This document shows, one piece after another, positions 1 to 39,412 of a DNA stretch of 39,412 nt (position 1 is its first letter; each line of letters starts with the position of its first letter). The notes under the pieces are model-generated. The model had not been told where the DNA came from. It worked only from the letters and a program-made list of their open reading frames with translations, and did not search any database. Position numbers and translations under genes: made by a program. This DNA is from Bacillota bacterium. Lineage in GTDB: Bacteria > Bacillota > Limnochordia > Darwinibacteriales > Darwinibacteriaceae. The stretch covers positions 1 through 39,412 of the forward strand of contig JAAYMS010000116.1 of the NCBI GenBank assembly GCA_012521295.1, written 5' to 3'.

Positions 1-102
1 AAGGATACAGCAATGCGTGTCCCCTGGTGGCACATGCGGCTGCGGCCGCGGCTCCTTGCCGCACGGAATCCACAGCGGTTAAGAGAGGACGGGGAGAGAT
101 GA
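1..102 (+). CDS. C-terminal fragment of GerA-family spore germination protein (5' end outside window)
   Basis: Frame 1 from base 1 reads KDTAMRVPWWHMRLRPRLLAARNPQRLREDGER*, the typical GerA-type tail (DT..R.PWW.M..RP). TGA at 100-102 overlaps the next ATG (ATGA). Confidence 0.75.
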   Translation, partial: KDTAMRVPWWHMRLRPRLLAARNPQRLREDGER

Positions 103-1250
103 GGCGTCCTGCAGCTCGGTTACTTCTGCTGTTGTTCTGTCTGCTTCTGAGCGGCTGTTGGGATTATATTGAGGTTGAAACGCTGACCTTTGTGATTGGT
201 GCCGGTGTCGATATAACTCCTGAGAATCACTTCAAATTATCTGTCGAAACATTCGAGGTAAGGGGTGGCGATCAGACAAACATTACGCCTTATGTGGCCT
301 CGGCTACCGGAATCACCATATTCAACGCACTGCGCAACCTGACCAACACTACTGGCAAGCAGATGTTTTTTGGCCACAGCCATGCGATTGTGTTCTCAGA
401 GGAATTTGCCAGGAAGGGGGTTGGCGAGGTAGTAGGCTTCATGCAGCGCGATGCAGGGGTCCGTACCAATATGTGGCTGCTAGTGGCAAAAGACGCCTCG
501 GCTGAGGAAGTGTTCAAAGCTGATTATCCGCTTTCTCCCAGCGTAGGCCTATACTTAAATCGCGTCATGGATGTCCAAGAGCGCAATCCGACCTTCATTC
601 CGATGCAGATTTGGGAATTCAGCCGAGCCTTAAATGAAGAGGGTATGGCTGCGATACTCCCTACCATCACTCTGATCGAACAGGATGATAAGAAGATCCC
701 GATGGTTGAGGGCACTGCTGTCTTTGACTCAGACCGCATGATAGGTTGGTTGGATGTGCAGGATACTAGGATTTTGGGTTATCTCTTAACTCGGAGGATA
801 ACTGGACTGCTGGTAATTGAGCCTGAATTTCGGGGAGAGACTAAACCAGTAGTGGCCGAAGTTCGGGCATCACAGGTCAAAATCAACCCGAAGTGGGAGA
901 ATGATCAACTGAGCATGGAGATTGTTGTTCGTCTCTTCTTAGATCTGCACGAGCTTGGCTTTGAGGTGTTTGACTATAGCCAGACCGATCTGAAACGTTT
1001 CCTAGAGGAAGCTTTTGCCCGGCAGATGAAAAGCGATATTGAGCATCTGCTCAATACGGTGCAGAAGGATCTTAAGCTGGACATCATAGGATTTGGCAGC
1101 ATGACAAAGAAGAAGGTGCCGCAGGCGTGGCGCAAGCTCGGTGGGAAAAAATGGAAGAGTGAGTTTCCGCAGATCCCCGTGATGGTACATGTATCTGCCC
1201 TGATTACAGAAACTGGCATTCTTGCCAAACCCATAACAGCGAGGTATTAG
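99..1250 (+). CDS. Ger(x)C family spore germination lipoprotein
   Basis: ORF 27..1250 with start most likely ATG at 99; lipobox LLLSGCWD; GerAC-like body. Confidence 0.9.
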   Translation: MRRPAARLLLLLFCLLLSGCWDYIEVETLTFVIGAGVDITPENHFKLSVETFEVRGGDQTNITPYVASATGITIFNALRNLTNTTGKQMFFGHSHAIVFSEEFARKGVGEVVGFMQRDAGVRTNMWLLVAKDASAEEVFKADYPLSPSVGLYLNRVMDVQERNPTFIPMQIWEFSRALNEEGMAAILPTITLIEQDDKKIPMVEGTAVFDSDRMIGWLDVQDTRILGYLLTRRITGLLVIEPEFRGETKPVVAEVRASQVKINPKWENDQLSMEIVVRLFLDLHELGFEVFDYSQTDLKRFLEEAFARQMKSDIEHLLNTVQKDLKLDIIGFGSMTKKKVPQAWRKLGGKKWKSEFPQIPVMVHVSALITETGILAKPITARY

Positions 1251-1251
1251 A

Positions 1252-1473
1252 ATGCTTGCAGCAGTTGGAACGATGCTGGTTTTCATTGTGGTGGGAGTTA
1301 TCGAACCCTTCTTGTGGGAAAAAAGGCGCACGGCTACGGTAATTGCATATGGGGTTGCGATGTTCATTACTGCCGTTCTCACTGCCTTGTATACCATGGG
1401 AATTGAGCCGCCCAAGATGATTCTTACGAATTTTGTAAGGGATCTATTTCAGAAGCTAAAGCCAGGAGGATAG
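1252..1473 (+). CDS. Small (73 aa) two-TM membrane protein embedded in the ger operon
   Basis: Starts 2 nt after gerC stop; two hydrophobic segments (TMLVFIVVGVIEPFL, ATVIAYGVAMFITAVLTALY). Confidence 0.7.
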   Translation: MLAAVGTMLVFIVVGVIEPFLWEKRRTATVIAYGVAMFITAVLTALYTMGIEPPKMILTNFVRDLFQKLKPGG

Positions 1474-1476
1474 AGG

Positions 1477-2577
1477 ATGAAGGAAGTTATCGCTGTACGG
1501 GCAGGGATCGCCACCGTCGTACTGATGCTGATGGGTGGCTCGGTTATTCATGGGATCGGCAGCCAAGCTGGTTCTGATGCTTGGCTTGCCATCATCTTTG
1601 CTGCCTTGTTCAGCCTGCCCTTCATCTTGATATATGCCAGGCTTGGGGATTTTGATCCCGAACAAGATATCTTCCATACCCTCGAGAAAGCTCTAGGTAA
1701 GCCTCTGACAGTAGTTGTCGCGATAATCTACGGCTATTACGCCCTGCTCCTTATGTATTACAGTCTGGACAGTCTCGGGAGTTTCGTGACGGTGGCAGGC
1801 TTGGTGGAAACTCCTAAAGTGGTACCACGCCTAGCGCTCACACTGATCGGTTTAATGGCAGCCAAAGCAGGTATAGAGGTGTTAACGCGCTGGTGCAGCC
1901 TTTTCCTGCGCATCATTGTGCTCACCTCGTTCCTGGCTTTGGTACTGGTCTTGAAAGAGGTTGACTTCTCCAATTTGCAGCCTGTTCTTTTCGACGGTAT
2001 TGGGCCGGTATTACAGGCAACCCTCACTACTATGAAATTTCCCTTTCTAGAAACGGTGCTCTTTACGTTTGCTGGGGCAGGGTTCCGCATCAAGAACGGG
2101 AGCCGTTACGTGCTGGTCAGAGGCCACTTCGCGGCTGCAGCGCTGATATTGTTTATCATTACTCTGACCGTAGCGGTTGTCGGGCCAGAAATCTACCGCA
2201 TCCAGTATTACCCCGTCTATGGTGCTGTTTCTCGGATTGATGTAGGAGGATTCTTTACCCGCTTGGAAATCACGGTGACCTTCATCTTCCTAATTACCGC
2301 TTTTGTCAAGGTGAGTGTCTGTCAAATTGTGGCTGCTAAGTGTTTCAGCTATCTCGTTGGGGAAACAGACTATCGCCGTTTGGTCACGCCTCTGGCCCTA
2401 TCTGGTATCGTGGGCAGCTTCTATCTGGCTGAAGGTACATTAGAGATGGAGAAGCGTAACCTAAGCTTGTGGCCGCCACTTGAACTTGCAGTCCAGGTGA
2501 TTCTGCCTGTGATTATCTGGATTATCGCCGAGATCCGCCTCAACAAACAGAATGATACAGGTCAGAAAGCTAACTAA
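1477..2577 (+). CDS. GerAB/ArcD/ProY family spore germination permease
   Basis: Multi-TM APC-like protein next to gerA and gerC homologues. Confidence 0.9.
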   Translation: MKEVIAVRAGIATVVLMLMGGSVIHGIGSQAGSDAWLAIIFAALFSLPFILIYARLGDFDPEQDIFHTLEKALGKPLTVVVAIIYGYYALLLMYYSLDSLGSFVTVAGLVETPKVVPRLALTLIGLMAAKAGIEVLTRWCSLFLRIIVLTSFLALVLVLKEVDFSNLQPVLFDGIGPVLQATLTTMKFPFLETVLFTFAGAGFRIKNGSRYVLVRGHFAAAALILFIITLTVAVVGPEIYRIQYYPVYGAVSRIDVGGFFTRLEITVTFIFLITAFVKVSVCQIVAAKCFSYLVGETDYRRLVTPLALSGIVGSFYLAEGTLEMEKRNLSLWPPLELAVQVILPVIIWIIAEIRLNKQNDTGQKAN

Positions 2578-3640
2578 TGCCGCCATCGTACGCCTGCCAG
2601 ACGGCGTTATAGAAACGTGGCCTAAGGTGTAGGATCGCTTGGTTGGTGCGCACTGGATGGACGCGATTTGTAAGCAAAATGGCATAAAGCCCCCGTTCAA
2701 AGTCGATCCACAGAGATGTGCCTGTAAACCCTGTGTGACCGATGGCCCGTCTAGACACATGCTTCCCGGCAGAACAGCGCCGTGGGCTGGGCAAAACCCA
2801 TCCTATTGAGCGCGGTTCCTCGTTGCTGCCAGAGAAGTTCTTCTGCAGCAATGACAGGCTCTCCTCAGATAAGAAAGTCTCGCCGTGTGTTTGCCCGCCG
2901 CTCAGAATCATCCGACAGAATACGCCTAAATCGGCAGCAGTAGAGAAGAGGCCGGCGTTGCCGCTGATCCCTCCTAACGCACGCGCGTTCTCATCATGGA
3001 CGACACCTTGAAGGAACCTTCTTTCCACCGGATCCCATTCGGTAAAGGCGGTCCGTTCACTCTGAGCAGCGCTCAACCTGTAGGTGGTGTCGTCAAGGCC
3101 AAGTGGTTGCCCGATGTACTGCTGGAACAGCTGGTCTAGCGGCTCGCCTGTAATCCGTTCTATGAGACACCCTAACACTATAAAGCCGATGCAAGAATAT
3201 ACAACGCGGCTTCCGGGTTCGTACTCGAGAGGTACGGCGAGTGCGGTCTTTAAGGCTCCCTCGCTATGCACAAACTTGGGATCAGCATATAATGGAGCAT
3301 GGGACGGAAAGCCCGCCGTGTGGCTCAAAAGGTGTGTAATGGTAATCCGATGCTTGTCAGGCGGAGCTTCGGGAAAGAGACTGCCGATGGTAGAATCCAG
3401 TGAGAGAACTCCTTTTTCGCGCAGCATAAGAGTGAGGGTTGTAGTACTAACAACCTTTGTAAGCGAAGCAATATCAAAAATGGTGTCAGGCTGAGTTTCT
3501 GGAGCTTCCGGAAAGAAGCTGAGGCGGCCGTAGGCGTAGGGCCCCCAGATGCGGTCCTTGGTTCCTATACAAACCACTGCTGCAGAAGCGTGCCGGTTTG
3601 TGATAAATTCATTTACGTACATTAAAGCTTCGGTAAACAC
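2570..3640 (-). CDS. Serine hydrolase, beta-lactamase family (class C/EstB-like)
   Basis: SxxK in IASLTKVVSTTT; YSCIGFIVLG; GHTGFTGTSLW; GTG start with SD ggagaggtga. Confidence 0.9.
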   Translation of the reverse strand: MFTEALMYVNEFITNRHASAAVVCIGTKDRIWGPYAYGRLSFFPEAPETQPDTIFDIASLTKVVSTTTLTLMLREKGVLSLDSTIGSLFPEAPPDKHRITITHLLSHTAGFPSHAPLYADPKFVHSEGALKTALAVPLEYEPGSRVVYSCIGFIVLGCLIERITGEPLDQLFQQYIGQPLGLDDTTYRLSAAQSERTAFTEWDPVERRFLQGVVHDENARALGGISGNAGLFSTAADLGVFCRMILSGGQTHGETFLSEESLSLLQKNFSGSNEEPRSIGWVLPSPRRCSAGKHVSRRAIGHTGFTGTSLWIDFERGLYAILLTNRVHPVRTNQAILHLRPRFYNAVWQAYDGGIS

Positions 3641-3661
3641 TTAGCTCACCTCTCCTGGAGT

Positions 3662-3690
3662 GTATTCTGGCTGGGGCTGGCATTTCCTCT
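3662..3690 (-). promoter_or_regulatory. Sigma-H-like promoter for the serine hydrolase gene
   Basis: Minus strand AGAGGAAAT-N11-CCAGAATAC. Confidence 0.5.
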
Positions 3691-3694
3691 TAAT

Positions 3695-3723
3695 GCAGGA
3701 AATGATCGCCTTCCGGCGAACAC
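3695..3723 (+). promoter_or_regulatory. Sigma-H-like promoter for the HAD/PAP2/mutase operon
   Basis: GCAGGAAAT-N11-GGCGAACAC. Confidence 0.5.
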
Positions 3724-3744
3724 TACGGAGGGAGGTTGAGGCAC

Positions 3745-4422
3745 TTGATTAAAGGACTAGTGTTCGACTTTGATGGTCTTATTCTAGACACAGAGACAGT
3801 TACGTATCAATCGCTGCAGTGGCTTTATAGTCAATATGGACAGAGCCTTTCGCTAGAGATATGGGGAGAATGCATCGGCACAGACCATGATTTCGATCCT
3901 GTAGTATACCTAAAAGAAATAGCGGAGCTTGAGACCTCCGAAGAAGAGCTGCGTAGGGCATATCTGGAGCGCTTTCATGAACTCATCGCCCAAGAAGGGC
4001 CTTTACCAGGTGTTGTGGATTATCTGAAGGGCGCTAAGGCGATGGGATTAGGTCTGGCTGTAGCGTCGAGTTCACCTTCTGACTGGGTGCACGGTTTTTT
4101 GAAGGAAAAGGGTTTGCTTGAATGGTTCGATGCGATCTGCACAGCCGACGATGTTGAGATAGTAAAACCCGACCCTGCCCTCTACCGGTTAGCTGTGCAG
4201 AGGTTAGGGATTGCCCCTCATGAAGCTGTTGCCTTTGAAGACTCGCCAAACGGCGCATTAGCTGCGGTTAGAGCCGGGCTTTACTGCGTAGTTATTCCGA
4301 ACTCCGTAACGCAGAACCTTGCTTTTGGCGAATACGATCTCAAGTTAACGGCCATGAGTGACCTACCCCTTGAGCAGCTGATCGAAACTGTTGTCAAGGA
4401 GCGACACAGGGAGATTTCTTAG
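3745..4422 (+). CDS. HAD-superfamily hydrolase (beta-phosphoglucomutase-like)
   Basis: FDFDGLILDTE; ASSSPS; KPDPALYRLA; FEDSPNG. TTG at 3745 has good SD spacing; the ORF track starts at 3736. Confidence 0.9.
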   Translation: MIKGLVFDFDGLILDTETVTYQSLQWLYSQYGQSLSLEIWGECIGTDHDFDPVVYLKEIAELETSEEELRRAYLERFHELIAQEGPLPGVVDYLKGAKAMGLGLAVASSSPSDWVHGFLKEKGLLEWFDAICTADDVEIVKPDPALYRLAVQRLGIAPHEAVAFEDSPNGALAAVRAGLYCVVIPNSVTQNLAFGEYDLKLTAMSDLPLEQLIETVVKERHREIS

Positions 4423-4435
4423 GGAGGTAGGGACG

Positions 4436-5092
4436 TTGAGAATAAATAGACGTGCCTTATTGGCCGCACTGCTCATCACCTGCTTGGTGGCGCCTCATGG
4501 TGCAGCAGCCTCGCATGCGATTAGGCTCGGCCAGGAGAGAATTGGTTTTGCGGCAGCTCAGGCTGGCCTCGCGCTCGGGCTCCTGTTGATACCTCAGGAT
4601 CAGGCCCTGTATGATGGTATTCGGGAACCCCTTGGAGGAGGGGGTATTCTGTGGAAGGGAATCAGCTTGGCAGGTGAGCCAGCTGTCGCTCTGGCAGCGG
4701 CAGGAGTACTCGCCTTAAACGGTTCGGAGTTTGGCCGCGACCTGGGCTGGGCATTGCTGTTGAACGGTGCTGCCACGATGGCGCTCAAGGCTGGAGTTGG
4801 TATGGCGCGGCCGAAGTTGGGATTGGGGCCGATCTTTGTGGGGCCGACTCTGCAAAGTGAGTACCATGCGTTCCCTTCGGGCCATACCTCGTCTGCCTTT
4901 GCCGCAGCAACAGTGGTGGCGGAGTATTATCCTGACTACGGGCCTTGGGCATATCTGGCTGCAGGGCTTGTGGGCCTTTCGCGCATCATGGAGGAAGAGC
5001 ACTGGCCTAGCAATGTGGTGTTCGGAGCGGGGCTGGGATATCTCACGGCACGTGTAGCACTAGAACTGGGATCAAATTGGGAGGAAGAGTAG
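4436..5092 (+). CDS. Exported PAP2-family phosphatase
   Basis: Signal sequence; KAGVGMARP, FPSGHTSS, SRIMEEEHWPSN motifs; TTG start at 4436. Confidence 0.82.
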   Translation: MRINRRALLAALLITCLVAPHGAAASHAIRLGQERIGFAAAQAGLALGLLLIPQDQALYDGIREPLGGGGILWKGISLAGEPAVALAAAGVLALNGSEFGRDLGWALLLNGAATMALKAGVGMARPKLGLGPIFVGPTLQSEYHAFPSGHTSSAFAAATVVAEYYPDYGPWAYLAAGLVGLSRIMEEEHWPSNVVFGAGLGYLTARVALELGSNWEEE

Positions 5093-6795
5093 TGGAGATT
5101 CAAGCACGATACGAAGCATGGTTAAGTGACCCGCTGATTGATGCAGTAACCAAAGAAGAGCTGCGACAGCTAGACGGTCAAACAGCCGAACTGGCAGATC
5201 GGTTTATTGGATGGTTGGAGTTTGGGACAGGCGGTATGCGGGGCAAGATTGGTGCTGGAACGAACCGCATTAATGTGTATACAGTTCGATTGGCAACCCA
5301 GGCCTTAGCCATCATTCTGCAGGAGAAGGGCCTAGCGGAGCGAGGGGTAGCGATTGCGTATGACTCTCGCCGGATGTCGCGGGAGTTTGCTCATGCTGCC
5401 GCTGAGGTGTTCGTGGGCAACGGTATTCCTGTCTATGTCTTCGGTACCATCGCTCCCACTCCAATCCTGTCATTTGCTGTGCGGTACCACGGTACAGGTG
5501 CGGGGCTTGTGATCACTGCAAGCCACAATCCACCAGAGTACAATGGCTATAAAGCTTATAACGCGCAGGGGGTACAGATGCTTCCGCACGAGGCAGTAGA
5601 GATCAGCGAAAAGATGAGTACGCTTTCGTTAGCTGATGTTAAGATCGCGGAGCAAGCTCAAGCGTCACCGCTGTGGCATGATCTAGGAGAAGAAACAACT
5701 CAGGCGTATTTTGAGGCTCTTCTTAAGCTTGTGCCACCCATTGAGCCGGGCGACATAAGCGTTCTCTACACACCACTCCACGGTACTGGCGGGCAATATG
5801 TACCCGAAATCCTTAGGCGTGCTGGGTTTAGGCATGTGTTGACCGTGGACGAACAGATGCAGCCTAATGGTTCTTTTCCGACCGTTGCGCTTCCCAACCC
5901 CGAGGAAAAGGGAGCATTTGCCTTGGCCATGCAGAAGGCCCAAGAGCAGCCCTGCGACTTGATTCTCGCAACCGACCCAGATGCAGACCGTGTTGGTATC
6001 GCGGTACGGCATGAGGGCGACTGGCACCTGCTTAACGGTAATCAGGTGGGAGTTCTCTTAGCAGAGTTTATTCTTTCTCGCATGACAGACGAGAGCCGCA
6101 GGGGCGGCGTCGTCGTGAAAACCATCGTCACCACAGAAATGATTCAACCCATTGCTGAAAAATACGGTGTGGAAGTTGTTAACACCCTGACAGGGTTTAA
6201 GTATATTGGCCACCTGATAGATGAACTGCCTAAAGAAGGCAAGCACTTCATCTTTGGCTTTGAAGAGAGCTATGGTTACCTAGCGGGAGAGATTGTGCGC
6301 GACAAGGATGCGGTACTGGCGAGTCTATTGGTGGCGCAGATGGCGGCTTTCTATAAGAACCAGGGCAGAACGCTGGTTCAGCAGCTGCGCAAACTGATGG
6401 ATGAATACGGATACTACCAGGAATCCCTGCGTTCTTATTCGTTCTCTGGAACAACCGAAGCGCAGAGGGCACGAGAGTTTATTGCACAGCTCCGCCGAGA
6501 GCCGCTGCGTGAGATCGCTGGAGAAAAAGTAGTGATTGTAAGAGATTATGGAACCCGCATCGAGTATGATCTGGTGGCCGGGGCCCAAAGACCCATTGAC
6601 TTACCTGAAGAAGATGTTCTCCAGTGGGTCACAGAACAAGGCAGCCGCGTTACTCTGCGCCCTTCTGGCACTGAGCCCAAGATGAAGCTCTACTTGGGTG
6701 TCAGGGGGCGTTCATTGGCGGACAGCCAAGAACGGCTCGCTGCCTTAGAAAAGGCCTTTGATCAGCTGGTACAGAACGGATTAGGTAACAAGTAA
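5092..6795 (+). CDS. Phospho-sugar mutase (phosphoglucomutase/phosphomannomutase family)
   Basis: ITASHNPPEYNGYKAY active site; ATDPDADRVGIA; FGFEESYGYL; RPSGTEPKMKLY; GTG start overlapping previous TAG. Confidence 0.95.
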   Translation: MEIQARYEAWLSDPLIDAVTKEELRQLDGQTAELADRFIGWLEFGTGGMRGKIGAGTNRINVYTVRLATQALAIILQEKGLAERGVAIAYDSRRMSREFAHAAAEVFVGNGIPVYVFGTIAPTPILSFAVRYHGTGAGLVITASHNPPEYNGYKAYNAQGVQMLPHEAVEISEKMSTLSLADVKIAEQAQASPLWHDLGEETTQAYFEALLKLVPPIEPGDISVLYTPLHGTGGQYVPEILRRAGFRHVLTVDEQMQPNGSFPTVALPNPEEKGAFALAMQKAQEQPCDLILATDPDADRVGIAVRHEGDWHLLNGNQVGVLLAEFILSRMTDESRRGGVVVKTIVTTEMIQPIAEKYGVEVVNTLTGFKYIGHLIDELPKEGKHFIFGFEESYGYLAGEIVRDKDAVLASLLVAQMAAFYKNQGRTLVQQLRKLMDEYGYYQESLRSYSFSGTTEAQRAREFIAQLRREPLREIAGEKVVIVRDYGTRIEYDLVAGAQRPIDLPEEDVLQWVTEQGSRVTLRPSGTEPKMKLYLGVRGRSLADSQERLAALEKAFDQLVQNGLGNK

Positions 6796-6802
6796 ACACA
6801 TA

Positions 6803-6825
6803 CCCCACGGATTTAAGCCGTGGGG
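6803..6825. terminator. Stem-loop ccccacgg-atttaag-ccgtgggg, putative bidirectional terminator
   Basis: Perfect 8-bp stem between two convergent genes. The minus-strand gene's TAA lies in the loop. Confidence 0.6.
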
Positions 6826-8003
6826 TTTACTAATTCTGCGCGGTGGTCTATGACCAAAGCTACTATGTCTGGATCGAGGCGGCCGGCGCGAGCTTCAGCT
6901 TCGAGAATACCGGCGGCAGTGTCAGCTGAGAGGGCTTGCCTGTAGGGCCTTTCTTCGGTGAGCGCCTGGAATACATCAAGTACAGCTACAAATCGAGCTT
7001 CGGTATCGAGATGTTCAGCCGTTAAGGAAAAAGGGTAACCGCTCCCATCAAGACGTTCGTGGTGGTACGCCGCCCATGTCTGAATTGATTCGACGCCTTC
7101 TCCGATCATCCCCAACAGGTGATAGGTATGATACGAGTGCTGCTTCATGATGTCCATGTCTTCTTTAGAAAGCTTCCCTGGGTAGAGCAAGATTTCTTCA
7201 GACACAGCCAGTTTGCCGATATCATGAAGAAGAGCGGCTGTGCGCAGCTGGCGGGTTTTCTCAGTGCCCATCCCCATGATCTCTGCCATACGGCCGACTT
7301 TGTCAGCTAAGCCGGACGAATGCATGGCTGTGTATGGGCTTTTGCTGTCTACAATTTTAGCGAAGAGTTCAGCGATGTCTTCGAGCTCGTCCAGTCCGAT
7401 TAGGCGACTCATTGCCGGATAACGCTGTAAGAGCTTGATGTAATTGCCCGATTCGAGGTCCAGCCAAAGACTAGGCGTGTTGGCCAAATCTGTGAAGCAC
7501 TCGACGAGGTCTGGGTGGAAAAGCCTTCCTTTATGTGCATTTACTGTTTCGACAATGCTGCTCACTTGCCAGAGTGCATATTGCTCACGATCCAGCAAGA
7601 ACTCAACCCGGTCAGCGAGGCAGAGAATAGCGGGTAGGATATCCATTCCGGGGGCATATTCATCATGGTGATGAAGCACTGGCCTAGCGAGTTCCTTTAG
7701 GAAACGTGTCTGTAGGAGCAGATCATGTCCACGTTGAGTGTGGCCTGAGATGGCAGTTCCCGGCGGCTGGAAATCGGCGAGTTCGAGTTTTTCTTTAGTA
7801 GAAGCGACACCGACGTCATGCACGAGCGCACTAAGCAATATCTGCTGTAGTTGCTCTTGCCCAAGTCCATAACGCATGCCGATATTCAATGCAAGGTAAG
7901 CCATGCGCTCGCCGTGGTGCTGGACACGCCTATGCATCATGTCACAAGCAGTGGCAACTGCTGCTAGGGTCCTAACCAAATCTAGGTTTATCACAAAGCT
8001 CAT
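6813..8003 (-). CDS. Tandem HD-domain phosphohydrolase (HD-GYP type)
   Basis: N-terminal ALVHDVGV...HHHDE; C-terminal LLHDIGK...HHERLDGSGYP. Start most likely ATG at 8003 (MSFVINLDL). Confidence 0.88.
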   Translation of the reverse strand: MSFVINLDLVRTLAAVATACDMMHRRVQHHGERMAYLALNIGMRYGLGQEQLQQILLSALVHDVGVASTKEKLELADFQPPGTAISGHTQRGHDLLLQTRFLKELARPVLHHHDEYAPGMDILPAILCLADRVEFLLDREQYALWQVSSIVETVNAHKGRLFHPDLVECFTDLANTPSLWLDLESGNYIKLLQRYPAMSRLIGLDELEDIAELFAKIVDSKSPYTAMHSSGLADKVGRMAEIMGMGTEKTRQLRTAALLHDIGKLAVSEEILLYPGKLSKEDMDIMKQHSYHTYHLLGMIGEGVESIQTWAAYHHERLDGSGYPFSLTAEHLDTEARFVAVLDVFQALTEERPYRQALSADTAAGILEAEARAGRLDPDIVALVIDHRAELVNPTA

Positions 8004-8027
8004 ACAGACCACCCTTCTCACTGTAAA

Positions 8028-8057
8028 AGAGGACTTTCTAATTATATCATAGAATAG
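8028..8057 (+). promoter_or_regulatory. Sigma-H-like promoter upstream of chromate transporter genes
   Basis: AGAGGACTT-N12-ATAGAATAG; matches RNAGGAWWW-N11/12-RNNGAATWW apart from C at the first W and the final G. Confidence 0.5.
8041..8049 (-). promoter_or_regulatory. Extended -10 (TGATATAAT) sigma-A-like promoter for the HD gene
   Basis: Reverse complement of attatatca = TGATATAAT; no good -35. Confidence 0.45.
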
Positions 8058-8095
8058 CTTGTGATGACGCAAGTGGCCGTAGAAAGGAGATATGC

Positions 8096-8650
8096 ATGAC
8101 ACGAAGGAAGGAATTGTGGGAGTTCTTCGCATCATTTTTCCGTATTGGGCTCTTTACTTTCGGTGGCGGGCTGGCCATGCTGCCCATGATTGAACGGGAG
8201 GTTATTGACCGCCATGGTTGGACTGATCGAGATGAAATACTTGACATATACGCCATGGCTCAATCGGTTCCTGGTGTGATTGCTGCCAATACGGCTGTTT
8301 TTTTAGGTAACCGCCTTTTTGGGTTTTGGGGTGCTGTGCTAGGCCTTGTTGGTGTTGTTCTGCCTTCGATTCTCATCATCACAGTAATAGCGATCTTCTT
8401 TGAGCAGCTAAAGGCCAACCCGCTTATTGCCGCTGCCTTTGAAGGGATTAGGGCTGCAGTCGTGGGCTTGATAGCAGCTGCGGCTGTGCGCGTCGGCCGG
8501 CGTGCCGTTAAGGGTGGTTTCGCTTTGGCGATGGCATTAGGCGCACTGCTGCTTAGTTTGTCAGGATACGTAAACGTTATCCTCATCATCATCTTAGCCG
8601 GTTTAGCAGGGTATCTACAGTATCGAGTTAAGGGGTCTGAAAGCCAGTGA
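8096..8650 (+). CDS. Chromate transporter (CHR) subunit, first half
   Basis: FRIGLFTFGGGLAMLPMIEREVID; AQSVPGVIAANTAVFLG. Confidence 0.9.
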   Translation: MTRRKELWEFFASFFRIGLFTFGGGLAMLPMIEREVIDRHGWTDRDEILDIYAMAQSVPGVIAANTAVFLGNRLFGFWGAVLGLVGVVLPSILIITVIAIFFEQLKANPLIAAAFEGIRAAVVGLIAAAAVRVGRRAVKGGFALAMALGALLLSLSGYVNVILIIILAGLAGYLQYRVKGSESQ

Positions 8651-9183
8651 TATTCGTAGAATTGTTCTGGTCTTTTTTCAAAATAGGTATGTTCACAGTT
8701 GGCGGTGGTTACGCCATGCTGGCCCTGATTCAGCAGGCAATTGTGGAGCATGGCTGGCTTAGGCTAGAAGAGTTCATTGATATTGTGGCTATTGCCGAAA
8801 TGACTCCTGGGCCGATAGCGGTAAATGCTGCCACATTCGTCGGGTTTCGGTCCGCGAGTATACCGGGAGCGCTGGTATCCACCGGTGCGGTGGTCCTTCC
8901 GAGCTTGATCGGGATGCTGATCTTGAGCCGGTTTTGGTCGCAGTACAAGGACAGCCCCAAAGTACAAGCTATCTTTCAGGCTGTGCGCCCCGCTATTGCC
9001 GGCCTAATCATCTCGGTGGCAATTACCCTAGGCGCAGCAGTGCTCTCGGCAGGTGCGGATGGTTTCAACATTCTTGGGCTGGTCATCGCTGCTGGTGTGT
9101 TCTTTGCTGTATACCTCAAGAATGTCGATCCCTTTAAGATGATCATCCTCTGTGCAATCTTGGGTTTGATACTATTTCGCTGA
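8647..9183 (+). CDS. Chromate transporter (CHR) subunit, second half
   Basis: FFKIGMFTVGGGYAMLALIQ; AEMTPGPIAVNAATFVG; 4-nt GTGA overlap with the first half. Confidence 0.9.
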   Translation: MIFVELFWSFFKIGMFTVGGGYAMLALIQQAIVEHGWLRLEEFIDIVAIAEMTPGPIAVNAATFVGFRSASIPGALVSTGAVVLPSLIGMLILSRFWSQYKDSPKVQAIFQAVRPAIAGLIISVAITLGAAVLSAGADGFNILGLVIAAGVFFAVYLKNVDPFKMIILCAILGLILFR

Positions 9184-9213
9184 CGTTTTTCCAAAATTTT
9201 ACCATGCTTAAGC

Positions 9214-9242
9214 TTGCTTCTCAGGTTTGGGCATGGTAAACT
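9214..9242 (+). promoter_or_regulatory. Sigma-A-like promoter TTGCTT-N17-TAAACT upstream of tetR
   Basis: Hexamers at 9214-9219 and 9237-9242, spacer 17. Confidence 0.4.
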
Positions 9243-9253
9243 TATGATGCCGA

Positions 9254-9271
9254 TGTGACTGGGTAGTCACA
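9254..9271. promoter_or_regulatory. Dyad TGTGACT-gggt-AGTCACA, candidate TetR operator
   Basis: Perfect 7-bp inverted repeat just upstream of the tetR SD/start (ATG 9288). Confidence 0.55.
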
Positions 9272-9287
9272 TTAGGGGGGTGAAAAG

Positions 9288-9905
9288 ATGCCAAAAACGA
9301 CTTTCTTTAATCTTCCGCCAGCGAAGCGGGAAGCCATCGAAAAAGAGGCAATCAGAGAATTCGCACAAAACCCCTTTGAACACGCATCTTTGAGCAGAAT
9401 TGTGGGCAGGTGCGGTATTGCAAAGGGGAGCATGTATCAATACTTCGAGGACAAACTTGATTTGTACCTCTATATTGTGGAATTGGCTTATGCTGAAAAA
9501 CGCCGATATGTGCGGCGGGCTTTTGAGATTGAGGGTGATATCTTCGAAGTCCTGCGGGCGTACTACCGCCAGTCTCTGCTCTTTTCGCAGGAACACCCAG
9601 ATCTGCACAAGGTAACTCGCAATTTTTGGGAAAGCCGGGCTCAGCACCTGCATGACACCATTGGTGAAGTTCGGGGTGAGCGCGCATCTGATTTTGAGAG
9701 TTTTCTCCGAAAAGCGATGACCAGTGGAATTGTGAACTCCGGCCTCAATCCGGAGGCTGTGTTCTTTGCTTATCACGCTGTCGGCAAGCAGCTCATCGAT
9801 CAGTTCGGTGAAACTGTTGACGACAAGTTTCTCTGCCAAGTCTTAGATGTCTTGAAATATGGGCTTATGGTTAGGAAAGGAGATGCCCGATGCGAAGACG
9901 ACTAA
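9288..9905 (+). CDS. TetR/AcrR family transcriptional regulator
   Basis: N-terminal HTH ...SLSRIVGRCGIAKGSMYQYFEDKLDLYLY. Confidence 0.92.
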   Translation: MPKTTFFNLPPAKREAIEKEAIREFAQNPFEHASLSRIVGRCGIAKGSMYQYFEDKLDLYLYIVELAYAEKRRYVRRAFEIEGDIFEVLRAYYRQSLLFSQEHPDLHKVTRNFWESRAQHLHDTIGEVRGERASDFESFLRKAMTSGIVNSGLNPEAVFFAYHAVGKQLIDQFGETVDDKFLCQVLDVLKYGLMVRKGDARCEDD

Positions 9906-11365
9906 ATTATGTTGTACTGAGTTTAGCCCTTATCCTCACAATTGGGAGCAGTGCATGGGCGGCCGCATTGAATGTTGCCGTTTATGCTGACCCTGATACA
10001 TTTGATCCAACCCGGACGGTAGCTGCCTCAACAGTCGAGATTGCTTTTAATATTTACGAAGGATTGGTGAAAGCGACTCCCGATGGTTCCGTAACAGGTG
10101 CACTGGCGGAGCGTTGGGAGATTAGCAGCGATCAAGAGACATACACATTCTATCTGCGGGACGCAGTCTTTCACGATGGCACGAAGGTGAAGGCGAGCGA
10201 TGTTGTCAATGCTTTGAACCGGGCACGAGATCCAGAGATCTCAGCACGGTGGAGCGATTTTGCTCTGATAGAAAGCATTGAGGCAGATGAGAGCAAAGTG
10301 GTGATCAAGCTCAATCAGCCTAATGCCGCTTTTCTAACTACCCTTGCTGAGATTAACGCAGCCATTTATCCTGAAGGAGCTCAAGGCTTGGCTTCGCATC
10401 CCATCGGTACTGGTCCCTATAGGCTGGTGGAATGGCTGCCCAACCAGTATGTAAAGCTTGAGCGTTTTGCGGGGCACTGGTCAGGGGAACTGCCGTTTTA
10501 TGAAGAAGTCAAATTCCTGATTATTCCCGACCAGAACAGTGCCGTTCTCAACCTGCGCAGCGGTAATGTGGATCTGATACCCCGCATGGAACCAGTGGTC
10601 TACCACCAGGTGGAGCATGATCCGAACATCAAGGTGGTGGCTGGCCCGATGAACCTCGTTCAGATTTTGGCAATCAACAATCAGCGCCCACCCTTTGATG
10701 ATGTACGTGTGCGAAAGGCATTGGCTATGGCGATCAACCGCGACGAAATCATCTACGGGGCTGCATGGGGTTATGCCCAACCACTGTACAGCGGGCTCAG
10801 CCCGGCCATGCCCACGTATTATAACGATCAGCTTGCGCTTGTGAACCCTTACGATCCCGAACGGGCTCGAGAGCTTCTACGGGAGGCTGGGGTGGAGAAT
10901 CTGCGGTTTACACTTACTCTGCCTTCGGACTATCCGCTACATGTGCAGACGGGTGAAATTGCTGCGCAGCAGTGGAAGGCGATTGGAATCGACGTTGACA
11001 TCCAGCTAGTTGAATGGGGAACATGGTTGGAGCGGGTTTACAACCAGCGTGACTACGATGTGTCGATTATCGGCCTGGCTGGTAGGCTCGATCCGCATGC
11101 CATCTTAGTTAGATACGAGTCGACCAACAGCCGGAACTTTTTCAATTTCTCATCTGAGGAATTTGATCAGCTGATCGGGCAGGGCCTGAGCCTGCAGGGC
11201 AGTGAGCGAGAGGCCGTCTATAAACGGGCACAGGAGATCCTGGCTAACGAAGCAGCTGGAGTGTTCGTGATGGATCCAGAGCAGCTGGCTGCTATGCGAG
11301 TCGAGATTCAAGGCTGGCAGCACTATCCGATCTATGTGGTTGATGCTGCCCGTCTATATGAGTAG
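9890..11365 (+). CDS. ABC transporter substrate-binding protein, family 5 (peptide/opine type)
   Basis: ADPDTFDPTRTVAASTVEIAFNIYEGLV...W.YTFYLRDAVFHDGTKVKASDV; signal peptide ends in AWAA, no lipobox Cys; overlaps tetR by 16 nt. Confidence 0.93.
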   Translation: MRRRLNYVVLSLALILTIGSSAWAAALNVAVYADPDTFDPTRTVAASTVEIAFNIYEGLVKATPDGSVTGALAERWEISSDQETYTFYLRDAVFHDGTKVKASDVVNALNRARDPEISARWSDFALIESIEADESKVVIKLNQPNAAFLTTLAEINAAIYPEGAQGLASHPIGTGPYRLVEWLPNQYVKLERFAGHWSGELPFYEEVKFLIIPDQNSAVLNLRSGNVDLIPRMEPVVYHQVEHDPNIKVVAGPMNLVQILAINNQRPPFDDVRVRKALAMAINRDEIIYGAAWGYAQPLYSGLSPAMPTYYNDQLALVNPYDPERARELLREAGVENLRFTLTLPSDYPLHVQTGEIAAQQWKAIGIDVDIQLVEWGTWLERVYNQRDYDVSIIGLAGRLDPHAILVRYESTNSRNFFNFSSEEFDQLIGQGLSLQGSEREAVYKRAQEILANEAAGVFVMDPEQLAAMRVEIQGWQHYPIYVVDAARLYE

Positions 11366-11390
11366 ACGTATCTAGTTTTGCAGCGAAGGT

Positions 11391-12320
11391 GTGTTACCTT
11401 TGGGACGATATCTTGTGCGAAAAATCCTCAGTCTGATTTTCATCGTTATTCTTGTTAGTCTGATCACCTTTACAGCTCTGCAGGTGCTTCCCGGTGATCC
11501 GGCTCTCCTGATTCTGGGAACCGAAAGCTCCCCCGAGGCGCTGGCTGCCATCCGCAGCCAGCTCGGGTTAGACAAACCAGCCCTTGTCCGTTTCGGACAG
11601 TGGCTGGTTAGCTTTGTCCAGGGAGATTTGGGACAATCGATCCGCTACAGCGTGCCAGTTCGAGTTCTGGTGGCCCGTGCCCTACCCATTACCCTGACGT
11701 TAGCTCTCTGGGCTGTATTCGTCTCTCTTGGGATCGCGATCCTTCTGGGAGTCGTCAGCGCGGCGTTTGCTTCGAGGTGGTGGGGGAGAGGAGTGCGTGT
11801 CTTTTCACAGCTGGGAATGGCTGTTCCCCAATTCTGGATCGGCATCCTGTTTATTCAAGTGTTTGCTGTGCAGCTGCGCGTCCTGCCGGCTGGCGGGTTC
11901 TCAGGCCCGCGCAGTCTCATATTGCCTGTGGCTACCCTAGCACTGCCCCGGACTGCTGTTCTGTTGAATATGGTGCAGAGCGGCCTTGCTAATGTCTTAG
12001 GTTCGGACTATATACGCACGGCCAAGGCGAAAGGCCTACCGTGGGCCAAGGTCCTCTTTAAGCATGCTCTAATCAACGGTGCAATTGCTACAGCTACATC
12101 GGCAGGTATTCAGCTGATTCAACTGTTGGCAGGTACCATCGTGGTGGAACAGGTATTTGGCCTGCCGGGGATGGGTCAACTCGTTTTGACAGGTGTGCTT
12201 CAGCGGGATCTACCGCTGGTGCAGGCCGTGGTTGTCCTTGTGGCCATTGGGATTGTCGCTGTCAACTTCACCGTTGACCTTGCCCTGATGCTTCTTGATC
12301 CACGAATTCGCTTTGAGTAG
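11391..12320 (+). CDS. ABC transporter permease, DppB/OppB type
   Basis: RYLVRKILSLIFIVILVSLITFTALQVLPGDPA; EAA-loop DYIRTAKAKGLPWAKVLFKHAL. Confidence 0.93.
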   Translation: MLPLGRYLVRKILSLIFIVILVSLITFTALQVLPGDPALLILGTESSPEALAAIRSQLGLDKPALVRFGQWLVSFVQGDLGQSIRYSVPVRVLVARALPITLTLALWAVFVSLGIAILLGVVSAAFASRWWGRGVRVFSQLGMAVPQFWIGILFIQVFAVQLRVLPAGGFSGPRSLILPVATLALPRTAVLLNMVQSGLANVLGSDYIRTAKAKGLPWAKVLFKHALINGAIATATSAGIQLIQLLAGTIVVEQVFGLPGMGQLVLTGVLQRDLPLVQAVVVLVAIGIVAVNFTVDLALMLLDPRIRFE

Positions 12321-12330
12321 GGAGATGCTG

Positions 12331-13113
12331 ATGAAACCGTCAAAGATTGGATTCGCTCTCTTAGGCCTTGTTCTCGCGGCCGTCATCGGTGGGTTGTTCT
12401 ATGTACCCCATGATCCGGAGAAGATTGCGGTCATGGAAAGATTTTATCCTCCATCAAAGGAGCATTGGCTCGGTACGGATAACCTCGGGCGTGATGTATT
12501 CAGCCGTCTAGTTGTCGGTGGCCGCTGGTCGCTCTTGACTGGCGGATTGGGAGTACTCATCGGCGGAACTATCGGTGTCGCTTTGGGGGCGTTGGCTGGG
12601 TACTTCGGGCGAGGAGTTGACGAACTGTTAATGCGTGGTGCGGACGGCATGTACGCCTTCCCTGTAATTCTCATTGCCCTCTTGGCGGTAACAGTATTGG
12701 GGCCAGGAAGTCTGTCGGTTCTGGTGGCGGTAACTATTGGTAACATTCCAATCTTTATGCGTCTGACCAGAAATCAGATACTAAAAATCAGATCTGAGCC
12801 CTATGTAGAGGCGGCCCGAAGTCTAGGCGCCTCAGAACAGCGGATCATTTTCCGCCACATCCTCCCCAATGCCGCTCCTGTATTAGCAGTGCAGTTTGCC
12901 GCGAGTTTCGCTGGAGCTATTCTAGCAGAAGCATCGTTAAGCTATTTGGGAGTCGGTATTCAACCTCCCAATCCTAGTTGGGGAAGGATGCTGAGGGAGG
13001 CGCAGTCGTTTGCAGGTTTGGCGCCATGGACTGTCTTGGCTCCGGGCGCAGTCATTGCCCTGACCGTTCTGGGGTTTAACCTAATTGGTGATCATTTTTC
13101 TCAAGGCAGGTAA
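12331..13113 (+). CDS. ABC transporter permease, DppC/OppC type
   Basis: HWLGTDNLGRDVFSRLVVGGRWSLLTG; YVEAARSLGASEQRIIFRHILPN. Confidence 0.93.
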   Translation: MKPSKIGFALLGLVLAAVIGGLFYVPHDPEKIAVMERFYPPSKEHWLGTDNLGRDVFSRLVVGGRWSLLTGGLGVLIGGTIGVALGALAGYFGRGVDELLMRGADGMYAFPVILIALLAVTVLGPGSLSVLVAVTIGNIPIFMRLTRNQILKIRSEPYVEAARSLGASEQRIIFRHILPNAAPVLAVQFAASFAGAILAEASLSYLGVGIQPPNPSWGRMLREAQSFAGLAPWTVLAPGAVIALTVLGFNLIGDHFSQGR

Positions 13114-13164
13114 ACTCAGCCGAACTGAAGAAGAAAAAAGCAAACGATGTTGGAGGAACAGGCT

Positions 13165-13908
13165 ATGCTGAAACTAACGAATGTCGCCAAGAAGTATCGG
13201 GGAGCGGCGAATTACGCTGTGAAGGATCTAGATTTAGAAGTCAAGCGGGGAGAGATTTTCGGCTTCTTAGGCCCGAACGGGGCAGGGAAGACCACCACGA
13301 TCAAAATGATTGTCGGACTTTTAGAACCTGATTCGGGCAGCATTACTGTGAATGGGTTTAATGTGACTGAGCGGCCCATTGATGCTAAGCGGTCGATTGG
13401 CTTTGTTCCCGACAATCCTGAACTCTACGAGAAACTTACCGGGATTGAGTATCTCAATTTCGTAGCCGACGCCTATGGTGTAAGTCAGGACGATCGGCGC
13501 AAGCGGATTCCTCATTTCCTTGAGATGTTTGGTTTGACCGGTGCAGTAGGTGATCTAATTCAGAGTTACTCGCACGGAATGAGGCAGAAATTGGCTCTCA
13601 CTGGAGCACTCCTGCATGAGCCAGAGCTTTTTATCCTCGATGAGCCTATGGTGGGGCTTGATCCTAAGTCAGCCCATCTTTTTAAGGAACTCATGCGCAG
13701 CCATGCCGATAAGGGTTTCACCGTGTTTTTTTCTACTCATGTGTTGGAGGTGGCAGAACGCCTCTGCGATAGGGTCGGGATTATCAATCATGGCCGTTTG
13801 ATCGCTTGCGGTACACTTGAAGAGCTGCGCGAAAGGAGCCAGTCTCAAGATAGCACCCTTGAAAAGCTGTTCCTTGAATTAACGGAGGAGGATGGCGCAG
13901 ATGAATAG
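13165..13908 (+). CDS. ABC transporter ATP-binding protein (ABC-2 exporter type)
   Basis: Walker A GPNGAGKTT; signature YSHGMRQKLALTGAL; Walker B LFILDEP; SD ggagg before ATG 13165. Confidence 0.93.
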   Translation: MLKLTNVAKKYRGAANYAVKDLDLEVKRGEIFGFLGPNGAGKTTTIKMIVGLLEPDSGSITVNGFNVTERPIDAKRSIGFVPDNPELYEKLTGIEYLNFVADAYGVSQDDRRKRIPHFLEMFGLTGAVGDLIQSYSHGMRQKLALTGALLHEPELFILDEPMVGLDPKSAHLFKELMRSHADKGFTVFFSTHVLEVAERLCDRVGIINHGRLIACGTLEELRERSQSQDSTLEKLFLELTEEDGADE

Positions 13909-15571
13909 GCTTTGGAGCCTGTACAAGGTCCTCCTGAACGTGCAGTACAATTGGTCAGCGATGAAATATACATACCTGAGAAAACGTCAGCGGTTGTGGG
14001 AGCCCATTTTGGTAATTGTCGGGCTTGCTCCTGTGGCGGTGCTTTGGCTTACGGGGATTACGTGGTTTTCAGAGACACTGTACCGTTCAGGAATGATGCT
14101 CGCACAGCCGCATGTATTATTGGCTGTCATGGCTCTAGGAGCTCAGATTTTTACTCTGTTTATGGGCGTTGTCTATGTTTTGAGCGGATTCTATTTCAGT
14201 GAGGATCTGAAGTTCCTCATCGCGCTCCCGTACAAACCTTGGGAGCTGTTGGTAGCGAAACTACTGGTCATTATGACGGGCCAGTACATTCCGATCTTAC
14301 TGACGTTTGTACCTGCCCTGGTGGTTTACGGCCGAGAAGCCCAGGTGGGTGTATCTTTCTGGCTGGCGAGCATTCCTGTTGTGTTGGCGATGCCGGTACT
14401 ACCCCTAATTGTTGCCACTATTCTCAGCATCTTTCTGATGCGGGTAGTCAACATGAGTAAACGCCGTGACCTGTGGGCCGTAATTGGTGGGTTTGCACTG
14501 ACGCTGTTCATCGTGGGCGCTCAGCTCTACATGCAGCTGTCCTTCGGTGATACTCACCCTGAAGAGCTTATGCGGCAGATTATGCAGCAGGCCGATGGGG
14601 TCGTTAACCTCTTGAGCCGCTATTTTCCACCGAGTGTATGGGCTGCTAAAGCTTTGGCTTATGCACATCAGCCCTCTGGTCTGGTCAACCTGGTGCTGTT
14701 TCTTGCTTCTGCGGTGGCGGGCGGAGCGGTTCTCTTGCTCTTGGCCGACCGGGTATTTTATCGTGGAGTAGTTTCGGGGCTAGAAGGCCGGCGGGGTACG
14801 AGGGGCCATTCGGTGAGTGAAGGAGCCGTGAGAGAACGCCCGCTCCTTTGGACATTAGCCCTCACAGAAATGCGCCTCTTCTTGCGCAATCCGAGTTTTG
14901 TCCTGAACGGTCTGATCGGCTATATCCTATTTCCTGTGCTGGTGGTAGTACCTCTGCTAGCGCCGCAGGCAGAGCTGGATAACCCATTCGCGTTCCTAAT
15001 GGAGCTGGTTAGTTTTGAGCTGATAGTGGGCGTGGCGGCCTTGTTCTTTGTGATCATGTCTGCTATGTCGATGATACCGGCTACAACGATCTCTCGAGAA
15101 GGGAAGTATTTGTGGTTTCCCCGGACACTGCCTATTCCTATCGGGACGCTGCTGGCTGGACGCGTTTTAGCCGCACAGGTCATCAACATTGCCGGGTCCA
15201 CTCTATCGGTGGCACTGATTAGTCTTGTGATAGGCTTTCCGTGGGAAGCTGCAGCTTTGGGGACTCTCTTGGGAGCGCTTCTCTCAACCGGTTTTGCGGG
15301 TCTCTTGACAATTCTCGATCTGGCTCGTCCAATGCTGAATTGGACGAATCCGGTACGAGCGGTGAAGTCGAATTTGAATTCGGTGATTGCCTTAGCGCTT
15401 GCTGTAGGCATAGGTGCGGCTCTCGGCAGCGCAATGTATTGGCTGGTACGATCAGGTTATGCTGCACTTGTCTATGTGGAGTTCATCTTGGGCAGCATCT
15501 GCTTGTACGGCCTCTATAAACTGCTGGTGCAGAACTATGCGGTCAGCCGCTGGCAAAGGATTGATGATTGA
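13892..15571 (+). CDS. ABC-2-like transporter permease
   Basis: 559-aa polytopic protein overlapping the ATPase gene by 17 nt. Confidence 0.82.
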   Translation: MAQMNRLWSLYKVLLNVQYNWSAMKYTYLRKRQRLWEPILVIVGLAPVAVLWLTGITWFSETLYRSGMMLAQPHVLLAVMALGAQIFTLFMGVVYVLSGFYFSEDLKFLIALPYKPWELLVAKLLVIMTGQYIPILLTFVPALVVYGREAQVGVSFWLASIPVVLAMPVLPLIVATILSIFLMRVVNMSKRRDLWAVIGGFALTLFIVGAQLYMQLSFGDTHPEELMRQIMQQADGVVNLLSRYFPPSVWAAKALAYAHQPSGLVNLVLFLASAVAGGAVLLLLADRVFYRGVVSGLEGRRGTRGHSVSEGAVRERPLLWTLALTEMRLFLRNPSFVLNGLIGYILFPVLVVVPLLAPQAELDNPFAFLMELVSFELIVGVAALFFVIMSAMSMIPATTISREGKYLWFPRTLPIPIGTLLAGRVLAAQVINIAGSTLSVALISLVIGFPWEAAALGTLLGALLSTGFAGLLTILDLARPMLNWTNPVRAVKSNLNSVIALALAVGIGAALGSAMYWLVRSGYAALVYVEFILGSICLYGLYKLLVQNYAVSRWQRIDD

Positions 15572-16809
15572 TGGATTGGCTGCAGAATCAGACGGTGCGG
15601 GAGCTGCTGCTTCTCTTGTTTCTTGGTGCAATCAGCAGCATTGTCTATCAAGTTGTGCGCCGCTATGTGATCAAGCTGCTCCACAAGTTCTTTCTCAAGA
15701 CGCGCATTAGATGGGATCAAATACTTATTGAAGAAGGGGTACTGCAGAGTGCAGCGTTGCTGATACCGGTCTTCATTATGGCCCAGGGTCTTCCCTTTCT
15801 TGAGGTCTCAGCGAGTTTCGCAGCACTCCTATTGCGTTTGTGGACCTTGGTCATAGCGGTGATCACATTCCACCGGCTGTTGAATGTTGTCGTGGCAGTG
15901 TACAATACCTTTCCCATTGCTCAGCGGGTTTCGATTAAAGGATACGTACAGGTTGTTCAAATCGCTGTTATTGTCTTTGCTGCTGTCTTAGGAATCTCAA
16001 TCTTGGTTGGCCAGCCTCCCTGGGCTATCTTAGGCGGTTTGGGAGCTCTTAGTGCAGTTCTTATTCTAGTCTTTCAGGACACCATCCTCGGTTTTGTGGC
16101 AGGCATCCAACTCACCATGAATGATCAGATTCGTGTGGGGGATTGGATTGAGATGCCCACTTACGGAGCCGATGGTTTTGTTGAAGAAGTAGCGCTGCAC
16201 ACCGTAAAGGTCCGCAACTGGGACAAGTCCATGAGCACCATCCCCACACACAAGCTGGTCGGAGATTCGTTCAAGAACTGGCGTTTCATGTTTGAGTCAG
16301 GTGGGCGGCGTATCAAGCGTTCGATTATGATCGATCAAACGAGCGTCAAGTTTATGGACGAGAAGATGCTCGAACGGCTTTGGAAAATCCAGCTGCTGCA
16401 GCCCTATTTAGAACAACGTACAAGGGAGATCGAGGAGTTTAACCGTAAGCACAACATTGATACATCGTCTTTGGCAAACGGGCGCCATATGACAAATCTG
16501 GGTACTTTCCGGGCTTATCTGACTGCTTATCTGCGCAGCCATCCTAAAGTACACCAGGAGATGGTTATCATGGTGCGCCAGCTGCAGCCGACGCCAGAAG
16601 GGCTTCCCATGGAAATCTACTGTTTTACAAATGATGTGGCTTGGGTGAACTATGAAAGCATCCAAGCTGATATCTTCGATCATATTCTGGCTGTAATTCC
16701 CGAGTTTGAGCTTAGGGTATTCCAGAAGCCGAGCAGTCATGATCTTGTGCGAGCGGCGAGTACTCTTGCCAAGCTGGTTTATAAGGAAGAACAAGAAAGG
16801 ATGACATAA
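15568..16809 (+). CDS. Mechanosensitive channel, MscS family (YbdG-like)
   Basis: FQDTILGFVAGIQLTMNDQIRVGDWIEMP..GADGFVEEVALHTVKVRNWDKSMSTIPTHKLV; ATGA overlap. Confidence 0.9.
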   Translation: MMDWLQNQTVRELLLLLFLGAISSIVYQVVRRYVIKLLHKFFLKTRIRWDQILIEEGVLQSAALLIPVFIMAQGLPFLEVSASFAALLLRLWTLVIAVITFHRLLNVVVAVYNTFPIAQRVSIKGYVQVVQIAVIVFAAVLGISILVGQPPWAILGGLGALSAVLILVFQDTILGFVAGIQLTMNDQIRVGDWIEMPTYGADGFVEEVALHTVKVRNWDKSMSTIPTHKLVGDSFKNWRFMFESGGRRIKRSIMIDQTSVKFMDEKMLERLWKIQLLQPYLEQRTREIEEFNRKHNIDTSSLANGRHMTNLGTFRAYLTAYLRSHPKVHQEMVIMVRQLQPTPEGLPMEIYCFTNDVAWVNYESIQADIFDHILAVIPEFELRVFQKPSSHDLVRAASTLAKLVYKEEQERMT

Positions 16810-17768
16810 TGGCTTATGTACGGCGGGAGTATCCGCGGTGGTCATGGTCTTTCTCACGGCAGCAGACCTTTGAGGACTGCCGGAGGATGTATTACTATCA
16901 GTATTACGGTTCCCATAGCGGTTGGGAGATAAATGCACCACCAGAAGCAGCTCTTGCTTATCGGCTGAAGAAGTTGGTTAACCTGTACACTGTACTAGGC
17001 GATGCAGTTCATCAAGCGGCTCAACTGGCTGTAGAACGGCTGGCAATGGGTAGGCCTCTGGTAGGTGCTGCTGAGATTGAGGAGCGCATCCGCCAACAAC
17101 TGCGCAGTGTGTGGCGCTCATCGCAGAGCAATCGGGCATTGTTCGTGCAGCACCCGAATCGGGTTCCCATGCTGCATGAGTTTTATTATGGTTATGGGCC
17201 CAGCGATGAGTTGGTAGAAAAAATAAACGAGCGCATCACACTGTGCGCTCATAACTTGGCTAGCTCTCCAATTCTGAGAGAAATCGGCGAAGGCGGAGGG
17301 GAAGTACTTTCCTGTGAGCAGTTTGACACCTTTGAGCTGGAAGGGACGCCTGTCTATGCAGTACCTGATCTGATCTACCGGCGTACTGATGGGGGACTCC
17401 TGATTGTGGATTGGAAGACAGGCCGTCAAGACGAGCAAAACCTGGAGCAGGTAGCATTATATGGTTACTATGCTCAGGAAAAATTCGATGTTCCCGCTGA
17501 TCAGATTACCATACGATTGGAGTATCTAGAGGCCGGAACAGGAGTCGAGCTGACTCTCAGCGATGAGATGCTAGCAGAAGTCAAAGCAAAGGCCGTAAGT
17601 GGGATGATAGAAATGCGCAGTTATCTTGATGATGCCGAACTTAATCGGGCTAAGCCGAGGGAAGCGTTTCCCCTAACACCTTATCGGCAGCAATGCCTTC
17701 GCTGCAATTATCTCGAGTTGTGTGCTCCCGAACTAGGTCTTGATCTAACGGAGATTTCAGGCGGTTAG
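16809..17768 (+). CDS. PD-(D/E)XK superfamily (RecB/AddB/Cas4-like) nuclease, probable Fe-S cluster
   Basis: FSRQQTFEDCRRMYYYQYY N-terminus; LIVDWKTGRQDEQNLEQVALYGYY; C-terminal CLRCNYLELC; TAATG coupling with mscS. Confidence 0.87.
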   Translation: MAYVRREYPRWSWSFSRQQTFEDCRRMYYYQYYGSHSGWEINAPPEAALAYRLKKLVNLYTVLGDAVHQAAQLAVERLAMGRPLVGAAEIEERIRQQLRSVWRSSQSNRALFVQHPNRVPMLHEFYYGYGPSDELVEKINERITLCAHNLASSPILREIGEGGGEVLSCEQFDTFELEGTPVYAVPDLIYRRTDGGLLIVDWKTGRQDEQNLEQVALYGYYAQEKFDVPADQITIRLEYLEAGTGVELTLSDEMLAEVKAKAVSGMIEMRSYLDDAELNRAKPREAFPLTPYRQQCLRCNYLELCAPELGLDLTEISGG

Positions 17769-18335
17769 CGCGGCTATATGCTGCGCTATTTCCAACCAGT
17801 TGTAAACCCGGATGATCTGTGGTGGGCAGGATTGTTCCCGGTTGTGCGATGTGTGATACAGGAGAGTCCGTATTCCTCTGCCAGCCACATCAGTACAGTT
17901 CTTGAAGTGATCGTCCACAAACAGCTGTACCCCGAGCTGCTCACATTTTTGACCCTTAGAATAAGACTGGTCTTCACTTGGGCTCATATGCAGATCAGTG
18001 TACGGAATCTTGTGGCGGCGCAGCCAATCTTCGGTGACTTCCCGATAAGGCTCACTGCGAGCTGTGATCAACTGGACTTCGTGCCCACGGTCCATCAGCC
18101 GTGTTAAGACCTCTACACATCCTTGTCTGGGGCTCACAATCTCCATGATCATCGCGGTTTCTCGCACCAAGAACGGTTCTAGTTCTTCTTTAGCAATTCC
18201 AAGTGCCTCATCAATGTAAAAGGAATGTTTTAGGATGGGCCGATTGAAGAAGGCGCTGGCCCGCTCCAACCAGAGGTTGCTCTGACCATTGTCATCATCG
18301 GTAAGAACACCATCGATGTCGAATCCAAAGACCAA
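17757..18335 (-). CDS. 5' nucleotidase, NT5C/deoxyribonucleotidase-like HAD protein
   Basis: FGFDIDGVLTDDDN; ITARSEPYREVTEDWLRRHKIPYTDLHMS; LFVDDHFKNC. Confidence 0.78.
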   Translation of the reverse strand: MVFGFDIDGVLTDDDNGQSNLWLERASAFFNRPILKHSFYIDEALGIAKEELEPFLVRETAMIMEIVSPRQGCVEVLTRLMDRGHEVQLITARSEPYREVTEDWLRRHKIPYTDLHMSPSEDQSYSKGQKCEQLGVQLFVDDHFKNCTDVAGRGIRTLLYHTSHNREQSCPPQIIRVYNWLEIAQHIAALTA

Positions 18336-18374
18336 TTTAGAAATCGAAAAAACCTCCTTTAAGATTGCTGTATC

Positions 18375-18872
18375 CTATGCATGATGCATTGGGGGAGAGA
18401 GGGCCCCCTCTAGTTCGAGTAAGAATCTCTTCACATTAAGCCCACCACTAAAGCCTCCCAATCCAGATGCACCGACCACGCGATGGCAGGGTACGATAAT
18501 TGCGATGGGATTTGCGCCAATTGCGTTCCCGACAGCACGGTAGCCCCTGCACCTGCATTTTTCGCCAATATCTTTGTATGTGGCTGTTGTTCCATAGGGG
18601 ATTTCAAGGAGTGCCCCCCAAACCCGTCTCTGAAAGTCGGTACCAATCAGCTCCAGATCCCATTTTAGTGGAACGCGTTTGCCACGGAAATAGGCATCCA
18701 ACTCGCGTGCCAGTTCCTGGGGAAGGGGTTTTTCATCTGGAAGTGCTTCCCTAAGAACCGACTTCATCCATATAGACGCGGATTCCTCCGTAAACGAAAG
18801 ATTGATCAGCCTCTCATTTCGGAAAATAAGATGTAGAGTGCCAATGGGGCTTTGGTATTTTGCGCTGTACAA
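18375..18872 (-). CDS. ogt: Methylated-DNA--[protein]-cysteine S-methyltransferase (Ogt type)
   Basis: IPYGTTATYKDIGEKC..RAVGNAIGANPIAIIVPCHRVVGASGLGGFSGG. Start uncertain: ORF opens at 18920, TTG at 18872 (MYSAKYQSPIGTLHL) fits family N-termini. Confidence 0.9.
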   Translation of the reverse strand: MYSAKYQSPIGTLHLIFRNERLINLSFTEESASIWMKSVLREALPDEKPLPQELARELDAYFRGKRVPLKWDLELIGTDFQRRVWGALLEIPYGTTATYKDIGEKCRCRGYRAVGNAIGANPIAIIVPCHRVVGASGLGGFSGGLNVKRFLLELEGALSPPMHHA

Positions 18873-18907
18873 TGAAGAGCACCCTTTCTCAAAAATGCAT
18901 GGAGTGA

Positions 18908-18937
18908 TCTTTCGCATCAACGTTGGTTAAATCCTGC
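18908..18937 (-). promoter_or_regulatory. Sigma-H-like promoter for the ogt-type gene
   Basis: Minus strand GCAGGATTT-N12-TGCGAAAGA; perfect -35, relaxed -10 (GAAA). Confidence 0.4.
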
Positions 18938-18947
18938 TCGGAGCAGT

Positions 18948-18977
18948 GCAGGATTAGAATCATATCCTGTCGAATCA
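18948..18977 (+). promoter_or_regulatory. Sigma-H-like promoter for the MATE gene
   Basis: GCAGGATTA-N12-GTCGAATCA; full match to RNAGGAWWW-N12-RNNGAAT. Confidence 0.6.
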
Positions 18978-19004
18978 TGGGGGAATGATTGGAGGAAGGC
19001 GACG

Positions 19005-20378
19005 ATGGAACCACAGATGAACACGAGTCTTGCGCTAGAAAACAGCTCCACAGCGATGCGGCAGAAAGTGCTTCGCTTAGCTGGACCCGCGATAGTAGAG
19101 AATCTTCTTCATTCTATGGTCGGTATCATTGACACGGCCATGGTTGGACGGCTTGGTGCTTATGCCCTTGCTGCTGTAGGGCTAGCAAATCAGATTTTTA
19201 ATATCAGCCTCACGGTATTTGCTGCGCTTGCCACAGGCAGCACTGCTCTGGTAGCTCGCTTTATTGGAGCCCATGATGAGGAAGAGGCGGCGGAAGTAAC
19301 GCGTCAGTCCCTTGTTATGGGCTTGGTCTTAGCTGGAACCATACTAGCAGTTCTTGTTGCACTTGGCCCAGCTATTCTGCGCCTGTTGTTTCGGAGGTCA
19401 GAAGAGGCAGTCATATATCATGGTGGGCAGTATGTAAGGATTGTGGCATCAGCTCTCATTTTTAACTTTATTTTGATCATCATCAACGCTGTTCTGAGGG
19501 GTGCCGGAGATACCCAGACGCCCATGCGCATTACAGCGCTGGTGAATGTCACGAACATCATCCTCAACGCGCTTTTGATATATGGCCTTGGCCCATTACC
19601 CAGACTAGGTGTGGCTGGTGCAGCTATTGCTACAGCGATATCACAGTCTCTAGGAGGAGTGCTGGCGCTCTGCATACTGTTTAGAAATGAGCTTCTGCGA
19701 GTCAGGATCACGGATTCTTTTCGGCCGAATATGACAATGATCAAGCGGATCATGAACATCGGTGTTCCAGCGGGATTTGAACAGGGGATTATGCGAGTCG
19801 CCCAGCTAGTGTATACTATGGTTGTTTCCTCGCTGGGTACAGTAGCATATGCGGCACATCAAGTGGCTTTGAACGCCGAATCTCTGTCGTTTATGCCTGG
19901 GGCTGGTTTTGCAGTAGCGGCCACAACCTTAGTGGGGCAGAGTTTGGGAGCAGATCGGCCCGATGAAGCAGAAAGATCGGGGTACACTTCACGTAGTTTG
20001 GCCGTCATTGTCATGTCTATAATGGGCGTTGTTTTCTTTTTCTTTCCGAGCCCAATTGTCAAGGTTTTCTCCGATGACCCGGGTGTCATCGATTTAGCTA
20101 CTGGCTGCCTGCGCTTAGTAGCGATCTCCCAGCCCGCCCTTGCTACCATTATGGTGTTGGCAGGGGGGCTGAGGGGAGCGGGCGATACCAGAGCGATTGT
20201 CAAGATTACTCTGCTCGGTTTCATTGTCGTGCGGTTAGGGACTTCATACCTATTGGCGATAGCCTTGAATATGGGCCTCATTGGAGCCTGGATTGGCATG
20301 GTTGTTGATTTGTTCTTCAGGGCTTTTTTGGTGAACCGGCACTTCAAGAGCGGCCAATGGAAACTGATTAGAGTGTAA
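19005..20378 (+). CDS. MATE family efflux transporter
   Basis: Two homologous 6-TM halves (GAGDTQTPM / GAGDTRAIV); LRLAGPAIVENLLHSMVGIIDTAMVGRLG. Confidence 0.95.
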   Translation: MEPQMNTSLALENSSTAMRQKVLRLAGPAIVENLLHSMVGIIDTAMVGRLGAYALAAVGLANQIFNISLTVFAALATGSTALVARFIGAHDEEEAAEVTRQSLVMGLVLAGTILAVLVALGPAILRLLFRRSEEAVIYHGGQYVRIVASALIFNFILIIINAVLRGAGDTQTPMRITALVNVTNIILNALLIYGLGPLPRLGVAGAAIATAISQSLGGVLALCILFRNELLRVRITDSFRPNMTMIKRIMNIGVPAGFEQGIMRVAQLVYTMVVSSLGTVAYAAHQVALNAESLSFMPGAGFAVAATTLVGQSLGADRPDEAERSGYTSRSLAVIVMSIMGVVFFFFPSPIVKVFSDDPGVIDLATGCLRLVAISQPALATIMVLAGGLRGAGDTRAIVKITLLGFIVVRLGTSYLLAIALNMGLIGAWIGMVVDLFFRAFLVNRHFKSGQWKLIRV

Positions 20379-20391
20379 GGGAGGTTGACCT

Positions 20392-21498
20392 ATGCAGGGG
20401 ATGTTTTCTTTCTTTATGCCCACCAAGGTCTTCTTTGGTACAGGTTGCGTGAAAGATAGACGCGCCAATTGGATCATGGGGAAGAAGGCTCTGATCGTGA
20501 CGGGACGCCATTCAGCGAAGGCGAGTGGCGCCCTCGATGATGTCATAGCTAGTCTCCCCGTTGAATACGTCGTTTTCGATGAGGTAGAGAATAACCCCTC
20601 TCTAGAAACGGTTTCTCAAGGAGGAAAGATCGCGCGGGAAGAAGGCTGTGACTTCGTGGTGGCCATTGGTGGTGGGTCACCGCTTGATGCGGCCAAAGCC
20701 ATCGCGGTGTTGGCTGTCAATGACGTGCTGCCACTCAGCCTCTATGAGCGCGGTTGGGAAAAGCCTGCGCTGCCTATTGCCGCTATTCCCACCACGGCAG
20801 GAACAGGAAGTGAAGTTACACAATATGCTGTCCTGACGGTGGACCGGGATCAGACAAAACGAAGCATCAGCGGTGATGATTTGTTCCCGAAGTTTGCGCT
20901 GCTCGATCCCGCTTATACAGAATCACTTAGCCCTGCGGTAACGATTGATACAGCTGTCGACGCTTTATCTCACTTGATAGAAGGCTTTCTATCTGTACGT
21001 GCTAATCAGGTCAGCAGCGGCCTGGCAGTGCAGGGTATGCGCATCTGGGGCAGGTGTATTCCCGCACTGCGCAGCCGTGTCTTTGATTCAACTGTACGCT
21101 CTGAGCTCTTGATTGCATCGGCATTGGGAGGAATGACGATCGCCCAGACGGGCACAACCTTGGTGCATGCCCTTGGGTATCCTTTGACTTATTTCCACGA
21201 TGTACCCCACGGCAGAGCGAATGGGATCTTGTTTGCGGCATATCTGCGGTACATCAACCAAGTTGCTCCGCAGAAGATCGGGGAAATCTTGAAGAACCTT
21301 GGGCTTACCAGCTTAAATGAGTTCCAACAGCTGATGGACGAGTTCTTTGGTGAACATATTGCTGAACTAGATATCGATGAGATTAGCATTGCTGCTTGGG
21401 TACAGAAGGCCGCTTCTGCCAAGAATGTGGCTAACTCTATCGGAAATCCCGGCCCCCGCATTTTAGAAGGGATTCTTCGTGATAGTCTGTTGAGATAA
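20392..21498 (+). CDS. Iron-containing alcohol dehydrogenase
   Basis: FFMPTKVFFGTG; AIGGGSPLDAAKAIAVL; TTAGTGSEVTQYAVL; HALGYPLTYFHDVPHGRANG. Confidence 0.95.
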   Translation: MQGMFSFFMPTKVFFGTGCVKDRRANWIMGKKALIVTGRHSAKASGALDDVIASLPVEYVVFDEVENNPSLETVSQGGKIAREEGCDFVVAIGGGSPLDAAKAIAVLAVNDVLPLSLYERGWEKPALPIAAIPTTAGTGSEVTQYAVLTVDRDQTKRSISGDDLFPKFALLDPAYTESLSPAVTIDTAVDALSHLIEGFLSVRANQVSSGLAVQGMRIWGRCIPALRSRVFDSTVRSELLIASALGGMTIAQTGTTLVHALGYPLTYFHDVPHGRANGILFAAYLRYINQVAPQKIGEILKNLGLTSLNEFQQLMDEFFGEHIAELDIDEISIAAWVQKAASAKNVANSIGNPGPRILEGILRDSLLR

Positions 21499-21502
21499 AA
21501 AT

Positions 21503-21543
21503 GGGGCATGCCGCCCCGAATTCAAGCGGCCGTGCCCCTTTTG
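21503..21543. terminator. Bidirectional rho-independent terminator
   Basis: aaaaatggggcatgccgc...gcggccgtgcccctttt; GC-rich imperfect stem with A-run left and T-run right between convergent genes. Confidence 0.75.
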
Positions 21544-21551
21544 ATTAACAA

Positions 21552-22667
21552 TTAACTGTTGACTTCGATTACAGCTGCCACCAGCTGCGCAGCTTTCGTT
21601 AACTGATCTATACTGATTGATTCGGCGGTACTGTGGATGTTTTCATAGCCCATGCCCAACACCACGGAGGGAATGCCATACGCGTTGATGATGTTGGCGT
21701 CACTGCCTCCGCCCGTACCCTGTTGGATTGGTTCGAGCCCGATGTGGTTAACGGCTTTGAGAGCGAGCTGCACAACAAAATCGTCAGGTTGGAGATGGAA
21801 ACCTGAATAGCTGTCAGTTACCTCAATATCAGCTTTGGCGCCAAACTTCGCACAGGCAGCTTCGATGGCTTCGACCATGTGAGCCGTTTGTGCTTCGAGG
21901 CTGGCGCTGTTGCGCGAACGGGCTTCGCCCTTCATTTCCACCAAATCTGGTACAATATTAGTGGCACTGCCGCCTGAAATTACTCCGATGTTGGCAGTCG
22001 TTTCGTGGTCGATCCGTCCCAGCTTCATGCTGCTGATGGCATTGGCCGCGACCACAATTGCGTTGATCCCTTCTTCAGGAGCGACGCCAGCGTGAGCCGA
22101 CTTCCCATGGATCTTCACCTTGATACCTTTTTGGGCAGGTGCCTGGACAATTATCGTACCTACAGGGCCCGAGGAGTCTAGGAAGAAGCCTGCTCGTGCC
22201 TTAAACGGAGTGATATCTAGGTTTTTCGCTCCGTAGAGGCCTCCTTCTTCGGCAACCGTAAACAGTACCTCGATGCGGCCATGGGGAATGTTCTTCTCCC
22301 GAATGGCGCGGATGCCTTCAAAGATAGCACAGACACCAGCTACGTCATCGGCCGCAAGAATTGTTGTACCATCACTGCGGATTGTGCCTTCCTCAACACG
22401 GGGCTTGATGCCATATCCCGGTGATACGCGGTCCATATGAGCACAAAACAGAAGAGCAGGCCGATCGGGATCTCCTTCTAAGAATCCGATCACATTGCCG
22501 GCGTTGCCGCCGATCTTGCTACCAGTATCATCTTCATAGGCGTCAAAGCCCAGTTCTTTTAGCTTGGTTAACAGAGCATCGGCCATTAAGCGTTCGTCTT
22601 TTGGCGCGCTGTCAACTTGGACTAATTCTAGGAATTCTTCGACTAAGCGAGATTGATTTACAGTCAT
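21552..22667 (-). CDS. M20/M25/M40 family metallopeptidase (peptidase T-like)
   Basis: LFCAHMDRVSPG; ILAADDVAGVCAIFE; LFTVAEEGGLYGAKNL; KIHGKSAHAG. Confidence 0.92.
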   Translation of the reverse strand: MTVNQSRLVEEFLELVQVDSAPKDERLMADALLTKLKELGFDAYEDDTGSKIGGNAGNVIGFLEGDPDRPALLFCAHMDRVSPGYGIKPRVEEGTIRSDGTTILAADDVAGVCAIFEGIRAIREKNIPHGRIEVLFTVAEEGGLYGAKNLDITPFKARAGFFLDSSGPVGTIIVQAPAQKGIKVKIHGKSAHAGVAPEEGINAIVVAANAISSMKLGRIDHETTANIGVISGGSATNIVPDLVEMKGEARSRNSASLEAQTAHMVEAIEAACAKFGAKADIEVTDSYSGFHLQPDDFVVQLALKAVNHIGLEPIQQGTGGGSDANIINAYGIPSVVLGMGYENIHSTAESISIDQLTKAAQLVAAVIEVNS

Positions 22668-22689
22668 ATTTTCAGCCTCCTTCTAGGCT

Positions 22690-22718
22690 TGTTTCCACAC
22701 GATCCAGGACATTCCTGC
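22690..22718 (-). promoter_or_regulatory. Sigma-H-like promoter for the peptidase gene
   Basis: Minus strand GCAGGAATG-N11-GTGGAAACA. Confidence 0.4.
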
Positions 22719-22719
22719 T

Positions 22720-22748
22720 AAAGGGTTTGGCATATACGCCTCGAATAT
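22720..22748 (+). promoter_or_regulatory. Sigma-H-like promoter for the ThrE-like operon
   Basis: AAAGGGTTT-N11-CTCGAATAT; one mismatch in AGGA core and R to C. Confidence 0.35.
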
Positions 22749-22768
22749 GGGAAGGGGTGGCATATAAT

Positions 22769-23509
22769 ATGGAAGATTTAGTTGAAATTGTTCTCTTGGC
22801 GGGTGAAGTTTTATTAACCAATGGCGCCGAAATCCAGCGCGTAGAGGAAACGATAGCACGGATGGGCAAGGCTGCAGGCTTTTTGAGCGCGGAGGGCTTT
22901 GCCACCCCAACGGGGCTGTTCGTGTCTTTTTATGCGCCTGATGGCCGTGTCTACACTCGTGTGCGGCGTATTCGCGCGGTGAAAAATAATATTGCCAAAA
23001 TTGCGGCCGTCAATTCTCTGTCGCGAGCCTATGCGAGTGGTGAGATTTCCACTGACGAAGTCAAGGAGGCTCTCTTGGAACTAACCAAACCTGAGGCAGT
23101 TTATTTTTGGCCTGCGATTCTCGCCAGCGGGCCTGGGTGTGCCGGGTTTGCGCTCATCTTTGATGGTTCGATGCTTGATGCGCTTTTTGCAGGCATAATC
23201 GGGATGCTCGTGGCACTAATTGGTGCATGGCTGAGTCAGTATCCCATACCTCGGATTGCCTCGTCAGCCGTAGGTGGGACAATCGTAGCCTTGTGCGCCC
23301 GCCTTTTTTGCCAGTTCTCCGCAGCTGATATGAATAAGATCATCTTGGGTGCTGTGATGGTTTTGGTTCCTGGAGTTCTGATGACGACTTCTCTCAGGGA
23401 TATGCTCAGTGGTGAACTCGTCTCTGGAGTGTCCCGGGGTGCAGATGCACTCGCAATTGCCGTCGGAGTGGCGGCTGGTGTGGCAGTCGTTCTCAGTGTG
23501 GGGGTATGA
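22769..23509 (+). CDS. Threonine/serine exporter family protein, ThrE N-half (DUF1212-like)
   Basis: LLTNGAEIQRVEETIARMGKAAGF..ATPTGLFVSF; ATG at 22769 within the longer ORF. Confidence 0.88.
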   Translation: MEDLVEIVLLAGEVLLTNGAEIQRVEETIARMGKAAGFLSAEGFATPTGLFVSFYAPDGRVYTRVRRIRAVKNNIAKIAAVNSLSRAYASGEISTDEVKEALLELTKPEAVYFWPAILASGPGCAGFALIFDGSMLDALFAGIIGMLVALIGAWLSQYPIPRIASSAVGGTIVALCARLFCQFSAADMNKIILGAVMVLVPGVLMTTSLRDMLSGELVSGVSRGADALAIAVGVAAGVAVVLSVGV

Positions 23510-23949
23510 TAGTGCTTCTAAAGAGTTTGCTGACCGGATTTGTCACCGCCGCTTCGTTTGCCTTTATTTATCGGGTGCCGCAGAAGCAGGTCTTGCGCTG
23601 CGGACTCATCGGGGCAGCTGGATTGTTCGTCTTTGCCTTGACAGGGTATTTGGGACAGGTGGCTGCCTATTTTCTAGCGGCTACCTTGGTGGCGCTCTTG
23701 TCTGAGATTACCGCCCGTATGGCTAGAGAGCCCGTGATAGTCTTTCTTATCCCCGGTGTGATTCCTCTCGTTCCGGGAGGAATGGCGTATACAACTATGC
23801 TCAGCTTTCTGCAGAACGATTATCCTGGCGGGTTTGAGCAGCTAGCTGTTATGCTCTTTGCCGCTGGAGCCATCGCAGGGGGAATAACCGTAACCAGCAG
23901 TGCCTTTCGTGCACTGTACCGTCCTAGACGTGGGCACGCTGCCGATTAG
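23506..23949 (+). CDS. Threonine/serine exporter family protein, ThrE C-half
   Basis: Four-TM protein with FLIPGVIPLVPGGMAYTTM; 4-nt overlap with the preceding gene. Confidence 0.85.
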   Translation: MIVLLKSLLTGFVTAASFAFIYRVPQKQVLRCGLIGAAGLFVFALTGYLGQVAAYFLAATLVALLSEITARMAREPVIVFLIPGVIPLVPGGMAYTTMLSFLQNDYPGGFEQLAVMLFAAGAIAGGITVTSSAFRALYRPRRGHAAD

Positions 23950-23956
23950 TCGGCAG
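23939..23956. other. Perfect stem-loop CTGCCGA-ttag-TCGGCAG with the thrE-like stop codon in its loop
   Basis: 7-bp perfect stem; TAG 23947-23949 in the loop; no strong T-tract. Confidence 0.5.
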
Positions 23957-23986
23957 GCATTTACTAGAACATAACTGAAAGCTGGG

Positions 23987-25642
23987 GTGATCGAATTGAT
24001 CAGAGTGCAGTGGAACGACCAGATTGTGGAAGTGCCGCGCGGGGCAACTCTTGCTCTTGTGGCGGAACGATTAGGTCTTTCAGAAGACACGGTCGTAGCT
24101 CGAATCAACAACGAAGTCTTGGGGTTTCATACCGAGCTCAACGAAGACTGCACAGTCCATTTCCTTGACACAACCACGACTGAAGGGATGCGTGCATATC
24201 GGGCAGGGCTTGTTTTTCTGTTTGTGAAGGCTGCCCACGAGACCTTGCCTGGCGCCACCGTTCACATAAAGAATTCTCTGAGTAACGGGATCTACGGCGA
24301 GATTGAGTGGCGGCGGCCGGTCATTGAGAAAGACATTCAAGCGGTTGACCAGCGGATGAGGGAGTTGATTGACGAAGACCTGCCTTTCGAACTGCTGCAT
24401 CTGCCTGTAAACGAACTGCGGCTTCTCTATGAGAAGCAGGGCCTGAGAGATAAACTTCGTCTGTTGGAGAACCAACCCGATGATGCAGTGCTGCCGGTGT
24501 ACCGCCTTGGTGATTACTATGATTGGCTGACGGCTGTCTTGGTGCCGCGAACCAGCAGCCTGAAGTATTTCAAACTTCGCTATTATCTGCCCGGGTTTAT
24601 TCTGGAATATCCTCGGCGGTCTAATCCCAAAGTTATACCACCCTATGTGGAGCAGGGGAAACTGTTTAATATCTTTTTTGAAGCAGAGCAATGGCAGGCG
24701 AATCTTAGAATTCCTGATGTCGCAGCTTTGAACAAGACCATTGATGAGGGGAAGTTCAACGATCTGGTCCGTGTCTGTGAAGCGCTGCACGAGAAGCAGA
24801 TTGTGCAGATTGCCGATCTGATTACGCGCGACAAAGAGCGCCTGCGTATTATTCTGATTGCTGGCCCATCCAGTTCAGGTAAGACGACGTTTGCCGAGCG
24901 GTTGCTCATTCAGCTGCGCGTTAACGGCCTATGGCCCATCACTATTGGTCTAGATGACTACTTCGTTGATCGTGATAAGACGCCGCTCGATAGCGAGGGT
25001 AAGCCGGATTTCGAAGCTCTTGAAGCCATAGATTTAGAACTGTTCAACACTCACTTAACTAAGCTGATTCAGGGCGAAGAGGTAGAACTGCCGACCTTCG
25101 ACTTCATGGAAGGAAGACGGAAGTGGACCGGGCGTACGCTGCGCATCAATGCGAATCATCCTATTATCATCGAAGGAATTCACGGTTTGAACGACAAGCT
25201 GACTGCAGCTATACCGCAAGGGCGCAAGTTCAAGATCTATATTTCGTCTCTCACAAACCTAAACATTGACAATCATACTCGCATTTCGACCACCGATGCG
25301 CGGATGCTGCGGCGTATTGTGCGGGATAATCAGTTCCGTTCCCACTCTGCTGCGGCGACTATACAGCTGTGGCCTTCGGTACGCCGGGGCGAAGAACGTC
25401 ATATTTTTCCATTTCAGGAAAGTGCTGATGTGATGTTCAACTCATCTCTGCTCTATGAGCTGTTTGTTCTGAAGAGCGTCGTCGAACCGCTGCTCCAAGA
25501 AATTGCTCCAGACCAGGAACAATATGGAGAAGCGCAGCGTCTGCTCACATTCCTCCAGCACTTTAGGGCGGTGACTCCGTCTGAGGTCATTCCCTGCAAC
25601 TCAATTCTGCGGGAATTCATTGGTGGTTCGTGCATGAAATAG
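23987..25642 (+). CDS. TGS-domain nucleoside kinase (uridine kinase-like)
   Basis: TGS-like N-terminus; P-loop LIAGPSSSGKTTFAERL; LDDYFVDRDKTP; IIEGIHGLND. Alternative TTG start at 23996. Confidence 0.9.
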   Translation: MIELIRVQWNDQIVEVPRGATLALVAERLGLSEDTVVARINNEVLGFHTELNEDCTVHFLDTTTTEGMRAYRAGLVFLFVKAAHETLPGATVHIKNSLSNGIYGEIEWRRPVIEKDIQAVDQRMRELIDEDLPFELLHLPVNELRLLYEKQGLRDKLRLLENQPDDAVLPVYRLGDYYDWLTAVLVPRTSSLKYFKLRYYLPGFILEYPRRSNPKVIPPYVEQGKLFNIFFEAEQWQANLRIPDVAALNKTIDEGKFNDLVRVCEALHEKQIVQIADLITRDKERLRIILIAGPSSSGKTTFAERLLIQLRVNGLWPITIGLDDYFVDRDKTPLDSEGKPDFEALEAIDLELFNTHLTKLIQGEEVELPTFDFMEGRRKWTGRTLRINANHPIIIEGIHGLNDKLTAAIPQGRKFKIYISSLTNLNIDNHTRISTTDARMLRRIVRDNQFRSHSAAATIQLWPSVRRGEERHIFPFQESADVMFNSSLLYELFVLKSVVEPLLQEIAPDQEQYGEAQRLLTFLQHFRAVTPSEVIPCNSILREFIGGSCMK

Positions 25643-25660
25643 GAAGTAGGATGAGGTTGA

Positions 25661-27340
25661 ATGAAAGTCGTTTTGGCAGCGCTTAATGCCAAGTTCACTC
25701 ACACAAGCCTGGCACTGAGGTATTTGTCTCAGGCAGCTAGCTCCTTTAATATTGACACTGTAGAATACAACATCAATCAAGATCTTGCTCAGATTGCCGC
25801 AGATATCTATGCCAAGAAGCCAGACGTCCTCGGCCTGTCGTGTTATATTTGGAACATCAACGAAGTGCTCCAGATAATATCTGATTTACGCCGCGTATGT
25901 CCTGCTTTGACCATCATCTTGGGTGGCCCTGAAGTCTCATTTGACATTGATCATTGGTTGACGAATTACCCGGATATAGATTATATCGTGGCAGGGGAAG
26001 GAGAGGAGGCTTGGGTCCGCTTCTTAACCGCGTGGGAAAACACAAACGGCAAGCTTAGCTCTGAAGATCTCGCAGCGATTCCGGGCTTGGCATACCGGTG
26101 GGACGGAAAAATCATGCAGAACCCAATGCAGGGTGTAGACTTAGCGACCCTCCCGGCTGTCTATTCTGGTTCGCTAGAAGGGCTCGAGCACCGTATCGTC
26201 TACTATGAAACCACCCGAGGCTGCCCGTTCCGCTGCGCTTACTGCCTTTCCTCTGTCATGGGCCCAGTGCGCGAGTTTCCAATGGATCGCTGCAAACAAG
26301 AGCTTCGGCGGTTGGCGGAGGCAAACTGCGAACAAATCCGATTTGTAGATCGGACGTTCAACTATGATCCAGAGCGGGCCTATGAGCTGATCGAGTTCAT
26401 GATTGGGCTCGATACGAGAACTCGTTTTCAACTAGAGGTGAGTGGTGATATACTAACACCAAGACTTCTGGAACTCTTGCGTAAGGCGCCTCCGGGGAGA
26501 CTGCAGTTTGAGATTGGTGTGCAGTCCACCAACCCTGACACACTGCGGGCAGTCAGCCGCAAGCAGAACTTAGACAAGCTAGCCGAGGCTGTCCGCTTCT
26601 TGATCGAAGAGACTCATGTGCGGGTTCTCCTAGATCTCATTGCCGGTCTGCCACACGAAGGCTTCGATAGATTTGGCGAATCTTTTGATTATGTATACCG
26701 CCTTAAGCCTTACCGCATCCACCTTGGCTTTCTAAAGCTCTTGCGCGGTTCACGGCTGCGGCAAGAGGCGGACGAATTTGGATGTGTTTTCTCAGGGCGG
26801 GCGCCTTATGAGGTGCTGCAGACGAATGATATATCTTATGAGGAACTGGCACATCTACATGTCATTGAGGACTTAGTAGAACGGTACGTCAACTCGGGGC
26901 GTTTTGAGTGTTCCATCGAGTACTTAGCAGAGCAGTTTCAGTCGCCATTCAAGTTCTTTGATGATTTTGCCTATCGTTGGAAAGACAGCGGATATCACTG
27001 GGTCAACCATTCACTCCATGGTTTGTATCGCGTCCTCAAAGAGTTCTACAGTCGTGAATATCCGGCATTGGAAGAGTATCTCCGTTGGGACTTCCGTGTC
27101 AATGAGCCAAAAAGCCCGACTCCGACTTGGCTGGGCGGGGTTCAGACGAGAAGCCGCGAGAATGCTGTAATTCGGAGTGGTATCGTCGGACAGCTGCTGC
27201 CTGAACTGGCAGATCTGCCACCGAGAGAAATCGGACGCCGTATTTATGTGGAAGAGTTTGATTTTGGCCAAGGCATCGAGAAGAAACTGTTTTATTTTGA
27301 ACCCGGTGCGGCAAGAGCACGCGTTCTTCCTTTGCCATAG
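25661..27340 (+). CDS. B12-binding-domain radical SAM protein (DUF4080-type C-terminus likely)
   Basis: TTRGCPFRCAYCLSS (CxxxCxxC); N-terminal GLSCYIWN..ILGGPEVSF..YIVAGEGE. Confidence 0.92.
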   Translation: MKVVLAALNAKFTHTSLALRYLSQAASSFNIDTVEYNINQDLAQIAADIYAKKPDVLGLSCYIWNINEVLQIISDLRRVCPALTIILGGPEVSFDIDHWLTNYPDIDYIVAGEGEEAWVRFLTAWENTNGKLSSEDLAAIPGLAYRWDGKIMQNPMQGVDLATLPAVYSGSLEGLEHRIVYYETTRGCPFRCAYCLSSVMGPVREFPMDRCKQELRRLAEANCEQIRFVDRTFNYDPERAYELIEFMIGLDTRTRFQLEVSGDILTPRLLELLRKAPPGRLQFEIGVQSTNPDTLRAVSRKQNLDKLAEAVRFLIEETHVRVLLDLIAGLPHEGFDRFGESFDYVYRLKPYRIHLGFLKLLRGSRLRQEADEFGCVFSGRAPYEVLQTNDISYEELAHLHVIEDLVERYVNSGRFECSIEYLAEQFQSPFKFFDDFAYRWKDSGYHWVNHSLHGLYRVLKEFYSREYPALEEYLRWDFRVNEPKSPTPTWLGGVQTRSRENAVIRSGIVGQLLPELADLPPREIGRRIYVEEFDFGQGIEKKLFYFEPGAARARVLPLP

Positions 27341-28692
27341 GCTAGTGGCAGTCCGGTGATGCGGCTGGTATGTTCGTCTAGGGCAACCAGGTCTTCACGG
27401 CTTACTTCTGAGACGGCACGCTTACCTAAGGCCCGGACACCTTCCTGCATTTCAGCTGTACATGATTTGAGGTATTTATAGAGTGATTCGGCGCCCTTCT
27501 TATAGTTATATCTATTGGCTGCTGTTCCACGGTACAAAGCGACCTGAGTCGGTGGCTCGAACGGAACGGCTTTAAGTACCTGCGTATGGGCTGCAGCAAA
27601 AAGGGCCATGGTACCTAGATAAACCGCATCAGCACCGAGAGCGATGGCCTTGAGGTAGTGGCCTGGATTGGAAAACCCTCCACCAGCGATCAAGCTAACC
27701 CGGCCGGTAGGATCTTTCCGCTTGAGGTGGTCAACTGCCCGGCAGAGGCCGATCAAGGTCGGCAGCCCGAAGTCGTCTTCCAAGATAGGCGGGGCACCGA
27801 TTGTAGCGGCTTCTGCTCCTTCGAGGGCTAGATAGTCAACACCCGCCTCGAGGCAGATGTCAATGTCATCCTCAATATAGTCTGAAAAGGCGAACTTCAC
27901 ACCGATAGGTACGCCTCCCGTAAGGTCGCGCAGATAATCGACGACGATCTTCAAGTCCTTGGGATGGCTGATAGCGGGCATGCGCGAATAGATTATGCCC
28001 GACTCTCCCGGGTGGATGTCCAGCCGCTTGCGCACGTCCTTTCCGAGGTCCGTGGGGACAGCATGGTGGCCTGTGCTGGCAGATGCTCCTTGACCGTATT
28101 GAATCTCAATGGCATCGGCTTGCTTGAGAATGTCAGGTGACTTGTTCCAAGATGCCCTCGGATATTGGATTATAAGTTTCTTGGCAAGATGCCTTTCTCT
28201 AGGCAAGAATGGGCCATTACCGGTGTTAGTTGCTGTACCGGCTTTTGCACTGCCTAAGGCTAACGCGTACTTAAACTGCTCTGACAGAGCTAGTCCATAT
28301 GCCATCCCAGATACCAATAGTGGGGTCTCAACTATAAGGGGTTTGGCAGCAAACTTGCCGATAATGGTACGCGTCTCGATGGGTATCTCAATGGGTGTGG
28401 GCTGCCTGCTGAGGTGCGCGGTCTTGAACATAATGCTGTTCATGTTGACGAACTTGCGAGGGCTGCCCAAGGGGCGTAGAATCATTTTTCCTTCTTCGGC
28501 TCGTAAGTTGGTTTCGATGATTTCTTGGATCCCGGTGCGTTTGGCCGCACTGTAGAATTCGGCCAAATTCTGTTTGTAAGGATCGGTCATGATTATGTGG
28601 ATTGCCGCTTTGGCGATCTGCGAGGCCAGAAAGCGGCCGGCAGCGAATCCGCCCCCCAGTGCTAGGAGGCCAGTTGTGATTGGGCCAGGCAC
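27292..28692 (-). CDS. FMN-binding glutamate synthase family protein
   Basis: N-terminal TM; QYGQGASASTGHH; LIAGGGFSNPGHYLKAIALGADAVYLGTMALFA. Confidence 0.9.
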   Translation of the reverse strand: MPGPITTGLLALGGGFAAGRFLASQIAKAAIHIIMTDPYKQNLAEFYSAAKRTGIQEIIETNLRAEEGKMILRPLGSPRKFVNMNSIMFKTAHLSRQPTPIEIPIETRTIIGKFAAKPLIVETPLLVSGMAYGLALSEQFKYALALGSAKAGTATNTGNGPFLPRERHLAKKLIIQYPRASWNKSPDILKQADAIEIQYGQGASASTGHHAVPTDLGKDVRKRLDIHPGESGIIYSRMPAISHPKDLKIVVDYLRDLTGGVPIGVKFAFSDYIEDDIDICLEAGVDYLALEGAEAATIGAPPILEDDFGLPTLIGLCRAVDHLKRKDPTGRVSLIAGGGFSNPGHYLKAIALGADAVYLGTMALFAAAHTQVLKAVPFEPPTQVALYRGTAANRYNYKKGAESLYKYLKSCTAEMQEGVRALGKRAVSEVSREDLVALDEHTSRITGLPLAYGKGRTRALAAPGSK

Positions 28693-28806
28693 CTTACTCC
28701 CTCCCGGAAAGATATGCTGTCACAGTAGGAAAACATCTGTTAGTGTTGTAATGCTAATTAACAAACGGCAGGCTGTGTGCAGGCTGCCGACGTTGGGGTG
28801 CAGGTT

Positions 28807-29814
28807 ATGTCAGTTACGATTATCGATGTGGCAAGAAAGGCGCAAGTTTCTCCTTCGACAGTCAGCCGCGTCATTGCGGATCACCCGCATATCAGTCAGG
28901 AGACAAAGGATAGGGTGCGTGCTGTCATGAGGGAGCTGGGCTATTACCCCAATGCTATAGCCCGTAGTCTTGTCAATAAGACCAGTAACTCGCTGGGGGT
29001 TATCCGCTCCCGGACGAATGAGCAGACGTTTGCCAACCCCTTCTTTCCTGATGTGATTCGCGGGATCTCCTCGGTAGCGAACCAGCACCATCTGAACTTG
29101 GTCCTCTCCACCAGCAGCTGCCCACAGCAGGAAGAGAAAGAATGCCTTGATATGCTCCGTCAACGACAAGTCGACGGTGTGGTGCTCTTAGCATCCCATC
29201 GAGACGACCAACTTATACCCTGCTTGGCCAAGGAGCAGTTCCCGTTTGTCCTTATCGGCAGATACGATGGGCCGGAGCAGATTAACTGGGTGAACAATGA
29301 CAATGTGGCGGCAGCTCGGGAGGCGGTAGAGTTCTTACTTTCAAGAGGGTATCAGGAGATTGCCTGCTTGGCAGGAGATCCGAAGTTCATTGTGAGCCAC
29401 GACAGGGTTCAGGGATATATTGAGGTGCTGAAGTCGCACCGTCTTCCTGTTGAAAAAGATTTGATCGAGTATTCTGATTTTTCGTTAGATGGCGGTTTTG
29501 ATGCCACCACCCGGCTCTTAAAGAAGGGGCGGCGTTTTACGGGCCTTTTCTGCGTTGATGATCTGCTGGCTGTGGGCGCTATCCAGGCTCTGCAGAAGGA
29601 AGGCTTTGTGATTGGCCGTGATATTGGTGTGATAGGCTTTAACGATACCATTTTGGGTGCTTGTATCGATCCGCCTCTTACCACTGTCCATGTTCCCATC
29701 TATGAGCTCGGTCAAGCGGCGGCTGAACTGTTGGTCAATCAGATCAGCAGGAGTGATGCTCCACCAGAACAGCGCAACTTGCCAGCTCGCTTAGTGGTGC
29801 GGGATTCTTGCTGA
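28807..29814 (+). CDS. LacI family transcriptional regulator
   Basis: TIIDVARKAQVSPSTVSRVIADHPHISQETKDRVRAVMRELGYYPNAIARSLV; periplasmic-binding-like effector domain. Confidence 0.95.
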   Translation: MSVTIIDVARKAQVSPSTVSRVIADHPHISQETKDRVRAVMRELGYYPNAIARSLVNKTSNSLGVIRSRTNEQTFANPFFPDVIRGISSVANQHHLNLVLSTSSCPQQEEKECLDMLRQRQVDGVVLLASHRDDQLIPCLAKEQFPFVLIGRYDGPEQINWVNNDNVAAAREAVEFLLSRGYQEIACLAGDPKFIVSHDRVQGYIEVLKSHRLPVEKDLIEYSDFSLDGGFDATTRLLKKGRRFTGLFCVDDLLAVGAIQALQKEGFVIGRDIGVIGFNDTILGACIDPPLTTVHVPIYELGQAAAELLVNQISRSDAPPEQRNLPARLVVRDSC

Positions 29815-29831
29815 GGCTAGGAGGTGCAGAG

Positions 29832-30350
29832 ATGCTGAGAGTTTGCATTTTGCTGCTGGCCTTGGCTTTAGTTTTAGCTCCCCCAGTTGGGGCCAGAGAG
29901 TTTGTGTTTAGCGATCCTAATGGCTTGTTCCAGACAGTCATCCCGGAAGAATGGGTTTACCAGACGCAGCAGAGTAGTCGTTCGTTGAGTGTGTTTTATG
30001 GGCCGGGTACCTCCAATTTGGCCTACTTCGAGGTATTGGAACCGGTGTCGTACGATAGCCCCCTAGAATATGCTGAATATATCGTATCGCTGTTGGCAGG
30101 GCCGGGGGGATTGACAGATTTCACGGTTGAAGAGGGCCCAGATGAGTTCAAATTAGAGGGGCTACCTGCGGTCAGCCTAACATACACCTATCAGGCTGGA
30201 AACGGTGAGAAGCAGAGAGAAGCACGATTGCTTGCGCTTATCGGTGACGGACGAGCCGTCAGCATCACGATCAGTGATAGTGTTTCGGCTTTTGACAGCA
30301 CTCGTGCCGTACTTGATACGATCCTGGCAGAATGGCGGTGGTTGATCTGA
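29832..30350 (+). CDS. Secreted PsbP-like protein of unknown function
   Basis: Signal peptide ending VGARE; FSDPNGLFQTVIPEEW...; 17 nt after lacI-type stop. Confidence 0.65.
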   Translation: MLRVCILLLALALVLAPPVGAREFVFSDPNGLFQTVIPEEWVYQTQQSSRSLSVFYGPGTSNLAYFEVLEPVSYDSPLEYAEYIVSLLAGPGGLTDFTVEEGPDEFKLEGLPAVSLTYTYQAGNGEKQREARLLALIGDGRAVSITISDSVSAFDSTRAVLDTILAEWRWLI

Positions 30351-31738
30351 GAAAGAGCTTACCTATATTAGTCCTCTTGATCGTTCTTGCCAGCTTTTCC
30401 GCACACGCTAACGGAAGCATAATGGATCAGTTCGAGCGCAGTGTTGGTGCTGGGGCAGTAGCTGATTTGGTCAAGGCGTATGGTGGTGAGTACCATCTGC
30501 CTGTGTGGGAGAAGCAGTGGGTGGATGCGGTATTCGAACGGCTTGTTCAGGTTACCGCCCGCAAAGATGTTCTTACTTATTCGTTGACCGTACTCAACTC
30601 GATGGAAGCGAATGCGTTTGCGCTTCCGGGAGGATTTATATTTATCACACGCGGCCTTCTGCGGGAACTGCAGGGTGATTCGCACCGGCTGGCAGCAGTG
30701 CTTGGTCATGAGCTCGCTCATGTTGAACTAAAGCACGGAATTAACACAGTGCTTAGGCACCTTGGCTTGACCGTCTTGGTGGAAATGGGGATGTTCTGGC
30801 TTGATGTGGCTAGTTCTGAAGTGGTACGAATGGCCAGTGCCACAGTGCTTCAGCTCATCCGCCTAGGGTGGGGGCGTGATGCTGAGTTCGAAGCAGATCT
30901 CTTGGGACAAGAATTGGCGTACGCAGCAGGATTTGATCCAGCCGGTGCCGTAATGTTAATGGACTATCTAATATCCATTGAATCTGATGATCATTCTGTC
31001 AGCATTTTCAGCACTCATCCAGCCAGTGCCGAGCGCCGCAGCCGTATGGCTGGGAGGGTAGGTCAATTTTGGAGTAAACCAGTGAAAAATACGGAAAACC
31101 TGCCGATGAAAGTAGCTGGGAACGGCAGGAATTCCGATCCGAATCCTCGAATGGATTTTATGGGTAGATTCGTAGTAGAATTAGTCTCTGGTGCTAATGG
31201 GAGTTTACTGAAAGTTTATGATAAGCAGCTCAATCAGGAATTGAACTGGCTTCCTGACAAGAATGTTCTGGAGGCAGAATGGTCCCCTGACGGACGGTAT
31301 TTGGCAGTAGTTGTGGAGGATATGGGGAGGCAGAGCATCCTGCTGTTGGACCGTTATGGCCGAATTGCCCATGATTGGCGGCAGTTTCAGGGTGCACGGG
31401 CGTCTACCCTGAGGTGGGATCCCTCAGGCAAACGTTTGGCCTACGTGTTGAATGATGGGGGAAACATCAAGCTCATCGTGGGCTACGTCCCAGATCGAGT
31501 GGATGTACCTCTTGCTCTTGGGGCGACCATCACAGATCTTGTTTGGAGCGATGACGGAGATGAACTGTACTTTTTCGACGGGCGAGATTGGTTCGAAATA
31601 CATGGGCCCAGTCAAGAGCCTGTTGTGATTGTAAATCCTGTCCCACGAGTGGTAGAACGGCGCTCCTTTTTTTCTCCCACTGTTGAGCGAGACGGGAACA
31701 CAATTCGACTGACAAGACCCCAGCTGACTATTCCCTAA
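30332..31738 (+). CDS. Secreted M48 metalloprotease with C-terminal TolB-like beta-propeller repeats
   Basis: GHELAHVELKH (HExxH), DAEFEADLLG (third ligand), signal peptide; C-terminal AEWSPDGRYLAVV, LRWDPSGKRLAYV, LVWSDDGDELYFF. Confidence 0.88.
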   Translation: MAVVDLRKSLPILVLLIVLASFSAHANGSIMDQFERSVGAGAVADLVKAYGGEYHLPVWEKQWVDAVFERLVQVTARKDVLTYSLTVLNSMEANAFALPGGFIFITRGLLRELQGDSHRLAAVLGHELAHVELKHGINTVLRHLGLTVLVEMGMFWLDVASSEVVRMASATVLQLIRLGWGRDAEFEADLLGQELAYAAGFDPAGAVMLMDYLISIESDDHSVSIFSTHPASAERRSRMAGRVGQFWSKPVKNTENLPMKVAGNGRNSDPNPRMDFMGRFVVELVSGANGSLLKVYDKQLNQELNWLPDKNVLEAEWSPDGRYLAVVVEDMGRQSILLLDRYGRIAHDWRQFQGARASTLRWDPSGKRLAYVLNDGGNIKLIVGYVPDRVDVPLALGATITDLVWSDDGDELYFFDGRDWFEIHGPSQEPVVIVNPVPRVVERRSFFSPTVERDGNTIRLTRPQLTIP

Positions 31739-31758
31739 TTCGTCATTGGAGGCTGTTT

Positions 31759-32709
31759 ATGAAGCTGTTGCTTGCATGGCCGCAGCTGAATGAGGCTCAT
31801 GTAGAGACGATTCAGCAAGAAACAGGTGCGGTGCTTCTCCGACCGGCAGACAAAGATGAACTGCCTGAACTTGTGGAACATGCAGAGGTGATCTTTGGGT
31901 ATATCAAGCCAGAACTCCTCATCCGGGCGGTTCGCTGCCGATGGATGCAGATACCGTTCGCCGGCGTTGAAAAAGTCCTGGCGGTACCCTGGGGTAATCC
32001 CGACATGTTCCTCACTAACGGCAGCGGTATTTTTGGGCCTAATATCGCTGAGCATGTGATTGGAATGATGCTTGCCTTCAACCGGGGGCTGCACATTGCT
32101 CGCGATTACCAGCATAAGCGCCAGTGGCGTTGGGATGAGCCCTACCCATTCCGTGAGCTTACCGATTCAGTTGTCGGAATTCTAGGTTTTGGGGATATCG
32201 GGCAGCATGTGGCGCAGCGGTTGGCTGCTTTTGGCTGTAGGATCATCGGTTTTCGGACGCAGCCCAGGGGAGATGAGCAATACGTTGAAGCGGTATATCG
32301 GTTGGACGAGGTTGACAATCATCTCGATAAGCTGGACTATGTCGTCTGTGCGCTGCCCCACACCAATAAGACCGTTGGTTTCTTGAATCGTGCAAGGTTA
32401 GCGAAGATGCCGAAGCATGCGGTAGTCATCAATGTTGGGCGCGGGTCTCTTATCCCAGAAGAAGATCTTTACGAAGCCCTATCTCAAGGCGTTATTGCAG
32501 GAGCTGGTTTGGACGTTCTGCCAGAAGAACCGCTGCCTGCTGACAGCAGGCTTTGGGATCTGCCTAATCTCATCCTTTCGCCGCACAACAGTGGCTATAC
32601 GCCGTACCATGCGGATCGTGCGCTGGAGATTTTCTTGGACAATTGGCAGAGCTTTATTAGGGTGGGTAGACCGCACCGCAACGTTATCGATCCTGAAAAA
32701 TGGTACTAA
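31759..32709 (+). CDS. D-2-hydroxyacid dehydrogenase
   Basis: GILGFGDIGQHVAQRLAAFG; VINVGRGSLIPEEDLYEAL; AGLDVLPEEPLP; SPHNSG. Confidence 0.93.
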   Translation: MKLLLAWPQLNEAHVETIQQETGAVLLRPADKDELPELVEHAEVIFGYIKPELLIRAVRCRWMQIPFAGVEKVLAVPWGNPDMFLTNGSGIFGPNIAEHVIGMMLAFNRGLHIARDYQHKRQWRWDEPYPFRELTDSVVGILGFGDIGQHVAQRLAAFGCRIIGFRTQPRGDEQYVEAVYRLDEVDNHLDKLDYVVCALPHTNKTVGFLNRARLAKMPKHAVVINVGRGSLIPEEDLYEALSQGVIAGAGLDVLPEEPLPADSRLWDLPNLILSPHNSGYTPYHADRALEIFLDNWQSFIRVGRPHRNVIDPEKWY

Positions 32710-32710
32710 A

Positions 32711-32732
32711 AAAGCCCTGCTTCTGCAGGGCC
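32711..32732 (-). terminator. Rho-independent terminator for fmdB-like gene (minus strand)
   Basis: Minus strand reads gccctgc-agaa-gcagggc-tttttt. Confidence 0.75.
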
Positions 32733-32743
32733 CATGTTCATGT

Positions 32744-32974
32744 TTATGAGGCGCAGTCTTTGCTGCACTCACCGTTTTGGCAAGACGGTGTATCCGCTTT
32801 GCGGCTGTCGTTAATGTAGAATCCAGATCCCTTAAAGATGATGCCAACGTTCTTGCTGATCAATCGCTGTACTGTACTTCCACATGTAGGACAGACAGAT
32901 ATAGGGTCGTCCTTTATGCTTTGCTCTAGTTCAAACTGGCCACATTTCTCACACCGATAATCATATCTCGGCAT
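32744..32974 (-). CDS. FmdB family zinc-ribbon protein
   Basis: MPRYDYRCEKCGQFELEQSIKDDPISVCPTCGSTVQRLIS..IIFKGSGFYIND. Confidence 0.92.
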   Translation of the reverse strand: MPRYDYRCEKCGQFELEQSIKDDPISVCPTCGSTVQRLISKNVGIIFKGSGFYINDSRKADTPSCQNGECSKDCAS

Positions 32975-32993
32975 CTGGCGTCCCTCCTAATTA

Positions 32994-33021
32994 TTGACAT
33001 TTCTAGGGACTATTCTATACT
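32994..33021 (+). promoter_or_regulatory. Sigma-A promoter TTGACA-N16-TATACT for the LolA-like/beta-barrel operon
   Basis: Consensus -35 at 32994-32999 and -10 at 33016-33021. Confidence 0.65.
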
Positions 33022-33040
33022 GTGCTCTGTACGAGTGCAA
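33012..33040 (-). promoter_or_regulatory. Sigma-A promoter TTGCAC-N17-TAGAAT for fmdB-like gene
   Basis: Minus-strand hexamers; -10 overlaps the divergent -10. Confidence 0.5.
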
Positions 33041-33085
33041 GGGTGTTTATACGTATTTAACTAATGGCAAGGGGAGCAGTTAATC

Positions 33086-33895
33086 ATGGCAAACGGAAAG
33101 TTGAAGTCTTTACACATTCTTTTTACCGCACTAATTCTATGCATAACTCTTCAAGGTTTGTCAGCTCCTGTGTTGGCAGGGGAAGAAGCATCACCAGCAA
33201 ACATTACGATCAAGCTGCCAGAACTGCAGCTTAGTCAGGAACTTGAAGAAGAGGTTTCTCATCTCAGCGTCGAGTCAGTTCTTGATCAGGTACAGATGGA
33301 CGAGTCGGCTGCTGAAGTCGTTCTCCGGATCAATGAGGCGATTGCCGGCCTCACTGATATCGAAGCAGATGTGAAGTTTACTGAGGTGCGCGGCGAACGT
33401 CAGGAGGTCGTTACACTCCGGTTCATAGCTAGTTTAGTGCATAAAATGGTTCGCATGGAGTTTAACTCTCCCAGCGCCTTAAGGGGCCAGGTCTATGTTG
33501 CGGATCGTGCAGCTATGGAAGTCCGAATGTACACGCCTGTAAACAACCATATCATGATCCAGAAGATTGAAGATTTAGGGAATCAGGCAGCAGGTGCACT
33601 CAACCTATCTGATCTCGACCTCGAAGATTTGTTTGATTTTACTCGCTATCAGGTAGAAGTCAGCAGTGTATCTGAGGAAGATGGAATTACAACCTATGAA
33701 CTCAAAGTTTCGGGCTTTGATGAACAGGTGCAGGTTGTTGAGGTAAGAAACGATACCTTTATTCCTCATGCGATACGTGAGTACGAGGGTGATGTCCTAA
33801 TTCGGACTCTTACCTTCGAGAATGTCATTACTGACCAAGGTTTGTCTGCAGAAACCATTGCAAAATTGCCTGCGGTGAAAGAAATGCGATTGTAG
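33086..33895 (+). CDS. LolA-like outer-membrane-lipoprotein carrier-fold secreted protein
   Basis: Signal peptide; IEADVKFTEVRGERQEVVTLRFIASLVHKMVRMEFNSP..RGQVYVADRAAMEVRMYTPVNNH. Confidence 0.72.
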   Translation: MANGKLKSLHILFTALILCITLQGLSAPVLAGEEASPANITIKLPELQLSQELEEEVSHLSVESVLDQVQMDESAAEVVLRINEAIAGLTDIEADVKFTEVRGERQEVVTLRFIASLVHKMVRMEFNSPSALRGQVYVADRAAMEVRMYTPVNNHIMIQKIEDLGNQAAGALNLSDLDLEDLFDFTRYQVEVSSVSEEDGITTYELKVSGFDEQVQVVEVRNDTFIPHAIREYEGDVLIRTLTFENVITDQGLSAETIAKLPAVKEMRL

Positions 33896-33910
33896 GGGGA
33901 GCTTTTTGAG

Positions 33911-34615
33911 ATGTCTTGGCGCGGTTTGCTCAAGCTCATAATCTTACTTATATGTTTGACCCAGTTTGGCGCAGTTGCCTGCGCGGCGGAGCTTAAGGGT
34001 GAACTGCTCTTTGGATACGGCGCCAGTGGGTGGCAGGCAGGGCTGGGTTTGACCCAAGAGACAGTCAAGACCATTGGGTTCTTTGGGTACGAAAAAACTG
34101 GCATCGTAGGGTTTTTGTCTCACGACATTGTCGATGTTGAATCGTTTTCAAGCTGGATAGGTGGGCATAAGCAAGTGAGCGTAGGCAATGTCGGGTACAC
34201 CTTAGAGGTGTTTGTTGCAAACACTCAGCGGCCAATTCTATCGACGTTCCTAGATAATGTAGATCCCCATGTTGGTGCCTATGGGGAGTATAACCGGATG
34301 TATGGTGAATACGGCCATGGCCTGAGCGGTTCAGCACATCTGTATGTTAACGACGAAGGTGGACTAGATTACACCATTCAGCCCTTTTTGCAGTTGCGAC
34401 GGGGTGGCACATGGCGCCTGTCTGCTCACCTCGGTACCAATTTCGGAGTTGGTCTGTCGTATCTAGAGCCAAGCGAAACTCTTAAGCTCGATTTGTCCTA
34501 CGGCGAAGCAGGATTCAGTGCTTATGGGCTTGTTGATGTACCGAACGAACCCATGTCCATCGGAGCAGGTTGGAACGGAAATCAATTGCAGGGATTTATA
34601 CGGTATCATTTTTAG
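33911..34615 (+). CDS. Secreted beta-strand-rich protein, putative outer-membrane beta-barrel
   Basis: Signal peptide; alternating polar/hydrophobic Gly/Tyr-rich strands; C-terminus LQGFIRYHF. Confidence 0.5.
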   Translation: MSWRGLLKLIILLICLTQFGAVACAAELKGELLFGYGASGWQAGLGLTQETVKTIGFFGYEKTGIVGFLSHDIVDVESFSSWIGGHKQVSVGNVGYTLEVFVANTQRPILSTFLDNVDPHVGAYGEYNRMYGEYGHGLSGSAHLYVNDEGGLDYTIQPFLQLRRGGTWRLSAHLGTNFGVGLSYLEPSETLKLDLSYGEAGFSAYGLVDVPNEPMSIGAGWNGNQLQGFIRYHF

Positions 34616-34630
34616 ATATGATCTTTTCTG

Positions 34631-34660
34631 GAGAAACGAAGGATACAGCCTTCGTTTCTC
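34631..34660. terminator. Perfect 12-bp stem-loop GAGAAACGAAGG-atacag-CCTTCGTTTCTC
   Basis: Inverted repeat between the putative beta-barrel gene and trmL, followed by gcgtgtttt. Confidence 0.6.
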
Positions 34661-34689
34661 GCGTGTTTTGCTGGATAAGAGGTGTAGCC

Positions 34690-35145
34690 ATGAACGTAGT
34701 CCTATTTGAACCGGAAATTGCCGCTAATGCTGGCAATGTTGCGCGTCTGTGTGCAGCTACCGGCGCGGCCTTACATCTGATTCGCCCTCTTGGTTTCTTT
34801 TTGCATGATAAGCATCTGCGCAGAGCGGGCCTGGATTATTGGGAATACGTAGATCTCAAGGTGCATGATTCTTGGGACGACTTCATGACTGCCATCGACG
34901 GCAAGGGGGCCATCTACTTAGTTGAAACGGGAGGTGACCAGATTTACACTGAACCGACCTATGGGCCCGATGACTATTTCGTCTTTGGTAGTGAGACCAG
35001 CGGCCTGCCAGAAGGCCTTCTGAAGCAATGGCAGCAGAGTATCATAACCATCCCCCAGAAAAATGTGCGTTCACTAAACCTAGCCAACACTGTTGCAATC
35101 GTTGTGTATGAGGCGTGGCGGCAGTTAGGCTTTGGGGAAGGATAA
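34690..35145 (+). CDS. trmL: tRNA (cytidine(34)-2'-O)-methyltransferase
   Basis: SPOUT motifs: FEPEIAANAGNVARLCAATGAALHLIRPLGF; FGSETSGLP; RSLNLANTVAIVVYEAWRQ. Confidence 0.93.
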   Translation: MNVVLFEPEIAANAGNVARLCAATGAALHLIRPLGFFLHDKHLRRAGLDYWEYVDLKVHDSWDDFMTAIDGKGAIYLVETGGDQIYTEPTYGPDDYFVFGSETSGLPEGLLKQWQQSIITIPQKNVRSLNLANTVAIVVYEAWRQLGFGEG

Positions 35146-35165
35146 TTTGATATTGTACCGAATTA
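35137..35165 (+). promoter_or_regulatory. Sigma-H-like promoter for the rnf operon
   Basis: GAAGGATAA-N11-ACCGAATTA; full match to RNAGGAWWW-N11-RNNGAATWW. Confidence 0.65.
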
Positions 35166-35212
35166 CTATTTGGTGTGCCTAAAGACATCTTGGGTGTGAG
35201 GTGAAAGGATTC

Positions 35213-36529
35213 ATGTCAGTTAAAACGTTTTTCGGAGGAATCCATCCGAATTACGCAAAAGAACTAACCGCTGCAAGTCCCATTGAGGTTTTGTCAGCAC
35301 CCGAGACAGTTGTTGTTCCTATGCTGCAGCATATTGGAGCTCCCGCTGTCCCGACTGTAAAGAAGGGAGACAAGGTCCTAGCCGGACAAGTTATAGGAGA
35401 GGCTCCCCAGCCTATCAGTGCTCCGGTACATGCTCCCATATCCGGAACCGTTGTGGCAGTCACTGATCGGCCACACATCAATGGCCGGTCAGTGCTTTCT
35501 GTTATCATTGAGAACGATGGCCAGAATGAGTGGGTCGAATTGGATACCCATCCTGATCCGGTCCAGCTTGACCGTGAGGTAATCTTGAGCAAGATCCGGG
35601 CAGCTGGCATTGTCGGTATGGGTGGAGCCGGTTTTCCAACAGCGGCCAAGCTAACTCCGCCGAAGGACGCCACTATTGATTATCTGATTCTAAACGGTGC
35701 GGAGTGTGAGCCATACCTAACCGCGGATCATCGCTTAATGTTGGAATACGCCGAGGACGTGATCTTAGGCGCCAAGCTGATGGCAAAGGTCTGCGGAGCT
35801 AAGAAGATTATTATCGGTATCGAAGATAACAAGATGGACGCTGTTGCAGAGCTTCAGAAGTTTTCTGGCGCGATTGAGATTGCACTCCTCGACACAAAGT
35901 ATCCACAGGGTGGAGAAAAACAGCTGATTAAAGCGATTACTGGTCGAGAAGTCCCTTCCAACGGACTGCCTTTCCAGGCAGGCGTAGTCGTCCAGAACGT
36001 TGCCACCGCTGTGGCTGTCGCTCAGGCTGTCCGAGATGGTAAACCGTTGGTTGAGCGGATTGTAACCGTCACAGGGCCTGTTATAAACGAGCCCCGTAAC
36101 TTCTTGGTTCCCATAGGCACACCTTTGCAGAACATTGTAGAGGCAGCAGGAGGCTTTACAGAAGAGCCAGGTAAGGTCATCGTGGGCGGCCCGATGATGG
36201 GCATGGCTCAGGTTGGTCTTGAGGCCCCAATTGTTAAGACTTCTAATGGTATTCTGGCGCTTTCAAAGGCTGAGAGTCACGAGCCTAATGTAATGCCCTG
36301 TATTAAGTGCGCCCGCTGCGTCGACGTATGCCCGGTCTATTTGCTTCCGCTTAGGCTAGAGGCCTTCGGTATGAATGAGATGTGGGATGAAGCGAAGGCG
36401 TATGGTGCAATGGACTGCATTGAGTGTGGCTGCTGTACCTACATCTGCCCATCGAAGCGGCCTTTACTGCAGTACATTCGCGTTGCAAAGAACCAGATTG
36501 TGGCAGCAAGCCGCAAGAAATCGAGCTAA
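35213..36529 (+). CDS. rnfC: Rnf electron transport complex subunit C
   Basis: GMGGAGFPTAAKL; NGAECEPYLTADHRLM; CIKCARCVDVCP and CIECGCCTYICP 4Fe-4S motifs. Confidence 0.97.
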   Translation: MSVKTFFGGIHPNYAKELTAASPIEVLSAPETVVVPMLQHIGAPAVPTVKKGDKVLAGQVIGEAPQPISAPVHAPISGTVVAVTDRPHINGRSVLSVIIENDGQNEWVELDTHPDPVQLDREVILSKIRAAGIVGMGGAGFPTAAKLTPPKDATIDYLILNGAECEPYLTADHRLMLEYAEDVILGAKLMAKVCGAKKIIIGIEDNKMDAVAELQKFSGAIEIALLDTKYPQGGEKQLIKAITGREVPSNGLPFQAGVVVQNVATAVAVAQAVRDGKPLVERIVTVTGPVINEPRNFLVPIGTPLQNIVEAAGGFTEEPGKVIVGGPMMGMAQVGLEAPIVKTSNGILALSKAESHEPNVMPCIKCARCVDVCPVYLLPLRLEAFGMNEMWDEAKAYGAMDCIECGCCTYICPSKRPLLQYIRVAKNQIVAASRKKSS

Positions 36530-36542
36530 GGGAGGGTGGGTC

Positions 36543-37460
36543 ATGGAAAACTTACGATTAATTGTTACACCAAGTCCGCATGTGCGGGACAAAGACACAA
36601 CCCCGAACATCATGTTCGCAGTCTTGATATCTCTCATTCCAGTAGCTGCAGCTTCGCTGTACTTCTTTGGGTTCAATGCCCTGCGGCTGATCCTCCTGGG
36701 AGGTGCGGCTGCAGTTGCCACCGAAGCGATCTTCCAAAAAGTACGCGGGCGTCAGATCACCATTAGCGACGGCAGTGCGTTGGTGACAGGTGTTTTGCTG
36801 GCTCTAAGTGTTCCGCCAACGCTTCCCAGCTGGATGATTATCGTCGGTTCAGTGGTAGCTATCGCCATTGGCAAACAGGTCTTTGGCGGCCTGGGTCACA
36901 ACATCTTTAACCCGGCACTCGTAGGGCGAGCATTCTTGGTTGCTTCGTTTGCCCAACCCATGACCACCTGGACTGGCCCCTTCGACACAGTTACGCGGGC
37001 TACTCCTCTGGTTGTTGGCGCTGCGCGCAGCAGCTTGCCAGATCTTTTCTTCGGATCTGTGCCAGGTTCGTTAGGTGAAACCTCTGTCTTGGCCATTCTT
37101 CTTGGTGGCATCTATCTGTTCTATAAGGGAATTATTGATTACCGCATTACCTTGGGAGTTCTAGGTTCTGCAGCGGTGATGAGTTTCCTGACAGGAGCCA
37201 ACCCAGTGTTCGAACTGTTTTCTGGCAGCCTTCTGTTTGCGGCAGTGTTTATGGCAACAGATATGGTTACCTCGCCATATACACCCAAGGGAAGATGGAT
37301 ATTTGGTATTGGCGTAGGCTTTTTGATCATGTTGATCAGAACATGGGGCAGTTTGCCTGAAGGTGTTACCTATGCAATTCTTATTATGAACGCAGTCACA
37401 CCGCTCATTAACCGGTGGACTCGCCCGCGCATCTATGGTCAGGGGGTGCATAAGAGTTGA
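36543..37460 (+). CDS. rnfD: Rnf complex subunit D
   Basis: SPHVRDKDTTPNIMFAVLISLIP; FGGLGHNIFNPALVGRAFL; TDMVTSPYTPKGRWIFG. Confidence 0.96.
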   Translation: MENLRLIVTPSPHVRDKDTTPNIMFAVLISLIPVAAASLYFFGFNALRLILLGGAAAVATEAIFQKVRGRQITISDGSALVTGVLLALSVPPTLPSWMIIVGSVVAIAIGKQVFGGLGHNIFNPALVGRAFLVASFAQPMTTWTGPFDTVTRATPLVVGAARSSLPDLFFGSVPGSLGETSVLAILLGGIYLFYKGIIDYRITLGVLGSAAVMSFLTGANPVFELFSGSLLFAAVFMATDMVTSPYTPKGRWIFGIGVGFLIMLIRTWGSLPEGVTYAILIMNAVTPLINRWTRPRIYGQGVHKS

Positions 37461-38047
37461 ATGAATCTGTACGCATGATAGTGGTGCTGACAGTGATCGC
37501 CATGGTGTCTGGCGGTCTGTTGGCCTGGGTTAATGATTGGACCGGTGCAATCATCTCTGAAAACCAACTCCAGGCGATGATGGCATCGATTCAGGAAGTG
37601 CTGCCTACCGCCACTAGAGTTGAAATCCTCAGCAGCAGCCCAAGCACCCTGGTTGAAGAAGATCCTGACCAGGCCCGTGAGGTAGAACAGGCCACTACAG
37701 AAATGTTTATTGGCTTTGACGACAACGATCGTCCCGTGGGCTATGCCTTCGTTGGAGAGGGGCCTGGATATGGTGGTGCTGTACGGGTTCTGGTTGGTGT
37801 AGATGGCGCTAGTGGTAAGATTCTAGGAATATCAATCGTCAGCCACGCAGAGACCCCAGGTCTCGGTTCACGGATTGAGGAAGAGAGTTTCCGCAGTCAG
37901 TTTGTCGGTAAAACTCTCAATGATCCCATCGCACTGGGACGTGACATTGACGCTTTGACTGGTGCTACCGTATCTAGCAGAGCTGTCGTTCAAGCAGTGC
38001 GCACTGGTTTTGAAGATGCCTCAATTGCTTACGAAAGGAGTAGGTAA
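37457..38047 (+). CDS. rnfG: Rnf complex subunit G (covalent FMN)
   Basis: SHAETPGLGSRI; flavinylation motif DALTGATVSSRAVV; TTG start overlapping rnfD stop. Confidence 0.95.
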   Translation: MNESVRMIVVLTVIAMVSGGLLAWVNDWTGAIISENQLQAMMASIQEVLPTATRVEILSSSPSTLVEEDPDQAREVEQATTEMFIGFDDNDRPVGYAFVGEGPGYGGAVRVLVGVDGASGKILGISIVSHAETPGLGSRIEEESFRSQFVGKTLNDPIALGRDIDALTGATVSSRAVVQAVRTGFEDASIAYERSR

Positions 38048-38048
38048 G

Positions 38049-38654
38049 ATGGGCGGCCTCATGAAAGAGTTCTTCAAAGGACTATGGAATGACAACCCCA
38101 CATTCCGCCTGCAGATCGGCCTTTGTCCAGTACTGGCGGTAACCAGCAGTGCCCTGAATGGGTTGGGAATGGGACTTGCGACAACCTTTGTATTGATTTG
38201 CTCGAGTGTGTTGATTAGCCTGCTAAAAAATGTCATTCCTTCGAAGGTACGGATTCCGTGCTATATCATTGTTATCGCTACTTTTTCAACGATCGTTGAC
38301 TTGGTAATGCACGCTTTCTTGCCAGACCTTCACCGGGTGCTGGGTATCTTTATTCCGTTGATTGTGGTAAACTGTATCTTAATGGGCCGCGCCGAAGCAT
38401 TTGCCTCGAAGAACAGCGTTGTGAGCTCGGCTTTAGATGGTCTCGGAATGGGACTAGGCTTTACCTGGGCGCTGACCTTAATTGGTGCTATTCGGGAAAT
38501 CCTTGGGTCTGGCTCCATATTTAATCATAAGTTTGTTGCCGATACAGCAGCCACCTTTGGGTTTTTCTCGCTGCCGCCTGGTGCTTTCGTTACCGTAGGA
38601 ATTTTGATTGCGGGTATGAACATCATCAGTGCCCGGCTGCGTAAGGCCAGTTAG
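38049..38654 (+). CDS. rnfE: Rnf complex subunit E
   Basis: FFKGLWNDNPTFRLQIGLCPVLAVTSSALNGLGMGLATTFVL; PLIVVNCILMGRAEAFAS. Confidence 0.96.
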   Translation: MGGLMKEFFKGLWNDNPTFRLQIGLCPVLAVTSSALNGLGMGLATTFVLICSSVLISLLKNVIPSKVRIPCYIIVIATFSTIVDLVMHAFLPDLHRVLGIFIPLIVVNCILMGRAEAFASKNSVVSSALDGLGMGLGFTWALTLIGAIREILGSGSIFNHKFVADTAATFGFFSLPPGAFVTVGILIAGMNIISARLRKAS

Positions 38655-38668
38655 GAGGCGGTAAGAGT

Positions 38669-39241
38669 ATGGAACTGTTCTATATTTTTATTGGTGCTGT
38701 GTTTGTCAATAACTTCGTTCTTGTACGTTTCCTTGGTATCTGCCCCTTTATGGGTGTTTCCAAGCAAACCGAAACAGCATTGGGAATGGGACTGGCGACC
38801 ACCTTTGTTATGGTAGTCAGCGCAGCGTTGACTTGGCTGCTTCAGTGGTTTGTGCTGGAACCATTTGGTCTGCCGTTTCTCCAGACCCCTGTCTTTATTC
38901 TCTCCATTGCTTCAATGGTACAGCTTGTGGAGATGTTTCTTAACAAAACCAGCCCAGGATTGCACCGCGCGCTTGGTATTTATCTTCCGCTGATCACTAC
39001 GAACTGTGCCGTCTTAGGTTTTTCCTTAATTGCGGTGCAGGGAGCTTACTCTTTCATTCAGTCGATCATCTTCGGATTGGGTGCCGGTGTTGGGTTTACC
39101 CTTGCTTTGATGCTTCTGGCCGGTATTCGGGAAGAAATGCAATTTGCAGATGTTCCTGAGCCTCTCAAGGGGATAGGGATTGCGTTTGTTATCGCAGGTC
39201 TTCTTTCTCTAGCATTCAGTGGATTTTCTGGGCTGGTCTAA
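38669..39241 (+). CDS. rnfA: Rnf complex subunit A
   Basis: VNNFVLVRFLGICPFMGVSKQTETALGMGLATTFVM; PLITTNCAVLG. Confidence 0.96.
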   Translation: MELFYIFIGAVFVNNFVLVRFLGICPFMGVSKQTETALGMGLATTFVMVVSAALTWLLQWFVLEPFGLPFLQTPVFILSIASMVQLVEMFLNKTSPGLHRALGIYLPLITTNCAVLGFSLIAVQGAYSFIQSIIFGLGAGVGFTLALMLLAGIREEMQFADVPEPLKGIGIAFVIAGLLSLAFSGFSGLV

Positions 39242-39268
39242 TTTGGTCCTTATTAGGGAGGGTTTTCA

Positions 39269-39412
39269 TTGAGTACAACTGTAATTTCCCTCATAAGCAT
39301 GGGTCTCCTCGGCGCACTGTTTGCCGCTGGGCTGTTAGTAGCGTCGAGAGTGTTCGCGGTTGAAACGGACCCACGGGCAGACCAAGTAGAAGAGGTCCTG
39401 CCTGGAGCGAAC
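39269..39412 (+). CDS. rnfB: Rnf complex subunit B, N-terminal fragment (truncated by window end)
   Basis: TTG start with SD agggagg; reads MSTTVISLISMGLLGALFAAGLLVASRVFAVETDPRADQVEEVLPGAN, ending just before the expected Cys motif. Confidence 0.9.
   Translation, partial: MSTTVISLISMGLLGALFAAGLLVASRVFAVETDPRADQVEEVLPGAN

Follow-up and report, generated by a model that had tools for sequence, protein, structure and literature searches.

A LolA-like protein and a putative outer-membrane beta-barrel are encoded as a conserved pair in a diderm, sporulating lineage of Bacillota

Introduction

The AmeABCD system of Castellaniella defragrans combines a DUF1302 outer-membrane protein, a DUF1329 protein of the LolA superfamily and an RND transporter (PMC6394551). 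LolA homologues are also found in diderm Bacillota, as in the Halanaerobiales, where no LolB was recognised (eLife 2016, PMC5007114). A 2024 review holds that diderm Terrabacteria have neither outer-membrane lipoproteins nor a Lol pathway, and that Lpt is kept in them without LPS (PMC11784454). Since the Limnochordia have already been described as diderm (PMC11456536), finding a diderm lineage that sporulates is no novelty in itself. The delivery of acylated cargo in LolB-less bacteria and the building of outer membranes without lipid A are open questions.

We analysed a stretch of 39,412 nucleotides (the window; contig JAAYMS010000116.1, assembly GCA_012521295.1) from a Bacillota bacterium of the order Darwinibacteriales, class Limnochordia. 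Like AmeABCD, it encodes a periplasmic protein of the LolA superfamily beside a predicted outer-membrane barrel. With the Lol lipoprotein system (LolCDE-LolA-LolB), it shares the LolA fold and a predicted soluble periplasmic carrier.

Results

Both open reading frames of the pair were found where the preliminary description had placed them, 15 nt apart (Table 1). A purine-rich, Shine-Dalgarno-like stretch precedes the ATG of each. Since a promoter-like site lies upstream of the LolA-like gene and a terminator-like hairpin just 3' of the barrel gene, the two look like a single transcription unit, as judged from consensus matches. No inner-membrane transporter linked to the pair was found in the cluster of the window or in the conserved loci.

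Table 1. Features of the LolA-barrel locus and of the other two modules of this genome
Feature	Position	Strand	Basis or content
Exported PsbP-like protein, overlaps M48 gene	29808..30350	+	named by eye
Exported M48 metalloprotease with C-terminal propeller	30332..31738	+	Pfam M48, 3.7e-29
2-hydroxyacid-dehydrogenase-like gene, between M48 and LolA-like genes	31759..32709	+	synteny
Sigma-70-type promoter-like site, TTGACA-16-TATACT	32994..33021	+	11/12 consensus match only
Exported LolA-fold protein (269 aa), no lipobox conserved in its signal peptide	33086..33895	+	ORF
Small putative beta-barrel of the outer membrane (234 aa), family specific to the order	33911..34615	+	ORF
N-terminal signal peptide of barrel protein, cleavage site approximate	33911..33988	+	hydrophobic segment
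C-terminal barrel signature, LQGFIRYHF	34586..34612	+	strict pattern match
Terminator-like hairpin, 12 bp stem	34631..34660	+	consensus match only
TrmL-like SpoU methyltransferase	34690..35145	+	Pfam SpoU, 3.7e-31; kept downstream
LolCDE-like ABC operon	L138:3341-8949 (C186)	minus	ATPase, two FtsX/LolCE-like permeases, LolA_like, 425-aa barrel-like protein
MMPL/HAE3-type RND transporter with C-terminal LolA_like, 1022 aa	L137:1697-4765 (C7)		in-frame fusion

The LolA-like family comprised 29 members. AlphaFold (AF2), run on five sequences, gave a weak model (pLDDT 53, pTM 0.56), which Foldseek matched to LolA, LolB, RseB, MucB, LppX and DUF1329 with a probability of 1.00. We took a half-closed beta-sheet with a helical lid, recognised by structural match, as the mark of the LolA superfamily, and the model of the window protein shows it. 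The LolA fold proposed earlier was thus upheld, though on a model of low confidence. Neither LolA family in Pfam (PF17131 LolA_like, PF03548 LolA) matched the window protein above its curated cut-off, and PF17131 matched 7 of its 29 relatives (best E = 1.1e-5). In a profile search of the PDB, TTHA1012 of Thermus thermophilus (2yzy) was closest (E = 0.0018), and it had the top target-normalised TM-score (0.67) among the matches listed. Because it has no conserved lipobox, the LolA-like protein is predicted to be soluble and periplasmic, like LolA and unlike LolB.

The downstream product is exported and Gly/Tyr-rich, as described before: it starts with a hydrophobic signal, and its mature part is 16% Gly and 14% Phe/Tyr/Trp. 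By inspection, the signal peptide is of the cleavable, non-lipoprotein type, with no conserved Cys in the homologues. For the latter reason, the suggestion that AVAC might be a poor lipobox was dropped. The residues F(-1), Y(-3), I(-5), G(-7) and L(-9) had been read correctly from the C-terminus as a barrel signature. When 80 genes of the window's genome were examined, the strict signature was present in 5 of 8 suspected outer-membrane proteins (OMPs), including the window protein, and in 0 of 72 other genes. Furthermore, 25 of 29 members of the barrel family retained it, down to approximately 22% identity. These two results indicate that the signature is more than chance. It is common to the barrel protein and to the BamA, OmpM-like and DUF1302 proteins of the genome.

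Structure prediction was less informative. AlphaFold on five sequences returned a series of strands and no confident barrel (pLDDT 38), Foldseek was uninformative, no Pfam family matched, and profile search found no PDB relative. The alternating hydrophobicity claimed in the preliminary description does exist (z = 2.3 against shuffles), but it is not barrel-specific, as the LolA-like protein scores z = 2.5. Amphipathicity was discarded as a barrel test, given that it cannot tell barrels from soluble beta proteins. Given the conserved C-terminal signature, the composition, the signal peptide, the genomic company and a genome that bears BamA, the product is likely, if unproven, to be an outer-membrane beta-barrel.

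We searched the 73 genomes of the class with a 29-sequence profile of the barrel family. Of the 37 genomes in the window's order 36 had it, as against 0 of the 36 others; a single 37-residue match at E = 0.006 outside the order was counted as chance. A search of 399 Bacillota genomes matched members of the order only. The barrel protein is a new family, restricted to this order, and close homologues lie on four named contigs, including one of Peptococcaceae bacterium 1109. The one order genome without the barrel gene (G035) also had no LolA-like gene, possibly through an assembly gap. The LolA-like gene lay immediately upstream of the barrel gene in all 30 loci (gap of -4 to 27 nt), and the pairing held while identity to the window proteins dropped to about 22%. 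The idea of an envelope pair stands as far as conservation goes, but the unit extends beyond the pair, as two exported neighbours accompany it, and the same genome carries two more LolA-barrel modules.

All genomes of families f1 to f4 that were read far enough upstream have the same gene order: PsbP-like, M48-propeller, optional dehydrogenase and FmdB-like, LolA-like, barrel, TrmL and RnfC. The PsbP-like and M48 genes were upstream of the LolA-barrel pair across these families, with the M48 gene immediately before the LolA-like gene in f4 and in a number of f3 genomes. The best named relative of the M48 protein was BepA (NCBIfam, 9e-18), followed by a TolB propeller (4e-7), both far below the equivalog cut-offs. 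The PsbP-like protein had no Pfam or PDB match. By inspection, all four envelope genes (PsbP-like, M48, LolA-like, barrel) have apparent N-terminal export signals. The dehydrogenase-like gene was present in most f1 genomes and in f2, was absent from f3, f4 and G036, and is probably outside the module. The TrmL-like gene is syntenic and probably also outside. Since TrmL and Rnf genes are as conserved beside the pair as the pair itself, synteny alone could account for part of the pairing.

The preliminary description tied the diderm state to an Omp85/BamA homologue in the genome, and one is present (E = 1.8e-55). OmpH, LptB, LptC and LptF/G matched above curated cut-offs, and LptD-like, SLH-barrel OmpM-like and, by inspection, FlgH/FlgI proteins were also present. 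The LptA-like and LptD-like matches were weaker than those of LptB, LptC and LptF/G. The claim of sporulation is borne out by two Spo0A C-terminal domains (E = 7.5e-35 and 4.2e-29) and an S55 (SpoIVB-type) peptidase. The ger genes noted earlier are, by inspection, GerAC-like and GerAB-like and lie at the start of the window (27-2577). The BamA contig, C72, encodes FlgH/FlgI, the S55 peptidase, OmpH, a second small barrel, LptF/G, LptD-like protein, LptC, LptA, LptB, FabZ (by inspection), an LpxB-like protein and, further along, the SLH-barrel OmpM-like protein.

LpxC was absent from the window's genome, from all 37 order genomes and from family f12, and was found in 31 of the 33 genomes outside the order and f12. 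Despite its order-wide absence, the Lpt genes, FabZ and the LpxB-like gene are kept on C72 (L093:9313-19160). There is a single LptF/G permease, whereas most LpxC-positive families have two. This outer-membrane gene cluster also includes a gene for a 722-aa membrane protein, LolC/E-like in outline and largely periplasmic in one part, which is followed by an ABC ATPase (L093:13863-16772); the protein had no Pfam match above cut-off. Between OmpH and LptF/G lies the gene for the second small barrel-like protein (L093:8655-9278; 207 aa, ending GLNYRFSF, weak YjbH match), conserved in LpxC-positive and LpxC-negative families.

A PF17131 search of the window's genome revealed the two further LolA-barrel modules, on C186 and C7, so that the genome has three LolA-fold proteins, each beside a probable outer-membrane barrel. 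On C7, the MMPL-LolA_like fusion is followed by a DUF1302-family barrel (above the Pfam cut-off). Both modules were conserved in G032. In f12, the orthologue of the LolA-like gene is directly followed by a gene for a 325-aa barrel-like protein ending GLRYIF. We compared the window barrel profile with the second small C72 barrel, BamA and the f12 barrel; a weak signal was seen with f12 alone (P = 0.006, 15 comparisons in all), and on these profiles its barrel is not demonstrably homologous to that of the window. Of 16 loci read from LpxC-positive families, 14 have the nearest LolA-like homologue followed by an AcrB-type RND gene. As C186, C7, f12 and the AcrB-type loci demonstrate, LolA-fold proteins of the class recur in the company of an outer-membrane barrel, of an energised transporter of the inner membrane, or of the two together.

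The 425-aa barrel-like protein of C186 stands where LolB would be expected. Many genomes of the family have comparable MMPL-LolA_like fusions, roughly 1015-1063 aa long. An arrangement that resembles AmeABCD is found in another family, where the genes for an MMPL-type transporter, a canonical LolA_like protein and a barrel-like protein that matches DUF1302 weakly follow one another (L088:75-5119, G016:C215).

Discussion

We propose, with a probability of roughly 0.5, that the pair encodes a LolA-type periplasmic carrier and its outer-membrane barrel partner for acylated cargo in a diderm spore-former. The LolA-fold protein would be the soluble carrier, its groove shielding an acylated cargo (lipid or lipoprotein), and the small barrel would receive or insert that cargo. 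The inner-membrane step would fall to an unlinked transporter, and the M48 protease-propeller and the PsbP-like protein could plausibly be quality-control factors for the barrel or for its cargo. We infer a closed barrel, a cargo, its hand-over, an inner-membrane donor and a role for the protease. The proposal is supported by the BamA and Lpt genes, the LolA fold, the C-terminal signature, the invariant pairing and the occurrence in 36 of 37 genomes. The promoter-like and terminator-like sites flanking the pair, the C186 and C7 modules, the f12 pair and the AmeA/AmeB precedent also speak for it. It is weakened by the lack of a confident AlphaFold barrel, of a Pfam LolA match to the window protein and of a linked inner-membrane transporter, and by the equal conservation of TrmL and Rnf.

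A more specific version, to which we lend limited credence and which we think unlikely as it stands, is that the small barrel sits in the outer membrane as an integral acceptor to which a LolA-type carrier delivers, making it the functional counterpart of LolB where LolB is missing. If this were true, a diderm lineage of Bacillota would run several parallel LolA-to-barrel delivery routes, contradicting the published view that diderm Terrabacteria have no Lol pathway. The version in the window is fixed order-wide in bacteria that have no LpxC. If the coupling of LolA and barrel is real, these modules offer specific candidates for the acceptor step that is missing, and ones that can be tested.

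The barrel might instead be a small porin or structural OMP with the LolA-fold protein as its dedicated periplasmic chaperone, no lipid cargo being moved. Together with the BepA-like M48 protease, this would make an OMP assembly and quality-control cassette. The resemblance to BepA and the presence of the M48 gene in the same cluster order-wide, with the LolA-like gene as its immediate neighbour in f4 and a number of f3 genomes, fit this explanation. However, the LolA fold generally carries acyl chains, and the other two LolA-barrel modules have lipid-type transporters (LolCDE-like ABC and MMPL), so we consider a chaperone doubtful.

It is rather improbable that the pair is an adaptation of cells that have lost lipid A and provides them with a replacement lipid for the outer leaflet. 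The distribution of LpxC would suit this, because the order and f12, which both lack it, have LolA-barrel pairs with orthologous LolA-like genes, and nearly all remaining genomes (31/33) possess it. The correlation nevertheless amounts to one or two clade events on the tree, in which the placement of f12 has 70% support only and its barrel is not demonstrably homologous, and the Lpt genes, including the LptD-like one, are retained. A search for LptD with PF04453 gave no match, which first suggested that the pair might replace LptD or Lpt in LPS-less cells; this was rejected as the leading explanation given the LptD-like, LptA, LptB, LptC and LptF/G proteins of C72.

To a similarly small degree, we credit the possibility that 33911-34615 encodes a Gly-rich beta protein that is soluble, with nothing but synteny behind the pairing. 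The AlphaFold result, an amphipathic alternation no stronger than in soluble beta proteins and the TrmL and Rnf genes conserved alongside are compatible with it. Against it stand the signature in 25 of 29 members, common to BamA, OmpM-like and DUF1302 proteins, the Gly- and aromatic-rich composition, and the position directly after the LolA-like gene in 30/30 loci. That the LolA-fold protein is an RseB-like envelope-stress sensor with the barrel merely a neighbour is very improbable: RseB and MucB were among the Foldseek matches, but inspection of the window revealed no adjacent sigma or anti-sigma factor gene, and the barrel is the direct neighbour in every locus.

The proposed carrier-partner pair differs from each of the described systems. 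TTHA1012, the solved structure nearest to the LolA-like protein by sequence profile, is of unknown function. In the Lol lipoprotein system, LolA works with LolCDE and LolB; the window locus has no LolCDE or LolDF, its LolA-like protein has no PF03548 match and adjoins a probable integral barrel rather than the lipoprotein LolB, and the LolCDE-like set on C186 has a LolA_like protein of its own. In the Halanaerobiales, LolA clusters with LolC/E and LolD, unlike the module of the window, and the text on that cluster describes no barrel (PMC5007114). Unlike AmeABCD, the window pair has no adjacent RND gene, encodes a barrel outside the reach of DUF1302 and is accompanied by the M48 protease and the PsbP-like protein; the C7 module (MMPL-LolA plus DUF1302) is much nearer to AmeABCD. 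The theme of an RND or ABC transporter with LolA and a barrel is already known, AmeABCD being an example, and the window module, without an inner-membrane pump of its own, is a new form of it.
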